DNA of 64,000 bases from Paenibacillus albus. Lineage in GTDB: Bacteria > Bacillota > Bacilli > Paenibacillales > Paenibacillaceae. Shown here piece by piece: positions 1 to 64,000 of this stretch (positions are counted from its first letter, which is position 1; every line of letters starts with the position of its first letter). Location of the stretch: contig NZ_CP034437.1 in the NCBI RefSeq assembly GCF_003952225.1, positions 5,876,001 to 5,940,000 of the forward strand, read 5' to 3'. A program made the translations under genes and the position numbers. Under the pieces are notes generated by a model. It saw only the letters and a list, made by a program, of their open reading frames with translations. It ran no database searches and was not told where the DNA came from.

Positions 1-971
1 TTCGCACTGAAATCGCCAGACTGCATGGTTAAGGAGTCTGGATCAAGTAGGCCCATTTTTCTTGCTTTATAATAGAAGGAAACGGTTTTCCATAGCGGTG
101 AATCTGCATTTGTGTAGTTATTTACAATTTCATTGGTATCCGATGTTTGAACGTATCCGTTGTTGCCCCAATCTGCATATCCATAGAGGATTGCCATTGG
201 CATGTAGTAGCTCCACAAACCCCAGTCGTTCCACGCTGCAACGCCGTAAGTTTTGTTGCCTTCGGGCGTCTTCGGATGCTTGTCTTGCATTTGCTTCAAT
301 ACATTCAACAAATCATCTTCGCTGTTGATTGCCGGGTAGCCGAGCTCCTTGTAGTAGTCCCAGCGCGTTACAACGCCAAGGCTAGCTTCGAAGCCCATCA
401 TGTCCGGACCGGAGTTAACCGGCAGGAAGTACAGCTTGTTTGAGCCATTGCTGCGGAATTTGCGCATGAAGTCAACCACTTGAGGCGTGTTTTTCGTAAT
501 CTCTTGGCCCTTCTCAGCAAGCATGTCATCCATCGGAATGACTTGGCCGCCTTCAATAACGCGTGCCTGGTCTTCAGGCTTCAGCATAATGATGTCTGGC
601 AGATCGCCCGAAGCGAGCAATACTTTGATTTTCTCGTCTTCTGCTACAACCCAGTCCACCTTGATATTCAGTTTCTTCTCAATTTCTTTGCCTACCTCGG
701 TGTCCGAGAACGGCACCGCAGGTTGTTGATTAACCAGCATCGTCAGCGTGACCGGTTCTTCTTTCGGAGCTGTATCCTTCTGCGTGTTAGCTGCCGCGTT
801 ATCCCCCGTCGAATTATTCGTAGCCGGCTGGTTCGCATTCGCAGTGCCGTTATTGCTTGCACTGCTGCCGTTGTTCCCATTGTTCGAACCTCCGCAAGCG
901 GCTGTCGACATCAGAAGCAACGAAGCAAGTGTGATCGCCAAAGTACCCCTTAATACCTTTTTACTTCTCAC
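1..971 (-). CDS. Extracellular solute-binding lipoprotein, LplA type (3' end outside window)
   Basis: Substrate-binding lipoprotein of a CUT1 ABC importer, tethered outside the membrane. The start is a GTG at 969-971, seven bases after AGGAGG. A signal peptide ends in a lipobox (STAAC, Cys26), followed by a Ser/Asn/Thr/Gly-rich linker typical of Gram-positive lipoproteins. A binding-protein domain follows with the pattern of the LplA/family-1 group (DLPDIIMLKPED, WDYYKELGYP, YGVAAWNDWGLW). About 323 codons are present; LplA-type proteins usually have 500 or more, so the gene continues past base 1. It is third after two permease genes, the LplB-LplC-LplA order of Bacillus. The ligand cannot be read from sequence; an oligosaccharide is inferred. 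Confidence 0.88.
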   Translation of the reverse strand, partial: MRSKKVLRGTLAITLASLLLMSTAACGGSNNGNNGSSASNNGTANANQPATNNSTGDNAAANTQKDTAPKEEPVTLTMLVNQQPAVPFSDTEVGKEIEKKLNIKVDWVVAEDEKIKVLLASGDLPDIIMLKPEDQARVIEGGQVIPMDDMLAEKGQEITKNTPQVVDFMRKFRSNGSNKLYFLPVNSGPDMMGFEASLGVVTRWDYYKELGYPAINSEDDLLNVLKQMQDKHPKTPEGNKTYGVAAWNDWGLWSYYMPMAILYGYADWGNNGYVQTSDTNEIVNNYTNADSPLWKTVSFYYKARKMGLLDPDSLTMQSGDFSA

Positions 972-1043
972 TCTGCTTCCTCCTAGATCCATATTGATTA
1001 TCAGCACGAGAACGTACTGTGTAATCCAGTCTCCTTACCTCCA

Positions 1044-1952
1044 CTACCCTTTGATGGCCCCCATCATAATGCCTTTGACAAAATACCGCTGCATAAACGG
1101 ATATACACAAAGTATCGGCAGCGTAACAACCATCGTAATGGTCATCCGGACAGTCTGCGGCGTCATAAACTGCTGAGCAGCTCCGCCTCTATTAATCTCC
1201 ATCCCGGATTGCCTTGCAAGTGTTGAAGCTTGTGTTACATATCTGTACAGCTCATACTGCAGTGTTTGCAGATGTTTATCGCTGACGAGAATATAGTTAT
1301 CGAACCAGTTGTTCCATTGATCAACAGCAGTGAAAACTGCGATCGTTGCCAGAATGGAAGTGGAAATCGGAATGATAATCTTCGCGTAGATTGTAAAATA
1401 GCCTGCGCCGTCGATCTTCGCCGATTCTTCGAGCGACTTCGGCAGCTGCTCGATATAGGTTTTGATGAGGATAATGTAGAATACATTGATCGCACCTGGC
1501 ACGACATAGAGCAGGAAGCTATCATTGAAGTGGAGCTGCTTCATCAGCAGATACCACGGAATCAGGCCTGCGTTGAAGTAGAGCGTAATGACCAGAAAGC
1601 GGTAAAAGAATTTGCGCATCGGAAATTGCTGCACCGTCATCAAGTAAGCAAAGAGCGAGCATAAGAAGGTTGTCAGCAAAGTCCCAATTACCGTTCGAGC
1701 GACGGAAATGAACGTTGCATTCAGAATTCCGTCAAACTGGAATACCTTCGTGTACGAGATCAGCGTGAAGCTCTTCGGCAGGAGCGTAACGCCTGTCATC
1801 GCTTCTTGTGAGTCACTGATGGAATAGATGAAAATGTAGTAGAACGGATAAATACAGAGCAGCGAGAATAGGGTCAATATTCCATAGTTCGCGATCTTAA
1901 ATAACAGATCGGGCAATCGGGAGGACCTCATCTCCACGTTAGACTGTTTCAT
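1044..1952 (-). CDS. ABC sugar transporter permease, LplC/YtcP type (CUT1)
   Basis: Inner-membrane permease, 302 aa, of the CUT1 (MalG-like) family. It begins MKQSNVEMR with AGGAGG six bases before the ATG. Six hydrophobic segments are visible, the first near residues 22-42. The EAA loop that contacts the ATPase reads EESAKIDGAGYFTIYAKIIIP, starting near residue 185. It ends in the usual KGIMMGAIKG tail of the LplC group. It lies 22 bases downstream of the LplB-type permease and 72 bases before the binding-protein gene, so one operon is likely. No ATPase gene is present; these systems usually share a common MsmX-type ATPase encoded elsewhere (known for the family). Confidence 0.9.
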   Translation of the reverse strand: MKQSNVEMRSSRLPDLLFKIANYGILTLFSLLCIYPFYYIFIYSISDSQEAMTGVTLLPKSFTLISYTKVFQFDGILNATFISVARTVIGTLLTTFLCSLFAYLMTVQQFPMRKFFYRFLVITLYFNAGLIPWYLLMKQLHFNDSFLLYVVPGAINVFYIILIKTYIEQLPKSLEESAKIDGAGYFTIYAKIIIPISTSILATIAVFTAVDQWNNWFDNYILVSDKHLQTLQYELYRYVTQASTLARQSGMEINRGGAAQQFMTPQTVRMTITMVVTLPILCVYPFMQRYFVKGIMMGAIKG

Positions 1953-1974
1953 AGATTTCCTCCTTGAATCCCGG

Positions 1975-2886
1975 CTAGACGATGCCGTAGCCTCTCACTC
2001 GTTTCGCCAAGCCGTTGACACCGAAGAGCAGCAGAATACCGATAAGCGTCTTGGACATGCCAAGTGCTGTCGAATACGAATAATCCGTATTCAGAATACC
2101 CGTCCGGTATAGATAAAGATCAAGCACGGTAATTTTGTCTGCGACGAGCCCGTTGTAGAAGACGAGATATTGTTCCATCCCTACCGAGAGCAAGTTGGAC
2201 ATCCCTAGAATGAGCAGTACGATGAAGGTCGGCATGACACCCGGAACGGTTATGTGCCAGATGCGGCGGAACCTTGCGGCTCCATCGACTTGAGCAGCGT
2301 CATAGAGCTCTTGATCGATACCGATGATCGCTGCGAGATATATGATCGTCCCCCAGCCGAGCGACTTCCAGATGCCTAGTGCTGTTTGGAAGTACCAAAC
2401 GGTATCGCCGTTGCCAAGCAAGTTCGTCGGTTCATCGATAAGATGCAAATTCATAAGGAAGGTGTTCAGCAGACCGTCGTTCGAGAAGACGCAGAATGCA
2501 AGCGCGAAGACGATAACCCAGCTGACGAAATGCGGAAGTGTGATAAGCGTCTGTACAATTCGCTTGAACCTGACGCTCGCCGCTTCCGATAGCAGAATCG
2601 CGAACACGACCGGCAAAGGACTCATTAATAAATTCAAGAAGTAGAAGGCCAGCGTGTTCTTGAGTGCATTTACCAGATCGTCCCCGCTCGTTACAATCAG
2701 TTCAAAAAACTTGAGTCCGACGAACGGCGTCTTGGAGAACGGGATGCCTGGCTTGTAATCGAAGAAGGCAAGAATCCAGCCTGCAAGCGGGATGTACTGG
2801 AATATGAGCACCATGAGCACAATCGGCAAGCCTAGCAGAAACAGCTGCATGCGATCGGATATAACAATCTTCTTCAACGTGTTCAT
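1975..2886 (-). CDS. ABC sugar transporter permease, LplB/YteP type (CUT1)
   Basis: Permease of 303 aa and partner of the LplC-type protein, forming the heterodimeric channel. The MalF-like half shows six predicted membrane segments and the EAA loop (YDAAQVDGAARFRRIWHITVP). The ATG at 2886 sits only two bases after AAGGAG. A TTG three codons in, 11 bases after the same site, is an alternative start (end 2877). It is the first gene of the transporter operon, preceded by about 590 bases holding a hairpin array and the terminator of the upstream kinase gene. Regulation by the YesM/YesN pair encoded just upstream is inferred from position. Confidence 0.9.
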   Translation of the reverse strand: MNTLKKIVISDRMQLFLLGLPIVLMVLIFQYIPLAGWILAFFDYKPGIPFSKTPFVGLKFFELIVTSGDDLVNALKNTLAFYFLNLLMSPLPVVFAILLSEAASVRFKRIVQTLITLPHFVSWVIVFALAFCVFSNDGLLNTFLMNLHLIDEPTNLLGNGDTVWYFQTALGIWKSLGWGTIIYLAAIIGIDQELYDAAQVDGAARFRRIWHITVPGVMPTFIVLLILGMSNLLSVGMEQYLVFYNGLVADKITVLDLYLYRTGILNTDYSYSTALGMSKTLIGILLLFGVNGLAKRVRGYGIV

Positions 2887-3142
2887 GTCTCCTTACTTGT
2901 AAGATTACCTTTACTATACAGGGGATATTTAATCGCCTAAATAGACGATTTTACTCTTTTATAGCAATCTTTCATTCACTTCAAGGAGTGCGTCCACGCC
3001 ATTGCACATTTTTACGAAATTGTTGCACAATCTCTAGGAGCGGCCGAAATTCCTTACTCTCAAAGCAAAAACGAGTTCGCTCGGATGGCGAAAGCCGGAA
3101 AATCCTGCCCACAGCAGGGGGGTGATGGGGCAGCCTGCGACT

Positions 3143-3328
3143 GAGAGAGGGTTTTCCCTCTCTCAAGGGCGAGTACGTCTGGTTTGGCCTCCTAAGAGAG
3201 GCTTTTCCCGCTCTTGATGGGCAATATCAAGTAGATACGCCGCGTTCGCACCTCCGAGAGAGGCTTTTTCCGCTCTCAAGGGCGAAAACAGCTGGTTCGA
3301 CCTCCTGAGAGAGGCTTTTCCCTCTCTC
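3143..3328. repeat. Array of four GAGAG-type hairpins
   Basis: Four inverted repeats lie at 3143-3164, 3194-3215, 3256-3277 and 3307-3328, spaced 51-62 bases. The first is a perfect 9-bp stem (GAGAGAGGG-TTTT-CCCTCTCTC). The others vary in the stem: AAGAGAGG/CCGCTCTT and GAGAGAGG/CCGCTCTC have one mismatch each, and GAGAGAGG/CCCTCTCTC is paired. The spacers are related too (AAGGGCGA...TGGTT.G.CCTCCT). The rest of 2887-3476 holds no gene that I can support. The same hairpin family recurs at 48478-48885. The function is unknown. Confidence 0.85.
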
Positions 3329-3393
3329 ACTTCGCCATATGAGAAGCCATTACGCAGAGCACATACGTGCTTGCCGCAGCCCGCACACCTCAA

Positions 3394-3436
3394 TAAAAAA
3401 AAGCAGCGATCGCTCCTTACGAGCGGTCGCTGCTTT
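3394..3436 (-). terminator. Rho-independent terminator after the YesM gene
   Basis: Read on the minus strand, AGCAGCGACCGCTC pairs with GAGCGATCGCTGCT around a five-base loop and is followed by eight T. It lies about 40 bases after the kinase stop codon and separates the regulator operon from the transporter operon. Confidence 0.88.
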
Positions 3437-3476
3437 TACCTTGTTCTTGATCTTATTCTCGATCTTGATCATGAAT

Positions 3477-5306
3477 TTAATCCTGTTTAATCGAGATTTG
3501 AGGCAGCTTGATTACGATCTCCGTGCCTTCGTTCTCCACGCTTTCTATGGCAATCCCATACTTCTCGCCGAAATTAAGCTGGATTCTGCGGTTCACATTG
3601 CGAAGTCCGATGCCCTTCTTCTGCTCCCGATCCCACTTCGTTAACGGTTCATTCAAGCTGCTCCGTATACTCGCCAGCCTGTCAGATGCGATCCCCATTC
3701 CGTTATCGTGAATATGAACAAGCCGATCCTCGCCTGCTTCTTCCAGCCGTATAGCAATCTCAATCTGATTGCTGCTTCTGCCCACTCCGTGCACGACACA
3801 ATTTTCAATGACTGGTTGAAGAATAAATTTGATAATGCGCTCGTCCATCAGCCGCTCTGGAATGTCGATCGTGTAGCTGATTTTATTGTTGAAGCGCCAG
3901 TTCATGATCTTGATATAGTTCTCGAGATAATCCATCTCTTCCCGTACCGTGCCAAAAGGCTCTTTCGTGCTGTAAAGCGGATGCAGAATGTTGCCGAGCG
4001 CGACGACACTATCGACAATATTATCCGACTTGTTTATCATCGCCATCCACTTGATCATATTGAGCGTGTTGTACAGGAAGTGCGGATTGATCTGATTCTG
4101 CAGCGCTTCGATTTCGAGCTCCTTCTTCTCGCGCTCGGCCTCGGTATTCTGCGTCACCAGCTCCTGGATGTTCAGCGACATCTCGTTAAACCGCGTCACG
4201 ACAAGACCCAGCTCATTGCGCGGCACATGCTTAATCGTGATGCCGAGATTCCCTTTGCCGATATCCTTCATCTTCCTCGCCAGCGCGCTTAGCGGGTTCG
4301 TAATTCTGCGCATGGAGAATAGGGAAACGATCGCAATCAGAATAAGGCTGCTTACAAAAATGAATATGACAATCTTCTGCAGCACCAGCACATCGCTCTG
4401 CAGCAGCTTGTTCGGAAACTCACGAATGACGTACCAGCCGTTGTCCTGCAGCCTGTAGTACACCACCCGCTTCTTCGTATTACCTTCCGTAACGGTATAG
4501 CTGCTGAAATCAACCCCCGCCTTCGGTGTAAAGGCGGCCTTCTTGCCAAGATCGTCCGTCCGCGTACTCGAGATAATGCTGCCACTGGTATCGATAACGT
4601 ACATGTAGTCATCCGGAGAGCTGATAAACTTCGAGTACGTGGAGCGCAGCTCTCGCTCGTCAATGTTGAACACGATGACCGCGGACAGCTTTGCCTCGAG
4701 AAGCGTTCTTGCTCCCATGACGAAGCTGACGACGTAGCCCTTGTTTTTGTCGTCATTCCGATCGTAGAACCAATTCTCCGTAATGCCTCCATACCAGACG
4801 GCCTTCGGATACGCAGCCAGCGCCTTGGCGTACAGCCCATCGCTGTAGAACGGATGCGACTGGCCCTGCCGATTCACGATGCTTCTTGTTTTGCTGCTGC
4901 CAATCATGAAGTTCTTCGAGAACAGATAGATGGAGTTGAGGCTATCGTTGTAGCTGCTCGTGAAATCGCTGATTTTTTTTAATACATTTTGCTGCTGTTC
5001 GATTGACTCATAGGTTGTTTCGATATTAGAAGTCTTGAGCAGCTCTTGCACGCCTGAGTCCACCAGAAAGACCCGGTACAGCTTCTCCACTTCGCTCTGA
5101 AGACTCTGGATATTGTACTCGGACTGCCGGAACTGCTCGTAGATGTATTTCTCGCTTTGCTTCTGGATCATGTGGGTCGAATAATTGTAGATCAGGTAAG
5201 AGCCGGGAATCATGACCACAATCCAGATGGCAAAATAATAAACAAGCAGCTCAAACCCCATGCTATGGATAAAGCTTCTCCACCTGCCGGCTCTGAAAGT
5301 TCTCAC
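3477..5306 (-). CDS. Sensor histidine kinase, YesM/LytS class
   Basis: Membrane sensor kinase of 609 aa that should phosphorylate the regulator encoded just upstream. A GTG start at 5306 is chosen because it overlaps the regulator stop (GTGA) and follows GGAGG by ten bases; a longer reading frame would run into the regulator. Order: TM1 about 19-41, extracytoplasmic Cache-like region about 42-310, TM2 about 311-332, HAMP about 333-385, His_kinase motif INPHFLYNTL with His409, then an HATPase with QPVIENCVVHG and DNGMGI. The output domain is the two-segment YesM kind. A carbohydrate signal is inferred from the adjacent LplBCA transporter. Confidence 0.92.
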   Translation of the reverse strand: MRTFRAGRWRSFIHSMGFELLVYYFAIWIVVMIPGSYLIYNYSTHMIQKQSEKYIYEQFRQSEYNIQSLQSEVEKLYRVFLVDSGVQELLKTSNIETTYESIEQQQNVLKKISDFTSSYNDSLNSIYLFSKNFMIGSSKTRSIVNRQGQSHPFYSDGLYAKALAAYPKAVWYGGITENWFYDRNDDKNKGYVVSFVMGARTLLEAKLSAVIVFNIDERELRSTYSKFISSPDDYMYVIDTSGSIISSTRTDDLGKKAAFTPKAGVDFSSYTVTEGNTKKRVVYYRLQDNGWYVIREFPNKLLQSDVLVLQKIVIFIFVSSLILIAIVSLFSMRRITNPLSALARKMKDIGKGNLGITIKHVPRNELGLVVTRFNEMSLNIQELVTQNTEAEREKKELEIEALQNQINPHFLYNTLNMIKWMAMINKSDNIVDSVVALGNILHPLYSTKEPFGTVREEMDYLENYIKIMNWRFNNKISYTIDIPERLMDERIIKFILQPVIENCVVHGVGRSSNQIEIAIRLEEAGEDRLVHIHDNGMGIASDRLASIRSSLNEPLTKWDREQKKGIGLRNVNRRIQLNFGEKYGIAIESVENEGTEIVIKLPQISIKQD

Positions 5307-6925
5307 TCTGCAGCATCCTCCGTCTGATCGGAGAGCCATTGCCTGCGATATTCTCCGGTTGTCATCCCCGTTACCTTTTTGAACATTTTGCAGAAATACG
5401 TATTCTCTTTGAAGCCTGTGCATTCCGCGATTTCGTACGTTTTCAGATACGTTTCAAGAAGCAGCTCCTTCGCTTTATCGATGCGAATTTCATTGAGATA
5501 ATCAACGAAATTTACGTCGATCTCCTTCTTGAACAGGCTGCTCAAGTAGCTTGGACTGAGGGCTACATGCGCGGATACCTGCTGCAAAGACAAGTCACTG
5601 CTGTAATGCTGCTCCATATAGTCGATGGCGAGCTTTACTTCCTTGCTGACGATCCGTCTTCTGAGCCCTGCCGATGCGATTCGCGATAGAAACTCATACA
5701 GATAGCGGAAGAGATCATCGAGCGTCTCGCTTTGCTTGATCGACTGAATGGCGGATAGAATGACTTGCTCGCTTCCATCCTCTTGGTACTTCATCGCCTG
5801 GACAGTCCACTGAACCAGCTGACAGAACTTCTCTACACATACCGACTTCGACGGGGCAGTCTCAGCTGCGATAGCCCGAAGTCGATCGGTATAACCAGAG
5901 ATGAAGACAAGCGGCAGCGCGGTGAGCTTCTCGCACATCCGCAGTACTTCCTCAGACTTCTCGCTTAGCAACGTTCGTCTGTCACATACGCTCATCCCGT
6001 AGATAGCTCCGGCACCGCCAAAGAACTTGTCCTCAAGCGCGCCAATCGCCTGATCATACAGCACCCGAAGCGACTGATAGCCATCCTTCACGCCACTCAT
6101 GCCGAAGGAAACCGAAGCGTTAAAATAAATCTTGAAAGGGTTTTCAATTTCTTTCAAAATCCGTTGAAGCGCTTCGTAGATTTCCCCTAGCTCCTTGTTC
6201 GGACCAAAGCTGAAGATTAACGTATACCTTGCTCCGTCATCGCCGAAAGCCTCGCCCATGCCTAAGCGGCTTAGCAGCTCATCAAGCACATTAAGCATCG
6301 TATGCTTAACCAGCTGCCCGTTCGTATCTTTGAAGAGCGATTGGATTCTGGCATAATGATCAATTTCAAGCACGCATACGAGCATTTGCTCAGGCTTGAA
6401 CTGAAAGCCGTATTGCTGGGCAATTGTCGTAAACTCCTGCGCGGAATAACCATTGTACAGAATGAAGTCCTTCATCAGCTTTTCCTTGATGACATGCCCG
6501 TTCGCTTCATGCCGAATCGGCGTCTCCGGTTTGCTGCCGTATGCATCCAGCTCCTCTTGCATATTGGCCAGCACTGCTTTTATTTGGTCGACCGTCATGG
6601 TCAGCTTCAATATATAATCGGAAACCCCGAGCGAGATGGCTTTGCGGACCAGATCGAATTCTTCCAGACAAGTCAAAATAATGATTCTCGCCTGTTTGTC
6701 TCGCTCCCGTATCCGTGCAATAAGCTCCATCCCGCCCATTCCAGGCATTCTCAAATCGGTGATGATGAGATCTGGCTTCTCTTTCTCATAGATTTCAAGC
6801 GCAGCTTCCCCATCGGCAACATCGGCGATGACCTGCATGTTGAATGCCTGCCAATCGATCGCATTCTTCAGTCCCATTCTGACAAGCATCTCATCTTCTA
6901 CAATGACAACCGAATGCAATCCCAT
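5303..6925 (-). CDS. Response regulator, YesN class (REC plus AraC-type HTH)
   Basis: Cytoplasmic transcription regulator of 540 aa. The ATG at 6925 (MGLHSVVIVED) follows GGAGGT closely; a longer reading lacks a ribosome site. The receiver domain has acidic residues ED at 10-11, Asp57 in ITDLRMPG as phosphoacceptor, and a Lys in DYILK. A long middle region of the YesN kind follows, then an AraC HTH at about 435-535 (DLSLQQVSAHVALSPSYLS; KTYEIAECTGFKENTYFCKMFK). It overlaps the kinase start by four bases, so the two are co-translated. It lies 30 bases after the unknown 201-aa gene. Likely target: the LplBCA-type transporter operon downstream. Confidence 0.92.
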   Translation of the reverse strand: MGLHSVVIVEDEMLVRMGLKNAIDWQAFNMQVIADVADGEAALEIYEKEKPDLIITDLRMPGMGGMELIARIRERDKQARIIILTCLEEFDLVRKAISLGVSDYILKLTMTVDQIKAVLANMQEELDAYGSKPETPIRHEANGHVIKEKLMKDFILYNGYSAQEFTTIAQQYGFQFKPEQMLVCVLEIDHYARIQSLFKDTNGQLVKHTMLNVLDELLSRLGMGEAFGDDGARYTLIFSFGPNKELGEIYEALQRILKEIENPFKIYFNASVSFGMSGVKDGYQSLRVLYDQAIGALEDKFFGGAGAIYGMSVCDRRTLLSEKSEEVLRMCEKLTALPLVFISGYTDRLRAIAAETAPSKSVCVEKFCQLVQWTVQAMKYQEDGSEQVILSAIQSIKQSETLDDLFRYLYEFLSRIASAGLRRRIVSKEVKLAIDYMEQHYSSDLSLQQVSAHVALSPSYLSSLFKKEIDVNFVDYLNEIRIDKAKELLLETYLKTYEIAECTGFKENTYFCKMFKKVTGMTTGEYRRQWLSDQTEDAAE

Positions 6926-6955
6926 GTCACCTCCACGATTCACGATGGCCTATAA

Positions 6956-7561
6956 TTAAGCTTCCAATACGCGCTGAGCCGCTTCACAGGTATAGTTAAA
7001 CAGCTCGATCAGTTCCAAATGCTGTACATATTCAATTGCGCCTCTGGTCTCCTCCGAGAGCGTTCCTCTCTCTTGCAGGGCAACCATACTCGTGAACGCA
7101 TTGGGATTCCAGCGAACCTGCTGCTTCATATGAAGCAAGGAGTCCCGAACCTGGCCATTCGGCAGATCGCCAAGAACGACGCTGTTCTGAATCCAGTCCG
7201 CTACCCGCGCCTGCAGCTTCTCCATCGCTGGATGAGCGCCTGCTTGGCTGAACCAGTAGTTCGCGTTCGAGTAATCGCCTTCCATGCGATGCATAATGCC
7301 GTGCCAGTATGCGCCTGTCGCGTCATCCTCAATCTCCTGCGACTGCGAATGCGACGCGTTCAAATTATCATTGAGCAGATAGAGCCCTGCCCGAAGCGCA
7401 ATAAGCGCGGCCTCGGCAGCTCTTGTTGTCAATGTGGTTTCAAGCGGCAAGTCCGCAATTTGATCATCGAGCGCAGAGTCCCACGCATGTTTCGGCGACA
7501 AAGCCGATAAAGTATGGCGTGCTTCCAAACGCCCCTTGATTAGCGCTAATGTATTCTCCAT
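6956..7561 (-). CDS. Conserved protein of unknown function (201 aa)
   Basis: Predicted soluble, mostly helical protein; I do not recognise a characterised family. The ATG at 7561 (MENTLALIKG) is chosen for GAGGGAG ten bases upstream. The most distinctive stretch is YWHGIMHRMEGDYSNANYWF near residue 105, where the Tyr-Trp-His, Arg and Asp-Tyr-Ser residues look like a conserved core. I recall similar segments in uncharacterised proteins of unrelated phyla, unverified. No signal peptide or membrane segment is visible. It lies 30 bases before the YesN gene, so it is probably the first gene of a three-gene operon. A part in carbohydrate metabolism or signalling is guesswork from position. Confidence 0.75.
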   Translation of the reverse strand: MENTLALIKGRLEARHTLSALSPKHAWDSALDDQIADLPLETTLTTRAAEAALIALRAGLYLLNDNLNASHSQSQEIEDDATGAYWHGIMHRMEGDYSNANYWFSQAGAHPAMEKLQARVADWIQNSVVLGDLPNGQVRDSLLHMKQQVRWNPNAFTSMVALQERGTLSEETRGAIEYVQHLELIELFNYTCEAAQRVLEA

Positions 7562-7676
7562 GTAACAGCCACTCCCTCTCAAGTTCAGTAACGCCAATCA
7601 TGGTATAGAATGGACTTTATTGTAATGGAAGCCCTACCAAATTTCAATACGGATGGGCAAAAGAGTCGAATCATAT

Positions 7677-7705
7677 AAAAACAGCACGGAATTACTCCGT
7701 GCTGT
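7677..7705 (-). terminator. Terminator after the PhyH-family gene
   Basis: Perfect 10-bp stem ACAGCACGGA/TCCGTGCTGT with a five-base loop, followed on the minus strand by TTTTTAT. It lies 12 bases after the stop of the dioxygenase gene. Confidence 0.85.
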
Positions 7706-7717
7706 GCTTGGATAAGT

Positions 7718-8509
7718 TCACCCGTAAGGCCCGCGCGGATGAAAGCCCATCAGCCGCTTCAGCCTTGGATTTCCCTCCACACGATCGATCACTTCCTGCG
7801 GCATCACATAGTTGATAAAAGGATAAAATCGCTGTGACACCCAACGTCTCCCGTATGTTACTTGCTGGACCTGCCGGACTCGGTCGCTTTCATTTTTAGC
7901 TCCGCGATGCCAGGTTTGGCCGTTGAAGTATAGCACATCGCCCTTGCGTGCCAGAATGGATACTGGCCCTTGGCCGTTATAGGTTGGCGTCTCCTTCGGA
8001 GAAGCTGGATGCCTGCCGCTGCGATGGCTGCCCGGCACAAGCTGTGTCGGCCCCATATCCTCCGTCACATCCGTAAGATAGTACATCGCGCTGAACATGA
8101 AGCACGGCATTGTAATGCGCGGGTCGAGCTCCGCTTCCTCCGGGATCGGGAAGAACAAATCTTCATCCACATGCCAGAAGTCAATCCCTGTGCCCGGTGT
8201 CGTATAGAGCGCGTTGTTCGAGAACATGTGGCAGTTCGCACCAAGCACGGCTTCTGCAAACTCCACGGTCGGCGACTTATTGATCAGCTGGAGGAAGGCA
8301 TCGCCTCGCTCGAACATTTTGGTTCGGAGATTGGGGCCATACCCGTCCGGTTCGGTTGTCTCGAAGATCTGCTGATGCTGCCGCTGCAGCTCATCCGCTT
8401 CCTCTTCGCTCAGCGCGTTTCGAACAAGCGTGAATCCATCTCGGTAAAACTGCTCGATATGCTGCTGTAGATTGTCTATGCTTGTCCCCTGCTTCGTTTC
8501 CTCGTTCAT
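7718..8509 (-). CDS. Phytanoyl-CoA dioxygenase (PhyH) family protein
   Basis: Non-haem Fe(II)/2-oxoglutarate oxygenase, 263 aa. The ATG at 8509 (MNEETK) follows GGGAGG by 12 bases; an upstream in-frame TTG overlaps that site and is less likely. The jelly-roll facial triad is visible: His113 and Asp115 in WHVDED, distal His201 in QTWHRGAKN, and Arg near 211 as candidate 2-oxoglutarate ligand. VPGSHRSGRH is the typical PhyH strand. It appears to be a single-gene unit with its own terminator. Family members hydroxylate varied small molecules, and the substrate here is unknown. It is one of three PhyH proteins in the window. Confidence 0.88.
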   Translation of the reverse strand: MNEETKQGTSIDNLQQHIEQFYRDGFTLVRNALSEEEADELQRQHQQIFETTEPDGYGPNLRTKMFERGDAFLQLINKSPTVEFAEAVLGANCHMFSNNALYTTPGTGIDFWHVDEDLFFPIPEEAELDPRITMPCFMFSAMYYLTDVTEDMGPTQLVPGSHRSGRHPASPKETPTYNGQGPVSILARKGDVLYFNGQTWHRGAKNESDRVRQVQQVTYGRRWVSQRFYPFINYVMPQEVIDRVEGNPRLKRLMGFHPRGPYG

Positions 8510-8618
8510 CCGTAACTTAAGCCTCCCAATCAAGATTCGCTTGGCTTGATTATTGCATGCGAACAGAACAGATCTCTATTACGTGTATGTTTAACTTAAG
8601 CAAAGCATGACCGCACGC

Positions 8619-8656
8619 AAAAAAGACGACAAAAGGTCTAACCCCTTCTGCCGTCT
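8619..8656 (-). terminator. Terminator after the aldolase-family gene
   Basis: On the minus strand AGACGGCAGAAGG pairs with CCTTTTGTCGTCT around a short loop and is followed by six T. Confidence 0.88.
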
Positions 8657-8676
8657 CTTGTAGTTATGGAATTGAA

Positions 8677-9642
8677 TTACTTGCTGTGCAGCACTTCCGG
8701 CGTAGTCAGCTTGTCGTAGAAATCGACCGCTTTATCCTTATCCGCAGTGTCGCGAAGCGCCATCGCCGAACGAGGGTGCTCATCCAGCATACCTGTAATC
8801 ATGTAAGGAATAATGTAGCCCCACTCTTCTTTCTCACGGAGCGTAATCATATGTTTCTCGATCATGTCCAGCACTGGACGCACATTGTACTTTGTATTCT
8901 TCAGGTGAGCAACGAGCAGCTCAGTTGGGCAGTTGCCCGCTGCGCGGCCCATGCCGTATACGGATGCGTCGAGGAATTCTACACCTTTCTCGACAGAGAT
9001 AAGTGTGTTCGCGAATGCCAGCTGCATGTTGTTGTGCGTGTGCACGCCAAGACGCTTGCTAGGCAAGTACTTCTGGAATTTGCTAACCAGGTAGTTGAAG
9101 TCATTCGGATCCAAGCTGCCGTACGAGTCTACAACGTAAACGACGTCAACGACACTTGCTTCGATCAGTTCAAACGCTTCAAGCAGCTGGTTCTCCATGA
9201 CATTCGAGAGCGCCATAATGTTGAGCGTTGTTTCATAGCCGCGCTCGTGGAATACATTCACAAGCTCAAGTGCCTTCGGCACGTCTTGGATGTAGCACGC
9301 AACACGGATCAAATCAAGCATACTCTCTTCACGCGGCAAAATATCATTCTCATCTACGCGGCCGATATCGACAAGCGCCGACAGCTTCGTGTTCAGCTTC
9401 TGCGGAATCACTTTACGCAGGAAGTCATCGTCCAGGAAACGCCATGGACCTGCACCTTCAGCACCTTTGAGCAGCTTCGGAGAGTTCTTGTAGCCGATCT
9501 CCATATACTCAACGCCAGCTTCATTCAACGAATGATATAAGTGCTGAACGAACTCTACGCTGAAATCCCAGTTATTAACGAGTCCGCCATCGCGGACCGT
9601 ACAGTCGACGATTTTGCAGTTACTTTTCTTCGAAGCATTCAT
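8677..9642 (-). CDS. Aldolase/HMG-CoA-lyase-like DRE-TIM family protein
   Basis: TIM-barrel metal-dependent carbon-carbon bond enzyme, 321 aa. The N-terminal DCTVRDGG motif is the DRE-TIM metal/acid-base site, and HTHNN near residue 200 provides the His pair that binds the divalent metal. GMGRAAGNCPTELL matches the glycine-rich region of 4-hydroxy-2-oxovalerate aldolase and HMGL-like proteins. ATG start with AAAGGAG 11 bases upstream. Without the longer C-terminal domains of isopropylmalate or homocitrate synthase, aldolase or lyase activity is more likely than synthase. It stands alone between terminators, so context does not indicate a substrate. Confidence 0.82.
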   Translation of the reverse strand: MNASKKSNCKIVDCTVRDGGLVNNWDFSVEFVQHLYHSLNEAGVEYMEIGYKNSPKLLKGAEGAGPWRFLDDDFLRKVIPQKLNTKLSALVDIGRVDENDILPREESMLDLIRVACYIQDVPKALELVNVFHERGYETTLNIMALSNVMENQLLEAFELIEASVVDVVYVVDSYGSLDPNDFNYLVSKFQKYLPSKRLGVHTHNNMQLAFANTLISVEKGVEFLDASVYGMGRAAGNCPTELLVAHLKNTKYNVRPVLDMIEKHMITLREKEEWGYIIPYMITGMLDEHPRSAMALRDTADKDKAVDFYDKLTTPEVLHSK

Positions 9643-9795
9643 AGCACGATAGTCTCCTTTGCAGCCAGATCTTGTCTTTTCTAATCATAATACTTGATAT
9701 TGGCTATGAACGCAAAGTCAATTTGTCAGATTTGCACGAATTATTAGCATGACCGTTTCTAATAAAACAGGCTTCGCCGCAGCAGCGGAGGAGAG

Positions 9796-11175
9796 CTATA
9801 CCATATCCTCCGCGCGAACGACTTCGTCGAACTTCTCTGCTGTAATCAATCCGCTTCGAATTGCCGCTTCCCGCAGTGTCAGCCCTTCCTTGTGCGCCGC
9901 CTTGGCAATCGCAGCCGCATTCTCGTAGCCGATGTGCGGATTCAGCGCCGTTACGAGCATAAGCGACTCGCTAAGATGGCGGGCAATTGCCTCGCGGTTC
10001 GGCTCAATGCCGCGTGCGCAGTGCTCTTCGAAGGAATGCATCGCGTCGCTCAGCAGCCTCGCCGACTGCAGGAAGTTGTGGATAATGACCGGCTTGAATA
10101 CGTTCAGCTCAAAGTTGCCTTGGCTTGCGGCGAACCCGATCGTCGCATCGTTGCCCATGATTTGACAAGCGACCATCGTGATCGCCTCGCACTGTGTCGG
10201 ATTGACTTTCCCCGGCATGATCGAGCTGCCAGGCTCATTCTCCGGAATCCGAATTTCGCCGATCCCGCAGCGCGGGCCGCTCGACAGCCAGCGGACATCA
10301 TTGGCGATCTTCATTAGATCCGCTGCCAATGCCTTGAAAGCACCGTGCACGAAGACGATTTCGTCGTGGCTCGTCAGCGCTTGGAACTTGTTCGGTGCGC
10401 CGATGAAGCGCTTGCCCGTAAGATCGCTGATCGCCGCGGCGACCTTCTCGCTGAATCCCTGCGGTGCATTCAGCCCTGTGCCTACAGCCGTACCGCCAAT
10501 CGCAAGCTCGCGCAGCTCCTCGAGGCTATGCTTTACGTTGCGCTCACCCTTCTCAAGCATGCGCACCCAGCCGCTAATCTCCTGCCCAAGTGTGAGCGGC
10601 GTCGCGTCCTGCAGATGCGTACGGCCGATCTTGATGATGTCAGAGAACGCTTTGCTCTTCTCCGCGAGCGTTGCTTTCAGCTGCGAAATTGCAGGCAGAA
10701 CGGTATCTTCGACCGCGATGAGCGCTGCAACATGCATCGCAGTCGGGAAGGTATCGTTCGAGCTCTGAGAACGGTTCACATCATCGTTCGGATGCACAGC
10801 CGCACTGTCCGCGCCTTGCTCCTTCAGCAGCTGCGCCGCGCGGCGGGCTATTACTTCATTCACATTCATATTCGACTGCGTGCCGCTGCCTGTCTGCCAT
10901 ACGGAGAGCGGGAATTCCTCCTGCCACTTCCCTGCGATGACTTCATCAGCCGCGGCTGCAATTGCTTCCGCCTTCTTCGCGTCCAGCTTGCCGAGTCCGC
11001 CGTTGACCGCAGCTGCCGCTTTCTTCAAATAAGCGAACGCGGTGATAAGCTCCCGCGGCATCTTCTCTGTGCCAATCTTGAAATGGTGCAGGCTTCGCTC
11101 CGTCTGAGCCCCCCACATCCGGTTCGCATCTACGGCAATTTCGCCCATGGAGTCTCGCTCCATCCGAACATCCAT
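9796..11175 (-). CDS. fumC: Class II fumarate hydratase
   Basis: Interconverts fumarate and L-malate in the TCA cycle; cytoplasmic homotetramer. The 459-aa length is usual for FumC. The ATG at 11175 ([13 protein letters not shown]) has AAGGAGG eight bases upstream; a longer in-frame ATG lacks this. Visible signatures: the N-terminal [71 protein letters not shown] and the superfamily signature [15 protein letters not shown]. These distinguish fumarase from aspartase, which has different residues around the MPGKVNP block. It is monocistronic, flanked upstream by another terminator. Confidence 0.95.
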
Positions 11176-11219
11176 CCCTGTTTCCTCCTTCGATCCGTTC
11201 TTCATCTCTATAACCTATG

Positions 11220-11247
11220 AAAAGAGCGATGCCGCTTAGCATCGCCC
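11220..11247 (-). terminator. Terminator after the membrane-anchored binding-protein gene
   Basis: On the minus strand GCGATGC, a six-base loop, then GCATCGC followed by TCTTTTC. It closes the sensor-transporter operon that ends at 11292. Confidence 0.75.
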
Positions 11248-11291
11248 CTTTCCATGATTACCTATTTCAGCAAGTCCGATACGGCCGGTCC

Positions 11292-12266
11292 TTAGCGCTT
11301 CTGATCCAGGAATGGGAACAGCAGCTTCTGATTTTCTTTGTCATACATCGTCTTCTTCCAGATTACTTGCGAGCCGGTATCGATGCGAGGCTCGACGTGT
11401 TTGCCTCGCTTCAGCTGCACGGCCGTCTTGACGGCGAGATAGCCCATGTTGAACGGCTTCTGCACGACGATCGCCTGGATGATCCCGTCCTCAAGCATAC
11501 TGATTTCATTCATTGAGCTGTCGAAACCGATCAGCTTCACCTGCGGATACTTCGCAGCGTCGCGTACCGCTTCGGCCGCGCCTAGCGTTGTCGGCTCGTT
11601 CAAGCATACGATACCTTGCAAGTCCGGGTATTGCCGCAAGAGAGACTCTGTAACCGTATACGCTTTAGCGGACAATCCATCGCTATAGAACGTGCCGACA
11701 ATCTGAAACCGCTCCACTTTATTCAAGCTGTCGCGTACGCCGTTCTCGCGATCAATGGAAGTGGACGTTCCTTGAATGTAATTGAGAATCGCGACTTTAC
11801 CACGGTTCGGCAACGCCTCCGCCAGCGCGTTTCCAGCCTTCTTACCCGCTTCGAAGTTGTCGGTGGCAATCAGGCTATCGGAGATGCCGCCTTCGAGCCC
11901 CGAATCGACCGTGATGAGCGGTATCCCCGCTTTCACGACGTCCTTCGCGGCCGGTACGAGCTTCTCATAATCGGACGCGGACAGCAGAATCGCCTGCGGC
12001 TTCAAAGCCATTGCCTGTTTCAAGAGCGCAATCTGCCCTTCGTAGTCGGTTTCCTTCACCGTTCCCATCACTTTCACGGTCGTGCCGTATTCGGCAGCCG
12101 CCGCGTACATGCCTTGGTCAACAACCTGCCAGAACTCGATGCTCGCATCAATCGTCTTCGGCAGAAATACGATCGGTCCGTTGTTGTCCCCTTCATTTTG
12201 CACCCAGAAATAAATACCCAAAATACAGACAACCGCAATCAGCAGCATGTACATGATACGCCTCAT
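11292..12266 (-). CDS. Membrane-anchored sugar-binding protein (XylFII-like accessory sensor)
   Basis: Periplasmic-binding-protein fold of the RbsB/Peripla_BP_4 group, 324 aa. The ATG at 12266 overlaps the kinase stop (ATGA) after GGGAGGGAG. The N-terminus is an uncleaved-looking anchor (residues about 4-22, MYMLLIAVVCILGIYFW) without a lipobox Cys, unlike ordinary binding lipoproteins. The two-lobe domain shows AILLSASDYEKLVPAAK, GIPLITVDSGL, DNFEAGKKAG and KLIGFDSSMNE. The position directly after YesN and YesM genes resembles the XylFII-LytS-YesN xylose-sensing trio of Clostridium, where such a protein presents sugar to the kinase. That role is inferred. It could alternatively replace the truncated transport binding protein of this operon. 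Confidence 0.85.
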   Translation of the reverse strand: MRRIMYMLLIAVVCILGIYFWVQNEGDNNGPIVFLPKTIDASIEFWQVVDQGMYAAAAEYGTTVKVMGTVKETDYEGQIALLKQAMALKPQAILLSASDYEKLVPAAKDVVKAGIPLITVDSGLEGGISDSLIATDNFEAGKKAGNALAEALPNRGKVAILNYIQGTSTSIDRENGVRDSLNKVERFQIVGTFYSDGLSAKAYTVTESLLRQYPDLQGIVCLNEPTTLGAAEAVRDAAKYPQVKLIGFDSSMNEISMLEDGIIQAIVVQKPFNMGYLAVKTAVQLKRGKHVEPRIDTGSQVIWKKTMYDKENQKLLFPFLDQKR

Positions 12267-14038
12267 GATGGTTCTCCCTCCCAAATCCGGAAAGGAATAC
12301 GCAGCGTAGCGATCGTCCCCTCTTCCAATTCGCTTACGTAGGAGAGGCCGTATTCAGCCCCGTAATATATGCGCAGCCGGTTGTGTACGTTCCACACCCC
12401 GACGCCGCGGCTGCTCGCAGGCGCCAAAGCTTCTTCCGTCAACGACTGCACCGTCTCCTGCGACATGCCTAGACCGTTATCGCTCACCGAAATCGCCAGC
12501 GTATCGCCATCCCGCTTCGCGTAGATGCGAATGTGGCCGACTTCGACCATTTTTTTGATCCCATGATAAATCGCGTTCTCGACGAGCGGCTGGAGGATCA
12601 CTTTTAATATCCGGCAGTCATGCAGCTCAGGCTCAACGTCGATCGCATACGTAAACTTCTTCTTGTAGCGCATCGATTGAATCATCAGGTAGTTGGACAC
12701 ATGCTCGAGCTCCACCGACAGCGGCACTTCCTCCTCGCCCTTGCCAATGCTCGACCTGAGCAGACGGGACAACGACGTCGTCATCGTGACGACTTCGCCC
12801 ATCTTGTTCGTCTCCGCCATCCAGATTATCGAATCGAGCGTGTTATATAGGAAGTGCGGCTGAATCTGCGATTGCAGCGCCTTGATCTCGCTTGTGCGGA
12901 TCGTCTCCTGCTCCTGCACGATTTGGTGCATCAGATCTTTGATCTTGCCAATCATTAAGTTGAACGTCTTGGCTAGCCTGCCGATTTCGTTCGGCTGCAG
13001 CACGTCGGCGCGAATGTTGAAGTCACCTTGCTCCACCTGCTTCATGTTGGCAGTCAGCTTCTGAATGGGCCTAATGAATGTAAAAGAAAGCAGGAACGAC
13101 AGCCCCAGGCCGACGACGAGGCAAATTGCGCCCCACAATGCGGACGTAACCTGAATTTTGCGTTTGTCCCCGATCAGCTCTTGCTCATAGGAGACCCCGA
13201 CAATCTTCCAGCCAAAATCGGTCGTGCGGACCGAATAAATTTTGTTCTCGCCGCCATCCCTGATCGTCACCGAGCCGTCCTGCGCATGCAGAATCGCATC
13301 CATATTCTCGCTCTTCAGCTCCGTATTGATGATCTGCTGCTGCGGGTGGTAAATGAGATCGCCATCCGAGTTCACAATGAACACGTATCCCCGCTTCCCG
13401 AGGCGAATCTGACGGCATAGATCGTTAATCACGTTGTAGTTCAAATCGACAAGCAGCACGCCGCTCTTGCCGCGCACGTCCGGATCGACAACCTGCTGGC
13501 TCATTGACACGACCCAGCGGTATTCGCCCTTGTATACATGCTCTACTTCCGAGGATGACAGATAAAGAGAGCGATTCTGCGCGTGCGTATACCAGCCCTG
13601 CGTGATGAGGTCGCTGTAGTTTTTGATCTGCGAGGAGTCGCGATCGGATAGGACCGTACCGTTCGAGCCGACGAACAGGATTGCCGCGATATCGCTGCGT
13701 GTACGAACAATCGACTGCAGCGTTTTTTCAATCCGCTTTGCCTGCTCGGCGCCGCTCGGCGTGTCCGGATTGTCGAGCGCCAGATAGCTGCTGATTTGCC
13801 CGTTGCTGAATGCGAGGGACGAAATGCTCTTCATATTATCGATGTACGTCTCGATATTCGTACCGACCTGCTCGATCAGCTGACCGGTATAGTCGATCGA
13901 ATTTTCCTTGACTGAAACAGAAGAAAGCCGGTAGGCGTTGTAGCTCAGAATAACGGTCGCCACGAGGATGAGGCACGAGAAAGCGAAAGCCATGCTGGTC
14001 AGGATGCTCTTGAATTGAAAAATACGCAGTCGCTTCAA
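12263..14038 (-). CDS. Sensor histidine kinase, YesM class with Cache-like sensor
   Basis: Membrane kinase of 591 aa. The start is TTG at 14038, overlapping the regulator stop as TTGA, with GGAGGGG just upstream. Order: TM1 about 13-33, long extracytoplasmic dCache-like region about 34-298 (GTNIETYIDNMKSISSLA; RGYVFIVNSDGDLIYHP), TM2 about 299-321, HAMP about 322-372, His_kinase motif IQPHFLYNTL with His395, HATPase with QPLVENAIYHG and SDNGLGMS. Translational coupling on both sides makes it the middle of a YesN-YesM-binding-protein unit. It likely senses a sugar directly or through the anchored binding protein encoded next. Confidence 0.92.
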   Translation of the reverse strand: MKRLRIFQFKSILTSMAFAFSCLILVATVILSYNAYRLSSVSVKENSIDYTGQLIEQVGTNIETYIDNMKSISSLAFSNGQISSYLALDNPDTPSGAEQAKRIEKTLQSIVRTRSDIAAILFVGSNGTVLSDRDSSQIKNYSDLITQGWYTHAQNRSLYLSSSEVEHVYKGEYRWVVSMSQQVVDPDVRGKSGVLLVDLNYNVINDLCRQIRLGKRGYVFIVNSDGDLIYHPQQQIINTELKSENMDAILHAQDGSVTIRDGGENKIYSVRTTDFGWKIVGVSYEQELIGDKRKIQVTSALWGAICLVVGLGLSFLLSFTFIRPIQKLTANMKQVEQGDFNIRADVLQPNEIGRLAKTFNLMIGKIKDLMHQIVQEQETIRTSEIKALQSQIQPHFLYNTLDSIIWMAETNKMGEVVTMTTSLSRLLRSSIGKGEEEVPLSVELEHVSNYLMIQSMRYKKKFTYAIDVEPELHDCRILKVILQPLVENAIYHGIKKMVEVGHIRIYAKRDGDTLAISVSDNGLGMSQETVQSLTEEALAPASSRGVGVWNVHNRLRIYYGAEYGLSYVSELEEGTIATLRIPFRIWEGEPS

Positions 14039-15612
14039 GGCCGCCCCTCCCGCACGTATGCCCGGTATTCCTTCGGCGTTAGCCCGCAGCGCCGCTTGAA
14101 CGTCACACTGAAATATTGCGGATCACCGTAGCCAACTTGGGAAGCAATCTCATAGGTTTTCAGCGCGGTGGACACGAGCAGCTCCTTGGCCTGTTCCATG
14201 CGTACGGTGGTCAGAAAATCGATGAACGACTGGCCCTTCTTCTGCTTGAACAGCGCGCTGAAATAGTTCATGCTCATGTACGCTTGCTGCGACACTTCGC
14301 TAAGCGATAAGTTCTCGTCGGCGAAATGATCGAGAATATAGGCTTCCGCGCGGCGCAGCAAGTCGTCCGCGTCTTGCTCGCGCTTGCGATAGATTTGCTC
14401 TAGCAGCTGCTCGCACAGCGTTCCAAGCCACGTCTTTACTTCATCCAGCGTCTTGTACGTCAGCGCTTGGCCAAGCCAATCGGCCGGCTCAAGTCCGTCA
14501 TAGCCGGACGCCTCGCACATCTGGATGATGGCAATAAGCAAGCTCTGAATGTGAAAATAGAGCCGGCTCCGGATCAGCTCTGCCGCTTTGAGCTCCGCGA
14601 TCCACGCTTCAAGCTCCACATTGAAATCGCTTGGACGGCCCGATTTGAGCGCCGACATCAGCCGCCGTTCCCAAGCCGATTGATTCACCTGCGAACCGCC
14701 TCGGCCGTGCGCGATGTCCTCGATGCTGATGATTTTGCTTCTACCCGCCAAGAAACGATACTCCAGCGCCGCTGTCGCTCCGGCGTGTGATTCTGCCATG
14801 CGCGCTATCGCATCATAAGGACGGCCGATGCCGACGGAAACACAGATCTTGATATATTTCTCGATCGCTTCGACCGTCTGCTGGGCGAGCTTCTGCGCCT
14901 CGGTGCAGATCGACTGTGCCGTGCCTGACAGCAAGATACCGATTCTCTCATCCTTCGTTCGAAACACGATGCCACCGTTCTCTTGCTCGAAAATTTCCTG
15001 CACGATATTGAACACTGCGAAACGAAGCAGCTCGCTGACAGGCTCATCAATGTCGAGCGTCAGTGCGATTGCGCTCGGTCCAGGAAGCGTCAGACGGAAC
15101 AGGATGAACTTGTGCTTGATCTCTTCCTCGGAGAGCTCCGTCGTTACCATGCGCTCCAGAAACTGTTCCTTCAATAACGGGAAGCTCTCGTGCAGCTGGC
15201 TGCGCAGACGCGTCAAGTCCTCGATACGCGCTTGATGCTCGTCGAGCTGACCCTTCAATTTCCCCAGCATGGCGACGAATTCGCCGTAATTGAATGGCTT
15301 CAGAATAAAGTCCTGCACTTTCAGCTTCACGGCTTGCTGGGCATATTCAAAGTCGTCATAGCCGGTGATGATCACGATTGTTACGTCGCGATAACGATCG
15401 ACAATCTTTCCCGCCAATGCCAGCCCATCCATGTAAGGCATTGAGATGTCGGTAATTACGACGTCCGGTCGCATCTGCTCGAACGATTCCCAGGCGTCCT
15501 TGCCGTCCTCGAACGTGCCCACCAGGTCGAACCCGCAGGCTGACCAATCCACCTTCATCCGTATGCTCTCACGTACTTCTTCTTCGTCGTCGACCAGTAT
15601 CACTCGGTACAT
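14035..15612 (-). CDS. Response regulator, YesN class (REC plus AraC-type HTH)
   Basis: Cytoplasmic regulator of 525 aa paired with the kinase that follows it. The start is the ATG at 15612 (MYRVILVDDEE); a longer reading has unrelated sequence. Receiver: DDEE at 8-11, phosphoacceptor Asp55 in ITDISMPYMDG, Lys in DFILKPFNYGE. The middle region is of the YesN type. C-terminal AraC HTH: ENLSLSEVSQQAYMSMNYFS and TYEIASQVGYGDPQYFSVTFK. The first 44 bases of the gene lie inside the aberrant 3' end of the truncated binding-protein gene, so the junction upstream of this gene has been rearranged. Probable target: the RbsABC-type operon it sits in. Confidence 0.92.
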   Translation of the reverse strand: MYRVILVDDEEEVRESIRMKVDWSACGFDLVGTFEDGKDAWESFEQMRPDVVITDISMPYMDGLALAGKIVDRYRDVTIVIITGYDDFEYAQQAVKLKVQDFILKPFNYGEFVAMLGKLKGQLDEHQARIEDLTRLRSQLHESFPLLKEQFLERMVTTELSEEEIKHKFILFRLTLPGPSAIALTLDIDEPVSELLRFAVFNIVQEIFEQENGGIVFRTKDERIGILLSGTAQSICTEAQKLAQQTVEAIEKYIKICVSVGIGRPYDAIARMAESHAGATAALEYRFLAGRSKIISIEDIAHGRGGSQVNQSAWERRLMSALKSGRPSDFNVELEAWIAELKAAELIRSRLYFHIQSLLIAIIQMCEASGYDGLEPADWLGQALTYKTLDEVKTWLGTLCEQLLEQIYRKREQDADDLLRRAEAYILDHFADENLSLSEVSQQAYMSMNYFSALFKQKKGQSFIDFLTTVRMEQAKELLVSTALKTYEIASQVGYGDPQYFSVTFKRRCGLTPKEYRAYVREGRP

Positions 15613-16417
15613 GATTTTCCCTGCTCTCTCGCGTTGTATCTGTTTCGGATGAATGCGCTTCCAGATAATGAAAGATGATTTCGACAAGCCGGGAGCCGAA
15701 AATCCCTTTAATGTTCGGATGCGCCTGAATAAGTGCCTTCGTCAAGTCAGTCGATTTCAATTGGTCGCCGCCGCCATATTGGATTTCGACGATCTTTACA
15801 TTCGGGTGCTTCGCTTTCATTTCGTTCACGAATCCGTCGCGGCGGTCGATGCCCGTGCGGCTCGTTTGGTCATGCACGACGAGGGCAACCTCGCCGGTAT
15901 CGCCGATCAGCTCTGCCATTTTGTCCGCCGCGTAGCCTGCGGCCTTGGCGTTGTCGGTCGCTGCGGTCGTGACTGGAATGTCGCTGTCGACGCCGGAGTC
16001 GAAGCCGACGATCGGAATGCCTTCGTCCTTCGCTTTCTGCAGGAGCGGAATGGCAGCCTTGCTGTCCAGTGCCGCGAACGCAATCGCCGCCGGCTTCTTA
16101 TCGAGCTCCGTTTGAAGCATCTCGATCTGCTTATCGACTTGCGCCTCGGTATCAGGACCTTCGAACGTGACCTCCACGTTGAACTCAGTCGCTGCTTTCT
16201 CGGTGCCTTTCTTCACTGCCTGCCAGAATTGGTGCTGGAAGCCTTTGGAGATAACCGGGATGTATAGCTTCGCCTTCGATGTTGACGAGGAGTTCGAATT
16301 CGTCGCCGAGGCCGAGGTTGCTGCGTTGTCGTCCGAGTTTTTGCTTCCGCATGCAGCGAGAACCATTGCACACATTGCCAAGGTGGCGGTCATTGTCATC
16401 CACTTTTTCGTCTTCAT
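15569..16417 (-). CDS. RbsB-type sugar-binding lipoprotein, C-terminally truncated
   Basis: Binding protein of a ribose/xylose-class (CUT2) importer. It has ATG after GGGGAGAG, signal peptide and lipobox (LAAC, Cys23), a Ser/Asn/Ala linker and a normal first lobe (YIPVISKGFQHQFWQAVKKG, GIPIVGFDSGVDS, VVHDQTSRTGIDRRDGF). Homology-like sequence stops after HPNIKGIFG, about residue 238. Family members continue there with a substrate-contacting stretch and about 80 further residues. Instead about 40 Arg/Ser/Glu-rich codons follow, overlapping the start of the YesN gene. No continuation is visible in the other frames, so this looks like a deletion and not a simple frameshift. The product is probably non-functional. 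Confidence 0.8.
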   Translation of the reverse strand: MKTKKWMTMTATLAMCAMVLAACGSKNSDDNAATSASATNSNSSSTSKAKLYIPVISKGFQHQFWQAVKKGTEKAATEFNVEVTFEGPDTEAQVDKQIEMLQTELDKKPAAIAFAALDSKAAIPLLQKAKDEGIPIVGFDSGVDSDIPVTTAATDNAKAAGYAADKMAELIGDTGEVALVVHDQTSRTGIDRRDGFVNEMKAKHPNVKIVEIQYGGGDQLKSTDLTKALIQAHPNIKGIFGSRLVEIIFHYLEAHSSETDTTRESRENHVPSDTGRRRRRST

Positions 16418-16491
16418 GTGAACTCTCCCCTAACAGATCAATTTGGTGTGTATGCGACTCCTCTCGGGAGTAGATACCTAGGCTTGGGTGG

Positions 16492-17493
16492 TTATGCTTT
16501 GCGGCGGCGCAGGATGTCCGCATAAACCGCGAGAAGCACGACCAAACCGATGATGACGGTCTGCCATTGCTGCGGCACGGACAGAATCTGCAGGCCGTTC
16601 GTGAGCACGCTCATGATGAGCGCCCCGATGACCGTACCGAGCATTGAGCCTTGGCCGCCGCTGAGCGATGTGCCGCCGATTACGACAGCCGCGATCGCTT
16701 GCAGCTCGTAGCCTTGACCGAGCGCCGGCTGCGCCGAGTTGAGGCGCGATGCCATCAACACCCCCGCTATGCCGCTGAACAGTCCTGTCGTCACATATAT
16801 CGCGATTTTCCAATAGGCAACGTTAATACCGGAGAGACGTGTCGCTTCTTCGTTGCTGCCGATCGCGTAGTTGTAACGTCCAAGCACCGTCTTGGCAAGC
16901 ACCAGCCCCGCGATGATGGCGAGACCGAAGAAGATGAAGACCGTGTTCGGCACCTTGAAGCCGGGAATCAGATGAGCGATCGGGGTACTCATTGCGATAT
17001 CGTGAAACGCAGGCGTGTCGGTAAAATAAATCGGCCTCGTGCCGGAAATCACGAGCGAGAGGCCCGCGGTAATCATCATCATGGCGAGCGTGGCGATGAA
17101 AGGCGGCATCTTCATCTTCGAGACGACGATGCCGTTCACGAAGCCGCAAGCCGCGCCGGACAGCATGCCGCCGATGATGCCAATCGGAATCGGAAGTCCC
17201 GCATTCGTTATGAAGACGCCGGTCATGACGGCCGAGAAGGTCATCACGGTTCCAACGCTGAGATCGATGCCTCCGGTGATGATGACGAACGTCGAGCCAA
17301 GCGATAGCACGCCGATGACGGAAGTGGCGATCAGGATGCCGATGATGTTATTGAAGGTAAAGAAATTGCCCGAAGACAAAGCGAAGACGAGGACAAGCAG
17401 CACAAGGCTGGCAAAAGCGAGCAGCTTCTGCATGGTGCCGCTTCCGCTCAGCGACGACTTCCTGAACACATTCTGCTTTAAACGAAGCTCCAT
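16492..17493 (-). CDS. RbsC-type sugar ABC transporter permease (CUT2)
   Basis: Membrane permease of 333 aa, about the family length. ATG with AGGAGG eight bases upstream. It has multiple hydrophobic segments and the family stretches VITGGIDLSVGTVMTFSAV near residues 70-88 and VIGGTSLSGGQGSMLGTVIGAL toward the C-terminus. It ends in a short basic tail (ILRRRKA). It sits between the ATPase gene (15 bases upstream) and the binding-protein gene, the A-C-B order of ribose operons. Substrate by family: ribose, xylose, galactose or a related monosaccharide. It works only with a binding protein, and the one in this operon is truncated. Confidence 0.92.
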   Translation of the reverse strand: MELRLKQNVFRKSSLSGSGTMQKLLAFASLVLLVLVFALSSGNFFTFNNIIGILIATSVIGVLSLGSTFVIITGGIDLSVGTVMTFSAVMTGVFITNAGLPIPIGIIGGMLSGAACGFVNGIVVSKMKMPPFIATLAMMMITAGLSLVISGTRPIYFTDTPAFHDIAMSTPIAHLIPGFKVPNTVFIFFGLAIIAGLVLAKTVLGRYNYAIGSNEEATRLSGINVAYWKIAIYVTTGLFSGIAGVLMASRLNSAQPALGQGYELQAIAAVVIGGTSLSGGQGSMLGTVIGALIMSVLTNGLQILSVPQQWQTVIIGLVVLLAVYADILRRRKA

Positions 17494-17508
17494 AGGGGTA
17501 TCCTCCTG

Positions 17509-19014
17509 TCAGTTGCCGGTGGCAAGCCGCATGATTTGTTCTTGCGTCGCAGTGCTACCGTCCAGCTCGCCCGTCACTTTCCCTTCATGCATCACCAGAA
17601 TGCGGTGACTGAGACGCAGCACTTCGGGAAGCTCGGAGGAAATCATCAGGACGGCTTTGCCTTCCGCCGCGAGCTGCTCGAGCAGCGTGTAGATTTCCGA
17701 CTTCGCCCCAACGTCGATGCCGCGGGTCGGCTCATCGAAGATGAGCAGCCGGCAATCGCGGTGCAGCCATTTGCCGATTACGACCTTCTGCTGGTTGCCG
17801 CCGGACAGGAAACGGACTTTCTGGTGTACGCTCGGGGTCTTGATCTTCAGCGTGCCTACGTAATGGTCAGCAATCGCATGGATCGTGCTGTCCTTCATCC
17901 AGCCGGACCCACCGCGCAGCTTGCGCAAGGAGGGCAGCGCGATATTCGACTTGACGTCCAGATCGACGACGACGCCATACCGCTTGCGGTCCTCGGACAA
18001 GTAGCCGATGCCATGCGCAACTGCATGATGGGTGCCCTTGATCCGTACTTTCTGGCCTTGAATGTAAATTTCGCCGTGGTCAGGGCGGTCAGCGCCGAAG
18101 ACGGCTCGCGCGACTTCGGTTCGGCCCGAGCCCATCAGGCCCGCGAGGCCGACGATCTCACCCGGGCGAACCGAGAAGCTGACGTTCTCAAACGCTCCTT
18201 GGCGGGATAAGTTCCGGACCTCGAGATACGGCTCGGCCAGTGCCAACGCCCCTTGCGCTCGGGCTGAAGCTTGAAGCTCGCGTCCGACCATCATCGCGAT
18301 AATTCGATCGATCGACGTTTCCGCCGTCGGCACGGTGGCGATGTACTGCCCATCGCGCATGACCGTGATCCGATCGCTGATCTGCTTCAGCTCCTCCATC
18401 CGGTGGGAAATGTAGACGATGCCGACGCCTTCGGCCCGCAGCTTCCGCACCATGCGGAACAGCTCCTTGATCTCCGTATCGGTCAGCGCCGCCGTCGGCT
18501 CATCCATGATCAGCACTTTGGCGTTGTAGGAAAGCGCCTTGGCGATTTCCACCATCTGCTGCTTGGCGACCGACAATTCGGATGCTTTGAGGCGCGGGTC
18601 CAGTGCCAGGCCGAGCTGTCCGAGCCATTCGGACGTCCGCTCGTTTATCGTTTTCTCATCTAGCGCGAGGCCGAAGTATTTGCGGGATTCCCTGCCGATA
18701 TATAAGTTCTGTGCGAGCGTCAAGTCGGGAATTAAATTCAATTCCTGATGGATAATGCTGATTCCGAGCTGCTGCGCGGCTCTCGTACCCGAAATCTCTG
18801 TTTCTCTGCCGCTCAGCCAGATCTTGCCTGCATCTTGCTGATAAATGCCCGCCAATATTTTCATGAGCGTCGATTTGCCTGCGCCATTCTCGCCAACGAG
18901 TGCGTGCACTTCACCCGGCATCAGCTCGAAGCGGCCTTCCGAAAGCGCTTGCACACCAGGGAACTGTTTCTTGATCCCTTCCATTCGTACGAGTGGGTGC
19001 TTCGTAGTCGTCAT
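17509..19014 (-). CDS. RbsA/XylG/MglA-type sugar ABC transporter ATP-binding protein
   Basis: Tandem ABC ATPase of 501 aa that energises the CUT2 permease. ATG with GAGGTGA six bases upstream. First domain: Walker A GENGAGKST near residues 42-50, signature region LSVAKQQMVEIAKAL, Walker B VLIMDEPTAAL. Second domain: the degenerate Walker A GLMGSGRTE normal for this family, LSGGNQQKVVIGKWL and Walker B LLIFDEPTRGID. It is the first gene of the operon that continues with permease, binding protein, YesN, YesM and the anchored binding protein. No ligand assignment is possible beyond pentose/hexose class. Confidence 0.94.
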   Translation of the reverse strand: MTTTKHPLVRMEGIKKQFPGVQALSEGRFELMPGEVHALVGENGAGKSTLMKILAGIYQQDAGKIWLSGRETEISGTRAAQQLGISIIHQELNLIPDLTLAQNLYIGRESRKYFGLALDEKTINERTSEWLGQLGLALDPRLKASELSVAKQQMVEIAKALSYNAKVLIMDEPTAALTDTEIKELFRMVRKLRAEGVGIVYISHRMEELKQISDRITVMRDGQYIATVPTAETSIDRIIAMMVGRELQASARAQGALALAEPYLEVRNLSRQGAFENVSFSVRPGEIVGLAGLMGSGRTEVARAVFGADRPDHGEIYIQGQKVRIKGTHHAVAHGIGYLSEDRKRYGVVVDLDVKSNIALPSLRKLRGGSGWMKDSTIHAIADHYVGTLKIKTPSVHQKVRFLSGGNQQKVVIGKWLHRDCRLLIFDEPTRGIDVGAKSEIYTLLEQLAAEGKAVLMISSELPEVLRLSHRILVMHEGKVTGELDGSTATQEQIMRLATGN

Positions 19015-19139
19015 TGTGCTTCACCTCAGTACTCAATATCCGAAATCTGTTCTCATTGTAAGAAGAATAGGCGAGTTTGAGAGTGGAGTTTTTTATGGGA
19101 AAAGTTGAAAATTTTACGATTAGCATTGATTGGTAAAGT

Positions 19140-19189
19140 AAAAACACGCATGAACTTTTCTATACAAATAGAAAGTTCATGCGTGTTAT
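19140..19189 (-). terminator. Terminator after the thioesterase gene
   Basis: About 20-bp stem (AACACGCATGAACTTTCTAT and its complement, one interruption) around a six-base loop, followed on the minus strand by five T. It lies 28 bases after the thioesterase stop. Confidence 0.88.
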
Positions 19190-19216
19190 AGGGTTTAGCA
19201 GAATTTGCAGATCAAG

Positions 19217-19624
19217 CTATTCGCTCTTGTTCGTCTCAAAAAACTTCCGCAGCTGATTCGGCAGTTCGCGGCCCTTGCGCGTATCCACATCCATTGTGAC
19301 GCTGGTAACAAGCGCATCGGCGCACAGCTCGCCACGGTCATTCACAATTTGCTGCTTCAGCACGTAGCTTGTACGCCCAGCCCGCTCCGGCGCTGTCTTG
19401 ACGGTCAGCTTGTCGCCTTGCTTGCACTCTTTGCGATAGCTGATGTTAATGTTCACCGTCACCGTTTGAATGCCCATCCCCAGGAAGACGTTGTAGTGCA
19501 GCTCCGCCTGCTCGTACCACTCTTCTCTTCCCCATTCCAAGTATTCGAGGTACTTGGCGTTGTTCACATGTCCGTTCACATCAATCTCCGTGGATCGGAC
19601 GATCAGCTCTAAACTCACTTCCAT
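19217..19624 (-). CDS. Acyl-CoA thioesterase, hot-dog fold (YbgC/4HBT type)
   Basis: Small cytoplasmic hydrolase, 135 aa, expected to cleave acyl-CoA thioesters. The 4HBT-type motif is present near residues 15-32: DVNGHVNNAKYLEYLEWGRE, with the Asp-x-x-Gly-His-Val-Asn-Asn pattern that forms the active site and CoA pocket. Start ATG with AAAGGAG upstream. It is a single-gene unit ending in a strong hairpin. Its physiological substrate (short-chain or aromatic acyl-CoA) cannot be told from sequence. Confidence 0.88.
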   Translation of the reverse strand: MEVSLELIVRSTEIDVNGHVNNAKYLEYLEWGREEWYEQAELHYNVFLGMGIQTVTVNINISYRKECKQGDKLTVKTAPERAGRTSYVLKQQIVNDRGELCADALVTSVTMDVDTRKGRELPNQLRKFFETNKSE

Positions 19625-19811
19625 TACTCGGGTGCGCTCCTTTGCCCGCCGCTTGCTTAAAGTGTCATACCTTCAGCGGCTCGCTTCGTTTCGTTGGCTT
19701 CATGTTACCGAGTCACAAAGATATTGTCAAAATTTACAATAAATTTGTTGCTGCCGTTCTCTTCCAAAGCTAGGATAGTAGATAGAATTGCTACTCTATG
19801 GAGGTGCATCT

Positions 19812-20366
19812 ATGGATTTGCGGATCTTCTGGAACCATGTTGGAAGAGAGCACGGCGGCTTGAACTACACAGATGACATTCGGAAGAACGCTCCGGAAGT
19901 GATTCAGCAGGCGCTGGAGCTTAAAGTTCAGCGTGCTCGCGGCTACCGCAATCGCTTTATCCGATATGACGAATCGACGCTCATCGAGCTGCCTGCGCCT
20001 GACAGCAGGGACAACTTTATTATTATCTATTGCATAGACAGAGGTCTTCAATTCTCTATGAATTTCAAGCCAAGGTATCTCTGGTGGTTAATTGATGTCG
20101 TCGAGATTCAGGAAGTACAGCCTGGTTTCTTCTGCGTCTACGATCTGTTTATCGATATCGCCGTGAACGTGGACGGCAGTTATCAGGTCATGGATATGGA
20201 CGAGTTCGAATATGCGCTAAGCTTAGGAGTGATGACATCTGAGCAGGTTTCGCGGAGCTTGAAGTCTCTTCATAGCGCTCTCACGGAGCTTAATTCACGA
20301 ACCTTCCCTGATGATAGGCTGAAAAGGATACATGAGCAGTATATGAAGCAGAAAGTGACGCCATAG
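19812..20366 (+). CDS. DUF402-family protein (YgaC-like)
   Basis: Cytoplasmic protein of 184 aa. The ATG at 19812 (MDLRIFW) is chosen because TGGAGGTG lies just upstream. It has the DUF402 organisation: RYDESTLIELPAP, then NFKPRYLWWLIDVVEIQE near 95-115, then FCVYDLFIDIAVNVDGSYQVMDMDEFEYA near 120-150, where Asp and Glu residues could bind a divalent metal. Relatives include nucleoside tri/diphosphatases and unstudied Bacillus YgaC-like proteins (known for the family). It is monocistronic, with a possible promoter (TTGCTG, 17 bases, TAGGAT) near 19750-19780 and a strong terminator. Confidence 0.8.
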   Translation: MDLRIFWNHVGREHGGLNYTDDIRKNAPEVIQQALELKVQRARGYRNRFIRYDESTLIELPAPDSRDNFIIIYCIDRGLQFSMNFKPRYLWWLIDVVEIQEVQPGFFCVYDLFIDIAVNVDGSYQVMDMDEFEYALSLGVMTSEQVSRSLKSLHSALTELNSRTFPDDRLKRIHEQYMKQKVTP

Positions 20367-20397
20367 CTTGCTAGCGAACCTAGCGCTGAGTAACAAG

Positions 20398-20453
20398 AAG
20401 GAGGCCATCCCTGAGTCACATTCGTCGTGACTCCTGGGACAGCCTCTTTATTT
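20398..20453. terminator. Bidirectional terminator between DUF402 gene and dgoD-like gene
   Basis: Long hairpin (GAGGC..TCCC.GAGTCAC paired with GTGACTC..GGGA..GCCTC) followed by TTTATTT on the plus strand. Two convergent genes end on either side. Confidence 0.85.
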
Positions 20454-20459
20454 ACTCCA

Positions 20460-21593
20460 TTACCACTCCGCGAACGATCCGTCATCGTAGGCGAGACGCG
20501 GCGTGTCCCAATCCCCGCCGAAGCTGCGTTCGATGAGCGCTTCTTCGTTGATTTCGATGCCAAGTCCCGGTCCTTGCGGAATCGCGACATGGCCGTCGAT
20601 GACCTCGAACGGCTTCTTCAGATAGCCTTCGCCAAGGTCCCACTTCTCCGCCATCGACGGATGCTCTTGAATGAGGAAGTTCGGCGTGCACGCATCAAGC
20701 TGCAAACACGACGCGAGCGAGATCGGCCCAAGCGGATTGTGCGGCGCGATGGACGCGTAATACGTTTCCGCCATAGCAGCGATTTTGCGGCCTTCGAAGA
20801 TGCCGCCGGCATGGCACAGGTCCGGCTGCACGATCGCGACCGCGCCTTTCTCCAGCGCTTCGCGGAAGCCCCAGCGCGTGAACAGGCGCTCGCCCGTCGC
20901 AATCGGAATGCTCGTCGATTGCGCGACGCGCAGCAATTGATCGACGTTCTCCGGCAAGCACGGCTCTTCGATGAACATCGGATAATACGGCTCCAGCGCT
21001 GCCGCCAGCCGAATCGCCATCGCCGGGCTGACGCGCCCGTGGAAGTCGATTGCGATATCGACGCCGCTGCCGACCGCCTCGCGCGCTGCCGCGAACTTGT
21101 TCACTTGGCTCTCCACGAAGGCGAGCGAATCCACGTTCCGCACCGGTGCGTCCACGCCGGTCTTGATCGCGTCAAACCCTGCCGCGACCCGCTTCTTCGC
21201 ATTCGCCGCGAACTCTTCCGGCGTTTCGCCGCCGCAGTGGCAGTACATGCGGATCTTATCGCGCACGCGTCCGCCGAGCATCTCATAGACAGGCATGTTG
21301 TAGAACTTGCCTTTGATATCCCACAGCGCCTGCTCAATGCCGCTGATCGCGCTGACGAGGACTGGCCCCCCGCGGTAGAATGTTCCGCGGTACATGACTT
21401 GCCAATGATGCTCAATGCGCAGCGGATCTTCGCCAATCAGGTAGCGCTTCAGTTCTTCGATTGCCGTCGCAACCGTCAGAGCACGCCCCTCAACAATCGG
21501 CTCGCCCCAGCCCACAATTCCCTCGTCAGTCTCGATTTTCAGAAACAGCCAGCGAGGCTTGATATGGTAGAGCTTCATATCGGTTATTTTCAC
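20460..21593 (-). CDS. dgoD: D-galactonate dehydratase-like enolase-superfamily enzyme
   Basis: Predicted to dehydrate D-galactonate (or a close aldonate) to the 2-keto-3-deoxy acid; cytoplasmic, Mg-dependent, 377 aa. GTG start with AAAGGAG nine bases upstream. From memory it aligns closely with E. coli DgoD: FLKIETDEGIVGWGEPIVEGRA, YRGTFYRGGPVLVSAISGI, ALWDIKGK, DFHGRVSPAMA, FIEEPCLPE, the metal ligands Asp/Glu/Glu in DFHG, EEP and GERL, APHNPLGPISLA with the catalytic His, and the VAEW-like end FAEW. It is the last gene of an operon with an SDR and a CUT1 transporter, so the imported substrate may be a galactose-derived acid or glycoside. Confidence 0.86.
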   Translation of the reverse strand: MKITDMKLYHIKPRWLFLKIETDEGIVGWGEPIVEGRALTVATAIEELKRYLIGEDPLRIEHHWQVMYRGTFYRGGPVLVSAISGIEQALWDIKGKFYNMPVYEMLGGRVRDKIRMYCHCGGETPEEFAANAKKRVAAGFDAIKTGVDAPVRNVDSLAFVESQVNKFAAAREAVGSGVDIAIDFHGRVSPAMAIRLAAALEPYYPMFIEEPCLPENVDQLLRVAQSTSIPIATGERLFTRWGFREALEKGAVAIVQPDLCHAGGIFEGRKIAAMAETYYASIAPHNPLGPISLASCLQLDACTPNFLIQEHPSMAEKWDLGEGYLKKPFEVIDGHVAIPQGPGLGIEINEEALIERSFGGDWDTPRLAYDDGSFAEW

Positions 21594-21664
21594 AATTCGA
21601 GTCTCCTTTGCTTCGTGGACTTTGACTTTCCAGCATTCGCCTAATCACCTATCCCATTCGCCGC

Positions 21665-22444
21665 TTAGCCGTCCTTCCCCTTCTCAGCCCAAACCGGAAG
21701 CAGTGCGCCGCCATCCATATAGATCGTCGTTCCCGTCATATAGCCCGCGCTGTCCGAAGCTAGAAACACCGCCGCCTCGCCTACTTCTTCCGGTGTACAG
21801 AACCGTCCCATCGGAATGCGCGAAGAGATATTCTCAATCGCTTTCTGCACACGCTCATTGCCATCCGACGTCCAGCTGTTCTTCGTATAGCCAGGAGCTA
21901 TGCCTACGACCCGAATACCGTGCGGCGCAAGATCCAGCGCCATGTTCTTCGCCAGCTTGTTCACCGCAGCCTTCGAAGCCGCGTACACGGTCGAATTCGA
22001 CCAGTTGCCCTCCGCATGATTCGAGCTAATATGGATGATAACGCCTCGCGTGCCCTGCTTCACCATCAGCCTTCCTGCATGCTGCGAGCAGAAATATAAA
22101 CCGCGAAAGTCGGTATGAACCACCTCGTCGAACAGCTCCGGAGTCGTCTCCAGAAAAGGCTTCATCCGCGTAATCCCCGAATTGTTCACGAGGACATCGA
22201 GCCGGCCAAACCGGGACTCTACCTGTTCAATAAGCGAGGCGACGTTGTCCAGATCGGCAATGTTTGCTTGCACCGCTTCAGCCCGTACTCCGTAACCAAG
22301 CAGCTGCTGAACCACTTCCTCCGCCTGCTCGGCGCTCCTATAATAGTTGACGCACACATCGTAGCCCGCCTTGGCAAAAGCATGCGCAATCCCTTTGCCA
22401 ATACCGCGCCCCGAACCAGTCACTAAAGCCACTTTACGTTCCAA
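21665..22444 (-). CDS. Short-chain dehydrogenase/reductase
   Basis: NAD(P)-dependent oxidoreductase of the classical SDR family, 259 aa. TTG start with GTAGGAG six bases upstream, nine bases after the permease stop. Cofactor motif TGSGRGIGKGIA near residues 8-19, NNSG near 87-90, then Ser in HISSNH and the YAASK catalytic pair near residue 156. C-terminal VFLASDSAGYMTGTTIYMDGG is typical. By context it would oxidise a sugar, or interconvert a sugar and its lactone or acid, before the DgoD-type dehydratase. Specificity is not readable. Confidence 0.9.
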   Translation of the reverse strand: MERKVALVTGSGRGIGKGIAHAFAKAGYDVCVNYYRSAEQAEEVVQQLLGYGVRAEAVQANIADLDNVASLIEQVESRFGRLDVLVNNSGITRMKPFLETTPELFDEVVHTDFRGLYFCSQHAGRLMVKQGTRGVIIHISSNHAEGNWSNSTVYAASKAAVNKLAKNMALDLAPHGIRVVGIAPGYTKNSWTSDGNERVQKAIENISSRIPMGRFCTPEEVGEAAVFLASDSAGYMTGTTIYMDGGALLPVWAEKGKDG

Positions 22445-22453
22445 AGCGATCTC

Positions 22454-23782
22454 CTACCCTTTGAGCCCTGTGAAAGAAACGCCCTTCTCAATCAGCTTCT
22501 GACAGGACGTAATGATGAGCATAAGCGGAATCGTAGCGATCACGAGACTTGACATAATGACATTGGACCCCAGACTTCTCCGCTGCTGGAAGTCGTTGAG
22601 CGCAACGGTAAACGTCCATACATCCTGCGTCCGCGCAACGACGAGCGGCCACAGGAATTCGTTCCATACCGCGATGAACGTCATAACCGCGACAACGGTG
22701 AAGATCGGCGCCGACATCGGCACAACGATGCGGTAGAAGATCTTGATCTCGCTTGCGCCGTCAATTCGACCTGCTTGCAATAGCTCGCCCGGGAGCTGCT
22801 CGAAGAATCCTTTGAACAGGAAGATTACGATCCCCCAAGCGGTATGCGGTAAAATAATGCCCCATAGCGAATTGACCAGATGCAGCTTATCCATCGTGAG
22901 GTAGAGCGGAACGAGAATCGCAATCTCCGGGATCATGATCGTCGCGACGAAGAAGAGCGTGAGCCAGCCGCTAAGGCTCTTGCGGACGAGATGCGCTAGC
23001 GCATAACCTGCAGTACCGCCAATAATAAGCTGCAAGATAATCGTTACCCCAGTGACGATGACGCTGTTCAGCAAGAAGTGCGGAAAGCCGTACGATGCGG
23101 TACTCGTCTTGCTTTCTGCGCCGCCGGTCATCTCCCATAAGACGATATAGTTGTCAAACAGCCGCTTCCAGTCGCTGACTTCGCCGATCGTCAGCACTTT
23201 ACCTTTGACCACTTTGGACTCGGACAGCCATTTCAATGCATTGGTCGCTTGCTCAGGCAGCTCCGCGGCAATCGTCGTATCTCCGCTGTACTCGCCGCCT
23301 TCGCCCTTGTAGTCGAAGGTCGTCAGGTTAAGGTTATGAATCTTCTGCAGCTTGTTCTTCATAATCGCATGTGTAGCGATCATCGTAGGGACAATCTCGG
23401 ATCGTCCCACTGTAAACTTATATGCCGGCATGGATGCTTTATAGACGACGACGCCGTCCTTAACGCCTGTAATCTTCATCGCGCCGACAGCTTCGTTCTG
23501 CATTCTTTTCCAGGTAAACCAGATCGCTTCCATCGCATCCAGCTCGTAGTCGGCCTTCTTCAGATCAGTTCCGTCATAATTCAGCGTTACACTGACCGTC
23601 TTCGGCACCTCAGGAACCCATGTCGGAGGAAACTTATAGATGGATATGTTGTCCTTCATCGACGAACTGATCATCCAGACCAGCGGCACGATCGACGAAA
23701 GAATAAAAATAATAGCAACCGTGTAAGAGACGATCTTGACGGAGAGTCCGCCTTTCTCCTTAATACGTCCGCGTCCAGCCAT
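22454..23782 (-). CDS. CUT1 ABC sugar permease (MalG type) with large extracytoplasmic insertion
   Basis: Permease of 442 aa; MalG-type proteins are normally about 270-300 aa. ATG at 23782 (MAGRGRIKEK) with AGGAAGGAG just upstream. TM1 is about 17-39. The usual SSMKDNISIYKFPPTWVP follows, then about 145 extra residues (about 60-205) before the normal DWKRLFDNYIVLWE and five further TM segments. The EAA loop is intact (LLQAGRIDGASEIKIFYRI). The insertion holds repeated Lys/Asp/Tyr-rich strands (TLNYDGTDLKKADYE; GAMKITGVKDGVVVYK) and would face outside, so it may help dock the binding protein or sugar. It is the third gene of the operon. Confidence 0.9.
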   Translation of the reverse strand: MAGRGRIKEKGGLSVKIVSYTVAIIFILSSIVPLVWMISSSMKDNISIYKFPPTWVPEVPKTVSVTLNYDGTDLKKADYELDAMEAIWFTWKRMQNEAVGAMKITGVKDGVVVYKASMPAYKFTVGRSEIVPTMIATHAIMKNKLQKIHNLNLTTFDYKGEGGEYSGDTTIAAELPEQATNALKWLSESKVVKGKVLTIGEVSDWKRLFDNYIVLWEMTGGAESKTSTASYGFPHFLLNSVIVTGVTIILQLIIGGTAGYALAHLVRKSLSGWLTLFFVATIMIPEIAILVPLYLTMDKLHLVNSLWGIILPHTAWGIVIFLFKGFFEQLPGELLQAGRIDGASEIKIFYRIVVPMSAPIFTVVAVMTFIAVWNEFLWPLVVARTQDVWTFTVALNDFQQRRSLGSNVIMSSLVIATIPLMLIITSCQKLIEKGVSFTGLKG

Positions 23783-23839
23783 GAGCTGCTCCTTCCTGCT
23801 TCGCAAATCTCGCCTATCCTCTCGCATTTCGCGTAAGCC

Positions 23840-24751
23840 TTAATCCCGATTCGAGACCTTAATCTGCGCATACGTAATAATTGCAATAATGATGAACATG
23901 ACGAATGAGATCGAGCCTGCCACCCCGAAGCGGAACTCTTTGAACGAGCTGTTGAAGACGAGCATGGAGAGCGTCCGCGTGCTGTTCGCCGGACCGCCGC
24001 CTGTCATGATGTACATCGGGTCGAACGTTAAGAAGACGCCGGATATAAACGAAATAAATTGAATGCCAATAATGAATTTCAGGCTTGGGAATACGATCGA
24101 ACGCATCCGCCGCCATGGACCTGCACCGTCAATCTTGGCCGCTTCTATATTTTCGCTTGGAATCCCTTGCAGGGCCGAATAGTAGATTAACATCCCCATT
24201 CCTGTCGCGAACACGCCCGGCAGAACGATCGACCACTTTGCCGTTGCAGGATCATTCAACCAGCCATACGGACCAAGCCCGATAAAGTGAAGCAGATAGT
24301 TCAGCAAGCCGTAATCCGGATTGTAAAGCCACTTCCATAGCAGGTAGCCGGCAACCGCTGGAACCGCCGTCGGCAGCAGGTACAAGGAGCGAAGCGTCTT
24401 GCTCGCGAACTTGATCTCGTTGAGCAGCACCGCCTGTACAATCGGCACCCAGAACGTAAGGATGAAATAAATAAAGAAAAACGCGAACGTATTCTTGAGC
24501 GCATTCCAGAATTCGGTCGAATGGATCAAATACTTATAGTTATCCAGCCAGACGAACTTGCCCGGCGGGTTGATGACTTTGTAATCGAAGAAGCTCATAT
24601 AGACAGCTTGGACGAGCGGGTAGTACTTGAACAGCAAGAAACAAACAATCGCAGGAGTCAGAAAAGCGATCGATGTCCAGGAGATCTTAAACCTTTGGCG
24701 GGATCTAACCCGCACTTGCACCTGAGGCCGCTGCTCTAGCGCTGTTTTCAA
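23840..24751 (-). CDS. CUT1 ABC sugar permease (MalF/UgpA type)
   Basis: Partner permease, 303 aa. TTG start with GGGAGG ten bases upstream. Six predicted membrane segments, the first about 25-46 (SIAFLTPAIVCFLLFKYYP). The EAA loop EAAKIDGAGPWRRMRSIVFP lies near residue 210. GGPANSTRTLSMLVF before the last TM is the standard UgpA-type motif. It lies between the binding-protein gene (92 bases upstream, with a hairpin) and the MalG-type gene (57 bases downstream). Confidence 0.92.
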   Translation of the reverse strand: MKTALEQRPQVQVRVRSRQRFKISWTSIAFLTPAIVCFLLFKYYPLVQAVYMSFFDYKVINPPGKFVWLDNYKYLIHSTEFWNALKNTFAFFFIYFILTFWVPIVQAVLLNEIKFASKTLRSLYLLPTAVPAVAGYLLWKWLYNPDYGLLNYLLHFIGLGPYGWLNDPATAKWSIVLPGVFATGMGMLIYYSALQGIPSENIEAAKIDGAGPWRRMRSIVFPSLKFIIGIQFISFISGVFLTFDPMYIMTGGGPANSTRTLSMLVFNSSFKEFRFGVAGSISFVMFIIIAIITYAQIKVSNRD

Positions 24752-24778
24752 CGTATTGACGCCTCCCTTCGAAATGGC

Positions 24779-24830
24779 AGGCGGAGCAGCGCAGCTAGCA
24801 CCGCAAGGTGCCCGCCGATCGACTCCGCCT
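24779..24830 (-). promoter_or_regulatory. Intercistronic hairpin between binding-protein and permease genes
   Basis: AGGCGGAG (24779-24786) pairs with CTCCGCCT (24823-24830), enclosing GCACC-GCAA-GGTGC (24798-24811). No T run follows. Such structures between binding-protein and permease genes commonly stabilise or partly terminate the transcript so that the binding protein is made in excess; that role is inferred. Confidence 0.6.
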
Positions 24831-24843
24831 TTGTTACGCTGCC

Positions 24844-26337
24844 TTATTTCTTAACGGATGCGTTATACGCATCGACAACTTCTTTTTGCGCTGCATCTTG
24901 CGCTTCTTGGAGCAGCTGCTTCGGATCTGATTTCTCATCTGTCAGCGCTTTTTGAACCGCTTTAACGACATATGGAGTCAGACGCTCTTTCAGGAAGTAC
25001 TCGAGATGCGTGTCTGAAGCTGCTTTGTTCACGGCTGCCACAAGCTCAGGCGAGATGTCTTTCGCGAATTGCGAAGGATCGACGTCGCTGCGAACGGACA
25101 GCAGGTTCGGGAAGATACCGTTGTCTTGTTGGAACGTCAGATATTTCTCGGCTACTTCTTTGGAGTTCATGTACGTGATGTATTTCCATGCTGCGTCCTG
25201 CTTCTCTTTGGACGTCTTCGGATTGATGATCCAATAAGCGCCGCCGATTTGGCCTGGGCCTTTGCCGCCGGGACCTACCGGATACGGAGCAAAGCCTACG
25301 TCGTTCAGATCCATGCCTTGCGCAACATAGTCGCCGAAGCCGCCGGATGCTGCATTCGACATGGCCGCCCGACCTTGGAAAATATCGTTCATATTATCTT
25401 GGTAGCTTTGGAGTACGTTGTTTTGGACGATTTTGTACTTCCACTTCAGATCTTTATAAAATTGCAGAGCTTGAATCGAAGGATCTTCGGTAAACGCCAA
25501 TTGTACGGTACCATCGTCATTCACATGCGTCAGGTCGCCGCCCGCTTGCCATACATAGTACTCGAACCACCAGTCCGCCCATTCCATGCCGAGCAGCGTA
25601 ATGCCGTACTGCTTCTTGGACGTATTCGTCAGCTTCTGGCCGAATTCAACCAGCTGATCCCACGTCGCCGGAGGTGTGTCACGGTCAAGCCCCGCCGCTT
25701 CGAACATCTTCTTGTTCCAGAACAAGCCGGTTACGTACATATCGTGCGGAATGCCGTATACTTTGCCGTCAATCGTACCTGCTTGCATCGAAGAAGCAAT
25801 AAATTGATCTTTGTCCGCATAGCTATCCCAGTAAGGCGTCAAGTCAAGCGCAAGCCCTTGGCCTACCCAGTCTGCAATGATTGGAAAGTGAGCCGCGTGG
25901 TAAGCATCCGGCCCGTTGCCGCCCGCCATCGCCGTTACGAATACTTCACGGTCATTCGTGCCTTGCGGCATCAATTCGTGCTTCACTTTAATGCCCGGAT
26001 TCGCCGTCTCGAAGTCCGCATACACTTCTTCTTTCACCGATTTCATCGTATCGTCGGGATTCGGTTGATCCCATACGGTAATGTCCACTGTAGCGCCGCT
26101 TGCAGCTGCGTTATCTGTAGTCGCTGCATTATTATCTGCCCCGTTGTTTGCTGTCGCATTCGTATTCGAAGAGTCGTTCGCAGCTGCCGTATTGTCTGTC
26201 GTACCGCCGTTGTTGCTTGTATTCGAGCTAGTATTGTTGCTGCCGTTATTGCCGCCCCCGCAAGCTGAAACAATGAGCATTAAGACGAGAACAATTGCCA
26301 AGCTTGACCATGTTCTGAACCTCAACTTGTTCTTCAA
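24844..26337 (-). CDS. Extracellular solute-binding lipoprotein of CUT1 transporter (family 1)
   Basis: Sugar-binding lipoprotein of 497 aa. TTG start with GAGGGAGG seven bases upstream. Signal peptide with lipobox VSAC (Cys26), then an Asn/Ser/Thr/Ala-rich linker to about residue 85. The mature domain begins VDITVWDQPNPDDTMKSVKEE and carries GNGPDAYHAAHFPIIADW, DGKVYGIPHDMYVTGLFWNKKMFEAAG and GGAYWIINPKTSKEKQDAAWKYITYM, all typical of the MalE/UgpB cluster. It is the first gene of a five-gene operon (binding protein, two permeases, SDR, galactonate dehydratase) and divergent from a YesM/YesN pair that probably induces it. Confidence 0.93.
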   Translation of the reverse strand: MKNKLRFRTWSSLAIVLVLMLIVSACGGGNNGSNNTSSNTSNNGGTTDNTAAANDSSNTNATANNGADNNAATTDNAAASGATVDITVWDQPNPDDTMKSVKEEVYADFETANPGIKVKHELMPQGTNDREVFVTAMAGGNGPDAYHAAHFPIIADWVGQGLALDLTPYWDSYADKDQFIASSMQAGTIDGKVYGIPHDMYVTGLFWNKKMFEAAGLDRDTPPATWDQLVEFGQKLTNTSKKQYGITLLGMEWADWWFEYYVWQAGGDLTHVNDDGTVQLAFTEDPSIQALQFYKDLKWKYKIVQNNVLQSYQDNMNDIFQGRAAMSNAASGGFGDYVAQGMDLNDVGFAPYPVGPGGKGPGQIGGAYWIINPKTSKEKQDAAWKYITYMNSKEVAEKYLTFQQDNGIFPNLLSVRSDVDPSQFAKDISPELVAAVNKAASDTHLEYFLKERLTPYVVKAVQKALTDEKSDPKQLLQEAQDAAQKEVVDAYNASVKK

Positions 26338-26379
26338 TTGACTGCCTCCCTCGAATGGATATCTGATTTACAACTCAAG

Positions 26380-26405
26380 TATAGGCTCAGTTGGTAGCGC
26401 TTTCT
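26380..26405 (-). promoter_or_regulatory. Candidate promoter end with overlapping cre site for the sugar operon
   Basis: On the minus strand AGAAAGCGCTACCA (26392-26405) matches the CcpA consensus TGNAANCGNTNNCA except for its first base. A -10-like TATACT lies 17 bases downstream of a weak TAGAAA -35, so the cre would cover the -35 and spacer. It lies about 55-68 bases upstream of the binding-protein start. Catabolite repression is inferred. Confidence 0.55.
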
Positions 26406-26542
26406 ATGTAATATCTTAACATTCGATTAGCAATATTTTAAGGAACTGCGGGATTAAAAGACTCACCAAAAAAAGGAAACTCGTCGAAATTGTCGAATAC
26501 TTTTCGCTAGGTGAAGCGGTTACATAAGTTAGGGGGCTGCAC

Positions 26543-28354
26543 ATGCAATTCCGTAATAAAATGATTCTCTCCTTCTTCATCGTCATCAGCCTTACAGCCA
26601 TTATCATGGGCTACTCCTACTACCGCATCATGAGCCGCGAGCTTGAAGCCTCTACCCTGCAAGGCCTCGAGAAGATGACCGAGCAAACGGTCGATACGCT
26701 CAATCTCCATTTCAAGACGATCTCGAATACGGGCTACAGCTATTTCAGCGATACCTCGCTGCAGAAATTCCTCGACGGTCCCCCGAACTTCGACAATGAA
26801 CAATATTACCGCAATAAGCTCGCATCCCAGAAGGTGCAAAATCCGCTGATCTCCTTCATCGCGATTACCCGCATGGACGGAACGCAATTATCCAGCTATT
26901 ACTACTACAACTCGAGTGTCAAAGCGAAGCTGGATCAGGAGCAAGCGAAGCTGGACAAGAAGGCGCTTGAGATGGATGGTTTCCCTTTCTGGTCCGTCTC
27001 CTTTACGACGATCAGCACGACCGTAACCCCCGTTCAATCCGTCAGCTATATTCAGTTGCTGAAACGCATTACGATGAATGCGCAGCGCCCGATCGGCTAT
27101 ATCAAGATTGATATGGACCCCGGCGTGCTCGACAAAATATTGCTCGGCCTGCAAACCAATGACGGCAGCAAGTACTACATAGCGGACCACACCGGACACA
27201 TCATCTATACGCAAAATAAAGCGGAGATCGGCAAATCCATTGCAAAGAGTCCTCTGTTCACAGCTTATAAGCGAGCGCAGAAGTCGAATCAATATGTTAA
27301 TTTCCGATTTGAGAATCAGAGCAAAACGTTCATCGGCTATTATGAAAGACTGAACGTCGGCGACTGGATTGTCATCGGCAGCGTTCCACTGGGCCAAGTG
27401 CTTCAAAAGGTGGATACCTTCCGCAACACGCTCATCATCATCGCCATGATCAGCTTCCTCTCTGCCATGCTGCTTGCTTCGCTTATTGCCGCAGGCGTAA
27501 CCCGTCCGCTGAAAGAGCTGAACAAGAAGATGAAGCAGGTGGAAATGGGCGACCTCGGCGCTACGATTCAAGTGAAGGGCAACGACGAGCTTTCTACCAT
27601 TCAGCATAGTTTTAACAAAATGACCTCCGAGATCAGTACACTCATCTCTAAAGTCTACGAGACGGAGCTTCTCAAGAAGGAAGCCGAGATCAAGGCGCTG
27701 CAAACTCAGATTAATCCACATTTTCTCTACAACACTTTAAGCACCATCGACAGCATCTCCTCGATTGATGGAGACGAGCGAGTCTCGTATATTTGCATCG
27801 CGCTCGGGAGCATGCTCCGTTACAACCTGAACGGCGGCAGCCTCGCAACCGTGCAGGAAGAAGTCACGCATCTGGACCAGTATCTGTCCATCTATCAAAT
27901 CCGTTTCGCCAAGCTGTTCGCTTACCAGATTGATGTGGAGCCCGGCATCGAAGATTTGATTTTGCCGAAGTTTCTTATTCAGCCGCTGGTTGAGAATGCG
28001 ATCATTCATGGCCTGGAGCAGAAGGTCGGCTTCAAGTCGGTGCATGTCACGATTGGCAGTCTCGATGAAGCTCGGCTGAAAATAATCGTGGAGGATAACG
28101 GGGTAGGCATGGACTCCGCCATGATCGAGCTCTTCCACCGCAAGCTGAGCAATACTAGCGATATCGTGTCCAGACAGTCCTCCTCCCGTACCATGATTGG
28201 ACTTGCGAACGTATTCAGGCGCATTCAAATGTACTACGACAGCGATCCGCAGGTTGAAATAGACAGTCGGCCAGGCGTTGGCACACGGATTTATTTTGTG
28301 CTGCCGAAGCAGACTGCAGGAGGGGATGATGCGAATGAAGGTACTCATCGTTGA
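26543..28354 (+). CDS. Sensor histidine kinase, YesM class
   Basis: Membrane kinase of 603 aa, divergent from the CUT1/DgoD operon. ATG preceded by GGGGG about ten bases upstream. Order: TM1 about 7-24, extracytoplasmic sensor about 25-293 (Cache-like; KYYIADHTGHIIYTQNK near 215), TM2 about 294-318, HAMP about 319-371, His_kinase INPHFLYNTL with His393, HATPase with QPLVENAIIHG and EDNGVGMD. The 3' end overlaps the regulator gene by about 26 bases, indicating coupled translation. The likely signal is the sugar carried by the neighbouring transporter. Confidence 0.92.
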   Translation: MQFRNKMILSFFIVISLTAIIMGYSYYRIMSRELEASTLQGLEKMTEQTVDTLNLHFKTISNTGYSYFSDTSLQKFLDGPPNFDNEQYYRNKLASQKVQNPLISFIAITRMDGTQLSSYYYYNSSVKAKLDQEQAKLDKKALEMDGFPFWSVSFTTISTTVTPVQSVSYIQLLKRITMNAQRPIGYIKIDMDPGVLDKILLGLQTNDGSKYYIADHTGHIIYTQNKAEIGKSIAKSPLFTAYKRAQKSNQYVNFRFENQSKTFIGYYERLNVGDWIVIGSVPLGQVLQKVDTFRNTLIIIAMISFLSAMLLASLIAAGVTRPLKELNKKMKQVEMGDLGATIQVKGNDELSTIQHSFNKMTSEISTLISKVYETELLKKEAEIKALQTQINPHFLYNTLSTIDSISSIDGDERVSYICIALGSMLRYNLNGGSLATVQEEVTHLDQYLSIYQIRFAKLFAYQIDVEPGIEDLILPKFLIQPLVENAIIHGLEQKVGFKSVHVTIGSLDEARLKIIVEDNGVGMDSAMIELFHRKLSNTSDIVSRQSSSRTMIGLANVFRRIQMYYDSDPQVEIDSRPGVGTRIYFVLPKQTAGGDDANEGTHR

Positions 28355-30059
28355 AGACGAGCCGCTGCTGAGGGAAGGTCTCATACGCAAGATTGATTGG
28401 CAGACGCTCGGCCTTGAGCTTGCCGGAGAAGCCGGTGACGGGTTCGAAGCAATGTTCCAGCTCGTGAACTGCCTGCCGGATATCGTCCTTACCGATGTAA
28501 GAATGCCGGGTATGGACGGACTTCAATTCATTAACCAGGCACGGGTCAACTTCCCGAATGTGAAGTTCGTCATCATCAGCGGCTTTAATGAGTTCGAGTA
28601 TGTGCGCGAGGCGCTGCTCTATAATGTGAAGGATTACCTGCTGAAGCCCATCGACAAACAGAAACTCCATGTGCTGCTCGCGGGACTCGTAGAGGAGCTT
28701 CGGGAGGAGCGGCAGCAAGAGGCTGATCGTACCAAGCTGCATGAGCTGAACGAAATGATCCGCCAGAGCAATTTGCAGCCGCTGGACTTTCAGCTGACGC
28801 ATCTGATCTCGGAGCAGGATGCCCGCTGGGATGGCCTGCCGGTCGGCTTGGTGCGAAGCCGCTCCTTCGCAGGCGCATCGGTGCGCATTGTGTTTCGAAA
28901 TGAAACCTCGCGCTTCGGCGAGAATGACGAACCGCTCGCCCGCTTCGCGGTGCAGAACAGCATTGAGAATGCGCTCGCGGCGCTGCCGATTGAAGTCATC
29001 GCGTTCAAGCATGCCTATCACTCGGAAGAGATTGTCGTCTTCCTCGGCTCGCCAGCAGACATGCTCGACCTTGGACGCATTGGGGAGACGTTGACGCAGA
29101 CGGTCAGCTGGATTCGCCAACACCTCGGTCTCATCATCTCCATCGGCGTCGGCGGCGTGAAGGTCGAGCTCACGCAGCTGCGGCTCTCCTGTATGGAAGC
29201 ACGCAAGGCGCTGCAGAACCGGCTGCTGTTCGGGAACGGCAATGTTTATATGGACTCGGGCGGCGGGGCTGGCGGTGCGGGAACGAGAGATGGGAATGGC
29301 GATGCAGGTGCGAGAGGCGAGTATGGCGGAGGCGGTGCGAGAGCGAGAGACGGGAATCGCGGGAGTGGCGGTGCGGGAGCTAGAGACGGGAATGGCGGGA
29401 ATGGCGCGGCTGGATATCCGCTGCTGTTGAATCAAGCGGAGCGTGGGTTGACCGCCATGCTGGAGGAAGGGCACCACCGCGATTTTCTCGATTATGCGGC
29501 GCAGCTATTCCACTCCCTTGCGGAGTCTCAGGACGCGCGGTACGAACAGGTAGAATACCTCTATACCGAGATCATTCATATGCTTCGCAAGCATGCCGCC
29601 AAAACGGCCATCGACTTGCCGAACTGGAGTCTAGGCACGCCAATTGCGAGCCTCGAGAATCTCACGGACTGGCGCGAAATTATTGCGATCATCGAACAGC
29701 AGCTAGAGCGGCTAAGCAGGATGCTCGACCGCGGTGCTGAGCGATCCTGCGACGAAATTATCGAGAGCGTGCAGCACTATGTACAGCAGCATTACGATGA
29801 GGACTTATCGCTGCAATGGGTGAGCGACAACTACTATATTCACCCGAATTATTTCTCGAAGCGGTTCAAAAGCGTCGTCGGCATCAGCTTTAACGATTAT
29901 GTCACGCGCGCGCGCATTGACCGTTCGAAGGAGCTGCTCCGCACAACGACGCTGAAGATCGCGCGTATTTCTCAACTGGTCGGGTACGAGGACCAGAATT
30001 ACTTTTGCAATGTGTTCAAGAAGGTGACTGGCGTGAGTCCGTCAGCTTATCGGGTGTAG
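28329..30059 (+). CDS. Response regulator, YesN class, with Gly-rich linker
   Basis: Regulator of about 576 aa. Three ATGs (28326, 28329, 28335) follow AGGAGGGG; 28329 gives the best spacing. Receiver: VEDEPLL at 8-14, phosphoacceptor Asp56 in LTDVRMPGMDG, DYLLKPID for the Lys. The C-terminal AraC HTH covers about the last 100 residues (DLSLQWVSDNYYIHPNYFS; ARISQLVGYEDQNYFCNVFK). An unusual low-complexity block at residues about 310-361 is almost entirely Gly, Ala, Arg, Asp and Asn, built from imperfect repeats of GAGARDGNG. The paralogues at 5303 and 14035 have no such block. Probable target: the divergent transporter-DgoD operon. Confidence 0.92.
   Translation: MRMKVLIVEDEPLLREGLIRKIDWQTLGLELAGEAGDGFEAMFQLVNCLPDIVLTDVRMPGMDGLQFINQARVNFPNVKFVIISGFNEFEYVREALLYNVKDYLLKPIDKQKLHVLLAGLVEELREERQQEADRTKLHELNEMIRQSNLQPLDFQLTHLISEQDARWDGLPVGLVRSRSFAGASVRIVFRNETSRFGENDEPLARFAVQNSIENALAALPIEVIAFKHAYHSEEIVVFLGSPADMLDLGRIGETLTQTVSWIRQHLGLIISIGVGGVKVELTQLRLSCMEARKALQNRLLFGNGNVYMDSGGGAGGAGTRDGNGDAGARGEYGGGGARARDGNRGSGGAGARDGNGGNGAAGYPLLLNQAERGLTAMLEEGHHRDFLDYAAQLFHSLAESQDARYEQVEYLYTEIIHMLRKHAAKTAIDLPNWSLGTPIASLENLTDWREIIAIIEQQLERLSRMLDRGAERSCDEIIESVQHYVQQHYDEDLSLQWVSDNYYIHPNYFSKRFKSVVGISFNDYVTRARIDRSKELLRTTTLKIARISQLVGYEDQNYFCNVFKKVTGVSPSAYRV
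29257..29410 (+). repeat. Imperfect GC-rich repeats encoding the Gly-rich block
   Basis: Recurring words such as GCGAGAGACGGGAATGGCGG and close variants fill this stretch of the YesN gene and keep the frame open. Slippage-type expansion is the simplest explanation. Confidence 0.75.
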
Positions 30060-30060
30060 A

Positions 30061-30103
30061 AAAAAGCCTCGTACCTTCCGTGGGGGAAGGTACGAGGCTT
30101 TTA
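30061..30103. terminator. Terminator after YesN gene
   Basis: Perfect stem AAAAGCCTCGTACCTTCC/GGAAGGTACGAGGCTTTT with a five-base loop and T/A runs on both sides; it can act in both directions. Confidence 0.92.
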
Positions 30104-30112
30104 ATATGCTAA

Positions 30113-30190
30113 TGTAGGTCCCTGAGGGATTCTCTTTCGCGGTTTTAGCTGCTTTTCCACTCATGTAGATCCCTGGAGTACTCTCTTTTG
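30113..30190. repeat. Pair of diverged 26-bp direct repeats
   Basis: ATGTAGGTCCCTGAGGGATT continuing CTCTTT (30113-30138) and ATGTAGATCCCTGGAGTACT continuing CTCTTTT (30164-30190) are similar and separated by 25 bases. Nothing coding is supported here. The role is unknown. Confidence 0.5.
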
Positions 30191-30254
30191 AAGCGGAACT
30201 TCGCAATCTCGCATACTTCCAAGCATGTGTGGTACCCAGTACCACACTCTAGAA

Positions 30255-30995
30255 CTAATCCCGACTGCGCAGCTTCGCCAGCAGACGAAGAATTTCAATA
30301 TACAGCCACACAAGCGTCACCATGAGGCCGAATGCGCCGTACCACTCCATGTACTTCGGCGCGCCTCGGTCTGCTCCTTGCTCGATGAAATCGAAATCCA
30401 ACACAAGGTTCAGTGCTGCGATTACGACAATGACAAGTGAGATGCCGATGCCAAGCGGCGTGCTGTCGTGCAAATAAGGCACTGTCACGCCGAACATACC
30501 AAGAACCATGCTCACGAGGTAGACAAGCGCGATGCCGCCTGTTGCTGCGAAGATGCCGAGCTTGAAGTTCTCCGTCGCCCTAATCAACCGCGTCTTGTAT
30601 GCAACGAGGAGCGCGAAAAACACGCACATCGTAATAAGCGCGGCTTGCAGCGTAATGCCGTGGTACTTGGTCTCGTAGCCCGCTGACAATGCGCCGAGGA
30701 AGCAGCCTTCAAGCGCCGCATAGATCGGAACGAGGAACGGAGCTGTCGTTGGTTTGAAGCTAATTACGAGCGCAAGTATAAACCCGCCGAGAGCTCCTGC
30801 CACGACAAACGGCAGCACATTCCTGCCATCAAAATACATCGACCAAGTGGCGAACGCCGCGCCAAGGAGAATGGCCAATGTAATAAACGCTTTGTTGACC
30901 GTTCCATTAATGGTCATTCGGTTCGTGCTAGAGTAATTGTTTGTTTTCTCAAATGTTTTCTCATTCAACGTTGGATTCCCGCTGCGACCTATCAC
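30255..30995 (-). CDS. Bax inhibitor-1/YccA family membrane protein
   Basis: Integral membrane protein of 246 aa. A GTG at 30995 is chosen with GAGGTGA eight bases upstream; an earlier TTG touches the ribosome site. A short cytoplasmic N-terminus is followed by seven hydrophobic segments, the first near residues 36-52 (AFITLAILLGAAFATW). The sequence has the pattern of the Bax1-I-related bacterial group with the N-terminal SGNPTLNEKTF: FLVPIYAALEGCFLGALSAGYE and LNLVLDFDFIEQGADRGAPKYMEWYGAFGLMVTLVWLY. The late Asp-rich segment resembles the acidic pair that gates calcium leak in the YetJ branch (known for that relative). Single-gene unit. Confidence 0.85.
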   Translation of the reverse strand: MIGRSGNPTLNEKTFEKTNNYSSTNRMTINGTVNKAFITLAILLGAAFATWSMYFDGRNVLPFVVAGALGGFILALVISFKPTTAPFLVPIYAALEGCFLGALSAGYETKYHGITLQAALITMCVFFALLVAYKTRLIRATENFKLGIFAATGGIALVYLVSMVLGMFGVTVPYLHDSTPLGIGISLVIVVIAALNLVLDFDFIEQGADRGAPKYMEWYGAFGLMVTLVWLYIEILRLLAKLRSRD

Positions 30996-31114
30996 GATCA
31001 ATCACCTCTTCGTATAGTTATAAGCTTGTCACCATTATAGCACTGTCTTCTCTATTTCATTCCATAAAAAGAAGGACTGTGCTGCTCAGTGCCGTAACCG
31101 TTCCTCCCCAACTC

Positions 31115-31157
31115 AAAAAAAGCCCCGCCCGCTCCGTCATCCGAAGCAGGCGAGACT
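31115..31157 (-). terminator. Terminator after the epimerase gene
   Basis: On the minus strand GTCTCGCCTGCTTCG pairs with CGGAGCGGGCGGGGC (several G-T pairs) and is followed by seven T. Confidence 0.82.
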
Positions 31158-31178
31158 TAATCTTACCCTCGCAAACTA

Positions 31179-32021
31179 TTATTCCTCATCTGCCCACGAA
31201 CGTACCGGGTGCCAGTTCAGCAAGCGTCCCGCCAGCTCGTTGCTAACGAGCGCTTCTCGTCCCTCGAAGCGCTTCCGGAGTTCGCGCACCTCAGGGTAGA
31301 ACTCAGCAAGCAGCCGCTCCGTCTCCCAATCGCTAAGCGTGTCGCTGCTCGTAATGCCGAGCGACACATAGCCGAGTCCATCGGCAGTAAGCGCCGCAAT
31401 TGTCGCGGAAACAGCATCATCCACGTGGATATAGCTCCAAAGGATATTCTTGTAGCGAGATGGATCGGCGAAGGTTTGCCGATGCCACTTCAAATCCTCA
31501 TCCGTTGTGACCATGGAATAGCGCATCGCCACGACCTGCATGCCATTACGGCGATGGAACATCTCCGCTGTCTGCTCGTTCACGATCTTCGAGAGACCAT
31601 AACATTCCTGCGGGATCTGCGGGTGCGCTTCGTCAACTGGCAAGTAGTGCGGGTCGAACGGAGTCGGCGCCCAGCAGAATCCATAGGAAGACTCACTCGA
31701 GGCGATGACCGCCTTCTGGATACCGAGAATCGAAGCCGCCTCGAGCACGTTGTACGTGGAGTTCACATTGTTTGCAAAAATATGCTCATACGTATAGCCG
31801 GTCGGCGACGGGATCGCGCCCAGGTGGACGATCGCATCGGCACCGTGGATGCCGCTGATGACTTGCCCAAGATCGGATAAATTCACCGTTACCTGCTTGC
31901 AGCGCAGCTTGTCGCTCCGGCGGGTATCCAGCGCAATGACCTCGTATCCCTGCTGCTGCAGCTCTTGCGCGACTCGTACGCCAACTCTTCCGCTTGCTCC
32001 CGTTACTGCGATGGTTTTCAT
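31179..32021 (-). CDS. NAD-dependent epimerase/dehydratase family protein
   Basis: Extended SDR of 280 aa. ATG with GGGAGG eight bases upstream. Rossmann motif TGASGRVGVRVAQEL at residues 7-21, ADAIVHLGAIPSP near 60-72, ASSESSYGF near 105, and the catalytic YGLSK near 140. It is translated 18 bases after the ManD/RspA-type gene, so it probably acts on a sugar or sugar acid in the same pathway. Similar proteins include uronate dehydrogenases and nucleotide-sugar epimerases; the short length and the pairing with an acid-sugar dehydratase favour a uronate/aldose dehydrogenase-like role (inference). Confidence 0.85.
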   Translation of the reverse strand: MKTIAVTGASGRVGVRVAQELQQQGYEVIALDTRRSDKLRCKQVTVNLSDLGQVISGIHGADAIVHLGAIPSPTGYTYEHIFANNVNSTYNVLEAASILGIQKAVIASSESSYGFCWAPTPFDPHYLPVDEAHPQIPQECYGLSKIVNEQTAEMFHRRNGMQVVAMRYSMVTTDEDLKWHRQTFADPSRYKNILWSYIHVDDAVSATIAALTADGLGYVSLGITSSDTLSDWETERLLAEFYPEVRELRKRFEGREALVSNELAGRLLNWHPVRSWADEE

Positions 32022-32039
32022 GGCAATCGCCTCCCTTCC

Positions 32040-33263
32040 TTATGGACGAACGAGCGTCCCGTCCGCTTTTCGATCTGTTGGGTACGGGTAGTGGTACGCC
32101 TTGCGATTCCACTTCTCGTCAACCAGCAGCGCTGCCTTCTCCTCGTCGATGTCGATGCCAAGCCCCGGCTTCTCCGATAAGTACAAATAGCCGCCTTTGC
32201 GCTCGACATGCCCTGGGAACGCCTCGCATTCCGCAGCCTTGAAATGATTAATCTCTTGAATGCCGAAGTTCCAGACCGCACGGTCCAGATGAACGGCAGC
32301 CGCTTGGTTCACCGGATCGTTCTCTCCGCCCTCCTGCCATGCGGTGCGGACGCCGAAGTTCTCGCCGAGCGCGGCGATTTTGCGGCAAGCGCTGATGCCG
32401 CCTGCTTTGGAGACGCGCACGCGGATGAAATCAATGAGCCGCTCGACGATAAGATCCGTCCACTCGTGCGGATTAGCGAACAGTTCGCCGACCGCTTGCG
32501 GCGTCGTCGACTGCTGGCGCAGATGGCGATACCAGCCGATCTGCTCAGGAGGCAGCACATCCTCAAGGAAGAACAAGCTGTACGGCTCCAGCCGTTTCGC
32601 CAGCTGAACCGCGCCAATCGGCGTCAAATGCTCATGCACGTCATGCGTGAATTGCATATCGTTCCCGAACTTCACGCGCAGCTTCTCGAACATGTCCGGA
32701 ATGGCGTTCAAGTACGTCGTTTCATTAAACGTAGCGCCAGTAGACCAATGCGGGTTTGGCAAGTTCGCTTCGTTATCTTTCAGGAAGCCTCCGCCGCCGT
32801 ATGAGCCGAGCTGACAACGGATAACGGTGTAGCCCTCTTCCTTATACCGGTGCACCGCTTCCTCCAGCTCCACTTGATCGCGACCGTCCGCATGACCATA
32901 GCACGGTACGGCAGCACGGCATGCGCCGCCAAGCAGCTGATAGACCGGCAGGTTCGCTTCTTTGCCTTTAATATCCCACAGAGCCATATCAATGCCGCCG
33001 ATTGCGGTCTGGGTAATGGAGCCATGCCGCCAATAACCGCTCTGATGCAGCGTCTGCCAAATATCCTCGATCCGGCTTGGATCTCTGCCTATTAAGAGCG
33101 GAGCAAAGAGCTGCTCTACCACCTGTACGACCGCCTCCGGATTGAAAATATCGGTCGCCGACCCGATTCCGTAGAGACCGTCCTGGTCCGTCGTTACCTT
33201 CACAATTGTCCAGCTGCCGTCATGCCGTGTGCGAATACATTTTATACCTGTAATTTTGGCCAC
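32040..33263 (-). CDS. Mannonate dehydratase-like enolase-superfamily protein (ManD/RspA group)
   Basis: Enolase-superfamily acid-sugar dehydratase of 407 aa. GTG start with GGAGGT eight bases upstream. Features of the ManD/RspA group: the N-terminal capping domain (YGIGSATDIFNPEAV), SITQTAIGGIDMALWDIKGK, PCYGHADGRD, a loop region KDNEANLPNPHWSTGATF, DVHEHLTPIGA with the metal Asp and barrel His, FLEDVLPPEQIG with the Glu ligand, GELFANPHEW and the tail YPYPTDRKADGTLVRP. Members are either D-mannonate dehydratases or weakly active D-gluconate dehydratases (known for the group). The downstream epimerase forms an operon with it. Confidence 0.86.
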   Translation of the reverse strand: MAKITGIKCIRTRHDGSWTIVKVTTDQDGLYGIGSATDIFNPEAVVQVVEQLFAPLLIGRDPSRIEDIWQTLHQSGYWRHGSITQTAIGGIDMALWDIKGKEANLPVYQLLGGACRAAVPCYGHADGRDQVELEEAVHRYKEEGYTVIRCQLGSYGGGGFLKDNEANLPNPHWSTGATFNETTYLNAIPDMFEKLRVKFGNDMQFTHDVHEHLTPIGAVQLAKRLEPYSLFFLEDVLPPEQIGWYRHLRQQSTTPQAVGELFANPHEWTDLIVERLIDFIRVRVSKAGGISACRKIAALGENFGVRTAWQEGGENDPVNQAAAVHLDRAVWNFGIQEINHFKAAECEAFPGHVERKGGYLYLSEKPGLGIDIDEEKAALLVDEKWNRKAYHYPYPTDRKADGTLVRP

Positions 33264-33424
33264 GTTAAGCTACCTCCGAATCTTAGGGAAGATTGTAAGT
33301 GCATCTCGCTAGCAAAAAGAAGAATGATCCTTGCGATATCATGCCGTTGTTGAGTTCTGTTTTGACTTAGAGGTTCGTGACTATCAGGGTTGAGGGGTGA
33401 TGCTTCTGGGTGAATGCCAGCCGT

Positions 33425-33440
33425 ATAAAACCGCTTACAT
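33425..33440 (-). promoter_or_regulatory. Candidate cre site upstream of ManD-type gene
   Basis: Minus-strand ATGTAAGCGGTTTTAT matches WTGNAANCGNWNNCWW with one mismatch. It lies about 160 bases upstream of the gene; a near-identical word occurs before the GH2 gene. The rest of 33264-33694 holds no supported gene. Confidence 0.4.
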
Positions 33441-33694
33441 TTCTTGAGGGGGAATCTGTGTTGTCGTAGGAAAGTATCCTCCCCTATTGTAATCAATTCC
33501 AAAGCGAGTATAAAGAGGCCTGCCCGCATTTTAATAATCTTATTGGGCGACCTGCTGGTTGCTTCACTAATAAGCGGAAAACGGTTCCGAATCCATTGAA
33601 TTTTGTCTGATGTTCGGCCTAAAGTTTACCCATGCTGCCAAAAGGTTTAAAATGAGAGTGATCGAGATTAAACGAATAGCGAGGTACTTTAGCC

Positions 33695-34768
33695 ATGAAC
33701 CAAGATACGATGGAACTGATGAAGACATTGACCGATTTTCAAGCGGCATCCGGATTCGAGCGCGAGCTTAGAGGCTTTGTACGCGGAGAAATTGAGAAAT
33801 ATACGAGCGAGATTGTAACCGACAGACTTGGCAGTATTTTTGGCGTGATGCGGGGCGATGAGAGCGGTCCGGTCATTATGGCGGCAGGCCATCTGGACGA
33901 GGTCGGCTTCATGATTACGGGCATTACCGAGAACGGCATGCTTAAATTCCAAACGCTCGGTGGCTGGTTCAGCCAAGTGCTGCCTGCACAGCGCATTCAA
34001 GTGATGACCGATAACGGTCCAATCGTCGGCATTATCGGCACGACGCCGGTTCATCTGCTCGACGAATCCGCACGCGGCAAGCCGCTGGACGTGAAGGGCA
34101 TGTACATCGACATCGGCGCGGACAGCCGCAAGCATGCGGAAGAAGTCGGCGTGCGCATCGGCCAGCAAGCGGTGCCGTATTGCGAATTCACACCTTTGGC
34201 AAACCCGAAGAAGATTATGGCAAAAGCATGGGATAACCGCTACGGCGTCGGCCTTGCCATCGAGCTGCTGAAAGAGCTGAAGGGCAAGCAGCTGCCGAAC
34301 GTGCTCTACTCCGGCGCAACCGTGCAAGAAGAGCTCGGCCTTCGCGGCGCGAAGACGGCATCCTCGCTCATCAAGCCGGACCTGTTCTTCGCGATGGATG
34401 CGAGCGCGGCGAACGATATGAACGGCGACAAGTCGCAGTTCGGCCAACTTGGCAAAGGTGCGCTGCTGCGTATTTACGACCCAACGATGCTGACGCACCG
34501 CGGCTTGGTCGAGTATGTGAAGGATATGGCGGATACGCACAAAATCCCTTACCAATACTTCGTCTCGCAAGGCGGCACGGACGCCGGCGCGGTCCATACG
34601 CAAGGCATCGGCATCCCGTCGACCGTCATTGGCGTATGCGCAAGATACATTCACACGTCCGCATCTGTTCTCCACACGGACGACTACGATGCGGCGAAGG
34701 AGCTGCTCGTGAAGCTGGTTGCGAACTGTGACCGGACGACTTATCAGACGATTATTGACCGAGCTTAA
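33695..34768 (+). CDS. M42 family metallo-aminopeptidase (glutamyl aminopeptidase type)
   Basis: Cytoplasmic co-catalytic metallopeptidase of 357 aa that trims peptides as a large tetrahedral assembly (known for the family). ATG with GCGAGGT upstream. Visible metal and catalytic elements: AGHLDEVGF (His, Asp and Glu) near residue 69, KAWDNRYG near 180 with the bridging Asp, [11 protein letters not shown] near 212 with the catalytic Glu-Glu, MDASAAND, and [16 protein letters not shown] near the C-terminus with the last His ligand. It resembles YsdC/FrvX. Single-gene unit with a strong terminator; a weak promoter may lie near 33630-33655. Confidence 0.92.
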
Positions 34769-34773
34769 AGAGG

Positions 34774-34808
34774 AAGTCGCCACTAGTTGTTAGTGGCGGC
34801 TTTTTTTT
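34774..34808 (+). terminator. Terminator after M42 peptidase gene
   Basis: GTCGCCACTA, short loop, TAGTGGCGGC and eight T. Confidence 0.92.
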
Positions 34809-34896
34809 GTATGAGGTGGAGGCTAGTCAGTGCGCGGGCTGTGGCTGTGGGCGGGGCTCCGCGAGGGGCTCCAGTGCGGCGCGAGAGACCGAGTGC

Positions 34897-35076
34897 GGCG
34901 GGCAGATCGGTAATGACGGGTAGTTCGACAATGGCGGGTAGACCGACTTCGGCGGGTAGACCGACTTCGGCGGGTAGACCGACTTCGGCGGGTAGACCGA
35001 CTTCGGCGGGTAGACCGACTTCGGCGGGTAGACCGACATCGGCGAGTAGACCGACTACGGCGGCTAGACCGGGCAG
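34897..35076. repeat. Tandem array of 18-bp repeats
   Basis: Five identical head-to-tail copies of GGCGGGTAGACCGACTTC (34933-35022), two near-identical copies (35023-35058) and degenerate copies on both sides, about ten in all. There are no spacers, so it is not CRISPR. The unit is a multiple of three, so frames stay open (plus-strand AGRPTS repeats), but no convincing start or family supports a gene. Confidence 0.88.
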
Positions 35077-35126
35077 AAGTAAAAGTCTCCTCGAATTGTT
35101 CGCCTACCGCGCTCCCTCCTAACTCC

Positions 35127-35310
35127 TTACGAACTCAGGAAGCACTATTGGCTCGTTTTCGCCGGATTTGAAATTCTAACGAACCCCTGTAACGCTAATA
35201 GGCCCAAAACACGTGCTTCGCACTTGTTTTGGGCCTATTAGCGACGCTGGGATTCGTTAGCATTTAGCAACGTGCGATTTAGGTCGAATAACGCTCCTGT
35301 GGTTCATTAG
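35127..35310. repeat. Self-complementary intergenic element, copy 1
   Basis: About 184 bases with imperfect terminal inverted repeats (TTACGAACTCAGGAAGCACT and, at the far end, ACGCTCCTGTGGTTCATTAG). An internal hairpin at 35178-35261 contains a perfect 15-bp stem, AATAGGCCCAAAACA with TGTTTTGGGCCTATT. No gene is visible. Confidence 0.75.
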
Positions 35311-35368
35311 CGCACAATACTGAACGGCGGCAGCTCCCGGGTTTACCAAGCTGCGACGCCCACCCATC

Positions 35369-35551
35369 TAACGGACTCAGGAAGCGTTATTTGCTCATTT
35401 TCGCCGAATTTGAAGCTCTAACGGACTCAGGAAGCACTATTCGGGGAGTATCGGGTGTTTTGCAATCCTTTTTGGCCCGATAGCGTCGCTGTGTTCCGTT
35501 AGAATTTTGCAGCGTGCGATTCCGGACGAATAACGCTTCTGAGGTCCGTTA
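35369..35551. repeat. Self-complementary intergenic element, copy 2
   Basis: Diverged copy of the element at 35127, same orientation. It starts TAACGGACTCAGGAAGCGTT and ends with its near-perfect complement AACGCTTCTGAGGTCCGTTA. A second inner pair begins TAACGGACTCAGGAAGCACT and closes with CGCTGTGTTCCGTTA. Its size and terminal inverted repeats resemble a MITE, with no transposase present. Confidence 0.75.
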
Positions 35552-35663
35552 GCGCACTCAACATACGCTCCACTTTTGCCACCACTATTTTCTAACTGCA
35601 ACCTCGTAACATTACGCTGTATCCTTTCGTCCAATAAGTGAAAGTATATGGAGGAAAGGGTGT

Positions 35664-36209
35664 ATGGAAATGAACAACAATGTTGGTAATCGTGTGTATG
35701 ATTGGTTCCGGCTCTCGGCAGCCGTTCTTATAACCGCTTCAATGCTTGTCCTCGCTGCTGGCTGCGGTCACGCTAGCACTAACGATGCGAATACAGCAGC
35801 GCCCCTGCGATCGGCAGAGCCGACAACCGTCTCGGATCGCATCAACTCAGGGACGAATCCGTTTGAAGTGGCGGGCATTCGAGATCCGAAGGACTTCATC
35901 GACGTGTTCAACACGGTCAAGGATGCCATCGCATCCGGCGATCAAGCCGAGGTTGCCAGCCATATTCTGTACCCGCTGAAGGTGAACGGCAAGTCAGGCA
36001 CGCAGCTCTATCAGACTCGGGCTGATTTCGTGCAGCATTACGACACAATTATTACCGAGCCTGTGAAGAAAGCAATTGCGAAACAAGCGGTCGACCAGCT
36101 GTTCGTCAACTACCAAGGCGTCATGGTCGGCAACGGCGAAATGTGGTTCGGCGGCAGTGCCGACGAGAAGCAAGTGATCGGCATTATTGCCATCAATCAC
36201 GATTTCTAG
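35664..36209 (+). CDS. Predicted lipoprotein of unknown function
   Basis: Exported lipoprotein of 181 aa. ATG with GGAGG nine bases upstream. Signal sequence with lipobox LAAGC (Cys34), then a short Ser/Thr/Asn linker. The mature domain (about 65-181) begins NPFEVAGIRDPKDFIDVFNTVKDA and contains HILYPLKVNGKSGTQLYQTRADF and LFVNYQGVMVGNGEMWFGG. The last part resembles short periplasmic proteins with a cystatin or NTF2-like fold, but I do not recognise a named family. It ends only three bases before the convergent gluconokinase stop, with no terminator between. Confidence 0.78.
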   Translation: MEMNNNVGNRVYDWFRLSAAVLITASMLVLAAGCGHASTNDANTAAPLRSAEPTTVSDRINSGTNPFEVAGIRDPKDFIDVFNTVKDAIASGDQAEVASHILYPLKVNGKSGTQLYQTRADFVQHYDTIITEPVKKAIAKQAVDQLFVNYQGVMVGNGEMWFGGSADEKQVIGIIAINHDF

Positions 36210-36212
36210 CAC

Positions 36213-37748
36213 CTAGTAATTCAACTTACGCTGATACTCGGCAATGCTGGCATATTCCTCTTCCAGCTTGCCCGCAAGGCGCAAGTAAATCGGCAGCAGC
36301 TCTCTGTATTGAGCTGCTGCTTCTTTATTAGGCGTGTGTGCGTAATTCGAGCCTGTCATCTGCGTGACGATGCTCAAACTATCCGCTCTTTCGATCGCCA
36401 TAAGACCGAGCACAACAGCGCCAAGACAAGAGCTCTCGAAGCTCTCTGGTATGATCAAATCTTGATCGAGCACATCCGCCATCATTTGCCGCCACAGAGC
36501 CGAACGGGCAAAACCGCCCGTCGCGTGAATCCGAACCGGCTTCCCAATCGACTCCTCCAGCGCCGCGAGAACGGAGTACAGATTGTAATTGATCCCCTCA
36601 AGGACAGCCCGCATCATATGCTCCTTGCGATGATGCAGTGTCAATCCGAAGAATGAACCGCGCGCATCCGGATTCCACAGCGGCGCTCTCTCCCCTGTCA
36701 GGTATGGATGGAAAATAAGCCCGTCCGAGCCGGGGCGAACTCCCTCAATAATACGAGTGAGCATATCGTACGGATCAATGCCGAGGCGTTTGGCCGTCTC
36801 AACCTCAGCAGCAGCAAGCTCATCCCTCAGCCAGCGAAAAATAATGCCGCCATTGTTGACCGCCCCGCCGATGACCCACTTATTCTCCGTCAGCGCATAG
36901 CAGAAATATCGGCCATTCGGATCGGTCACCGGCTTATCGACGATCGTCCGAATCGCGCCGCTCGTCCCGATTGTAACGGCTACGACGCCCGGATCTACCG
37001 CACCAACGCCGAGGTTCGAGAGCGGGCCATCGCTTGCTCCGACGACGAACCGAGTTTCCGCTTTCAGGCCCATCGCAGCGGCATACACGCCGATAAGCCC
37101 CTGCTGCACATGCGTTGTAGGCACGATCGCGGACAGCTTGTCTGCCGTTACGCCAGTGATGCGGAGCGCTTCGTCATCCCAGTTCATCTGCTCCAGATTG
37201 AACATCCCCGTTCCCGAAGCAATGGAGTGATCCACAATATAGGCGCCAAAGAGCTTTGCGAATATGTATTCTTTGATCGAGATGAACCTCGCAGCGTGCG
37301 CGAAGACATCCTGCTTCTCATGGCGCAGCCAGAGCAGCTTCGTAATCGGCGACATCGGATGAATCGGCGTACCTGTGCGCAAGTAGATCGCATGCCCGCC
37401 CATTTCCTCCTTCAGCCGCTTCGCCCATGCCGCGCTGCGATTATCCGCCCAAGTGATGCAGTTCATAAGCGGCTTGCCGTCCCCATCCACCGGAATGACG
37501 CTATGCATCGCCGAGCTGAACGAGACGAACAGCACTTGTCCTGCGTCGATTCCTTGCATTACTTGCTTAATGGTAGACAGCACCGCGGCAAAAATCTCCT
37601 CCGGATTCTGCTCGGCAATCTCCGGCGTCGGTGTATAGAGCGGATATTCCACATGCGCCGAAGTAACGACTGTACCATTTTCCTCGAACAGCACCGCCTT
37701 CGTGCTTGTCGTTCCGATATCGACACCCATCATATAGCTCATCGTCAT
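36213..37748 (-). CDS. gntK: Gluconokinase (FGGY family)
   Basis: ATP-dependent phosphorylation of D-gluconate to 6-phosphogluconate; cytoplasmic, 511 aa, close to Bacillus GntK (513 aa). From memory it follows B. subtilis GntK throughout: MGVDIGTTSTKAVLFEENG, SFSSAMHSVIPVDGDG, CITWADNRS, RTGTPIHPMSPITKL, KEYIFAKLFG, VTIGTSGAIRTIVDKP, GGAVNNGGIIFRWLRDE, GERAPLWNPDARGSFFGL, HATGGFARSALWRQMMADV, ESFESSCLGA. ATG at 37748 follows AGGA by eight bases; the ATG at 37742 is equally possible. It lies 22 bases after the AlkD-like gene. No gluconate permease or GntR-type regulator is nearby. Confidence 0.92.
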   Translation of the reverse strand: MTMSYMMGVDIGTTSTKAVLFEENGTVVTSAHVEYPLYTPTPEIAEQNPEEIFAAVLSTIKQVMQGIDAGQVLFVSFSSAMHSVIPVDGDGKPLMNCITWADNRSAAWAKRLKEEMGGHAIYLRTGTPIHPMSPITKLLWLRHEKQDVFAHAARFISIKEYIFAKLFGAYIVDHSIASGTGMFNLEQMNWDDEALRITGVTADKLSAIVPTTHVQQGLIGVYAAAMGLKAETRFVVGASDGPLSNLGVGAVDPGVVAVTIGTSGAIRTIVDKPVTDPNGRYFCYALTENKWVIGGAVNNGGIIFRWLRDELAAAEVETAKRLGIDPYDMLTRIIEGVRPGSDGLIFHPYLTGERAPLWNPDARGSFFGLTLHHRKEHMMRAVLEGINYNLYSVLAALEESIGKPVRIHATGGFARSALWRQMMADVLDQDLIIPESFESSCLGAVVLGLMAIERADSLSIVTQMTGSNYAHTPNKEAAAQYRELLPIYLRLAGKLEEEYASIAEYQRKLNY

Positions 37749-37770
37749 TTCCCCTGTCCTTCTCCCTTTG

Positions 37771-38478
37771 CTAGCAAATGCAGGTTTTGCGTTTGATGCC
37801 GATCTTGCCCATTCCAGCCATCTTCGTAATATATTCAGCAGCAAGCGGCACTTTGCAGGCCGTATTGCCAACGTTAACATGCACTTTGCCGACGACTTCG
37901 GCGATCTCAATCGCTTCCTCGTGCAGCTCTCTCACATAAGCCGCTGCGGAGATGAGAAAGCCGTTCATCGTATAGCGGACGCGGTTCTGTTCTATATGAA
38001 TGCGATCACGCACCTCGTGAAGAAGCCCGCGAACCTCATCCATGTCGAGCTGCTCATCCACCGTGATCGACAAGTAGTTCGCGTATGTGCTCCAGCCGCA
38101 TGCCGCGATCATCTCCTCCGGCGACCGAATCCATTCCATCGCAAGCTCACGGGCCCACGGACTCTCCGCCGCCACGCTCGCCACCGTATATTCAGCAAGC
38201 AAGTACCAGTAAGCTGCTCGCACCCAGCTCTGCAGCTGCTCCTTCGTGATCGTCTTCGGATTCACCGTAAGTCCGGCGAGATACATCGCGTCACTGACAC
38301 CAGAATCGTACAGCGAAAGCGCGAGCGCTTGATCTTTCTTCACCGGCTTCACAAGCTTCTTCAAATCGCCGACCTTCACTCCGTAAAAAGGCTCCCGTGC
38401 CCCGTGATTCACAAGCGTCTTCTTCGTCTGCTCCGAGCCCATCTCAGCTAAATGCTGCATCACTTCTTCGTACGTCAT
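37771..38478 (-). CDS. DNA alkylation repair protein, AlkD-like
   Basis: HEAT-like repeat protein of 235 aa related to AlkD glycosylases, which remove positively charged alkylated bases without base flipping (known for AlkD). Visible family elements: HGAREPFYGVKVGDLKKLVKPVKKDQALALSLYDSG, DAMYLAGLTV, WYLLAEYTVASVAAESPWARELAMEWI, CGWSTYANYLSI, NRVRYTMNGFLISAAAYV, and an unusual C-terminal Cys-x-Cys. Many relatives are uncharacterised, so glycosylase activity is uncertain. The ribosome site is weak (GGTGATC). It is apparently co-transcribed with gluconokinase, with no obvious functional link. Confidence 0.85.
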   Translation of the reverse strand: MTYEEVMQHLAEMGSEQTKKTLVNHGAREPFYGVKVGDLKKLVKPVKKDQALALSLYDSGVSDAMYLAGLTVNPKTITKEQLQSWVRAAYWYLLAEYTVASVAAESPWARELAMEWIRSPEEMIAACGWSTYANYLSITVDEQLDMDEVRGLLHEVRDRIHIEQNRVRYTMNGFLISAAAYVRELHEEAIEIAEVVGKVHVNVGNTACKVPLAAEYITKMAGMGKIGIKRKTCIC

Positions 38479-38560
38479 TTTCAGATCACCCGCTTGTCTC
38501 TCTTACTGAAATCTATCTCCAACTATAGCATGGCTTCCCAGAACGGTACAAACGGCCGCT

Positions 38561-38613
38561 AAAGCAGCAAAACCCTTCACCGTCCGGTCGTAACCTGGGC
38601 GATAAAGGGCTTC
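38561..38613 (-). terminator. Probable terminator after the serine hydrolase gene
   Basis: On the minus strand CCCTTTATCG pairs with CGGTGAAGGG, enclosing a smaller CCAGG/CCGG stem, followed by TTTTGC. The T run is weak. Confidence 0.55.
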
Positions 38614-38629
38614 TATTCTTACCTAATCC

Positions 38630-40108
38630 TTAGCTTCTGCCGCGAAGCGTTGGCAGCTCCGGCGGCATGAAAGAGACGTTCACTTTCTGCTGCACAACGA
38701 GTTCATCTTCGCTAAATTGATAATCTGCCTTTACCGAGAACGGCGTCTCAATATACCGAGCCGTAATCGTGAGCTTGTCCGGTTCGCTCCAAGTAAAGCT
38801 CGACATCATGCGCAGGTTCTGCCCACGCTGGAACGGAGCGCCCTGCGGCATAATGCCGCGGCCTTCCGCCCACTCGCCGCGAGCGCAGCGGAGGACGAAC
38901 TCGCCTTCACTGCTCTCGATCGTGACTAACGCTGCATCCGCTTCGAACTGAATTGTAAGTGCGGTCAATTGCAGTGAATTCTCTTCCAGCACGTATCTTC
39001 GGCCATTCACCTTCGACTCCGTAGAAGCTTCTTCGGCTATTATGCGTGGAGGCTCGAGCGTAAGCCTTGCAAGCTTGGAATTCAAAGCCGCTGCGTCTTC
39101 TGCCGTCGAAGCTGCAGCCGAGGTCTCATCGTTGAGCGCTGGCAGCAAATGCGTCCAAATCCCGTTCAGCACACCTTGCATGTCGTTCGTTCCGCTCGTC
39201 AGCGCAATGACCGTATCTTTCTCAGGAAGGACAATGCAGAACTGTCCAAAAGCACCGTCGCCTCGATAAGCACCATGACGGCAACGCCAGAACTGGTAAC
39301 CATAGCCCTGAGCCCAATCGTTCGCTTCATCGTCGCCATTATTAATTTGCTTGGAGGTTGCTTCATTCACCCATGCTTCCGTGAGCACCCGTTTGTCATC
39401 CCAGACACCACGCTGCAAATACAGCTGACCGAACTTGGCGATCGACTCCGTCGTCAGCGTCATGCCCCAGCCTCCGGTATGGATACCGCGCGGACAGGCT
39501 TCCCAAGTCGCTTCGGTAATGCCGAGCGGATCAAGCAGCCGCGGCTGCAAGTAATCGAGAAGCTTCTGCCCGCTCACCTTCTGAATGATTGCCGAGAGCA
39601 TGTATGTAGCCCCGCTGTTATATACAAAATGCGTACCTGGCTCACGTTCCACCGGTGCCTGCACAAAAGCACGGACCCAATCTCCGTCTTCCGCGACAGC
39701 GAGATATTGCATCGTATCGACCTCATGCCCGGTACCCATCATAAGCAGATGGCGTATGCGCATCGCGCGGAGGTTCGCAGAAGGCTCCTCCGGCGACTCT
39801 TCGGGGAAGAACGAAATGACCGCATCGTCCAGAGAAAGCAGCCCTTCGGCAACGGCGAGACCGATGGCGGTTGACGTGAAGCTTTTGCTAAGAGAGAACA
39901 TCATATGCGACAGCTGCGGCTCGTATGGCGCCCACCAGCCTTCCGCAGCCACTTGACCGTGGCGTACAATCATCATGCTGTGCAGCTCGAGATTCGATTC
40001 GCGCCAAGCATCAAGCAAATTCGAGATCGCTTGGGATGGAATACCGACCGACTCCGGGGTTGTTCGCGGCAAACGTAATTCCGTACGTGTGATGAGAATC
40101 GCCTCCAA
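38630..40108 (-). CDS. Serine hydrolase, beta-lactamase class C/esterase family
   Basis: Penicillin-binding-protein-like serine hydrolase, about 492 aa, without signal peptide, so probably a cytoplasmic esterase or peptidase. Catalytic SxxK at Ser72-Lys75 (FSLSKSF) and the Tyr-x-Asn-type element in FVYNSGATYM are visible, followed by HTGGWGMTLTTESIAKFGQLYL typical of the family. A C-terminal beta-rich domain of about 150 residues follows. The start is uncertain: the TTG at 40108 has no ribosome site, and the GGAGG just inside the frame is followed only by non-standard codons at the right distance. Confidence 0.85.
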   Translation of the reverse strand: MEAILITRTELRLPRTTPESVGIPSQAISNLLDAWRESNLELHSMMIVRHGQVAAEGWWAPYEPQLSHMMFSLSKSFTSTAIGLAVAEGLLSLDDAVISFFPEESPEEPSANLRAMRIRHLLMMGTGHEVDTMQYLAVAEDGDWVRAFVQAPVEREPGTHFVYNSGATYMLSAIIQKVSGQKLLDYLQPRLLDPLGITEATWEACPRGIHTGGWGMTLTTESIAKFGQLYLQRGVWDDKRVLTEAWVNEATSKQINNGDDEANDWAQGYGYQFWRCRHGAYRGDGAFGQFCIVLPEKDTVIALTSGTNDMQGVLNGIWTHLLPALNDETSAAASTAEDAAALNSKLARLTLEPPRIIAEEASTESKVNGRRYVLEENSLQLTALTIQFEADAALVTIESSEGEFVLRCARGEWAEGRGIMPQGAPFQRGQNLRMMSSFTWSEPDKLTITARYIETPFSVKADYQFSEDELVVQQKVNVSFMPPELPTLRGRS

Positions 40109-40258
40109 TGATTTTGATTAAACAATCGTTACTCATAAGATGACTGATAACTCTATTCTAGCACTCATCTGGAAGTAGGTTCCATGTGTTTTCTTTACTT
40201 AAACGTGTACATCTGGGGCATACTGATATGTTAAGCAGAGCGGAGGGCAAGCCACAAG

Positions 40259-40552
40259 ATGAAAGACGATATTATTTCTTGGATCATTGGCATTGGGATG
40301 TTGTTAGCTGGCCATATCATTATTCGTTGGTATTGGCAAGACATCGCTGCACATACGCGGCAGTACAAAAAGGAGAAGCAGGGCGGACAGCTGCGATGGT
40401 GGTGGCTCGATGCGGGTTTAATCCTCTGGGATGTGTTCTTGGGCGGCTTTCGCCCGAGCTTGGTCATCGCGCTCATCCTGCTGTTGTGCGGTATTGGTAT
40501 CGTCGTGGTGCAGGTTCGGAAGACGGTGGAGATGCTTATGGGTTATTTCTGA
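40259..40552 (+). CDS. Small membrane protein of unknown function (97 aa)
   Basis: Two predicted membrane segments, about 7-26 (SWIIGIGMLLAGHIIIRWYW) and about 66-86 (PSLVIALILLLCGIGIVVVQV), separated by a basic hydrophilic loop (RQYKKEKQGG) and a Trp-rich amphipathic stretch. ATG with GGAGGG about 12 bases upstream. It ends 39 bases before the convergent PhyH gene. No family recognised. Confidence 0.65.
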   Translation: MKDDIISWIIGIGMLLAGHIIIRWYWQDIAAHTRQYKKEKQGGQLRWWWLDAGLILWDVFLGGFRPSLVIALILLLCGIGIVVVQVRKTVEMLMGYF

Positions 40553-40591
40553 ATTCATCCATTGTCTTGATTTCATAGGTTATCTTCATAA

Positions 40592-41335
40592 CTAATTCGC
40601 CAGCCAATCATCCGAGCCCACCGGACAAGTACCGAAATACTTGAGCGTCTCCCCCTGCAGCACCGGATTGCTCGTCGCGTTATAACAGGTGATGAACGTG
40701 CGGCGGTGATGCTCCGACATATTCGGGGCGGAAGCGTGAAGAAGATTGCTGTGGAAGAACAACGCCGTGCCTGGTTCCATCTCGCAATGCATTAGCTCAA
40801 ACATGTCCTGCACCTGATGAATGCGACGCGGGTCTGCTCCTGTCTGAGCACCAACTTTGCCATGCTCCAGACGACCGAGCTTATGGGAGCCGCGAAGCAC
40901 TTGCAAGCATCCATTCTCCCTAGTCGCAGGATCAAGTGCGATAAAGACGCTCATCATATTCGGATAGATGAAGCCCTGGTCGTACCAGTAGCCATAATCC
41001 TGATGCCACTCCCAGGCTCCGCCGGATTTGGCCTCTTTGAGCATGACCTTACCGTGGAAAAATGCCGCGTCCTCCCCCATCAGAATACGCACATTGTTGA
41101 TGATACGCGGGCATATCGACACACTCGACCATACATCTGATCCGAGCTCGAACCAGATGGCAAGCTTGGCCTTGCGCCCGGAACTGTCATCGGCGCTATA
41201 GGTCGTTCCCGCGACGCGATCGCCGCCTTCAATCTCTTGAATCAACCTGTTCACTTCATTTTTCGTAAACAGGTCCTTCACCATCACAAATCCATCTCGA
41301 TTATATTGCTCGACCTCTTTATGCGTCACAATCAT
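40592..41335 (-). CDS. Phytanoyl-CoA dioxygenase (PhyH) family protein
   Basis: Fe(II)/2-oxoglutarate oxygenase of 247 aa. ATG at 41335 (MIVTHKEVEQ) with GAGGAGG seven bases upstream. Facial triad His111 and Asp113 in WEWHQDYGYWYDQG, distal His200 in LLHASAPN, and an Arg-Arg at 211-212 for 2-oxoglutarate. VLRGSHKLGRLEHG is the typical strand. This subgroup resembles ectoine-hydroxylase-like and unassigned PhyH enzymes in environmental bacteria. Single gene; substrate unknown. Confidence 0.88.
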   Translation of the reverse strand: MIVTHKEVEQYNRDGFVMVKDLFTKNEVNRLIQEIEGGDRVAGTTYSADDSSGRKAKLAIWFELGSDVWSSVSICPRIINNVRILMGEDAAFFHGKVMLKEAKSGGAWEWHQDYGYWYDQGFIYPNMMSVFIALDPATRENGCLQVLRGSHKLGRLEHGKVGAQTGADPRRIHQVQDMFELMHCEMEPGTALFFHSNLLHASAPNMSEHHRRTFITCYNATSNPVLQGETLKYFGTCPVGSDDWLAN

Positions 41336-41458
41336 GTTTGCTCCTCCTCGCCTATTCCAGCTCCGGCTCTCCCTAAGCAATCATCACTAACCTATCTTAT
41401 CTACTTCGTGGCATAATCTAACTTTCCTTCTCGCTCCCTCACATAACCGCTGCCCAAG

Positions 41459-41499
41459 CAAAATGCCCTCCCCGCAAACTTCACGCGAGAAAGGCATTC
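41459..41499 (-). terminator. Terminator after the Gfo/Idh-like gene
   Basis: On the minus strand AATGCCTTTCTCGC pairs with GCGGGGAGGGCATT and is followed by TTTTGC. It closes the four-gene creatininase-family operon. Confidence 0.68.
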
Positions 41500-41511
41500 C
41501 TACCCAAACTC

Positions 41512-42582
41512 TTACAGCAGCACCGCTTCTCCCGTCTCCGCCGACCTTACGGCGCTGTACATCGCCCGCAGCACAGGCTCGAACTGCTCAATCGTGTAAG
41601 GACTTCCGTCTACGCGAGTATCCTTCCCTTCCCATACGTCATGCAGATGGTCGAAAATACCGAAGAATCCCTCATACCGCGCAGGCAGCAGCTCCGCTTC
41701 ACGTATAACGCCGTCGCTTCCTGTTATGAATACACGTCCGCTTTTCAGTTCGATCGTGCCCCGCTCCCCCTCGATGCGAATATCGCCCAGATAGTCCGTC
41801 GGCTCCGCCCGCGACCCCCAAGTCGTCAAATAATGAAGCCGGTACCCTTCAGCCGTCTTCGCTTGCATAGAGGCAATCGGCAGTGTGCCGACTTTCGCCC
41901 AGGAAGGCTTATAGGACTGCGCATAGAGCGTCACCGGATGAAAGCCGAGCAAATAATGCAGCGTGCCAAAATGATGATAGCTCAAGTCCTCCAGCGTCAC
42001 ATGTTTGTAGCTCGACATCCACCTGTTATGCGCGTTCGCAGTGAGCGGCAGCGTGCAGCTCCAGACGACATACTCGACTTTGCCTACTACTGAAGGGTCC
42101 TGCAGCAAAGATTTGATCGTCCGAATGCTCGCGAGGTAGCGGTAAAATTCACCAACGATGAATTTGGCGCCATTGCCGCTACCGCTGCCGCTTCGGCGGC
42201 TAAGCTGAACAAGCTCCCACACGTCCTCAGCGCTGTCGAGCCGAAGCTTCTGTACGACCAAGTCTAGTCCCCGCTCCAATACTTTCCGCTCCGCGTCAAT
42301 CGTATTCTTGCAATCATTCGGCACGATGATGACCGCGAGCTCTGCCGCAGACCGCGCTAGCGCTGTGTCCACATCAGCGTAGACCGGATAACGGTCCAGC
42401 CAGATGCGGTCTTCGGCAGGCAGCCGCTCGAACTCGCCGTACAGATCAACGACACCGGCTACCTCTAAGTAGGGGCGTTTGCTCCATTCCCCAAGCTTCT
42501 CCGTGCCGAGCACGAGAATTCGTTTCGGCTTCGACGCGGCTCCGTTGCCGTGCTCTGCGTGCACATCCCTCTCCATGGCCAT
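41512..42582 (-). CDS. Atypical Gfo/Idh/MocA-like oxidoreductase
   Basis: About 356 aa with the two-domain layout of sugar oxidoreductases. ATG at 42582 follows AGGAGG by eight bases; the ATG at 42588 is too close. The nucleotide-binding start is degenerate (RILVLGTEKLGEW). The usual Glu-Lys-Pro is replaced by VVQKLRL, and the C-terminal domain keeps FIVGEFYRYLASIR and LSYHHFGTLHYLLGFHP. It may bind NAD(P) weakly or have a changed chemistry. It is the last gene of an operon with a creatininase-family protein, a 637-aa unknown and an aldo/keto reductase, probably a catabolic unit for an unknown sugar or amide. Confidence 0.78.
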   Translation of the reverse strand: MAMERDVHAEHGNGAASKPKRILVLGTEKLGEWSKRPYLEVAGVVDLYGEFERLPAEDRIWLDRYPVYADVDTALARSAAELAVIIVPNDCKNTIDAERKVLERGLDLVVQKLRLDSAEDVWELVQLSRRSGSGSGNGAKFIVGEFYRYLASIRTIKSLLQDPSVVGKVEYVVWSCTLPLTANAHNRWMSSYKHVTLEDLSYHHFGTLHYLLGFHPVTLYAQSYKPSWAKVGTLPIASMQAKTAEGYRLHYLTTWGSRAEPTDYLGDIRIEGERGTIELKSGRVFITGSDGVIREAELLPARYEGFFGIFDHLHDVWEGKDTRVDGSPYTIEQFEPVLRAMYSAVRSAETGEAVLL

Positions 42583-42594
42583 TCCCATACCCTC

Positions 42595-43539
42595 CTACTT
42601 TTGCGGCAGCTGATTGTACCATTGCTCGACCTGCCGCCAGAACGATTCCGGTATCGACCGCTCCAGGGATGCAATTGTATTCGTCACGTCCGCAGCTCTG
42701 CTCGGTCCCGACAGCGTAATATCAATCTGCGACTGCCGCGCCGGGAATTGCAGCGCAGCGTCCGTAATAGATACGCCATTGGCGGCGCACAGTTCATACA
42801 GTTCGCTTGCCCGCTTCTGCCGCAGCTCAAGCTCAGGAACGCCGCGGGGAATTTCCACTTCCATTGGGGGCGGTCCGCAGAGCAAGCCTGTCAAGAGCGG
42901 ACTTGCATTAATGACGCCTAGTCCAAGCCCGCTTGCCTCGGCGATTAACGACGCTGCGCTCGGATCAACCGGCGTATAGTCCGAATAGGTCAGAATGGTA
43001 TCGAACTGACCGTGATTCGCGGCAACCGCAAGCAGATCATGCTGCCTCGTCGCAAGGCCGATATTCCGAATGACGCCGCGCTCCTTCGCTTCAAGCAGCA
43101 TGTGAAGCACGCCATTCTCGGCGAGCACATTCGCGAGCACATTCGGGTCATGTACTTGATACAAATCCAGGTAATCCGTCCGCATACGAGCAAGGCTCTG
43201 CTCCAGGCTAAGCTTTGCAAGCACGACCGCTTCCTTCGCCGTCACGTCCTCGCGAACGCGCACCTTCGAGGCGAGAAACACTGATTCCCGCGGCACCTGA
43301 GCGAGAAAATGGCCGACAATGCGCTCGCTCTCGCCGTACGCAACCGACGTATCGAAGTATCGGACACCGCTGTCGTACGCAAGCTTCAACACCGCCGCTT
43401 CGAGGTCCATCGTCTCTGCATCCATCGCACCTCGGCCGAGCCACGCGCAGCCGACGCCATATGGAATCCGGTTGCCGCCTGCAGTTCTCAGCCAGTACCG
43501 GCTTATGGTCTGTTTGAATTGGCCTCTTTCTTCTGCCAT
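42595..43539 (-). CDS. Aldo/keto reductase
   Basis: NAD(P)H-dependent oxidoreductase of about 314 aa. ATG at 43539 with AGGAG seven bases upstream; an ATG two codons earlier and an upstream TTG are alternatives. The catalytic tetrad is visible: Asp in YFDTSVAYGESE with its Tyr, Lys in FLASKVRV, His in LYQVHDPN. The sequence resembles the fucose/D-threo-aldose dehydrogenase branch (LGLGVINASPLLTGLL). It overlaps no neighbour but sits within 25 bases of genes on both sides, in the creatininase-family operon. Confidence 0.88.
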   Translation of the reverse strand: MAEERGQFKQTISRYWLRTAGGNRIPYGVGCAWLGRGAMDAETMDLEAAVLKLAYDSGVRYFDTSVAYGESERIVGHFLAQVPRESVFLASKVRVREDVTAKEAVVLAKLSLEQSLARMRTDYLDLYQVHDPNVLANVLAENGVLHMLLEAKERGVIRNIGLATRQHDLLAVAANHGQFDTILTYSDYTPVDPSAASLIAEASGLGLGVINASPLLTGLLCGPPPMEVEIPRGVPELELRQKRASELYELCAANGVSITDAALQFPARQSQIDITLSGPSRAADVTNTIASLERSIPESFWRQVEQWYNQLPQK

Positions 43540-43562
43540 ATCCATGCTCCTATTCAACTCCT

Positions 43563-45476
43563 CTACAGACGGCCGACTTTATAGGTCGGAGCATGTACAA
43601 ACCGCTTCACACCAAGATGCAGCGTAATCTCGCTGCCAGGCAGAAGCGTCACCTCAAGCATGTTATTTTCAATGATGTTTTCCTCCATCCCATCGTCAGC
43701 CGTACCTCTCGCCTTGTACGCGACCGATGAGAACTGATGCTCCCCGAACGCCCCTGCATAGATCGCCAGCTCTCGCTTCTGCGACACGCTGAGATTGACC
43801 AGCTTCACCGTCAAACCTTCCGCATCCATATGCTCTACGAGCGCACCCACATCTGCCGGCAAGCCCGGGCGGCCACGCTCTAGGTCCTCGTATCTGATGC
43901 TCGCCATGAGCAGGCCTCCGTTATAATCCGGCTGCGGTGCACCAAGCGTCAGCTGCGTCAGCCCTTCCGCCGTCACCGGATTGCGTGCCTGCAAATACCA
44001 GTCGCCGTACGTAGACGGGTCCTGCGTATCGTCTCTCATGAATTGCAGCCGTCCATATACTTGTTCGATATTGTACATCAGAATCTCCTCCGGATAATCC
44101 GGATAGTCGCCCTGCAAATAGCTGATCCACGCCTGCTCATGCCCGCCCTGATCTTTCTTGCGAGAAATGTTCACCCGTTCCCATTCCCGCGTCTTGCTAT
44201 TGCGAATCGTCACCAGCCGCGCGAGGTCTGACTCGTCGCGAGACATGTTCCACACGTGAGCGATATACCGTGCGTCCATTGGCAAATATTCGAACCAGCC
44301 GTCATTTACGTACATCTCGCCTTGTTCATTCTTCAGCGCTGGCTCACAGTTGTAGGCCGCCCGCTCGAACGGATCGCCCTTCTTATGCGGTACATACAAC
44401 GTGCCACTGTCGCGGACCCCCAGCTTGATCAGCTGATCGACCTGCGAACGCGGCAGCTCGAGATAGCTGGCATCTTGAAACAACAGCATCGCATTCTGGC
44501 CCGCGATCACCGCTGCATCGCCGACAGTCTCCCAGCCATGCGGCCATGTCCAGCCGTAGTAACCCCCGTACCATTTCCCCCCGTTATGCTCGCCTACTTT
44601 GCCGGACATTCCAACATTATCAGGCAGAATGCCGCCGTTCTGCTCGGTCCGCTCTACCCAGCCGTCCACATAGGTGCGAATCCACGACTTATACTTCTCC
44701 TCGCCTGTCAGCAGATAGGCATTTGCTAGCATCGTTGTCGCAGCCAGATTGACCGCAACATCACCGTAAGCCTGCCTCTCCTTCATCGCAGAGCCCATGA
44801 GCGCCGCTTTGTCATAGTCCTTCAAATCATCGACCGTCTCCACGCCAGGCAAATCATGGAACGGGAGCCCGTACCATTTCTTCCAATCCTCATAAAGCCA
44901 AGGCTCGCCGGAGAAGTTCCGATGGGCCGGCCCTTTGCTGCCGGTATGCGCGCTCTTCAAAATATTGTGCCGCTCATCGTAGTTCGGCGCATCCGGGTCC
45001 TCGTTCATATAGAAGCCAGCGAATCGCTTGGCCCGCTCGATATTCCGCGCATTGGCAGGATCCGCAAGACAGAGCAGGTAGAAGAACAGGTAGCCCTCTC
45101 CTTGATGGAACCAGTCATAGCCTTGCTCATATTCCTTGACGACCATCGGATGACCGTGCCCACTGTCGTAACGCGTGAACTGCTCGGTAATGGCGTCGAA
45201 CTCCTTATGCGACAGATCGAGCAGCCGATCAGCCCCGCCGAGCAAATAGAATAACGGCCAATTGTGGAAGCTCTCATACGCATCATCCAGCGCATCGACT
45301 CCGACGTGATCCTCCTTTGTCGGCCACATTATTGAGCCGTCTGGATGCACATATTTCTCCAACAGCGGATCGATTGCCTCATTCATGAGATCAATCAACT
45401 GTCGCTCCAGAAGCGCCCACTTCGGCGGTTGACCGAATGGCATATCAGCGACGATTGTTTGTGCGCGTCTGTTCAT
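43563..45476 (-). CDS. Unknown 637-aa protein, probable alpha/alpha-barrel carbohydrate-active protein
   Basis: No characterised family recognised. ATG overlaps the creatininase stop (ATGA). No signal peptide, so cytoplasmic. Residues about 20-480 are rich in helices with aromatic and acidic patches (ALDDAYESFHNWPLFYLLGG, EQGYDWFHQGEGYLFFYL, GGKWYGGYYGWTWPHGWE, YVNDGWFEYLPMDARY), which looks like the (alpha/alpha)6 toroid of glycoside hydrolases or epimerases. About 150 beta-rich residues follow. Tight coupling with a creatininase-family hydrolase, an aldo/keto reductase and a Gfo/Idh-like protein supports sugar-derivative catabolism. Enzyme class is inference only. Confidence 0.72.
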   Translation of the reverse strand: MNRRAQTIVADMPFGQPPKWALLERQLIDLMNEAIDPLLEKYVHPDGSIMWPTKEDHVGVDALDDAYESFHNWPLFYLLGGADRLLDLSHKEFDAITEQFTRYDSGHGHPMVVKEYEQGYDWFHQGEGYLFFYLLCLADPANARNIERAKRFAGFYMNEDPDAPNYDERHNILKSAHTGSKGPAHRNFSGEPWLYEDWKKWYGLPFHDLPGVETVDDLKDYDKAALMGSAMKERQAYGDVAVNLAATTMLANAYLLTGEEKYKSWIRTYVDGWVERTEQNGGILPDNVGMSGKVGEHNGGKWYGGYYGWTWPHGWETVGDAAVIAGQNAMLLFQDASYLELPRSQVDQLIKLGVRDSGTLYVPHKKGDPFERAAYNCEPALKNEQGEMYVNDGWFEYLPMDARYIAHVWNMSRDESDLARLVTIRNSKTREWERVNISRKKDQGGHEQAWISYLQGDYPDYPEEILMYNIEQVYGRLQFMRDDTQDPSTYGDWYLQARNPVTAEGLTQLTLGAPQPDYNGGLLMASIRYEDLERGRPGLPADVGALVEHMDAEGLTVKLVNLSVSQKRELAIYAGAFGEHQFSSVAYKARGTADDGMEENIIENNMLEVTLLPGSEITLHLGVKRFVHAPTYKVGRL

Positions 45477-46228
45477 CCTTCTCCTCCTACTCCTGCTTCG
45501 GTGATATGGCGAATCCAGCCCTCTACACAGAGATCGAGCCAGAACCTCGCTTCATCCGCATCTGCTTCCTTCGCATCCAGCAGCCATTCCGGCAGCCGTG
45601 ATTGTTCAATCGTATCCAGTGCCTCTATGCGTACCGTCTCGGGATCAATATGCTGTATGAGCTGCGTTTCTCCTTTACCGGCATGGCCAATCGGCATCGG
45701 TCCCGGGTTGTCCGCCGGATAGCGCAAATACGTATCAATGCCTGCAACCTGAATGGTCGAGAATATATTCGGGTTAGGAAGCGAGCTTGGATCTTGCCAG
45801 CCCCAAGAGTGTCCCCAGCTAAGCGCCTCTTCGCGAGTGAGCTCCGCCGCCGCATGTCTCAGACTCAGCGCCTGCAATCCATCCATGCCCTGATGATGCT
45901 GAACGATATAGATCTGCTTAAAGCCGATCATCCGCAGCCGCTTCAGCAGTTCCTTGGCGTAGGCTTCAAAAGGCGCCGGATCAAAGTCGATCTCTCCGTC
46001 CTCCGGTCCTGCTGCCCACGACATCGTCGGGCCAAACGCAAGCGGCGGAGCCACGACGCACGGAATTCGCTTCTCCACCTCGGCACAAATATGGCTCGCA
46101 ATCATCGCATCCGTCCCGATTGGCAGATGCGGTCCATGATATTCCACAACCCCTGAGCCCATTATGAGCGGCAGGTTATTCTGCACCGCTTCGCGAACCT
46201 GTTCCGGCCGCATACGCGTCAAATACAT
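45473..46228 (-). CDS. Creatininase family protein
   Basis: Metal-dependent amidohydrolase-like protein of 251 aa. ATG at 46228 (MYLTRMRPEQ) with GGGAG eight bases upstream. The metal site is visible in VVEYHGPHLPIGTDAMIA (Glu, His, Asp). PPLAFGPTMSWAAGPED and IVQHHQGMDGLQ follow, the latter in place of the common HGGN. Family members include creatininase, formamide hydrolases of cofactor biosynthesis and mycofactocin-type peptidases (known). It is the first gene of a four-gene operon with sugar oxidoreductases, so it may open a lactam, lactone or amide of a sugar derivative (inference). Confidence 0.85.
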   Translation of the reverse strand: MYLTRMRPEQVREAVQNNLPLIMGSGVVEYHGPHLPIGTDAMIASHICAEVEKRIPCVVAPPLAFGPTMSWAAGPEDGEIDFDPAPFEAYAKELLKRLRMIGFKQIYIVQHHQGMDGLQALSLRHAAAELTREEALSWGHSWGWQDPSSLPNPNIFSTIQVAGIDTYLRYPADNPGPMPIGHAGKGETQLIQHIDPETVRIEALDTIEQSRLPEWLLDAKEADADEARFWLDLCVEGWIRHITEAGVGGEG

Positions 46229-46429
46229 CGACAGGTCTCCCTTCACCTCTTAATCAAGCTTCCTCGCGATTACACTATAGCCTTAGCCCCTATGGCGGCG
46301 ATAGTCACTCTTTGTTACATAAGTGTCTTAAGCGCACATTCGGCAGCAGCTGTACGTATCGAGTGTGTTTAAGCCACCTGGAACCACTATTTAAATGTTG
46401 ACTATTAATAAAAATTGTTAACAAATATC

Positions 46430-46458
46430 TTGTCTAAGCGATTGATTGCGTTTACACT
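46430..46458 (+). promoter_or_regulatory. Promoter with overlapping cre site for GH36 gene
   Basis: TTGTCT (46430-46435), 17 bases, TACACT (46453-46458). Minus-strand TGTAAACGCAATCA (46443-46456) matches the relaxed cre consensus WTGNAANCGNWNNCWW and covers the spacer and -10, a position where CcpA would repress. The start codon is about 37 bases downstream. Confidence 0.62.
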
Positions 46459-46494
46459 AGTGGTGAAGATTGCCAATCCAGGGAGGTTTCAGGC

Positions 46495-48432
46495 GTGAAG
46501 CTACAGCTAGGCAGTCCAACTGCCGACTATTTCAGCGGCGGCAAGGTGCCCTTCTCATTCGTTTACGGCGGAGAGCTAGCGGGTCACAGTAGTATGGAAC
46601 GGTTTGCAATGAGCGAGAAGTCGACGACCAGTGAGGGCGTTACGGTTAACGAGCGTTTGTACGAGGATGAGTTGACAGGACTGCAGTGCAAAGTAGTGAG
46701 CAAAAGCTATTCCGAAGGTATTAGCGAATGGGTTGTATTTTTCCGTAACCCTACGGAAAAGAGCTTACCGATTCTGGAGCAAGTGAAGGCGGTTGACCTG
46801 CAGTATGAGCTGCCGTATTCCAGTGATGCCATTCTTCATTATTCAAAAGGCTCCAGCAATCAATATGATGACTTCATGCCGCAGCGCGTTCAAATGAAGG
46901 ACCGCGAGCTCCATCGCTTCTCGCCAGTAGGAGGTCGTTCTTCCAACGGTGTCCTGCCCTTCTTCAACGTGCAGCAGGAAGATCAAGGACTCATCATCGC
47001 GATTGGCTGGTCAGGACAATGGTCGGCTGAGCTGACTTGCCCCTCCCATAACCGTTTGACCCTTCGTGCCGGGCAAGCCCAGCTTCGCCTCTCCTTGCAG
47101 CCGGGGGAAGAGATTCGCTTGCCGAGCATCGTCCTTGTACCTTGGTTAGGGAGCCGAATGGACGGACAGAACAAGCTTCGCCGCTTTATCATGTCGCACA
47201 AAACGCCGAAAGTGGACGGCACGCCCATTACTGGACCGATCACAGTCGGCTCATGGGGCGGAACGGAGGCAGCTGTCCACCTGAACCGGATTCGCGCCGT
47301 GAAGGAGCTGGCGTTGCCTTATAGTCACTATTGGGTCGATGCAGGCTGGTATGGCGCTGCGGACAGCGACACCTCCGACGAGTTTACCGGAGAATGGTAT
47401 CGCCAAGCCGGCGATTGGAACTATCACCGGAAGTATTACCCGGACGGCATTAAGGTCGTCAGCGACGCGGTTCGCGAAGCCGGTATGAAGTTTCTGCTGT
47501 GGATGGAGCCGGAACGCGCCATATACGGCAAACCGATTACACTTGAGCATCCAGAGTGGTACGTCGGCAAAAAGGTTGAAGGTGAAAGTGTGCTGCTCAA
47601 TCTCGGGCAGCCGGAAGCGTTGGAATGGCTGATCGGGATGATCTCGGGTCTCATCGCCGAGCACGGCATCGAGCTGTTCCGCCAGGACTTTAACTTCAAC
47701 CCGCTTCCCTACTGGGAAAGCCTCGATACGCCGGATCGCATCGGCGCTGCCGAAGCGCATTATGTGCAAGGGCTGTACACGTTCTGGGATGAGCTGCTGC
47801 TTCGGCACCCCGGCCTTATTATTGATAACTGCGCAAGCGGCGGGCGCCGAATTGATATCGAGACGACATCGCGCAGCATCCCGCTCTGGCGAAGCGATGT
47901 GCAGTGCGTCCCTTGTGACCCGATTGCCGCGCAGACGCATGGCTTCGGCTTATCGCATTGGATTCCGCTCAGCGGAACAGCAGCGCGGTCCTCTGCGCCG
48001 TATGACGGGCGAAGCATTCTCGCAGCAGCCGCCGGCCTATCCCCGTACTTCCAGGCGGATGGTAACGTCGTACCGGATTTCCCGGTTGATGAGCTTCGCG
48101 ATCGGCTGCAAGAATACAACCGGGCAAGCACGCTCTTTGCCGGCGATTTCTACCCGCTCACGGATTGCACGATCTCGCCGCAGGCATGGCTGGCGTATCA
48201 GCTGGATCGCCCAGACTTGGGGCAAGGGATCGTCGCTGCTTTCCGCAGGCAAGAGAGCCCCTTTGTAACAGCGGTTTTTCAGCTGCAAGGCATTGATACA
48301 GAGGCGAATTACGAGCTGGAAGACGCGGATACGAAAGAAATCCAAGTCATTCACGGATCTGCACTGCAATCACTGCAGGTGGAGATCGGGGAATACAGGC
48401 AGAGCAAGCTGTATTTTTATCGTAAGCAGTAA
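46495..48432 (+). CDS. Alpha-galactosidase, GH36 family
   Basis: Cytoplasmic retaining glycosidase of 645 aa that would release galactose from alpha-galactosides such as melibiose or raffinose. GTG start with GGGAGG eight bases upstream. An N-terminal beta-sandwich (1 to about 240) is followed by the TIM barrel: VGSWGGTEAAVHLNRI, YWVDAGWYG, FLLWMEPERAI, nucleophile Asp398 in LFRQDFNFNP, CASGGRRIDIE, acid/base Asp468 in WRSDVQC. A C-terminal beta domain ends the protein. It is shorter than Bacillus/E. coli-type GH36 (about 720), so specificity could differ. Catabolite repression is likely from the cre site. Confidence 0.9.
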   Translation: MKLQLGSPTADYFSGGKVPFSFVYGGELAGHSSMERFAMSEKSTTSEGVTVNERLYEDELTGLQCKVVSKSYSEGISEWVVFFRNPTEKSLPILEQVKAVDLQYELPYSSDAILHYSKGSSNQYDDFMPQRVQMKDRELHRFSPVGGRSSNGVLPFFNVQQEDQGLIIAIGWSGQWSAELTCPSHNRLTLRAGQAQLRLSLQPGEEIRLPSIVLVPWLGSRMDGQNKLRRFIMSHKTPKVDGTPITGPITVGSWGGTEAAVHLNRIRAVKELALPYSHYWVDAGWYGAADSDTSDEFTGEWYRQAGDWNYHRKYYPDGIKVVSDAVREAGMKFLLWMEPERAIYGKPITLEHPEWYVGKKVEGESVLLNLGQPEALEWLIGMISGLIAEHGIELFRQDFNFNPLPYWESLDTPDRIGAAEAHYVQGLYTFWDELLLRHPGLIIDNCASGGRRIDIETTSRSIPLWRSDVQCVPCDPIAAQTHGFGLSHWIPLSGTAARSSAPYDGRSILAAAAGLSPYFQADGNVVPDFPVDELRDRLQEYNRASTLFAGDFYPLTDCTISPQAWLAYQLDRPDLGQGIVAAFRRQESPFVTAVFQLQGIDTEANYELEDADTKEIQVIHGSALQSLQVEIGEYRQSKLYFYRKQ

Positions 48433-48477
48433 CAGTAAAGTGCGGCTTTACGCGGTGAGCGGGTTTGGTTTTGAGGC

Positions 48478-48885
48478 TGAGAGAGCGTATATGTGCTCTC
48501 AGCTGCTGTTGGGGTTGAGGTTGGCGTTGAGAGAACGTATCTGTTCTCTCAGCGCCATTTTTGTGTGGTCTGCTGGTGCGCTCTGTTCTGAGAGAACGTA
48601 TATGTTCTCTCGGTGGTTTTTGGGGTTAGTTTTCGTGCCGAGAGTACGTATTTGTTCTCTCGCTGCCTAATCGGCGCGGGGGAGCACTTTTCTTCAAGTG
48701 AGAGAGGCTTTTGCCTCTCTCAGCAGTGAATTCGCGTCGTTGGCGCGAGTGAGAGCGGCTTTTCCCGCTCTCAGCAGCCGAATCGGCGCGGGAAGGCACT
48801 TTTCTGCAAGTGAGAGAGGCTTTTGCCTCTCTAAGCAGTGAAATCGCATCGACGGCGCGAGTGAGAGCGGCTATTCCCGCTCTCA
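48478..48885. repeat. Array of eight GAGAG-type hairpins with covarying stems
   Basis: Inverted repeats at about 48479-48501, 48528-48551, 48590-48611, 48639-48662, 48699-48722, 48750-48773, 48813-48832 and 48862-48885. Stems change in step on both arms: GAGAGC/GCTCTC, TGAGAGAAC/GTTCTCTCA, TGAGAGAGGC/GCCTCTCTCA, TGAGAGCGG/CCGCTCTCA. The last four form two copies of an about 110-base higher-order unit (48672-48779 and 48782-48892) with similar spacers. No gene lies in 48433-48912. Same family as 3143-3328. Confidence 0.9.
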
Positions 48886-48912
48886 GCAGCCGAATCTGCG
48901 AGTACTTCGCCA

Positions 48913-50058
48913 TCACTCCGTGACACCGAAGCTCTTGATACTTGTCTTCAAGTTGACACGGACATCCGCATTGGAGAAAGCTTCTTCCCATTCATTCTGA
49001 ACGGCTTTCCAATGCTTGTACTGATACGCCCGGGCGTAGAGGCCGAATCCGAACGGATCAACTGATTTCGACTGACATTTCTGTATCAACCCATTGAATT
49101 GCTTCGTGAAATAAGCCGATATCATCTTCTCTACAGTGGACTTCTGGTCCCTGTTAAAGTTCGAATTCTCCGTCTGTACGTCGGTAATGACAATGTTAAG
49201 CTGCACATCGATATCAAACCGGAACTTGCCATTCGACATGGATGAATGTATGTTCCTCTTGTACGTAGCGATATCGAATGAAATAGCGCTTTTGAGCGTA
49301 CTCTCATTCTCATTGTCGCTATCCTCCGAATTCGCTGTAGATTTCAGCTCCATGGTGAGAGAGGGTATGCCGTGTATTTGATCTTGCAAAAGCAGCAGCA
49401 GCGTACTTTCCTGCAGCGACAGCCGGGCGACCAGCGCATCGTTCTTATTAAGCAGCGCAGTGCCTTTCACGAAGATTTCATCTTTCTCTTTTCTAATGAG
49501 CGATAAGGAAGGCGTCATGCCCTTCTCCTTCATCTGGCGGCGCAGCTCCTGCATATTCGTTAAGACCGTAATATTGGTTATATGCGCGGTATCAATAAGC
49601 TTACTCATATGTAAGGACAACCGCGGTTTATCCGCTGGCTTAAACGCAAATATCTCTTTTATCGCTCCGTCCACGATGATCACCCGCGGCGTTTCAGTCA
49701 GCTTCGGCATCCGATAGAACATATCTAATAACTTAAACCAGTCCTGCTGCTGAAGCAATCGCGTTCCGATCAGAATCGTCTGGAGCTTCCCGCCGGTCGT
49801 GATCCCGGTTAATACCGCATCAAATTTGCTCCTTGCAAGCCGTACCGAATCGGCGGCTACCGCTACCGATTCTGACTTTTCCTTCGCTTCTTTAGAAAAG
49901 ACAGGGCTTTGCGCATAAATCATGAGCTTACCGTTCTCGTCCACATCCAGCCCCAGCATGAGCACAATCGAGGCATCCTCTAAATTCATTTGATCATAGC
50001 AGCCGGGGAGCAGCAGAATACCTAATACAAGGATCGTGATCCGACATAACCGACTCAT
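48913..50058 (-). CDS. Spore germination receptor subunit C (Ger(x)C family lipoprotein)
   Basis: Third subunit of a GerA-type nutrient receptor in the spore inner membrane, 381 aa. ATG at 50058 (MSRLCRITIL) overlaps the gerB-type stop as ATGA. Signal sequence with lipobox LPGC (Cys20) followed by YDQMNLEDASIVLMLGLDVDENGKL, the standard GerC start. The three-domain GerC layout is of normal length (FILIGTRLL-like ILIGTRLLQQQDW; a conserved last domain with YFTKQFNGLIQKCQ...DPFGFGLYARA). The nutrient germinant is unknown. Confidence 0.9.
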   Translation of the reverse strand: MSRLCRITILVLGILLLPGCYDQMNLEDASIVLMLGLDVDENGKLMIYAQSPVFSKEAKEKSESVAVAADSVRLARSKFDAVLTGITTGGKLQTILIGTRLLQQQDWFKLLDMFYRMPKLTETPRVIIVDGAIKEIFAFKPADKPRLSLHMSKLIDTAHITNITVLTNMQELRRQMKEKGMTPSLSLIRKEKDEIFVKGTALLNKNDALVARLSLQESTLLLLLQDQIHGIPSLTMELKSTANSEDSDNENESTLKSAISFDIATYKRNIHSSMSNGKFRFDIDVQLNIVITDVQTENSNFNRDQKSTVEKMISAYFTKQFNGLIQKCQSKSVDPFGFGLYARAYQYKHWKAVQNEWEEAFSNADVRVNLKTSIKSFGVTE

Positions 50059-51149
50059 CTGATCGCCCCCTTTTGACGGACCAGACTCGTATAAACGAGT
50101 AGCAAGAAAGGAAAGACAAATGCCAGCGCCCATCCGAATTGGCCGAAATGCTTCAACATATGCGCCATCCACAGAAAGGAAGGCTTAAAGAAAGTGATAA
50201 ACAAGATCATCCCGATGAAAGTAAGCTTCACAAAGAGCTTATGGTCCTGCATTCCCGCCAGCTTGCTGAGCCCGAATGTCCCCGCGTACAAATAATGCGT
50301 CCACACTCTGATTGCCAAGAAGACATATGCCACTAGAGCGATAATTTCGACGCGCTCCAGAAAGCGAAACTCCATGACCTTCAACAATTTAAGCGTCGGA
50401 TATTGATAGGACGTAATATCATCAGGCGAGAAGAAAAGAAAGGATATGACTGTGACAACCATGTAGATGAGCAGCGTCATGCTATTGGCGATAATAATGC
50501 CCACAGCCGCTTTCTCTTTGTGCTTCAAGAATGGATAGAGAACGAAGCAGATCTCAAAGCCAAGAAATGAAAGCCCCGTCGTGCTCGTTGCTTTCAGAAC
50601 AGGTCCCCAGCCTTCCTTCAGCATCGGCAGCAAATGCAGCCAATGGGTATCCTTCAAGGGATACATATAGAGGAGCGCCATCCACAAGAAGCACCAGAAA
50701 CTAATTTCCGCATAGCGGCCGAGAACGCGAATCTTATTCCGGGCAAGCATATACGTAGGTAGTAGAAACAGAATCACCAGCATGAAGTTCGGCGTATTCG
50801 CGAGCAGCTCGATTTTGAAAAAACCGACCAAGGATACAAACGCTACAAAGAAGCCGAATAGAAAATATACGGCTATCCCCGCATTCATGATAGCGCCTAG
50901 TACGTTACCAAAGTACCGAGGAATCAGATCGTACACCGTTTGATCCGGGTGCTTCTTCATGACTTGAACGATAAACAAGCTGGCAATAACGGCAAGCGCC
51001 CAGCCGAACAGGAGAGATATCCAGCCGTCCGTACCGGCGCTCTTCGCTAAATCCGTAGGAAGCGACAGCAATCCGAAGCCGATCTGCGAGCCATGAATCA
51101 TGAAGATGTATTGAAACAGCGTGATGTCATTCAGCGCGTACTTCTTCAA
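50055..51149 (-). CDS. Spore germination receptor subunit B (GerAB/endospore permease family)
   Basis: APC-superfamily-like membrane protein of 364 aa with about ten hydrophobic segments; it is thought to bind the germinant. TTG start overlapping the gerA-type stop (TTGA), with GAGGTGG eight bases upstream. The first TM region reads FQYIFMIHGSQIGFGLLSLP, the typical GerB opening, and LIPRYFGNVLGAIMN is the next conserved stretch. It lies between gerA- and gerC-type genes with four-base overlaps on both sides. Confidence 0.92.
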   Translation of the reverse strand: MKKYALNDITLFQYIFMIHGSQIGFGLLSLPTDLAKSAGTDGWISLLFGWALAVIASLFIVQVMKKHPDQTVYDLIPRYFGNVLGAIMNAGIAVYFLFGFFVAFVSLVGFFKIELLANTPNFMLVILFLLPTYMLARNKIRVLGRYAEISFWCFLWMALLYMYPLKDTHWLHLLPMLKEGWGPVLKATSTTGLSFLGFEICFVLYPFLKHKEKAAVGIIIANSMTLLIYMVVTVISFLFFSPDDITSYQYPTLKLLKVMEFRFLERVEIIALVAYVFLAIRVWTHYLYAGTFGLSKLAGMQDHKLFVKLTFIGMILFITFFKPSFLWMAHMLKHFGQFGWALAFVFPFLLLVYTSLVRQKGAIR

Positions 51150-52693
51150 CGATTTCCACCTCGATTTGTGCCATTGCCATGCCTGCGCTGCTGAATCGGA
51201 TTTGAGCTTAAAGGCCTCTTAATCATTTTCCACATCGGCAGCCGAATGATCGAATCCTTCATATCCGAGAACCGAAGCGGACCGAACGGTGAGAAATAAG
51301 GGGTTCCGAGCGATTCAAGCGCGATCAAATGTCCGAGCACCACAAGCATGCCGATGCCCACTCCCAGCAGTCCATAAAGAAAGGCGGCAAGCATCATCGG
51401 GAAGCGAATGAGCCGGATCGCCGCGGACATGTCATTATTCGGGATAATAAACGATGACAACGCTGTAAGTGACACGACAATAACCATAATATTGCTGACA
51501 ACTCCCGCCTGCACGGTCGCTTGTCCAATTACGATCGCGCCAACGATGCCCACCGTCTGACCGATTGGCGCCGGAAGCCTGATCCCCGCCTCCTTCAGCA
51601 TTTCGAGCGTGAGCTCCATAATCAAAGCCTCTACGATAGGCGGAAACGGAACGCCTTGCCTCGATTGACCTACCGACAACAGCAGCTTCAGAGGGATGAC
51701 TTCGAAATTGTACGAAATGACGGCGATATAGAAGGCGGGCAGGAAAATGGTAAGGAAGAACGCTGCAAACCGCAGAAGCCGAATAAACGATGAAACCTGC
51801 CACCGGATGCTGTAATCGTCAACGCTTTGGAAGAACATGGCGAAATTAGCCGGACCGATCAGCACCTCGGGCGATTTATCGACCACCATCGCCAGCCTGC
51901 CCTGCAAGATTTGCGAAGCGACGGAATCCGGACGTTCTGTCGACGTGAATTGAGGGAACGGCGAGTACGGATTATCCTCGATGTATTCTTCCAGTTCGCC
52001 GGAGGAGAGAATGGCATCGATATCTACTCGCTTAATCCGCTCGACCAATTCCTGCAGCACTTCCGGATTCGCCACATCGGCTAAATATAAAATGCTGACC
52101 GTGGTCATTCCCCGCTCGCCGACCTGCATTTCGATCATTTTCATTTCCCGGTTCGGGATGTATCGCCTGATGAGCGCGATATTCTGGCTGCTTGTTTCTA
52201 CGAAGCCTTGATGAGCACCCTTGAGCGAAGCCTCCAATTGCGGATCTTCAATGGCCCTCTGCGGCCATCCGTGCGTGCATAGTAAGTAAGCTGTGCCCGT
52301 ATTCTCTACGAGCAAGATACTATATCCCTGCAATATTGCCTTCTCGATTTGATAGAGATCCGTCTCTGTCTTCATGCGCCCAACGGTAACGATATTTTCA
52401 ATCTGAGGATCTACCGCCGTTTCATGCATAAGCGGCCGGAGCACATCATGATTGATGGATACCTTGTCTGTTAAACTATCCAGATAGATGAGCGCGGCTC
52501 GTTCACCGCTCGCTTTGATCGGGATACGGCGCGTAACTAAATCTGGTGACTGACTGAGGCGTGCCTGCAATTCCTTAATATTGGTTTCCAAATCCATAAC
52601 GAGCGGCTGAGCCGCCCCTGAATGGACAGGCGGAGGTGATGACGGCTTATGCCGCCGGCGCTTCCCTCTCAGAATGCTGCGAAAGAATCCCAT
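51146..52693 (-). CDS. Spore germination receptor subunit A (GerA family)
   Basis: First subunit of a GerA-type receptor, 515 aa. ATG at 52693 (MGFFRSILRG) with GAGGTGG seven bases upstream. A soluble N-terminal part to about residue 275 includes ERAALIYLDSLTDK, NTGTAYLLCTHGWPQRAIEDP, GAHQGFVETSSQNIALIRRYI. A membrane part with about five segments contains the characteristic PFPPIVEALIMELTLEMLKEAGIRLPAPIG and FSPFGPLRFSDMKDSIIRLP. A possible sigma-G promoter lies 40-70 bases upstream. Confidence 0.93.
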   Translation of the reverse strand: MGFFRSILRGKRRRHKPSSPPPVHSGAAQPLVMDLETNIKELQARLSQSPDLVTRRIPIKASGERAALIYLDSLTDKVSINHDVLRPLMHETAVDPQIENIVTVGRMKTETDLYQIEKAILQGYSILLVENTGTAYLLCTHGWPQRAIEDPQLEASLKGAHQGFVETSSQNIALIRRYIPNREMKMIEMQVGERGMTTVSILYLADVANPEVLQELVERIKRVDIDAILSSGELEEYIEDNPYSPFPQFTSTERPDSVASQILQGRLAMVVDKSPEVLIGPANFAMFFQSVDDYSIRWQVSSFIRLLRFAAFFLTIFLPAFYIAVISYNFEVIPLKLLLSVGQSRQGVPFPPIVEALIMELTLEMLKEAGIRLPAPIGQTVGIVGAIVIGQATVQAGVVSNIMVIVVSLTALSSFIIPNNDMSAAIRLIRFPMMLAAFLYGLLGVGIGMLVVLGHLIALESLGTPYFSPFGPLRFSDMKDSIIRLPMWKMIKRPLSSNPIQQRRHGNGTNRGGNR

Positions 52694-52731
52694 TACCGTA
52701 CCACCTCTTCGAATAAAGTCTGCGCTAGAAT

Positions 52732-52761
52732 TATTGTGCGTCGGAATGGATAATTTATGCA
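52732..52761 (-). promoter_or_regulatory. Candidate forespore sigma-G promoter of the minus-strand ger operon
   Basis: On the minus strand TGCATA (52756-52761), a 17-base spacer, then CACAATA (52732-52738). This fits the sigma-G consensus (TGNATA, CATNNTA) with one mismatch in the -10, and the ATG of the gerA-type gene is about 38 bases downstream. gerA operons are sigma-G dependent in Bacillus (known). Confidence 0.55.
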
Positions 52762-52806
52762 TTTGGAGATCCGCCAGAGCAAGCCCGGTTGAGGCTAATC
52801 AGCAAA

Positions 52807-52852
52807 TAAAAAAAGCGACCGTTCCCTGCTGCGTACGGGGAAACGATCGCCT
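52807..52852 (-). terminator. Terminator after PhnP-like gene
   Basis: On the minus strand GCGATCGTTTCCC pairs with GGGAACGGTCGC around an 11-base loop and is followed by seven T. Confidence 0.9.
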
Positions 52853-52857
52853 GTTAA

Positions 52858-53718
52858 TTAAATTTGCAAACCATCGTACGCAACCTGAACATTGAAGCCG
52901 CTCTGATCGAATACCGATTGCATGTCATCATGGAGCAAATGATGCTTGTGATTAATATGCGTCGCATAAATGGGCGTTTGTCCGTCAATAAGTCCGATGG
53001 CTTGCATGCGTTCTAGCATCAATAGAAAATTCGGAATATCGAGATGGCCCTCCACGTGTAACCCGCGGTCCTGCCTGCCTCCAAACGTACACTCCATAAT
53101 GAGCACGTCGAGCTTCTTCCCCTCCAAATATGCCCATGTTTCCTCGCTGTACCAACCGGTATCGCATGCATACAGCATCGTTTGTCCGTTCTGCACAACA
53201 ATCAGATAATTGCTGGCCAGCTCGCCTTCGCCAAATGCCCGATGGCTTCCTTTGACCGGTGTCACGAGCAGTTCCCCCATCGCATACGTTTCGTAATATT
53301 CAAGTGGAACTAACCTGTATCTGCTCTTTAATTCCGATCTTTGTTCCTCAGTGAGATGTGTGGAGTAGCCTTCCAATAATCGTTCTGCCCATGAGAGCGC
53401 AGGCTTGCTCAAATAGATGTTCAACGGCCTCGGGTGTGGGTCAACCGCGCAATCCTTGACCATAATTTCAGCAAGATCGAAATGGTCTTCATGCGTATGT
53501 GTAATGAGTAAATGCTCCAATTCAAATACATCCAAACCTAGCGAATTCATCTGAGCAAAAATATCCGGGCTAAAATCAATCTGATGCTTCCCGTCAATGC
53601 GGAAGGAGGATCTTGTGCGAATATCTTTGCCTCTCCGCTTTCTTACTTCGTTGCAGTAGTCACAGCGGCAATAGTAACAGGGAAGTCCCTCGGCTGCTCC
53701 GGTACCCAGAAATATCAT
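52858..53718 (-). CDS. MBL-fold metallohydrolase, PhnP-like
   Basis: Metallo-beta-lactamase-fold phosphodiesterase-like enzyme, 286 aa. ATG at 53718 (MIFLGTGAAEG) with GGAGGG eight bases upstream. A Cys cluster near the N-terminus (Cys14, 17, 19, 22) matches the structural zinc site of PhnP, and HTHEDH at 74-79 is the catalytic metal motif. KGSHRAFGEGELASNYLI, MLYACDTGWYSEETW and ATHINHKH complete the set. PhnP hydrolyses cyclic ribose phosphate in the phosphonate pathway. No phn genes are nearby, so another cyclic phosphate or ester is possible. The last 27 codons recur as a fragment at 56241. Confidence 0.87.
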   Translation of the reverse strand: MIFLGTGAAEGLPCYYCRCDYCNEVRKRRGKDIRTRSSFRIDGKHQIDFSPDIFAQMNSLGLDVFELEHLLITHTHEDHFDLAEIMVKDCAVDPHPRPLNIYLSKPALSWAERLLEGYSTHLTEEQRSELKSRYRLVPLEYYETYAMGELLVTPVKGSHRAFGEGELASNYLIVVQNGQTMLYACDTGWYSEETWAYLEGKKLDVLIMECTFGGRQDRGLHVEGHLDIPNFLLMLERMQAIGLIDGQTPIYATHINHKHHLLHDDMQSVFDQSGFNVQVAYDGLQI

Positions 53719-53832
53719 AAGCAAGACCCTCCATCATTGTAATAGAGTGATATTACCACAAACTAGAATACTGTAGAAGATGCGCCCTTTACTCCGATAC
53801 TTCTGAGCGGATTTGTTGTAATATGAATCTAG

Positions 53833-53848
53833 AATTAACCGCTTACAT
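53833..53848 (-). promoter_or_regulatory. Candidate cre site just upstream of GH2 gene
   Basis: Minus-strand ATGTAAGCGGTTAATT matches WTGNAANCGNWNNCWW with one mismatch and sits directly before the ribosome site of the glycosidase gene. CcpA binding would act as a roadblock (inference). Confidence 0.4.
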
Positions 53849-53864
53849 TTCAAGGAGGATCGTT

Positions 53865-56177
53865 ATGAATCAAAGCATGACCTTAAACGGAAAGTGGAAA
53901 TTGTACTATGGCTTGGAAGAAGGTGAGATGCCCGCAGTACTGGCAGATGTCAAAGCACGCAACTGGCCAGCCGTAGAGGCATCCGTTCCTGGAAATGTGG
54001 AGCTCGACTTGGTTAGAGCCGGAGTTGAGAACGATCCGTACTTAGGACAGAATCTATATCATTTTAGCAAATATGAATATTATCAATGGTGGTTCGAAAG
54101 AGATTTTCAGATCTCCGAGGATCTCCAAGGAAAAAATATTGCAATTAAACTGCACGGACTGGATACATTCGGAACGATATGGATCAATGACACGCTAGTA
54201 GGAACGACGGATAACATGATGATCGAGCATGAGTGCGATATCACGCCCTATGTTCGCTTCGGTGAATCCAACCATATCGCCATCCGGATTGAATCGGCCA
54301 TGAATAAGATCAGAGACAAAGATTTTCCCGTGAACTTATGTATGTCCGAACGGCACGATGAATTGGTTTGGCTTCGTAAGCCACCACACTCCTTCGGCTG
54401 GGACATTGCTCCACGTTTGCTTTCTGCTGGAATTTGGAGAGATATCGAGATTATAGTCAACGAGAAAACTCGCCTGACAGAAGTGTATTACGCCACACAA
54501 CAGCTACAAGGGAACTCGGCTCAGATGGCTGTTCGTTATCGGTTTACGACCGACAAGACCTATCTCAATGATTTTTCAATCCGAATCAGAGGCGTATGCG
54601 GGGAGCATAGCTTTGAACACGAAGCGAATACGAAATTCGTATCAGATGGGTTTTCATTCGATGTACCGAACCCGAAGCTGTGGTGGCCCAAGGGATACGG
54701 GGATGCAAGCTTGTATGAGGTCACGTTTGTTTTGCTGTATAAAGGTCAGCCGGTGGATAGCAGAACAGAGAATATCGGGATCCGAATTCTCGAATTGAAG
54801 ACCGCATTCGAGCTGGGAGATGCCGGTGAGTTCCAAATCATAGCGAACGGTATTCCGATATTCGCCAAAGGCACGAACTGGGTACCGCTCGATGCTCTGC
54901 ACAGCCGGGACAAAGAACGGCTACCGCAAGCACATGATTTGCTCGAGGATCTGGGCTGCAACATCGTTCGGTGCTGGGGCGGCAATGTTTACGAGGATCA
55001 TGAATTTTTCGACTTATGCGATCGTAGAGGAATCATGGTATGGCAGGACTTTGCTATGGCTTGCGCGATCTATCCTCAGAGCGAAGAGTTTGCCGATATG
55101 ATCCGCAAGGAAGCGATAAGCATCGTCAAAAAAATGCGTAATCATCCTTCTATCCTACTTTGGGCAGGAGATAATGAGATTGACCAGTTGTACTATCATA
55201 AGGGCTATGTCCTTCCACATGCGCGTAATAACCGAATATCGAGAGAGGTGCTTCCGAACGTAGTGGGAAGCCATGATCCGTTCAGAACTTATCTCCATTC
55301 GTCACCTTATATTCCGGAGCATATCATAGGCGATTTGAATGTTCCGGAGCAGCATAACTGGGGACCTCGGGATTATTTCAAGGGGGACTTCTACAAACAT
55401 ACGACCGCACATTTTATTAGCGAAATTGGTTATCATGGATGTCCTGCCGTATCTTCAATCAAGAAGTTCATCTCTCCTGATCAATTGTGGCCTTATTCCA
55501 ATAACGATGAATGGGATACTCACAATACCGAGTATATCCCCTTCGAGAAACGTTACTATAATCGTAACGAGCTGATGGCAAGTCAAGTGGAAATTCTGTT
55601 CGGGCATGTTCCTGATACGCTTGAGGAATTTGCACTCGCATCCCAGATTTCCCAGGCCGAGGCCAAGAAGTTCTTCGTGGAGATGGTACGTCTTCGCAAG
55701 TGGCGCCGGACCGGGGTCATTTGGTGGAATGCCTTAGATTGCTGGCCTCAATTCTCCGATGCTGTAGTCGATTATTATTTCAACAAGAAGCTCGCTTACC
55801 ATTACCTTAAGAGAGTACAAGCTCCTGTTTGTCTGATGATGTCTGAAATCGAGAACTGGCATCATAAGGTTATTCTAGGCAATGATAGTCTTGAAACCGG
55901 ACTTGTCACCTATCATGTCGAGGATGGGGATACAGGCGAGATTCTGCTCCAAGGTCAAGTGATGATGAAAGCGAACGAGAATGTGGAAGTCGGGTCCATC
56001 AAAACCTTGGAAGGAAAGAAGAGACTCTATCTCCTTAAGTGGAATTTCAATACAACCGAAGGCGCCAACCACTACATTTCAGGACTGGTTCCGTTTGATA
56101 TCAATCAGTACAAAAATTGGCTTAAGACGATCGAAGCATTACCAGGAGCGTTCTCCAGTGATGAATGCTATCTCTGA
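53865..56177 (+). CDS. Glycoside hydrolase family 2, beta-mannosidase-like
   Basis: Cytoplasmic retaining glycosidase of 770 aa. ATG at 53865 (MNQSMTLNGKWKLYYG) with AGGAGG six bases upstream; an earlier in-frame ATG has none. The N-terminal sugar-binding domain has the mannosidase start (VPGNVELDLVRAG, LYHFSKYEYYQWWFERDF, LDTFGTIWINDTLVG). Then an Ig-like domain, and a TIM barrel with NIVRCWGGNVYEDHEFFDLCD, acid/base Glu438 in WAGDNEIDQ and nucleophile Glu520 in FISEIGYHGCP. The layout fits beta-mannosidase/exo-glucosaminidase branches and not beta-galactosidase. It is visibly more AT-rich than the genes in the first 50 kb. Confidence 0.88.
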   Translation: MNQSMTLNGKWKLYYGLEEGEMPAVLADVKARNWPAVEASVPGNVELDLVRAGVENDPYLGQNLYHFSKYEYYQWWFERDFQISEDLQGKNIAIKLHGLDTFGTIWINDTLVGTTDNMMIEHECDITPYVRFGESNHIAIRIESAMNKIRDKDFPVNLCMSERHDELVWLRKPPHSFGWDIAPRLLSAGIWRDIEIIVNEKTRLTEVYYATQQLQGNSAQMAVRYRFTTDKTYLNDFSIRIRGVCGEHSFEHEANTKFVSDGFSFDVPNPKLWWPKGYGDASLYEVTFVLLYKGQPVDSRTENIGIRILELKTAFELGDAGEFQIIANGIPIFAKGTNWVPLDALHSRDKERLPQAHDLLEDLGCNIVRCWGGNVYEDHEFFDLCDRRGIMVWQDFAMACAIYPQSEEFADMIRKEAISIVKKMRNHPSILLWAGDNEIDQLYYHKGYVLPHARNNRISREVLPNVVGSHDPFRTYLHSSPYIPEHIIGDLNVPEQHNWGPRDYFKGDFYKHTTAHFISEIGYHGCPAVSSIKKFISPDQLWPYSNNDEWDTHNTEYIPFEKRYYNRNELMASQVEILFGHVPDTLEEFALASQISQAEAKKFFVEMVRLRKWRRTGVIWWNALDCWPQFSDAVVDYYFNKKLAYHYLKRVQAPVCLMMSEIENWHHKVILGNDSLETGLVTYHVEDGDTGEILLQGQVMMKANENVEVGSIKTLEGKKRLYLLKWNFNTTEGANHYISGLVPFDINQYKNWLKTIEALPGAFSSDECYL

Positions 56178-56182
56178 AATAA

Positions 56183-56212
56183 TAAAGCACCCTGATTTTG
56201 GGTGCTTTTTTG
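56183..56212 (+). terminator. Terminator after GH2 gene
   Basis: AAAGCACCC, seven-base loop, GGGTGCTTTTTT. Confidence 0.9.
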
Positions 56213-56240
56213 CTTGCTTGCCTGACGCAAGCTCAAATCT

Positions 56241-56322
56241 CGTTAATTTGCATACCATCATATGCAACCTGAACATTGAAGTCGCTCTGATCGAATACCG
56301 ATTGCATGTCATCATGGAGTAA
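56241..56322 (-). pseudogene. 3' fragment of a second PhnP-like MBL gene
   Basis: The minus-strand translation LLHDDMQSVFDQSDFNVQVA continues YDGMQI, nearly the same as the C-terminus of the MBL protein ending at 52858 (there G for D and L for M). DNA similarity covers about 75-80 bases with few changes and ends abruptly just after the PhyH stop codon. No upstream part of such a gene remains. It is a relic of a duplication or deletion. Confidence 0.8.
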
Positions 56323-56332
56323 TCGAAACGGC

Positions 56333-57172
56333 TCAATTGGAACCAACAGCCTTGAAATGTCCGCGAGGCTTCTTTCCGCTCCAGCGTTCGTCGACCGTCT
56401 CTAGCGAGGATTGGTAACGAGTGTCAACGCTAAGTCGATACTGATTCGTCGTATTCTCTAGCGAACAATGCATGAGGAACATCCCGAATATGATAATATC
56501 ACCTGCTCTGAACTCGGTTGTCGCCCATTTGCCTCCATACTTGTTGGTGATGACCAGCGGATCATCCGTGTAGTGGCCGACCCCATCGTTGTCCGAATCT
56601 TTAGTCCCGTATGATTTCTTCAGATCATCGAATTTATGGGAATCCAGGCAGATGGCTAAGCCCCCCATGGCGTAGTCAACGTCTCCGATTGGTGACCATA
56701 CCGTATATAGGTTATGAGTTCCTCGGCCCATGTAGACAATATCGTAATGCGCGCCTGTGTAATCGCCCTTTCCGACAGCGCGAAGCCACTTATATTGATA
56801 CGTGAGGGATTTCTCTCCGAACAATTGATCAAAGAAGCTCATAATATGATCGCCGTTTAAGACATTCAGCAGCTCTGGCAGATCTTCATTCGTCCCGCCG
56901 AAGAACAACGTCTTCGTACCGTCAGCCATGACGCCATCTTCAAGCATCGTATCCCGGTTAAGCTTGCCCATATTCTGCATCTTCTCCAAGACGGCACGTC
57001 TTGCCTTCAAGACCTGCTCACGGTCATGAAACCCGCGCAGCAATAGATAGCCCTCTTCCTTAATTCGCTTATTCAGTGCTTCGAAGTCATGCAGAATATC
57101 ATTGGAATCCCGCAGCTCCGTGAGATGCTCTCCTCCAAGCTCCAGCTCGCGATTGCCCACCTTAACCATCAT
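56333..57172 (-). CDS. Phytanoyl-CoA dioxygenase (PhyH) family protein
   Basis: Fe(II)/2-oxoglutarate oxygenase of 279 aa. ATG at 57172 with GAGAGGGG eight bases upstream. His142 and Asp144 in GAHYDIVYMGRG, distal His235 in FLMHCSLENT and Arg246 near RLSVDTRYQ form the expected site; WSPIGDVDYAMGGLAICLDSHK is the core strand pair. It is more distant from the two other PhyH proteins here than they are from common PhyH enzymes. It is divergent from an AraC regulator gene with about 60 bases between, so the two probably form a regulator-target pair. Substrate unknown. Confidence 0.87.
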   Translation of the reverse strand: MMVKVGNRELELGGEHLTELRDSNDILHDFEALNKRIKEEGYLLLRGFHDREQVLKARRAVLEKMQNMGKLNRDTMLEDGVMADGTKTLFFGGTNEDLPELLNVLNGDHIMSFFDQLFGEKSLTYQYKWLRAVGKGDYTGAHYDIVYMGRGTHNLYTVWSPIGDVDYAMGGLAICLDSHKFDDLKKSYGTKDSDNDGVGHYTDDPLVITNKYGGKWATTEFRAGDIIIFGMFLMHCSLENTTNQYRLSVDTRYQSSLETVDERWSGKKPRGHFKAVGSN

Positions 57173-57232
57173 TTCGAATTTCCCCTCTCCCATTCTTTAA
57201 TGTAAGTGTAAGGGGGAAGCTCCTCTTTAACC

Positions 57233-58126
57233 ATGGAAAAAGATCATAATAACATGTATAATCGTACAAAAATCAAAGCACAACCGATCTTTCCTTCGAG
57301 AGGGGCTTCTTCTGAGATGTCTTATATCAATGTTCCCTATCAGCTAACCGAAACACAGTATCCGCCACCTTGTCAATTTAAGTCGATCTGGAAGGTTCAA
57401 GCCAATAGCAGCTATAAGGTTGCGCATCCTCAAGGATTATCGACACCTGGGCTATTCGTTACGTTAGAGGGAAAAGGTAAATTCGTTCAAGGAAACGAAG
57501 AGAAGATGCTTACAGCAGGGACCTTGCTTTTCGTGGAGGAGAAGCTGCCCTGCTCTTATGATTGCGCGGATGACAATTGGAAATTTTACTTCATTCATTT
57601 CGACCAGCTGCCTATGATCCGCCATCTAGGTCTCCCAGTCGGTGAGAGAATCACAACAGCCAAAATAAATGAGGCCGCTCGATTATGCGAACGCCTCATT
57701 GAGATTCTTATCATTCAAACCATTGGCTACGAATACGCTGCGAATCTCGTTCTCCAAGAGCTGCTGCTCCTATTCGCCGGAGATCGGATCGTGAAAGTCA
57801 GCAGCAATCTCGATTTGGGGGAGATCTTGCTTCAAATGCATCGCAACATCGCTCAGCCATTCCGAAGCGAAGATTTCATTCGACACAGCGGGTTATCTCG
57901 CACCGCGTTCTTCTCCCAATTTCGCGAGATGACGGGGAAATCACCTAACCAGTACATGCTAGAGCTCAAGCTCGCATCGGCTAAAGCTTCATTGGAATCA
58001 ACGAACACTTCCGTAAAAGACATTGCTGCTTCGCTCCACTTTTACGATGAGTTCCACTTTTCAAAATCTTTCAAGAAGCGTTACGGCATCTCACCCCGTA
58101 TGTACCGGAAGCTCGGCAACTCGTAG
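57233..58126 (+). CDS. AraC family transcriptional regulator
   Basis: One-component regulator of 297 aa: an N-terminal cupin-type sensor (about 40-140; VTLEGKGKFVQGNEEKMLTAGTLLFVEE, FYFIHFDQLP) and a C-terminal AraC DNA-binding domain (about 195-293; FRSEDFIRHSGLSRTAFFSQFREMTGKSPNQYM and VKDIAASLHFYDEFHFSKSFKKRYGISPRMYR). The start is uncertain: the ATG at 57233 has AAGGGGG rather far upstream, and the ATG at 57317 after GAGAGGGG is possible. It likely senses a small ligand, perhaps a sugar, and controls the divergent PhyH gene and possibly the GH2 gene nearby. Confidence 0.88.
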   Translation: MEKDHNNMYNRTKIKAQPIFPSRGASSEMSYINVPYQLTETQYPPPCQFKSIWKVQANSSYKVAHPQGLSTPGLFVTLEGKGKFVQGNEEKMLTAGTLLFVEEKLPCSYDCADDNWKFYFIHFDQLPMIRHLGLPVGERITTAKINEAARLCERLIEILIIQTIGYEYAANLVLQELLLLFAGDRIVKVSSNLDLGEILLQMHRNIAQPFRSEDFIRHSGLSRTAFFSQFREMTGKSPNQYMLELKLASAKASLESTNTSVKDIAASLHFYDEFHFSKSFKKRYGISPRMYRKLGNS

Positions 58127-58131
58127 TCATT

Positions 58132-58911
58132 TTACATCCATTCTTTAATCAGCCTGTTCTCTTCTTCGGTTAATGTACCTCGCTGAGTAGCTTGCAGATT
58201 CGTATGGACCCAGTCGGCTTTTCTCATGGAGACGATAACCCGGTCAACTACCTGCTGCTCGGACACCCATCTTAGCAGCAGATCCGCAGCTTGCTCCGAA
58301 TTGATTTCGTCAAGCTTCCAGCCTCGAACGAATGGCGATAATGCGACCGTTGTCAGTCCCATTTCCTTGGCGATGACGAACGTTTCCTTCGTCCTTTGAT
58401 GCGCAATATTGTAAGGAGCAAGGATATGCGTAACGGGATGATCAGCAGGAAGACGATTCAGATGCGCTGGCTCGGCCATGCCAAGCCCGACTGTTCCCAC
58501 TTTCCCTTGTTCCACCCATTGCTTCGCAAGCTCTATCTCCTGCAGAAGCTTATGTTCATCGTCATGCGTATGGATAACGAGAACATCAATGAAGTCGGTT
58601 TGCAGCTCACTTAGCATGACATCGATATGATGGGGCTCATAGCTGCTATAGCCGACTAGTTTATCGGATTGACCCGGCAAATTGAAGAAATTCCACGCCA
58701 TTATTTGTACTTCTTGCCGTCTACCTAAAGCACGCAGCACGTTCCCAAGCGCCACCCGTTCCTGATAATAGGTCGTATCAATTAGCTGAATCCCGTTATC
58801 TAGGCACTCTCTGACAATTGTGCACTGCTCCTCGAACGATGCGAGCGGGTCGTTGCCCAGCTCCTCAATGAATGTGTGTCCCCCGAGTCCAAGCTTGGAT
58901 AAATTCGGCAT
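58132..58911 (-). CDS. Aldo/keto reductase-like protein lacking the catalytic Lys
   Basis: AKR-fold protein of 259 aa. ATG at 58911 (MPNLSKLGLGG) with GGAGAG nine bases upstream. The barrel start LGLGGHTF, Asp and Tyr in QLIDTTYYQERVALGNVL and His in VLVIHTHDDEH are present. The strand that normally carries the active-site Lys reads VQIMAWNFFNLPG with no Lys. Reductase activity is therefore doubtful, and another chemistry or a sensory role is possible. It is the second gene of a two-gene unit whose leader is a SAM-I riboswitch. It ends five bases from the convergent AraC stop. Confidence 0.83.
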   Translation of the reverse strand: MPNLSKLGLGGHTFIEELGNDPLASFEEQCTIVRECLDNGIQLIDTTYYQERVALGNVLRALGRRQEVQIMAWNFFNLPGQSDKLVGYSSYEPHHIDVMLSELQTDFIDVLVIHTHDDEHKLLQEIELAKQWVEQGKVGTVGLGMAEPAHLNRLPADHPVTHILAPYNIAHQRTKETFVIAKEMGLTTVALSPFVRGWKLDEINSEQAADLLLRWVSEQQVVDRVIVSMRKADWVHTNLQATQRGTLTEEENRLIKEWM

Positions 58912-58932
58912 GCAACTCATCTCTCCTCTCGA

Positions 58933-59376
58933 TTAAAAAGAAACGTATTCCTGCGCATGATGAAATAAAAATGCTCGATCCCATTTTCCTGGCAGCTCTA
59001 TGTCATCTAAACCTAGGTTAATCTGTTCTACTATATTCATTAGTGCCGATTCCATTAATTCCACTCTTACTTGTCCCCATGCCTCTTGTTTTAATTGAGA
59101 GTAGCCGATGCAATCAACCAGGGACAAACCTTTTAAGCGTTGGAACAACGCTGCCCACATCGCCAAATCTCCCGCTAGGCTTCTTGTAGGAATCGCAAAT
59201 TCCTTGAAACCAACGACTCCGGTAGTAGTGGAAATCGCAATTAACCCGCAAACGTCTGCTTCTTCTCGAAGCTTCAGCTTCCGTCCAAACTCAGGATCAA
59301 ATCGATAGCATTCGATGCGGGTAATTCTGCAGCTCTGTAAATGAGCCGAGACTCTGTCAGGATTCATTATCGCCAT
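58933..59376 (-). CDS. Small protein under SAM riboswitch control, enolase-N-domain-like (147 aa)
   Basis: Function unknown. ATG at 59376 (MAIMNPDRVS) with AAGGAGG about 11 bases upstream. Residues about 17-95 (ITRIECYRFDPEFGRKLKLRE, CGLIAISTTTGVVGFKEFAIPT, MWAALFQRLKGLSLVD) have the order of elements found in the N-terminal capping domain of mandelate-racemase/enolase enzymes (variable tail, G-x-x-G strand, helices), but no catalytic barrel follows. The similarity is my own reading and moderate. It is transcribed from a strong promoter at 59642-59669 through a riboswitch and terminator, and is co-transcribed with the AKR-like gene 21 bases downstream. Confidence 0.72.
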   Translation of the reverse strand: MAIMNPDRVSAHLQSCRITRIECYRFDPEFGRKLKLREEADVCGLIAISTTTGVVGFKEFAIPTRSLAGDLAMWAALFQRLKGLSLVDCIGYSQLKQEAWGQVRVELMESALMNIVEQINLGLDDIELPGKWDRAFLFHHAQEYVSF

Positions 59377-59424
59377 ATTGTCCTGTTCCTCCTTATGTCG
59401 ATGTTCATTTCGCACGTGAAAAAC

Positions 59425-59460
59425 AAAAAATGACCTTCTCTGTAGTAAGAGAAAGGTCAT
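59425..59460 (-). terminator. Regulated terminator of the SAM-I riboswitch
   Basis: On the minus strand ATGACCTTTCTC, eight-base loop, GAGAAGGTCAT followed by six T, between the aptamer and the ribosome site of the 147-aa gene. It acts as the expression platform. Confidence 0.85.
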
Positions 59461-59486
59461 TAGCATTCATTCGAAGTCAGATCCTC

Positions 59487-59620
59487 ACTCTTATCTGCCA
59501 GATACGCTTTACAAAGCGTTTCCGCAAGAATTAGCACCGTGCATTCCTTTGATTAACAAAGGTTTGTCGGTTGCCGGGTTTCATCGGGCTAGTCCCTCCA
59601 CCTGCTCTTGATAAGAAAGT
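59487..59620 (-). ncRNA. SAM-I (S-box) riboswitch aptamer
   Basis: Read on the minus strand: TTCTTATCAAGAGCAGGTGG, then AGGGACTAGCCCGATGAAAC and CCGGCAACC, a variable hairpin (CCTTTGTTAATCAAAGG), then GGTGCTAATTCTTGC, another hairpin (CGCTTTGTAAAGCG) and CAGATAAGAG, which closes P1. All hallmark S-box elements are in order (kink-turn region, GATGAAA core, CTAATTC). It binds S-adenosylmethionine and should promote termination at 59425-59460 when SAM is plentiful, so the downstream pair is made when SAM is low. Confidence 0.95.
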
Positions 59621-59641
59621 TCCATCTATTCAATTAACTCA

Positions 59642-59669
59642 ATTCTACTATAAAGGGCTTTGATGTCAA
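59642..59669 (-). promoter_or_regulatory. Sigma-A promoter of the SAM riboswitch transcript
   Basis: TTGACA (59664-59669), 16-base spacer, TAGAAT (59642-59647) on the minus strand, about 20 bases before the aptamer. Confidence 0.75.
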
Positions 59670-59764
59670 GAGCTTCTAAGCACTCCGCTCCACATTCGCA
59701 CTTTATGGATAATTTTGAAAGTTCCTTGACACCCTATCCGTATATTGGGCCCGGAGGGATGCGA

Positions 59765-61300
59765 ATGGTTTTCTTTCAATCGAAGCAGAGTAGAAGCAAA
59801 TCGGCTCCCCCACTCGTCAAATCCAGCTCACACCCTTCACCTCTTGCGGCAACACTTGAAGCAAATATGCAGACTGTTCGCCAGCGTTTGTCCGATCCGT
59901 TAGATTTAAAGTTTCACGACCTACAACTCTCCGCGAATAGCGGTTGCTTGGCATACTTGGATACGCTCGTCGATACTGACATTATCCATGAGCAAATTCT
60001 TCTTCCGCTTGCTAAAGGGCTTGATTTGCCGATCCGGCAGCAGCTTACATCCACGGACGTACAGATTCGCCATGATATCGATAATGTCATTCAAGACTTG
60101 CTCAGCGGCTGCGCAGTTCTCTTCTTACGCGATCAAGACGAAGCCTACTCGGTCAATGTCCCGTCCCATCAACTTCGCTCCATCGAAGAGCCGAGCAACG
60201 AGAAAGTCATTCGAGGCACGCATGACGGGCTGATCGAAAGTCTGAGCGTGAACCTGCATTTAATTCGTAAACGCCTTGAGACCAGCCAATTGGTTATCAG
60301 ATCATTCGAGGTTGGCGATGAAGTGCAATCCAAGCTCGCCTTGCTGTACATGCAGGACATCGCCAATCCCGAAATGATTGCGAAAGCTACCCATCGCCTC
60401 TCATCTATACATGCCGATTTGTTTAAGTCGTCGGGTTACGTCGAGCAGCTCATCGAGGACAGCTGGTTATCGCCATTCCCGCAAATTTTAAGCACCGAGA
60501 GAGCAGATCGAATTGCCTATAATCTCATTGAGGGAAGGGCAGCTGTGATAACGGACGGAAGCCCTACCGCCCTCGTTTTCCCGGTGAACCTCTTCACGTT
60601 CTTCCAATCGCCGGACGACTATAACAGCCGCTGGCATATCGGATCATTCTACCGAATGCTCCGTATCTTGAGCTTCTTCATAGCTTCCATGCTCCCAGCC
60701 ATTTATATCGCGATCATCGCGTTTCATTTTGAGGTATTGCCCTTCAAGCTGGTGGTCGCTTTTAAGCAGTCCGTGGAATTGGTCCCGTTCCCTCCGTTAA
60801 TCGAAGCCATGTTAATGGAATTGACGATCGAGCTCATTCGTGAGGCTGGCATTCGGATGCCGACGTCCATCGGGCCAGTCATCGGCATCGTTGGAGGGAT
60901 TATCATCGGCCAAGCGGCAGTGGAAGCTAATCTGGTCTCCAATGTCATGGTCATCGTTGTCGCGGTCACTGCGACGGCTTCGTTCACCATCACGTCGAAC
61001 GAAATGGTGACTTCGCTCCGTCTGCTGCGTTTTCCCTTTATGTTTGCCGCCGCGAGCTTCGGATTCTTGGGCATCTCGATATGCCTGTCCGTGGTGCTGA
61101 TGCATCTATGCGCACTGGAATCGTTCGGCACGCCGTATTTGGCTCCATTGTCTACAGGCAAATGGTCGGACATGAGGGATGCCATCTTCCGCTTCCCGTT
61201 ATGGCTCCTGCAGCGCCGGCCCAGAGATCCTCTCCCCATCAAGACGAAACGATCTACATCTATGCGAGGATGGCTATCCGATGAACCAGACGATTACTAA
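59765..61300 (+). CDS. Spore germination receptor subunit A (GerA family), second operon
   Basis: Receptor subunit of 511 aa. ATG at 59765 (MVFFQSKQSR) with GGAGG seven bases upstream; longer readings run into the riboswitch promoter of the other strand. Soluble N-terminal part (SGCLAYLDTLVDTDIIHEQI, GAAVLF-like GCAVLFLRDQDEAY, GTHDGLIESLSVNLHLIRKRL). The membrane part has PFPPLIEAMLMELTIELIREAGIRMP and YLAPLSTGKWSDMRDAIFRFP. It is clearly paralogous to the protein at 51146 but diverged, so a different germinant range is likely. The upstream promoter is unclear; TGAAAG with 17 bases to CGTATAT near 59723-59752 is a poor sigma-G match. Confidence 0.93.
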   Translation: MVFFQSKQSRSKSAPPLVKSSSHPSPLAATLEANMQTVRQRLSDPLDLKFHDLQLSANSGCLAYLDTLVDTDIIHEQILLPLAKGLDLPIRQQLTSTDVQIRHDIDNVIQDLLSGCAVLFLRDQDEAYSVNVPSHQLRSIEEPSNEKVIRGTHDGLIESLSVNLHLIRKRLETSQLVIRSFEVGDEVQSKLALLYMQDIANPEMIAKATHRLSSIHADLFKSSGYVEQLIEDSWLSPFPQILSTERADRIAYNLIEGRAAVITDGSPTALVFPVNLFTFFQSPDDYNSRWHIGSFYRMLRILSFFIASMLPAIYIAIIAFHFEVLPFKLVVAFKQSVELVPFPPLIEAMLMELTIELIREAGIRMPTSIGPVIGIVGGIIIGQAAVEANLVSNVMVIVVAVTATASFTITSNEMVTSLRLLRFPFMFAAASFGFLGISICLSVVLMHLCALESFGTPYLAPLSTGKWSDMRDAIFRFPLWLLQRRPRDPLPIKTKRSTSMRGWLSDEPDDY

Positions 61301-62378
61301 GCTTTCTTTATTCCAGCTTTTCGCGTTGATCATTCAAGCACAGTTCGGTTCCGAAGAGCTTGTACTGCCGAACAAGCTCTATTCCATCGTTCATCAGGAC
61401 AGCTGGATGATCCATCTCGCGGCTGGCTTTATAGTAGAGTTGGTGATTTGCATACTCTGGCTTCTGCTGCGCCGCTATCCTGGAATGGATATTTTTCGGA
61501 TTAATCCACGCTTGACCGGAAAATGGCTCGGGTCCATACTGAATCTCGCGTATACAGGCTATTTTCTGGTGTTAGGCGCTTTCCTCTTGGTTCGAATTTA
61601 CATGTTTTTGAATAAGTGGGTATACCCCCGAACCCCAGAGTGGGTGCTGCTCTCAGTGATTGTGGCCGCTGCCTGCTACATTGGCGCGCACCGTCTGCGT
61701 GCCATCGGCCGATACTATTCCCTTACTTTATTCACAACCGTTGTGTTCATCCTAATTGCGCTAAATGCATTCATCGAGCATGTGGATTGGCTGAATCTGC
61801 TGCCTATCGCGCAAACAAGCGGCGCTTCCTGGGTCAAAGGGATTGGTGCCTCGATGACGTCCCTCATCGGATTCGAGATGATGCTCGTATTCGCATCGCG
61901 CACGAATGGCAGCCCGAAGCAAATCCTGTTGACGGCGCTTGCCGCCAATGGTTTCGTTGTTATGATCCACGTGCTGCTCATTGTAGTAAGTCTGGTCTAT
62001 TTCTCTCCTGAAGAATTGAATATATTGCCGGAGCCGATTATTTACATGACCAAAACCTACTCGTTCTTGTTCGTCGAGCGAATTGACTTGATCTATCTAT
62101 CGTTCTGGATTATCTCTTCCATGGCTTGCTTGATCATCCAAGTCTATGCTGCTTCAATCGGCTTGGCTCAGACCTTCTCTAAGAAAGGAAGACCTTATTT
62201 CTTGTGCGGGGGAATGGCCCTTTGTTTAGCTACGGCTGTTTGGCTGGATCGCCCCTTCGCTATCGATCATTGGATTCCCTTCGTTCATGCGTATGCATTA
62301 GCCATGATCGTTGCCGTCCCGCTTGCTCTGCTCGCGATCTCCGCCATTCGAACAAGAAGAGGAGAGACTGCGCCGTGA
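61281..62378 (+). CDS. Spore germination receptor subunit B (GerAB family), second operon
   Basis: Membrane protein of 365 aa with about ten hydrophobic segments. ATG at 61281 (MNQTITKLSLFQLF) with GAGGATGG seven bases upstream, overlapping the gerA-type gene by 20 bases. LIIQAQFGSEELVLPNKL near the start takes the place of the usual GerB opening, and INPRLTGKWLGSILNLAYTGYFLVLGAF follows the family pattern. It couples to the gerC-type gene by a GTGA overlap. It probably forms the germinant-binding channel-like subunit. Confidence 0.92.
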   Translation: MNQTITKLSLFQLFALIIQAQFGSEELVLPNKLYSIVHQDSWMIHLAAGFIVELVICILWLLLRRYPGMDIFRINPRLTGKWLGSILNLAYTGYFLVLGAFLLVRIYMFLNKWVYPRTPEWVLLSVIVAAACYIGAHRLRAIGRYYSLTLFTTVVFILIALNAFIEHVDWLNLLPIAQTSGASWVKGIGASMTSLIGFEMMLVFASRTNGSPKQILLTALAANGFVVMIHVLLIVVSLVYFSPEELNILPEPIIYMTKTYSFLFVERIDLIYLSFWIISSMACLIIQVYAASIGLAQTFSKKGRPYFLCGGMALCLATAVWLDRPFAIDHWIPFVHAYALAMIVAVPLALLAISAIRTRRGETAP

Positions 62379-63502
62379 CTCGAAAAGTCATACTATCCTT
62401 GCTTTCATTGCTTGTGCTCGGCTTGACAGGCTGCTGGGATCAGAGCTTGTTAAAAGACAGCAACCTCATTACGTGCGTAGGAATCGATCAGAACGAGAAA
62501 GGTAAGGTTGAACTGACGGCAACGACGAATATTGGTATACCGGAGGTCGGAGTCGCCCATTCTACCCAAGGAAAGGGCGGACTTATCGTAACTGCCCTCG
62601 GCAATACGGTTCGCGAAGCCCGAATTATGATTGATCGTAAAACGACGAAATCGCTTAACGCATCCGAGCTTCAGATCGTGCTTGTAAGCGACAGCTTCGC
62701 GCGCAAAAACTTCATTTCCCCTCTGAACGTGTTTTTTCGTGACAGGTTAAGCAATCTGCATGCCAAAATCATCATCGTAGAAGGCAGTCCGAGTCATTTA
62801 ATGAGGACAATCTCGAAGGATAACCCCCAAGTGGGTCGCTACCTAGCGGATATGCTGCGAGGCCAAGAAAAGCGATTCATCGTGCCTGCCGTCAATTTAG
62901 GTTCTATTATCGGCGATATTTTGCCTCCGGGAAAAGACGCCCTCATCCCGGTTATGAAAGTCCAAGCCGATGAAGCCCAGATGCATGGGACTGCAATGAT
63001 TCATGATGAGAAAATGAAGGGTATTTTAACGGCCGATGAAACAGTAACGGCACTATCCTTCACGCCTAGTGAGCCTAATGAAGCGATGATTACGCTCAAA
63101 GTGGAGCAAGGCCTTTTTCCACCGATCCGTAATTACATGACGATAGCAGTGGTAGGGAAGAAAAGAAATCTCCATGTTCATATCGATCGCAATAACAAAA
63201 TCATAGCGCAGCTCGATGCCGTGCTAACCGCGCACATCCAGGAATTCGACAAGTACGATACCTATTCGGAAGCGAATATCCAGAAGTGGAATCGCGAGCT
63301 ATCCGAGCAATTGACCAAGAAAGCCAAGGACACCGTAGATAAGCTGCAGAAGAATCAATGCGATCTATACGGTATCGGAGAGCGAATCCGGGCTTTTCAC
63401 CCGAAGCTGTGGAGCTCGCTCGACTGGGAAACGGCGTATGGAGAAGTAGAATTTCAAGTGCAAGTGAAGGTACAGATTCAACATACCGGAGGAGTTAATT
63501 AA
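62375..63502 (+). CDS. Spore germination receptor subunit C (Ger(x)C family lipoprotein), second operon
   Basis: Lipoprotein of 375 aa. GTG at 62375 overlaps the gerB stop (GTGA), with GAGGAGAG eight bases upstream. Lipobox LTGC (Cys20) followed by WDQSLLKDSNLITCVGIDQNEKGKVEL, the classic GerC opening. ASELQIVLVSDSFARKN, the middle domain (KVQADEAQMHGTAMIHDEKMKG) and the last domain ending RIRAFHPKLWSSLDWETAYGEVEFQVQVKVQI complete it. Normal length. No T-rich terminator is evident downstream, so the 108-aa gene at 63592 may be read through. Confidence 0.92.
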   Translation: MTRKVILSLLSLLVLGLTGCWDQSLLKDSNLITCVGIDQNEKGKVELTATTNIGIPEVGVAHSTQGKGGLIVTALGNTVREARIMIDRKTTKSLNASELQIVLVSDSFARKNFISPLNVFFRDRLSNLHAKIIIVEGSPSHLMRTISKDNPQVGRYLADMLRGQEKRFIVPAVNLGSIIGDILPPGKDALIPVMKVQADEAQMHGTAMIHDEKMKGILTADETVTALSFTPSEPNEAMITLKVEQGLFPPIRNYMTIAVVGKKRNLHVHIDRNNKIIAQLDAVLTAHIQEFDKYDTYSEANIQKWNRELSEQLTKKAKDTVDKLQKNQCDLYGIGERIRAFHPKLWSSLDWETAYGEVEFQVQVKVQIQHTGGVN

Positions 63503-63591
63503 TGCTTTAGAAGGCTAGCAGCAGCCGGTGATTTCGGCTTGTTCTTATTCGAGCTTGTATTACATACCTTCGTGTTAAAGGGGGTTTTCGG

Positions 63592-63918
63592 ATGGAATAC
63601 GAGAATATTCGCTATGATGATGGGGATATCGGAACGGAATATTTCAGCACAAGGAAATCCTTCTTGTCGCGCTGGAAAGCTGAACTCATTGGGGAAATTG
63701 AGGGAAAACGATTCAAGGGCAAATTAGTCTATAAAATGGATGAAAATAAAGTCTACTGCGAACAGTTCACGCTTGTCCCAGTCGGGTCCAAAGAGCCGGT
63801 TCTGCAAGTTCGCGTTTACGATGATTATAGCGTTAAGGTCGTCAACCAGATCAAAGCAGAAGTGGACGTATGCCGCAGAGAGAAAGTCATTAAACTGGAA
63901 CTGAAGTATAAAGTATAA
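63592..63918 (+). CDS. Small protein of unknown function (108 aa)
   Basis: ATG with AAGGGGG seven bases upstream. Acidic-basic, beta-rich sequence (WKAELIGEIEGKRFKGKLVYKMDENKVYCEQFTLVP; EPVLQVRVYDDYSVKVVNQIKAEVDVCRREKVIKLELKYKV) without signal peptide or membrane segment. No family recognised. It lies 89 bases after the gerC-type gene and may share its transcript, though nothing in the sequence links it to germination. Confidence 0.62.
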   Translation: MEYENIRYDDGDIGTEYFSTRKSFLSRWKAELIGEIEGKRFKGKLVYKMDENKVYCEQFTLVPVGSKEPVLQVRVYDDYSVKVVNQIKAEVDVCRREKVIKLELKYKV

Positions 63919-63919
63919 A

Positions 63920-64000
63920 CTAACTCTCTCGATATGCCTTCGGATAATAGCCATAGTAATTTCGGAAAGACCGAGAGAACGAGAACAAATTGGGATACCC
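63920..64000 (-). CDS. AraC-type regulator, C-terminal end only
   Basis: The last 26 codons of a minus-strand gene that enters from the right edge. The translation GYPNLFSFSRSFRNYYGYYP continues KAYRES and stop. This is the final helix-turn-helix segment of AraC/YesN regulators (compare FFCxxFKKxxGxSPxxYR). It ends one base after the convergent 108-aa gene. Whether it is a YesN response regulator or a one-component AraC protein cannot be told. Confidence 0.82.
   Translation of the reverse strand, partial: GYPNLFSFSRSFRNYYGYYPKAYRES

Follow-up and report, generated by a model that had tools for sequence, protein, structure and literature searches.

An S-box leader apparently copied from metA precedes a predicted enolase-cap protein in Paenibacillus albus

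S-box regulons classically comprise methionine, cysteine and SAM genes. What, then, does a SAM-I (S-box) riboswitch control when the gene behind it lies outside this set? The locus described here raises that question. It lies within a window that comprises the whole 64,000-nucleotide stretch of P. albus DNA analysed. A preliminary description had placed an S-box aptamer, a regulated terminator and a promoter ahead of a 147-aa protein without assigned function, here called y, and of an aldo/keto-reductase (AKR)-like protein, and had suggested a role in sulphur metabolism, methionine salvage or detoxification. Genes under SAM riboswitches that lack an explanation are noted in general terms in the available text of one report (PMC3766115).

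The arrangement of the leader is as first described (Table 1). The aptamer spans the full length of its model, exceeds the RF00162 gathering score of 44.4 bits and is the sole Rfam match at the gathering threshold within the window. When the terminator 3' arm is omitted from folding, the P1 3' strand UAAGAG pairs with CUCUUA of the terminator 5' arm. This pairing is thus predicted to form an antiterminator, completing, as a folding prediction only, an expression platform with a terminator and an alternative antiterminator. In the usual S-box logic, bound SAM leads to the terminator and absence of SAM to the antiterminator. The window aptamer would be expected to bind SAM, and control of y by low SAM is well supported, as surely as sequence allows.

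Table 1. Features of the y locus, in window coordinates.
Feature	Position	Strand	Details
Sigma-70-type promoter	59642..59669	(-)	-35 TTGACA 59669-59664, -10 TAGAAT 59647-59642, spacing 16; read directly
SAM-I (S-box) aptamer, complete	59488..59617	(-)	RF00162, model 1-108, 68.1 bits, E 9.3e-14
Intrinsic terminator, hairpin and T run	about 59420..59461	(-)	-14.9 kcal/mol, between aptamer and y
Ribosome-binding site AAGGAGG	59386..59395	(-)	read directly, precedes ATG at 59376
y, 147 aa, predicted enolase-superfamily cap domain without barrel, conserved C-terminal tail	58933..59376	(-)	ORF
Aldo/keto-reductase-like protein, 262 aa	58132..58920	(-)	PF00248 E 2.9e-20

The first gene behind this leader belongs to an unnamed family found mainly in Paenibacillaceae. 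In agreement with its description as a protein without assigned function, the window y as a single query matched nothing in Pfam or NCBIfam at a cut-off of E 1, nor any PDB sequence at E 10. No MR_MLE family emerged when every member of alignments A1 and A3 was scanned against Pfam, and a profile of A3, the wider alignment, gave no PDB match up to E 10. By prediction, y folds like the N-terminal cap alone of enolase-superfamily (MR/MLE) enzymes, with which y residues 10-124 align collinearly by profile. Proteins such as B. subtilis YitF (2gdq/2gge) share the predicted cap domain with y but are about 370 aa long, whereas y, at 147 aa, has room beyond the cap for no more than a short tail. It is therefore not classed as an enolase-superfamily enzyme: the C-terminal (beta/alpha) barrel is missing and, with it, the metal ligands and catalytic residues. 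On these structural predictions a cap fold is likely; y would then be without catalysis, and is most likely no enzyme but a binding or regulatory protein. In the distant relatives L144, L141 and L140 the linker between cap and C-terminal tail is much longer. The literature listings consulted, which extended to riboswitch capture and truncated enolase domains, show no description of the y family.

The second gene contributes less to the answer. The AKR-like ORF starts 12 nt past the y stop and is probably cotranscribed with y. Its label is supported by the PF00248 match, and the protein resembles perakine reductase and IolS in that domain and in sequence over residues 7-201. It differs from them in its length of 262 aa and at the position of the catalytic lysine. 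A lysine belongs to the catalytic tetrad of aldo/keto reductases; in the alignment with perakine reductase (3v0s), a tryptophan occupies the position of the GTK lysine, making AKR activity doubtful. The G019 orthologue, 87% identical and also behind y, carries the same residues at this position. An orthologue stands behind y only in the window and G019, 2 of the 14 loci of the S-box clade; G021 has a different AKR there (28%). The AKR-like gene was accordingly rejected as a real S-box target and as a conserved part of the S-box-controlled unit, and is treated as a lineage-specific passenger.

The association between the S-box and y itself is far more regular. With the y protein as query, 22 y places were found in 13 of 22 genus genomes, the other nine giving no match, and these fall into two groups. 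The S-box-type group comprises 11 genus loci (one with an in-frame TGA) together with relatives in P. terrigena, P. silvestris and G352. All 14 loci of this clade have an S-box ahead of y, and all 14 leaders have a terminator-like hairpin (-12.0 to -20.4 kcal/mol), which upholds the view of y as an S-box-controlled gene outside the usual set. Nine genus genomes carry both kinds of y, two the S-box kind alone and two the other kind alone. In the copy with the in-frame TGA (G014:C42:137224-137640; L011, L035), aptamer and terminator are still there. Across the family, a y-type leader scoring at least 188 bits occurs in 13 of 394 genomes, every one at a y locus, and the next match scores 113 bits. 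The genus has 34 S-boxes: each of the 22 genomes has one ahead of metA, a further 11 stand ahead of y, and one, in G004, lies elsewhere. This last (L078; G004:C1:5160301) is the second S-box of its genome, and its downstream ORF resembles homoserine dehydrogenase by eye.

Outside this clade the family keeps different company. Whether y always follows an S-box had been asked at the outset; it does so throughout its own clade, but more distant homologues lack the S-box. The preliminary description had named homologues free of an S-box and tied to another pathway as evidence against its proposal, and this holds in part, the distant homologues being tied to kdp and c-di-AMP riboswitches. A kdpA gene lies near y in 28 of 49 loci outside the S-box clade and in none of the 14 within it. 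In the other genus group, kdpA, kdpB, kdpC and the gene of a KdpD-like sensor lie downstream of y at 10 of the 11 loci (gene names from NCBIfam, where the best model for the last of these is 'KdpD-like non-kinase potassium sensor'). In this sensor, carried by the kdp operons of the genus, the same domain matches twice (L039:11018-13336). A c-di-AMP riboswitch lies directly upstream on the same strand in 7 of these 11 loci; the own-genome paralogue of the window y and three other genus kdp-type loci have none.

Beyond the genus, kdpA was found within the 14-kb stretch in 18 of 38 non-S-box loci examined. A same-strand upstream c-di-AMP riboswitch is present in 24 of 53 non-S-box loci, a divergent one only in 4 and none in 25. 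'Upstream' in these tallies is taken from coordinates, with gaps of about 10 to 640 nt. The riboswitch tally (53 loci) and the kdp tally (49) cover a part of the family-profile matches; the second G309 match and other partial matches were left out. The family profile itself matches 127 of 394 genomes in the family; of 398 sampled evenly across the class it matches 20, two of them outside the family. The y loci of these two (G639, G687) also have a c-di-AMP riboswitch, and the G639 stretch, the one of the two whose surroundings were viewed, contains kdpA and kdpB. At nine non-S-box loci (L069, L070, L074, L076, L213, L220, L221, L223 and L225) c-di-AMP riboswitches lie on both strands around y, some with two in tandem on the divergent strand. 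The window gene shows neither mark of this group: the 64-kb window contains no kdpA match and, at the Rfam gathering threshold, no c-di-AMP riboswitch, whether upstream on the same strand or elsewhere. Given the kdp and c-di-AMP company of its relatives and the missing barrel, a binding or regulatory role of y in K+ or ionic homeostasis would be a reasoned guess.

How, then, did a relative of kdp-linked genes come under an S-box? The start of the coding region suggests an answer. N-terminal extensions of the better preserved S-box-clade y proteins, such as that of P. terrigena, match MetA residues 1-43 as protein and as DNA. In the window y, where the first ~16 codons mark the site of this extension, it is worn down to about 16 residues. 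BLASTP of the own MetA (residues 1-70) against the ORFs gave E 2e-7 to 1e-3 at the best five loci, weaker matches at four, and no match for the window y, L029, L030, L032 and L033. With P. silvestris MetA, the score was reached by 0 of 5000 shuffles for five of the seven extensions tried, by 51 of 5000 for G021 and by 302 of 5000 for the window. At the DNA level the counts were 0 of 2000 shuffles for three extensions and 1 of 2000 for a fourth. When the P. terrigena extension was compared with 380 ORF N-termini, metA scored highest of all that are not y. NCBIfam identifies the own metA as MetA; behind it lie two cystathionine-type PLP enzymes.

The leaders and the two trees point the same way. 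In the leader alignment, homology extends from the promoter, which in the window can be aligned with the other y leaders and that of P. silvestris metA, past aptamer and terminator into coding sequence, where y lacks a run of metA codons. The S-box tree unites every y S-box in one group (91/99; bootstrap not settled), which also holds the P. silvestris metA S-box. The protein tree, drawn without L035 (which has an in-frame TGA), L106 (the L025 locus again) and L136-L145, places the S-box clade within the genus kdp-type clade (100/100), with weak support for a single origin (84/46). These results indicate that the kdp-linked gene was duplicated and that one duplicate acquired the 5' part of a metA resembling that of P. 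silvestris. The S-box unit was thus apparently, and very likely, copied from metA along with the first metA codons. A possible donor is the lineage of P. silvestris, whose metA leader (L157) has an S-box of y type, unlike genus metA S-boxes.

This origin bears on the proposal that the S-box marks the true pathway of y, in methionine/SAM or sulphur metabolism proper, and that the kdp neighbourhood seen in relatives reflects another, older function. The classical membership of S-box regulons and the retention of the S-box in 14 of 14 loci speak for such a role, as does the S-box copy retained beside a kdp-type copy in nine genus genomes, which implies that it does something different. Against it, in the map of y neighbourhoods no methionine, cysteine or SAM gene was seen next to y, whose neighbours are not conserved, and y has no catalytic domain. 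Moreover, the S-box arrived with the metA piece, so its presence is explained without an initial sulphur role. Apart from the S-box itself, nothing found points to the earlier suggestion of sulphur metabolism, methionine salvage or detoxification, and a sulphur role is on balance unlikely.

The direction of the transfer could also be questioned. As just one metA S-box, that of P. silvestris, groups with the y S-boxes, this metA might have exchanged its leader for one of y type, the y leader having come from another metA. The y extensions, however, miss a codon stretch that metA retains, which argues that the coding part moved from metA to y. Such a reversal, which we consider quite unlikely, would in any case leave the capture itself unchanged.

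A further possibility would be that the S-box copy of y has no adaptive SAM-linked role and is a by-product of metA leader duplication, kept constitutively or by chance. The in-frame TGA of the G014 copy, the decay of the metA-derived extension and the nine of 22 genus genomes without a match to the protein query are consistent with this. However, dN/dS is 0.15-0.30 in eight of nine S-box-clade pairs (0.63 in the closest, with dS only 0.05), and both aptamer and terminator hairpin are kept in all 14 loci. On these ratios y is under purifying selection; a chance or vestigial S-box was rejected on dN/dS and hairpin conservation, and the by-product explanation is decidedly improbable. That y, its fold being that of a cap, serves as an enolase cap in trans for a barrel-only partner was likewise rejected and is highly improbable, as the own genome's 11 MR_MLE_C matches all lie in open frames of at least 381 aa, with room for their own cap, and 9 MR_MLE_N matches were found.

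Taken in aggregate, the data lean towards a locus in which a transcription-attenuating SAM-I unit, captured from metA, drives a non-catalytic paralogue of a K+/c-di-AMP-linked protein. The proposed history would begin with duplication of a gene that in relatives adjoins the genes of the kdp K+ pump, often behind its own c-di-AMP riboswitch. Next, the metA promoter, S-box, terminator, ribosome site and approximately the first 43 codons would have been joined in frame to the duplicate, the codons later being trimmed. At high SAM, the aptamer would close P1 and the terminator would halt transcription; at low SAM, the P1 3' strand would pair with the terminator 5' arm, allowing transcription of y and of the AKR-like gene behind it. 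The product, keeping the cap domain and C-terminal tail of the MR/MLE fold, would act as a binding or regulatory protein, one y copy being made on low K+/c-di-AMP and the other on low SAM.

SAM synthetase requires K+, and SAM could for this reason serve as a second report of K+. The corresponding extension, that in bacteria of this genus two riboswitches (c-di-AMP and SAM) report K+ to two copies of a barrel-less enolase-like regulator, the S-box copy having arisen by in-frame metA capture, is speculative and rather doubtful.

Among known systems, the Paenibacillaceae metA S-box leader shares with the y locus its aptamer family, terminator arrangement and coding-region start; in the y locus, by contrast, metA coding is lost after ~43 codons and y follows instead. 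SAM control of metA is reported for P. riograndensis in the available text of PMC5670726. In Bacillus thuringiensis, according to the available text of PMC6488665, a c-di-AMP (ydaO) riboswitch controls kdpFABC. The same riboswitch logic over kdp recurs here, with the difference that most kdp-type loci of the genus have an extra gene, y, between the c-di-AMP riboswitch and kdpA, none being mentioned in this text for B. thuringiensis, and that the window copy stands under an S-box, without kdp.

The y locus would represent a change of riboswitch ligand dated by its remnant: the metA promoter, aptamer, terminator and first codons moved as a single piece, and the moved codons are still legible in several species. 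In-frame capture of a metA riboswitch with the first codons would offer a direct route to a new controlling metabolite. If the predicted cap fold is true, the family also represents an enzyme fold reduced to its non-catalytic part. As it stands behind two unrelated riboswitch classes, c-di-AMP and SAM, the y family may connect K+/osmotic homeostasis with SAM supply.
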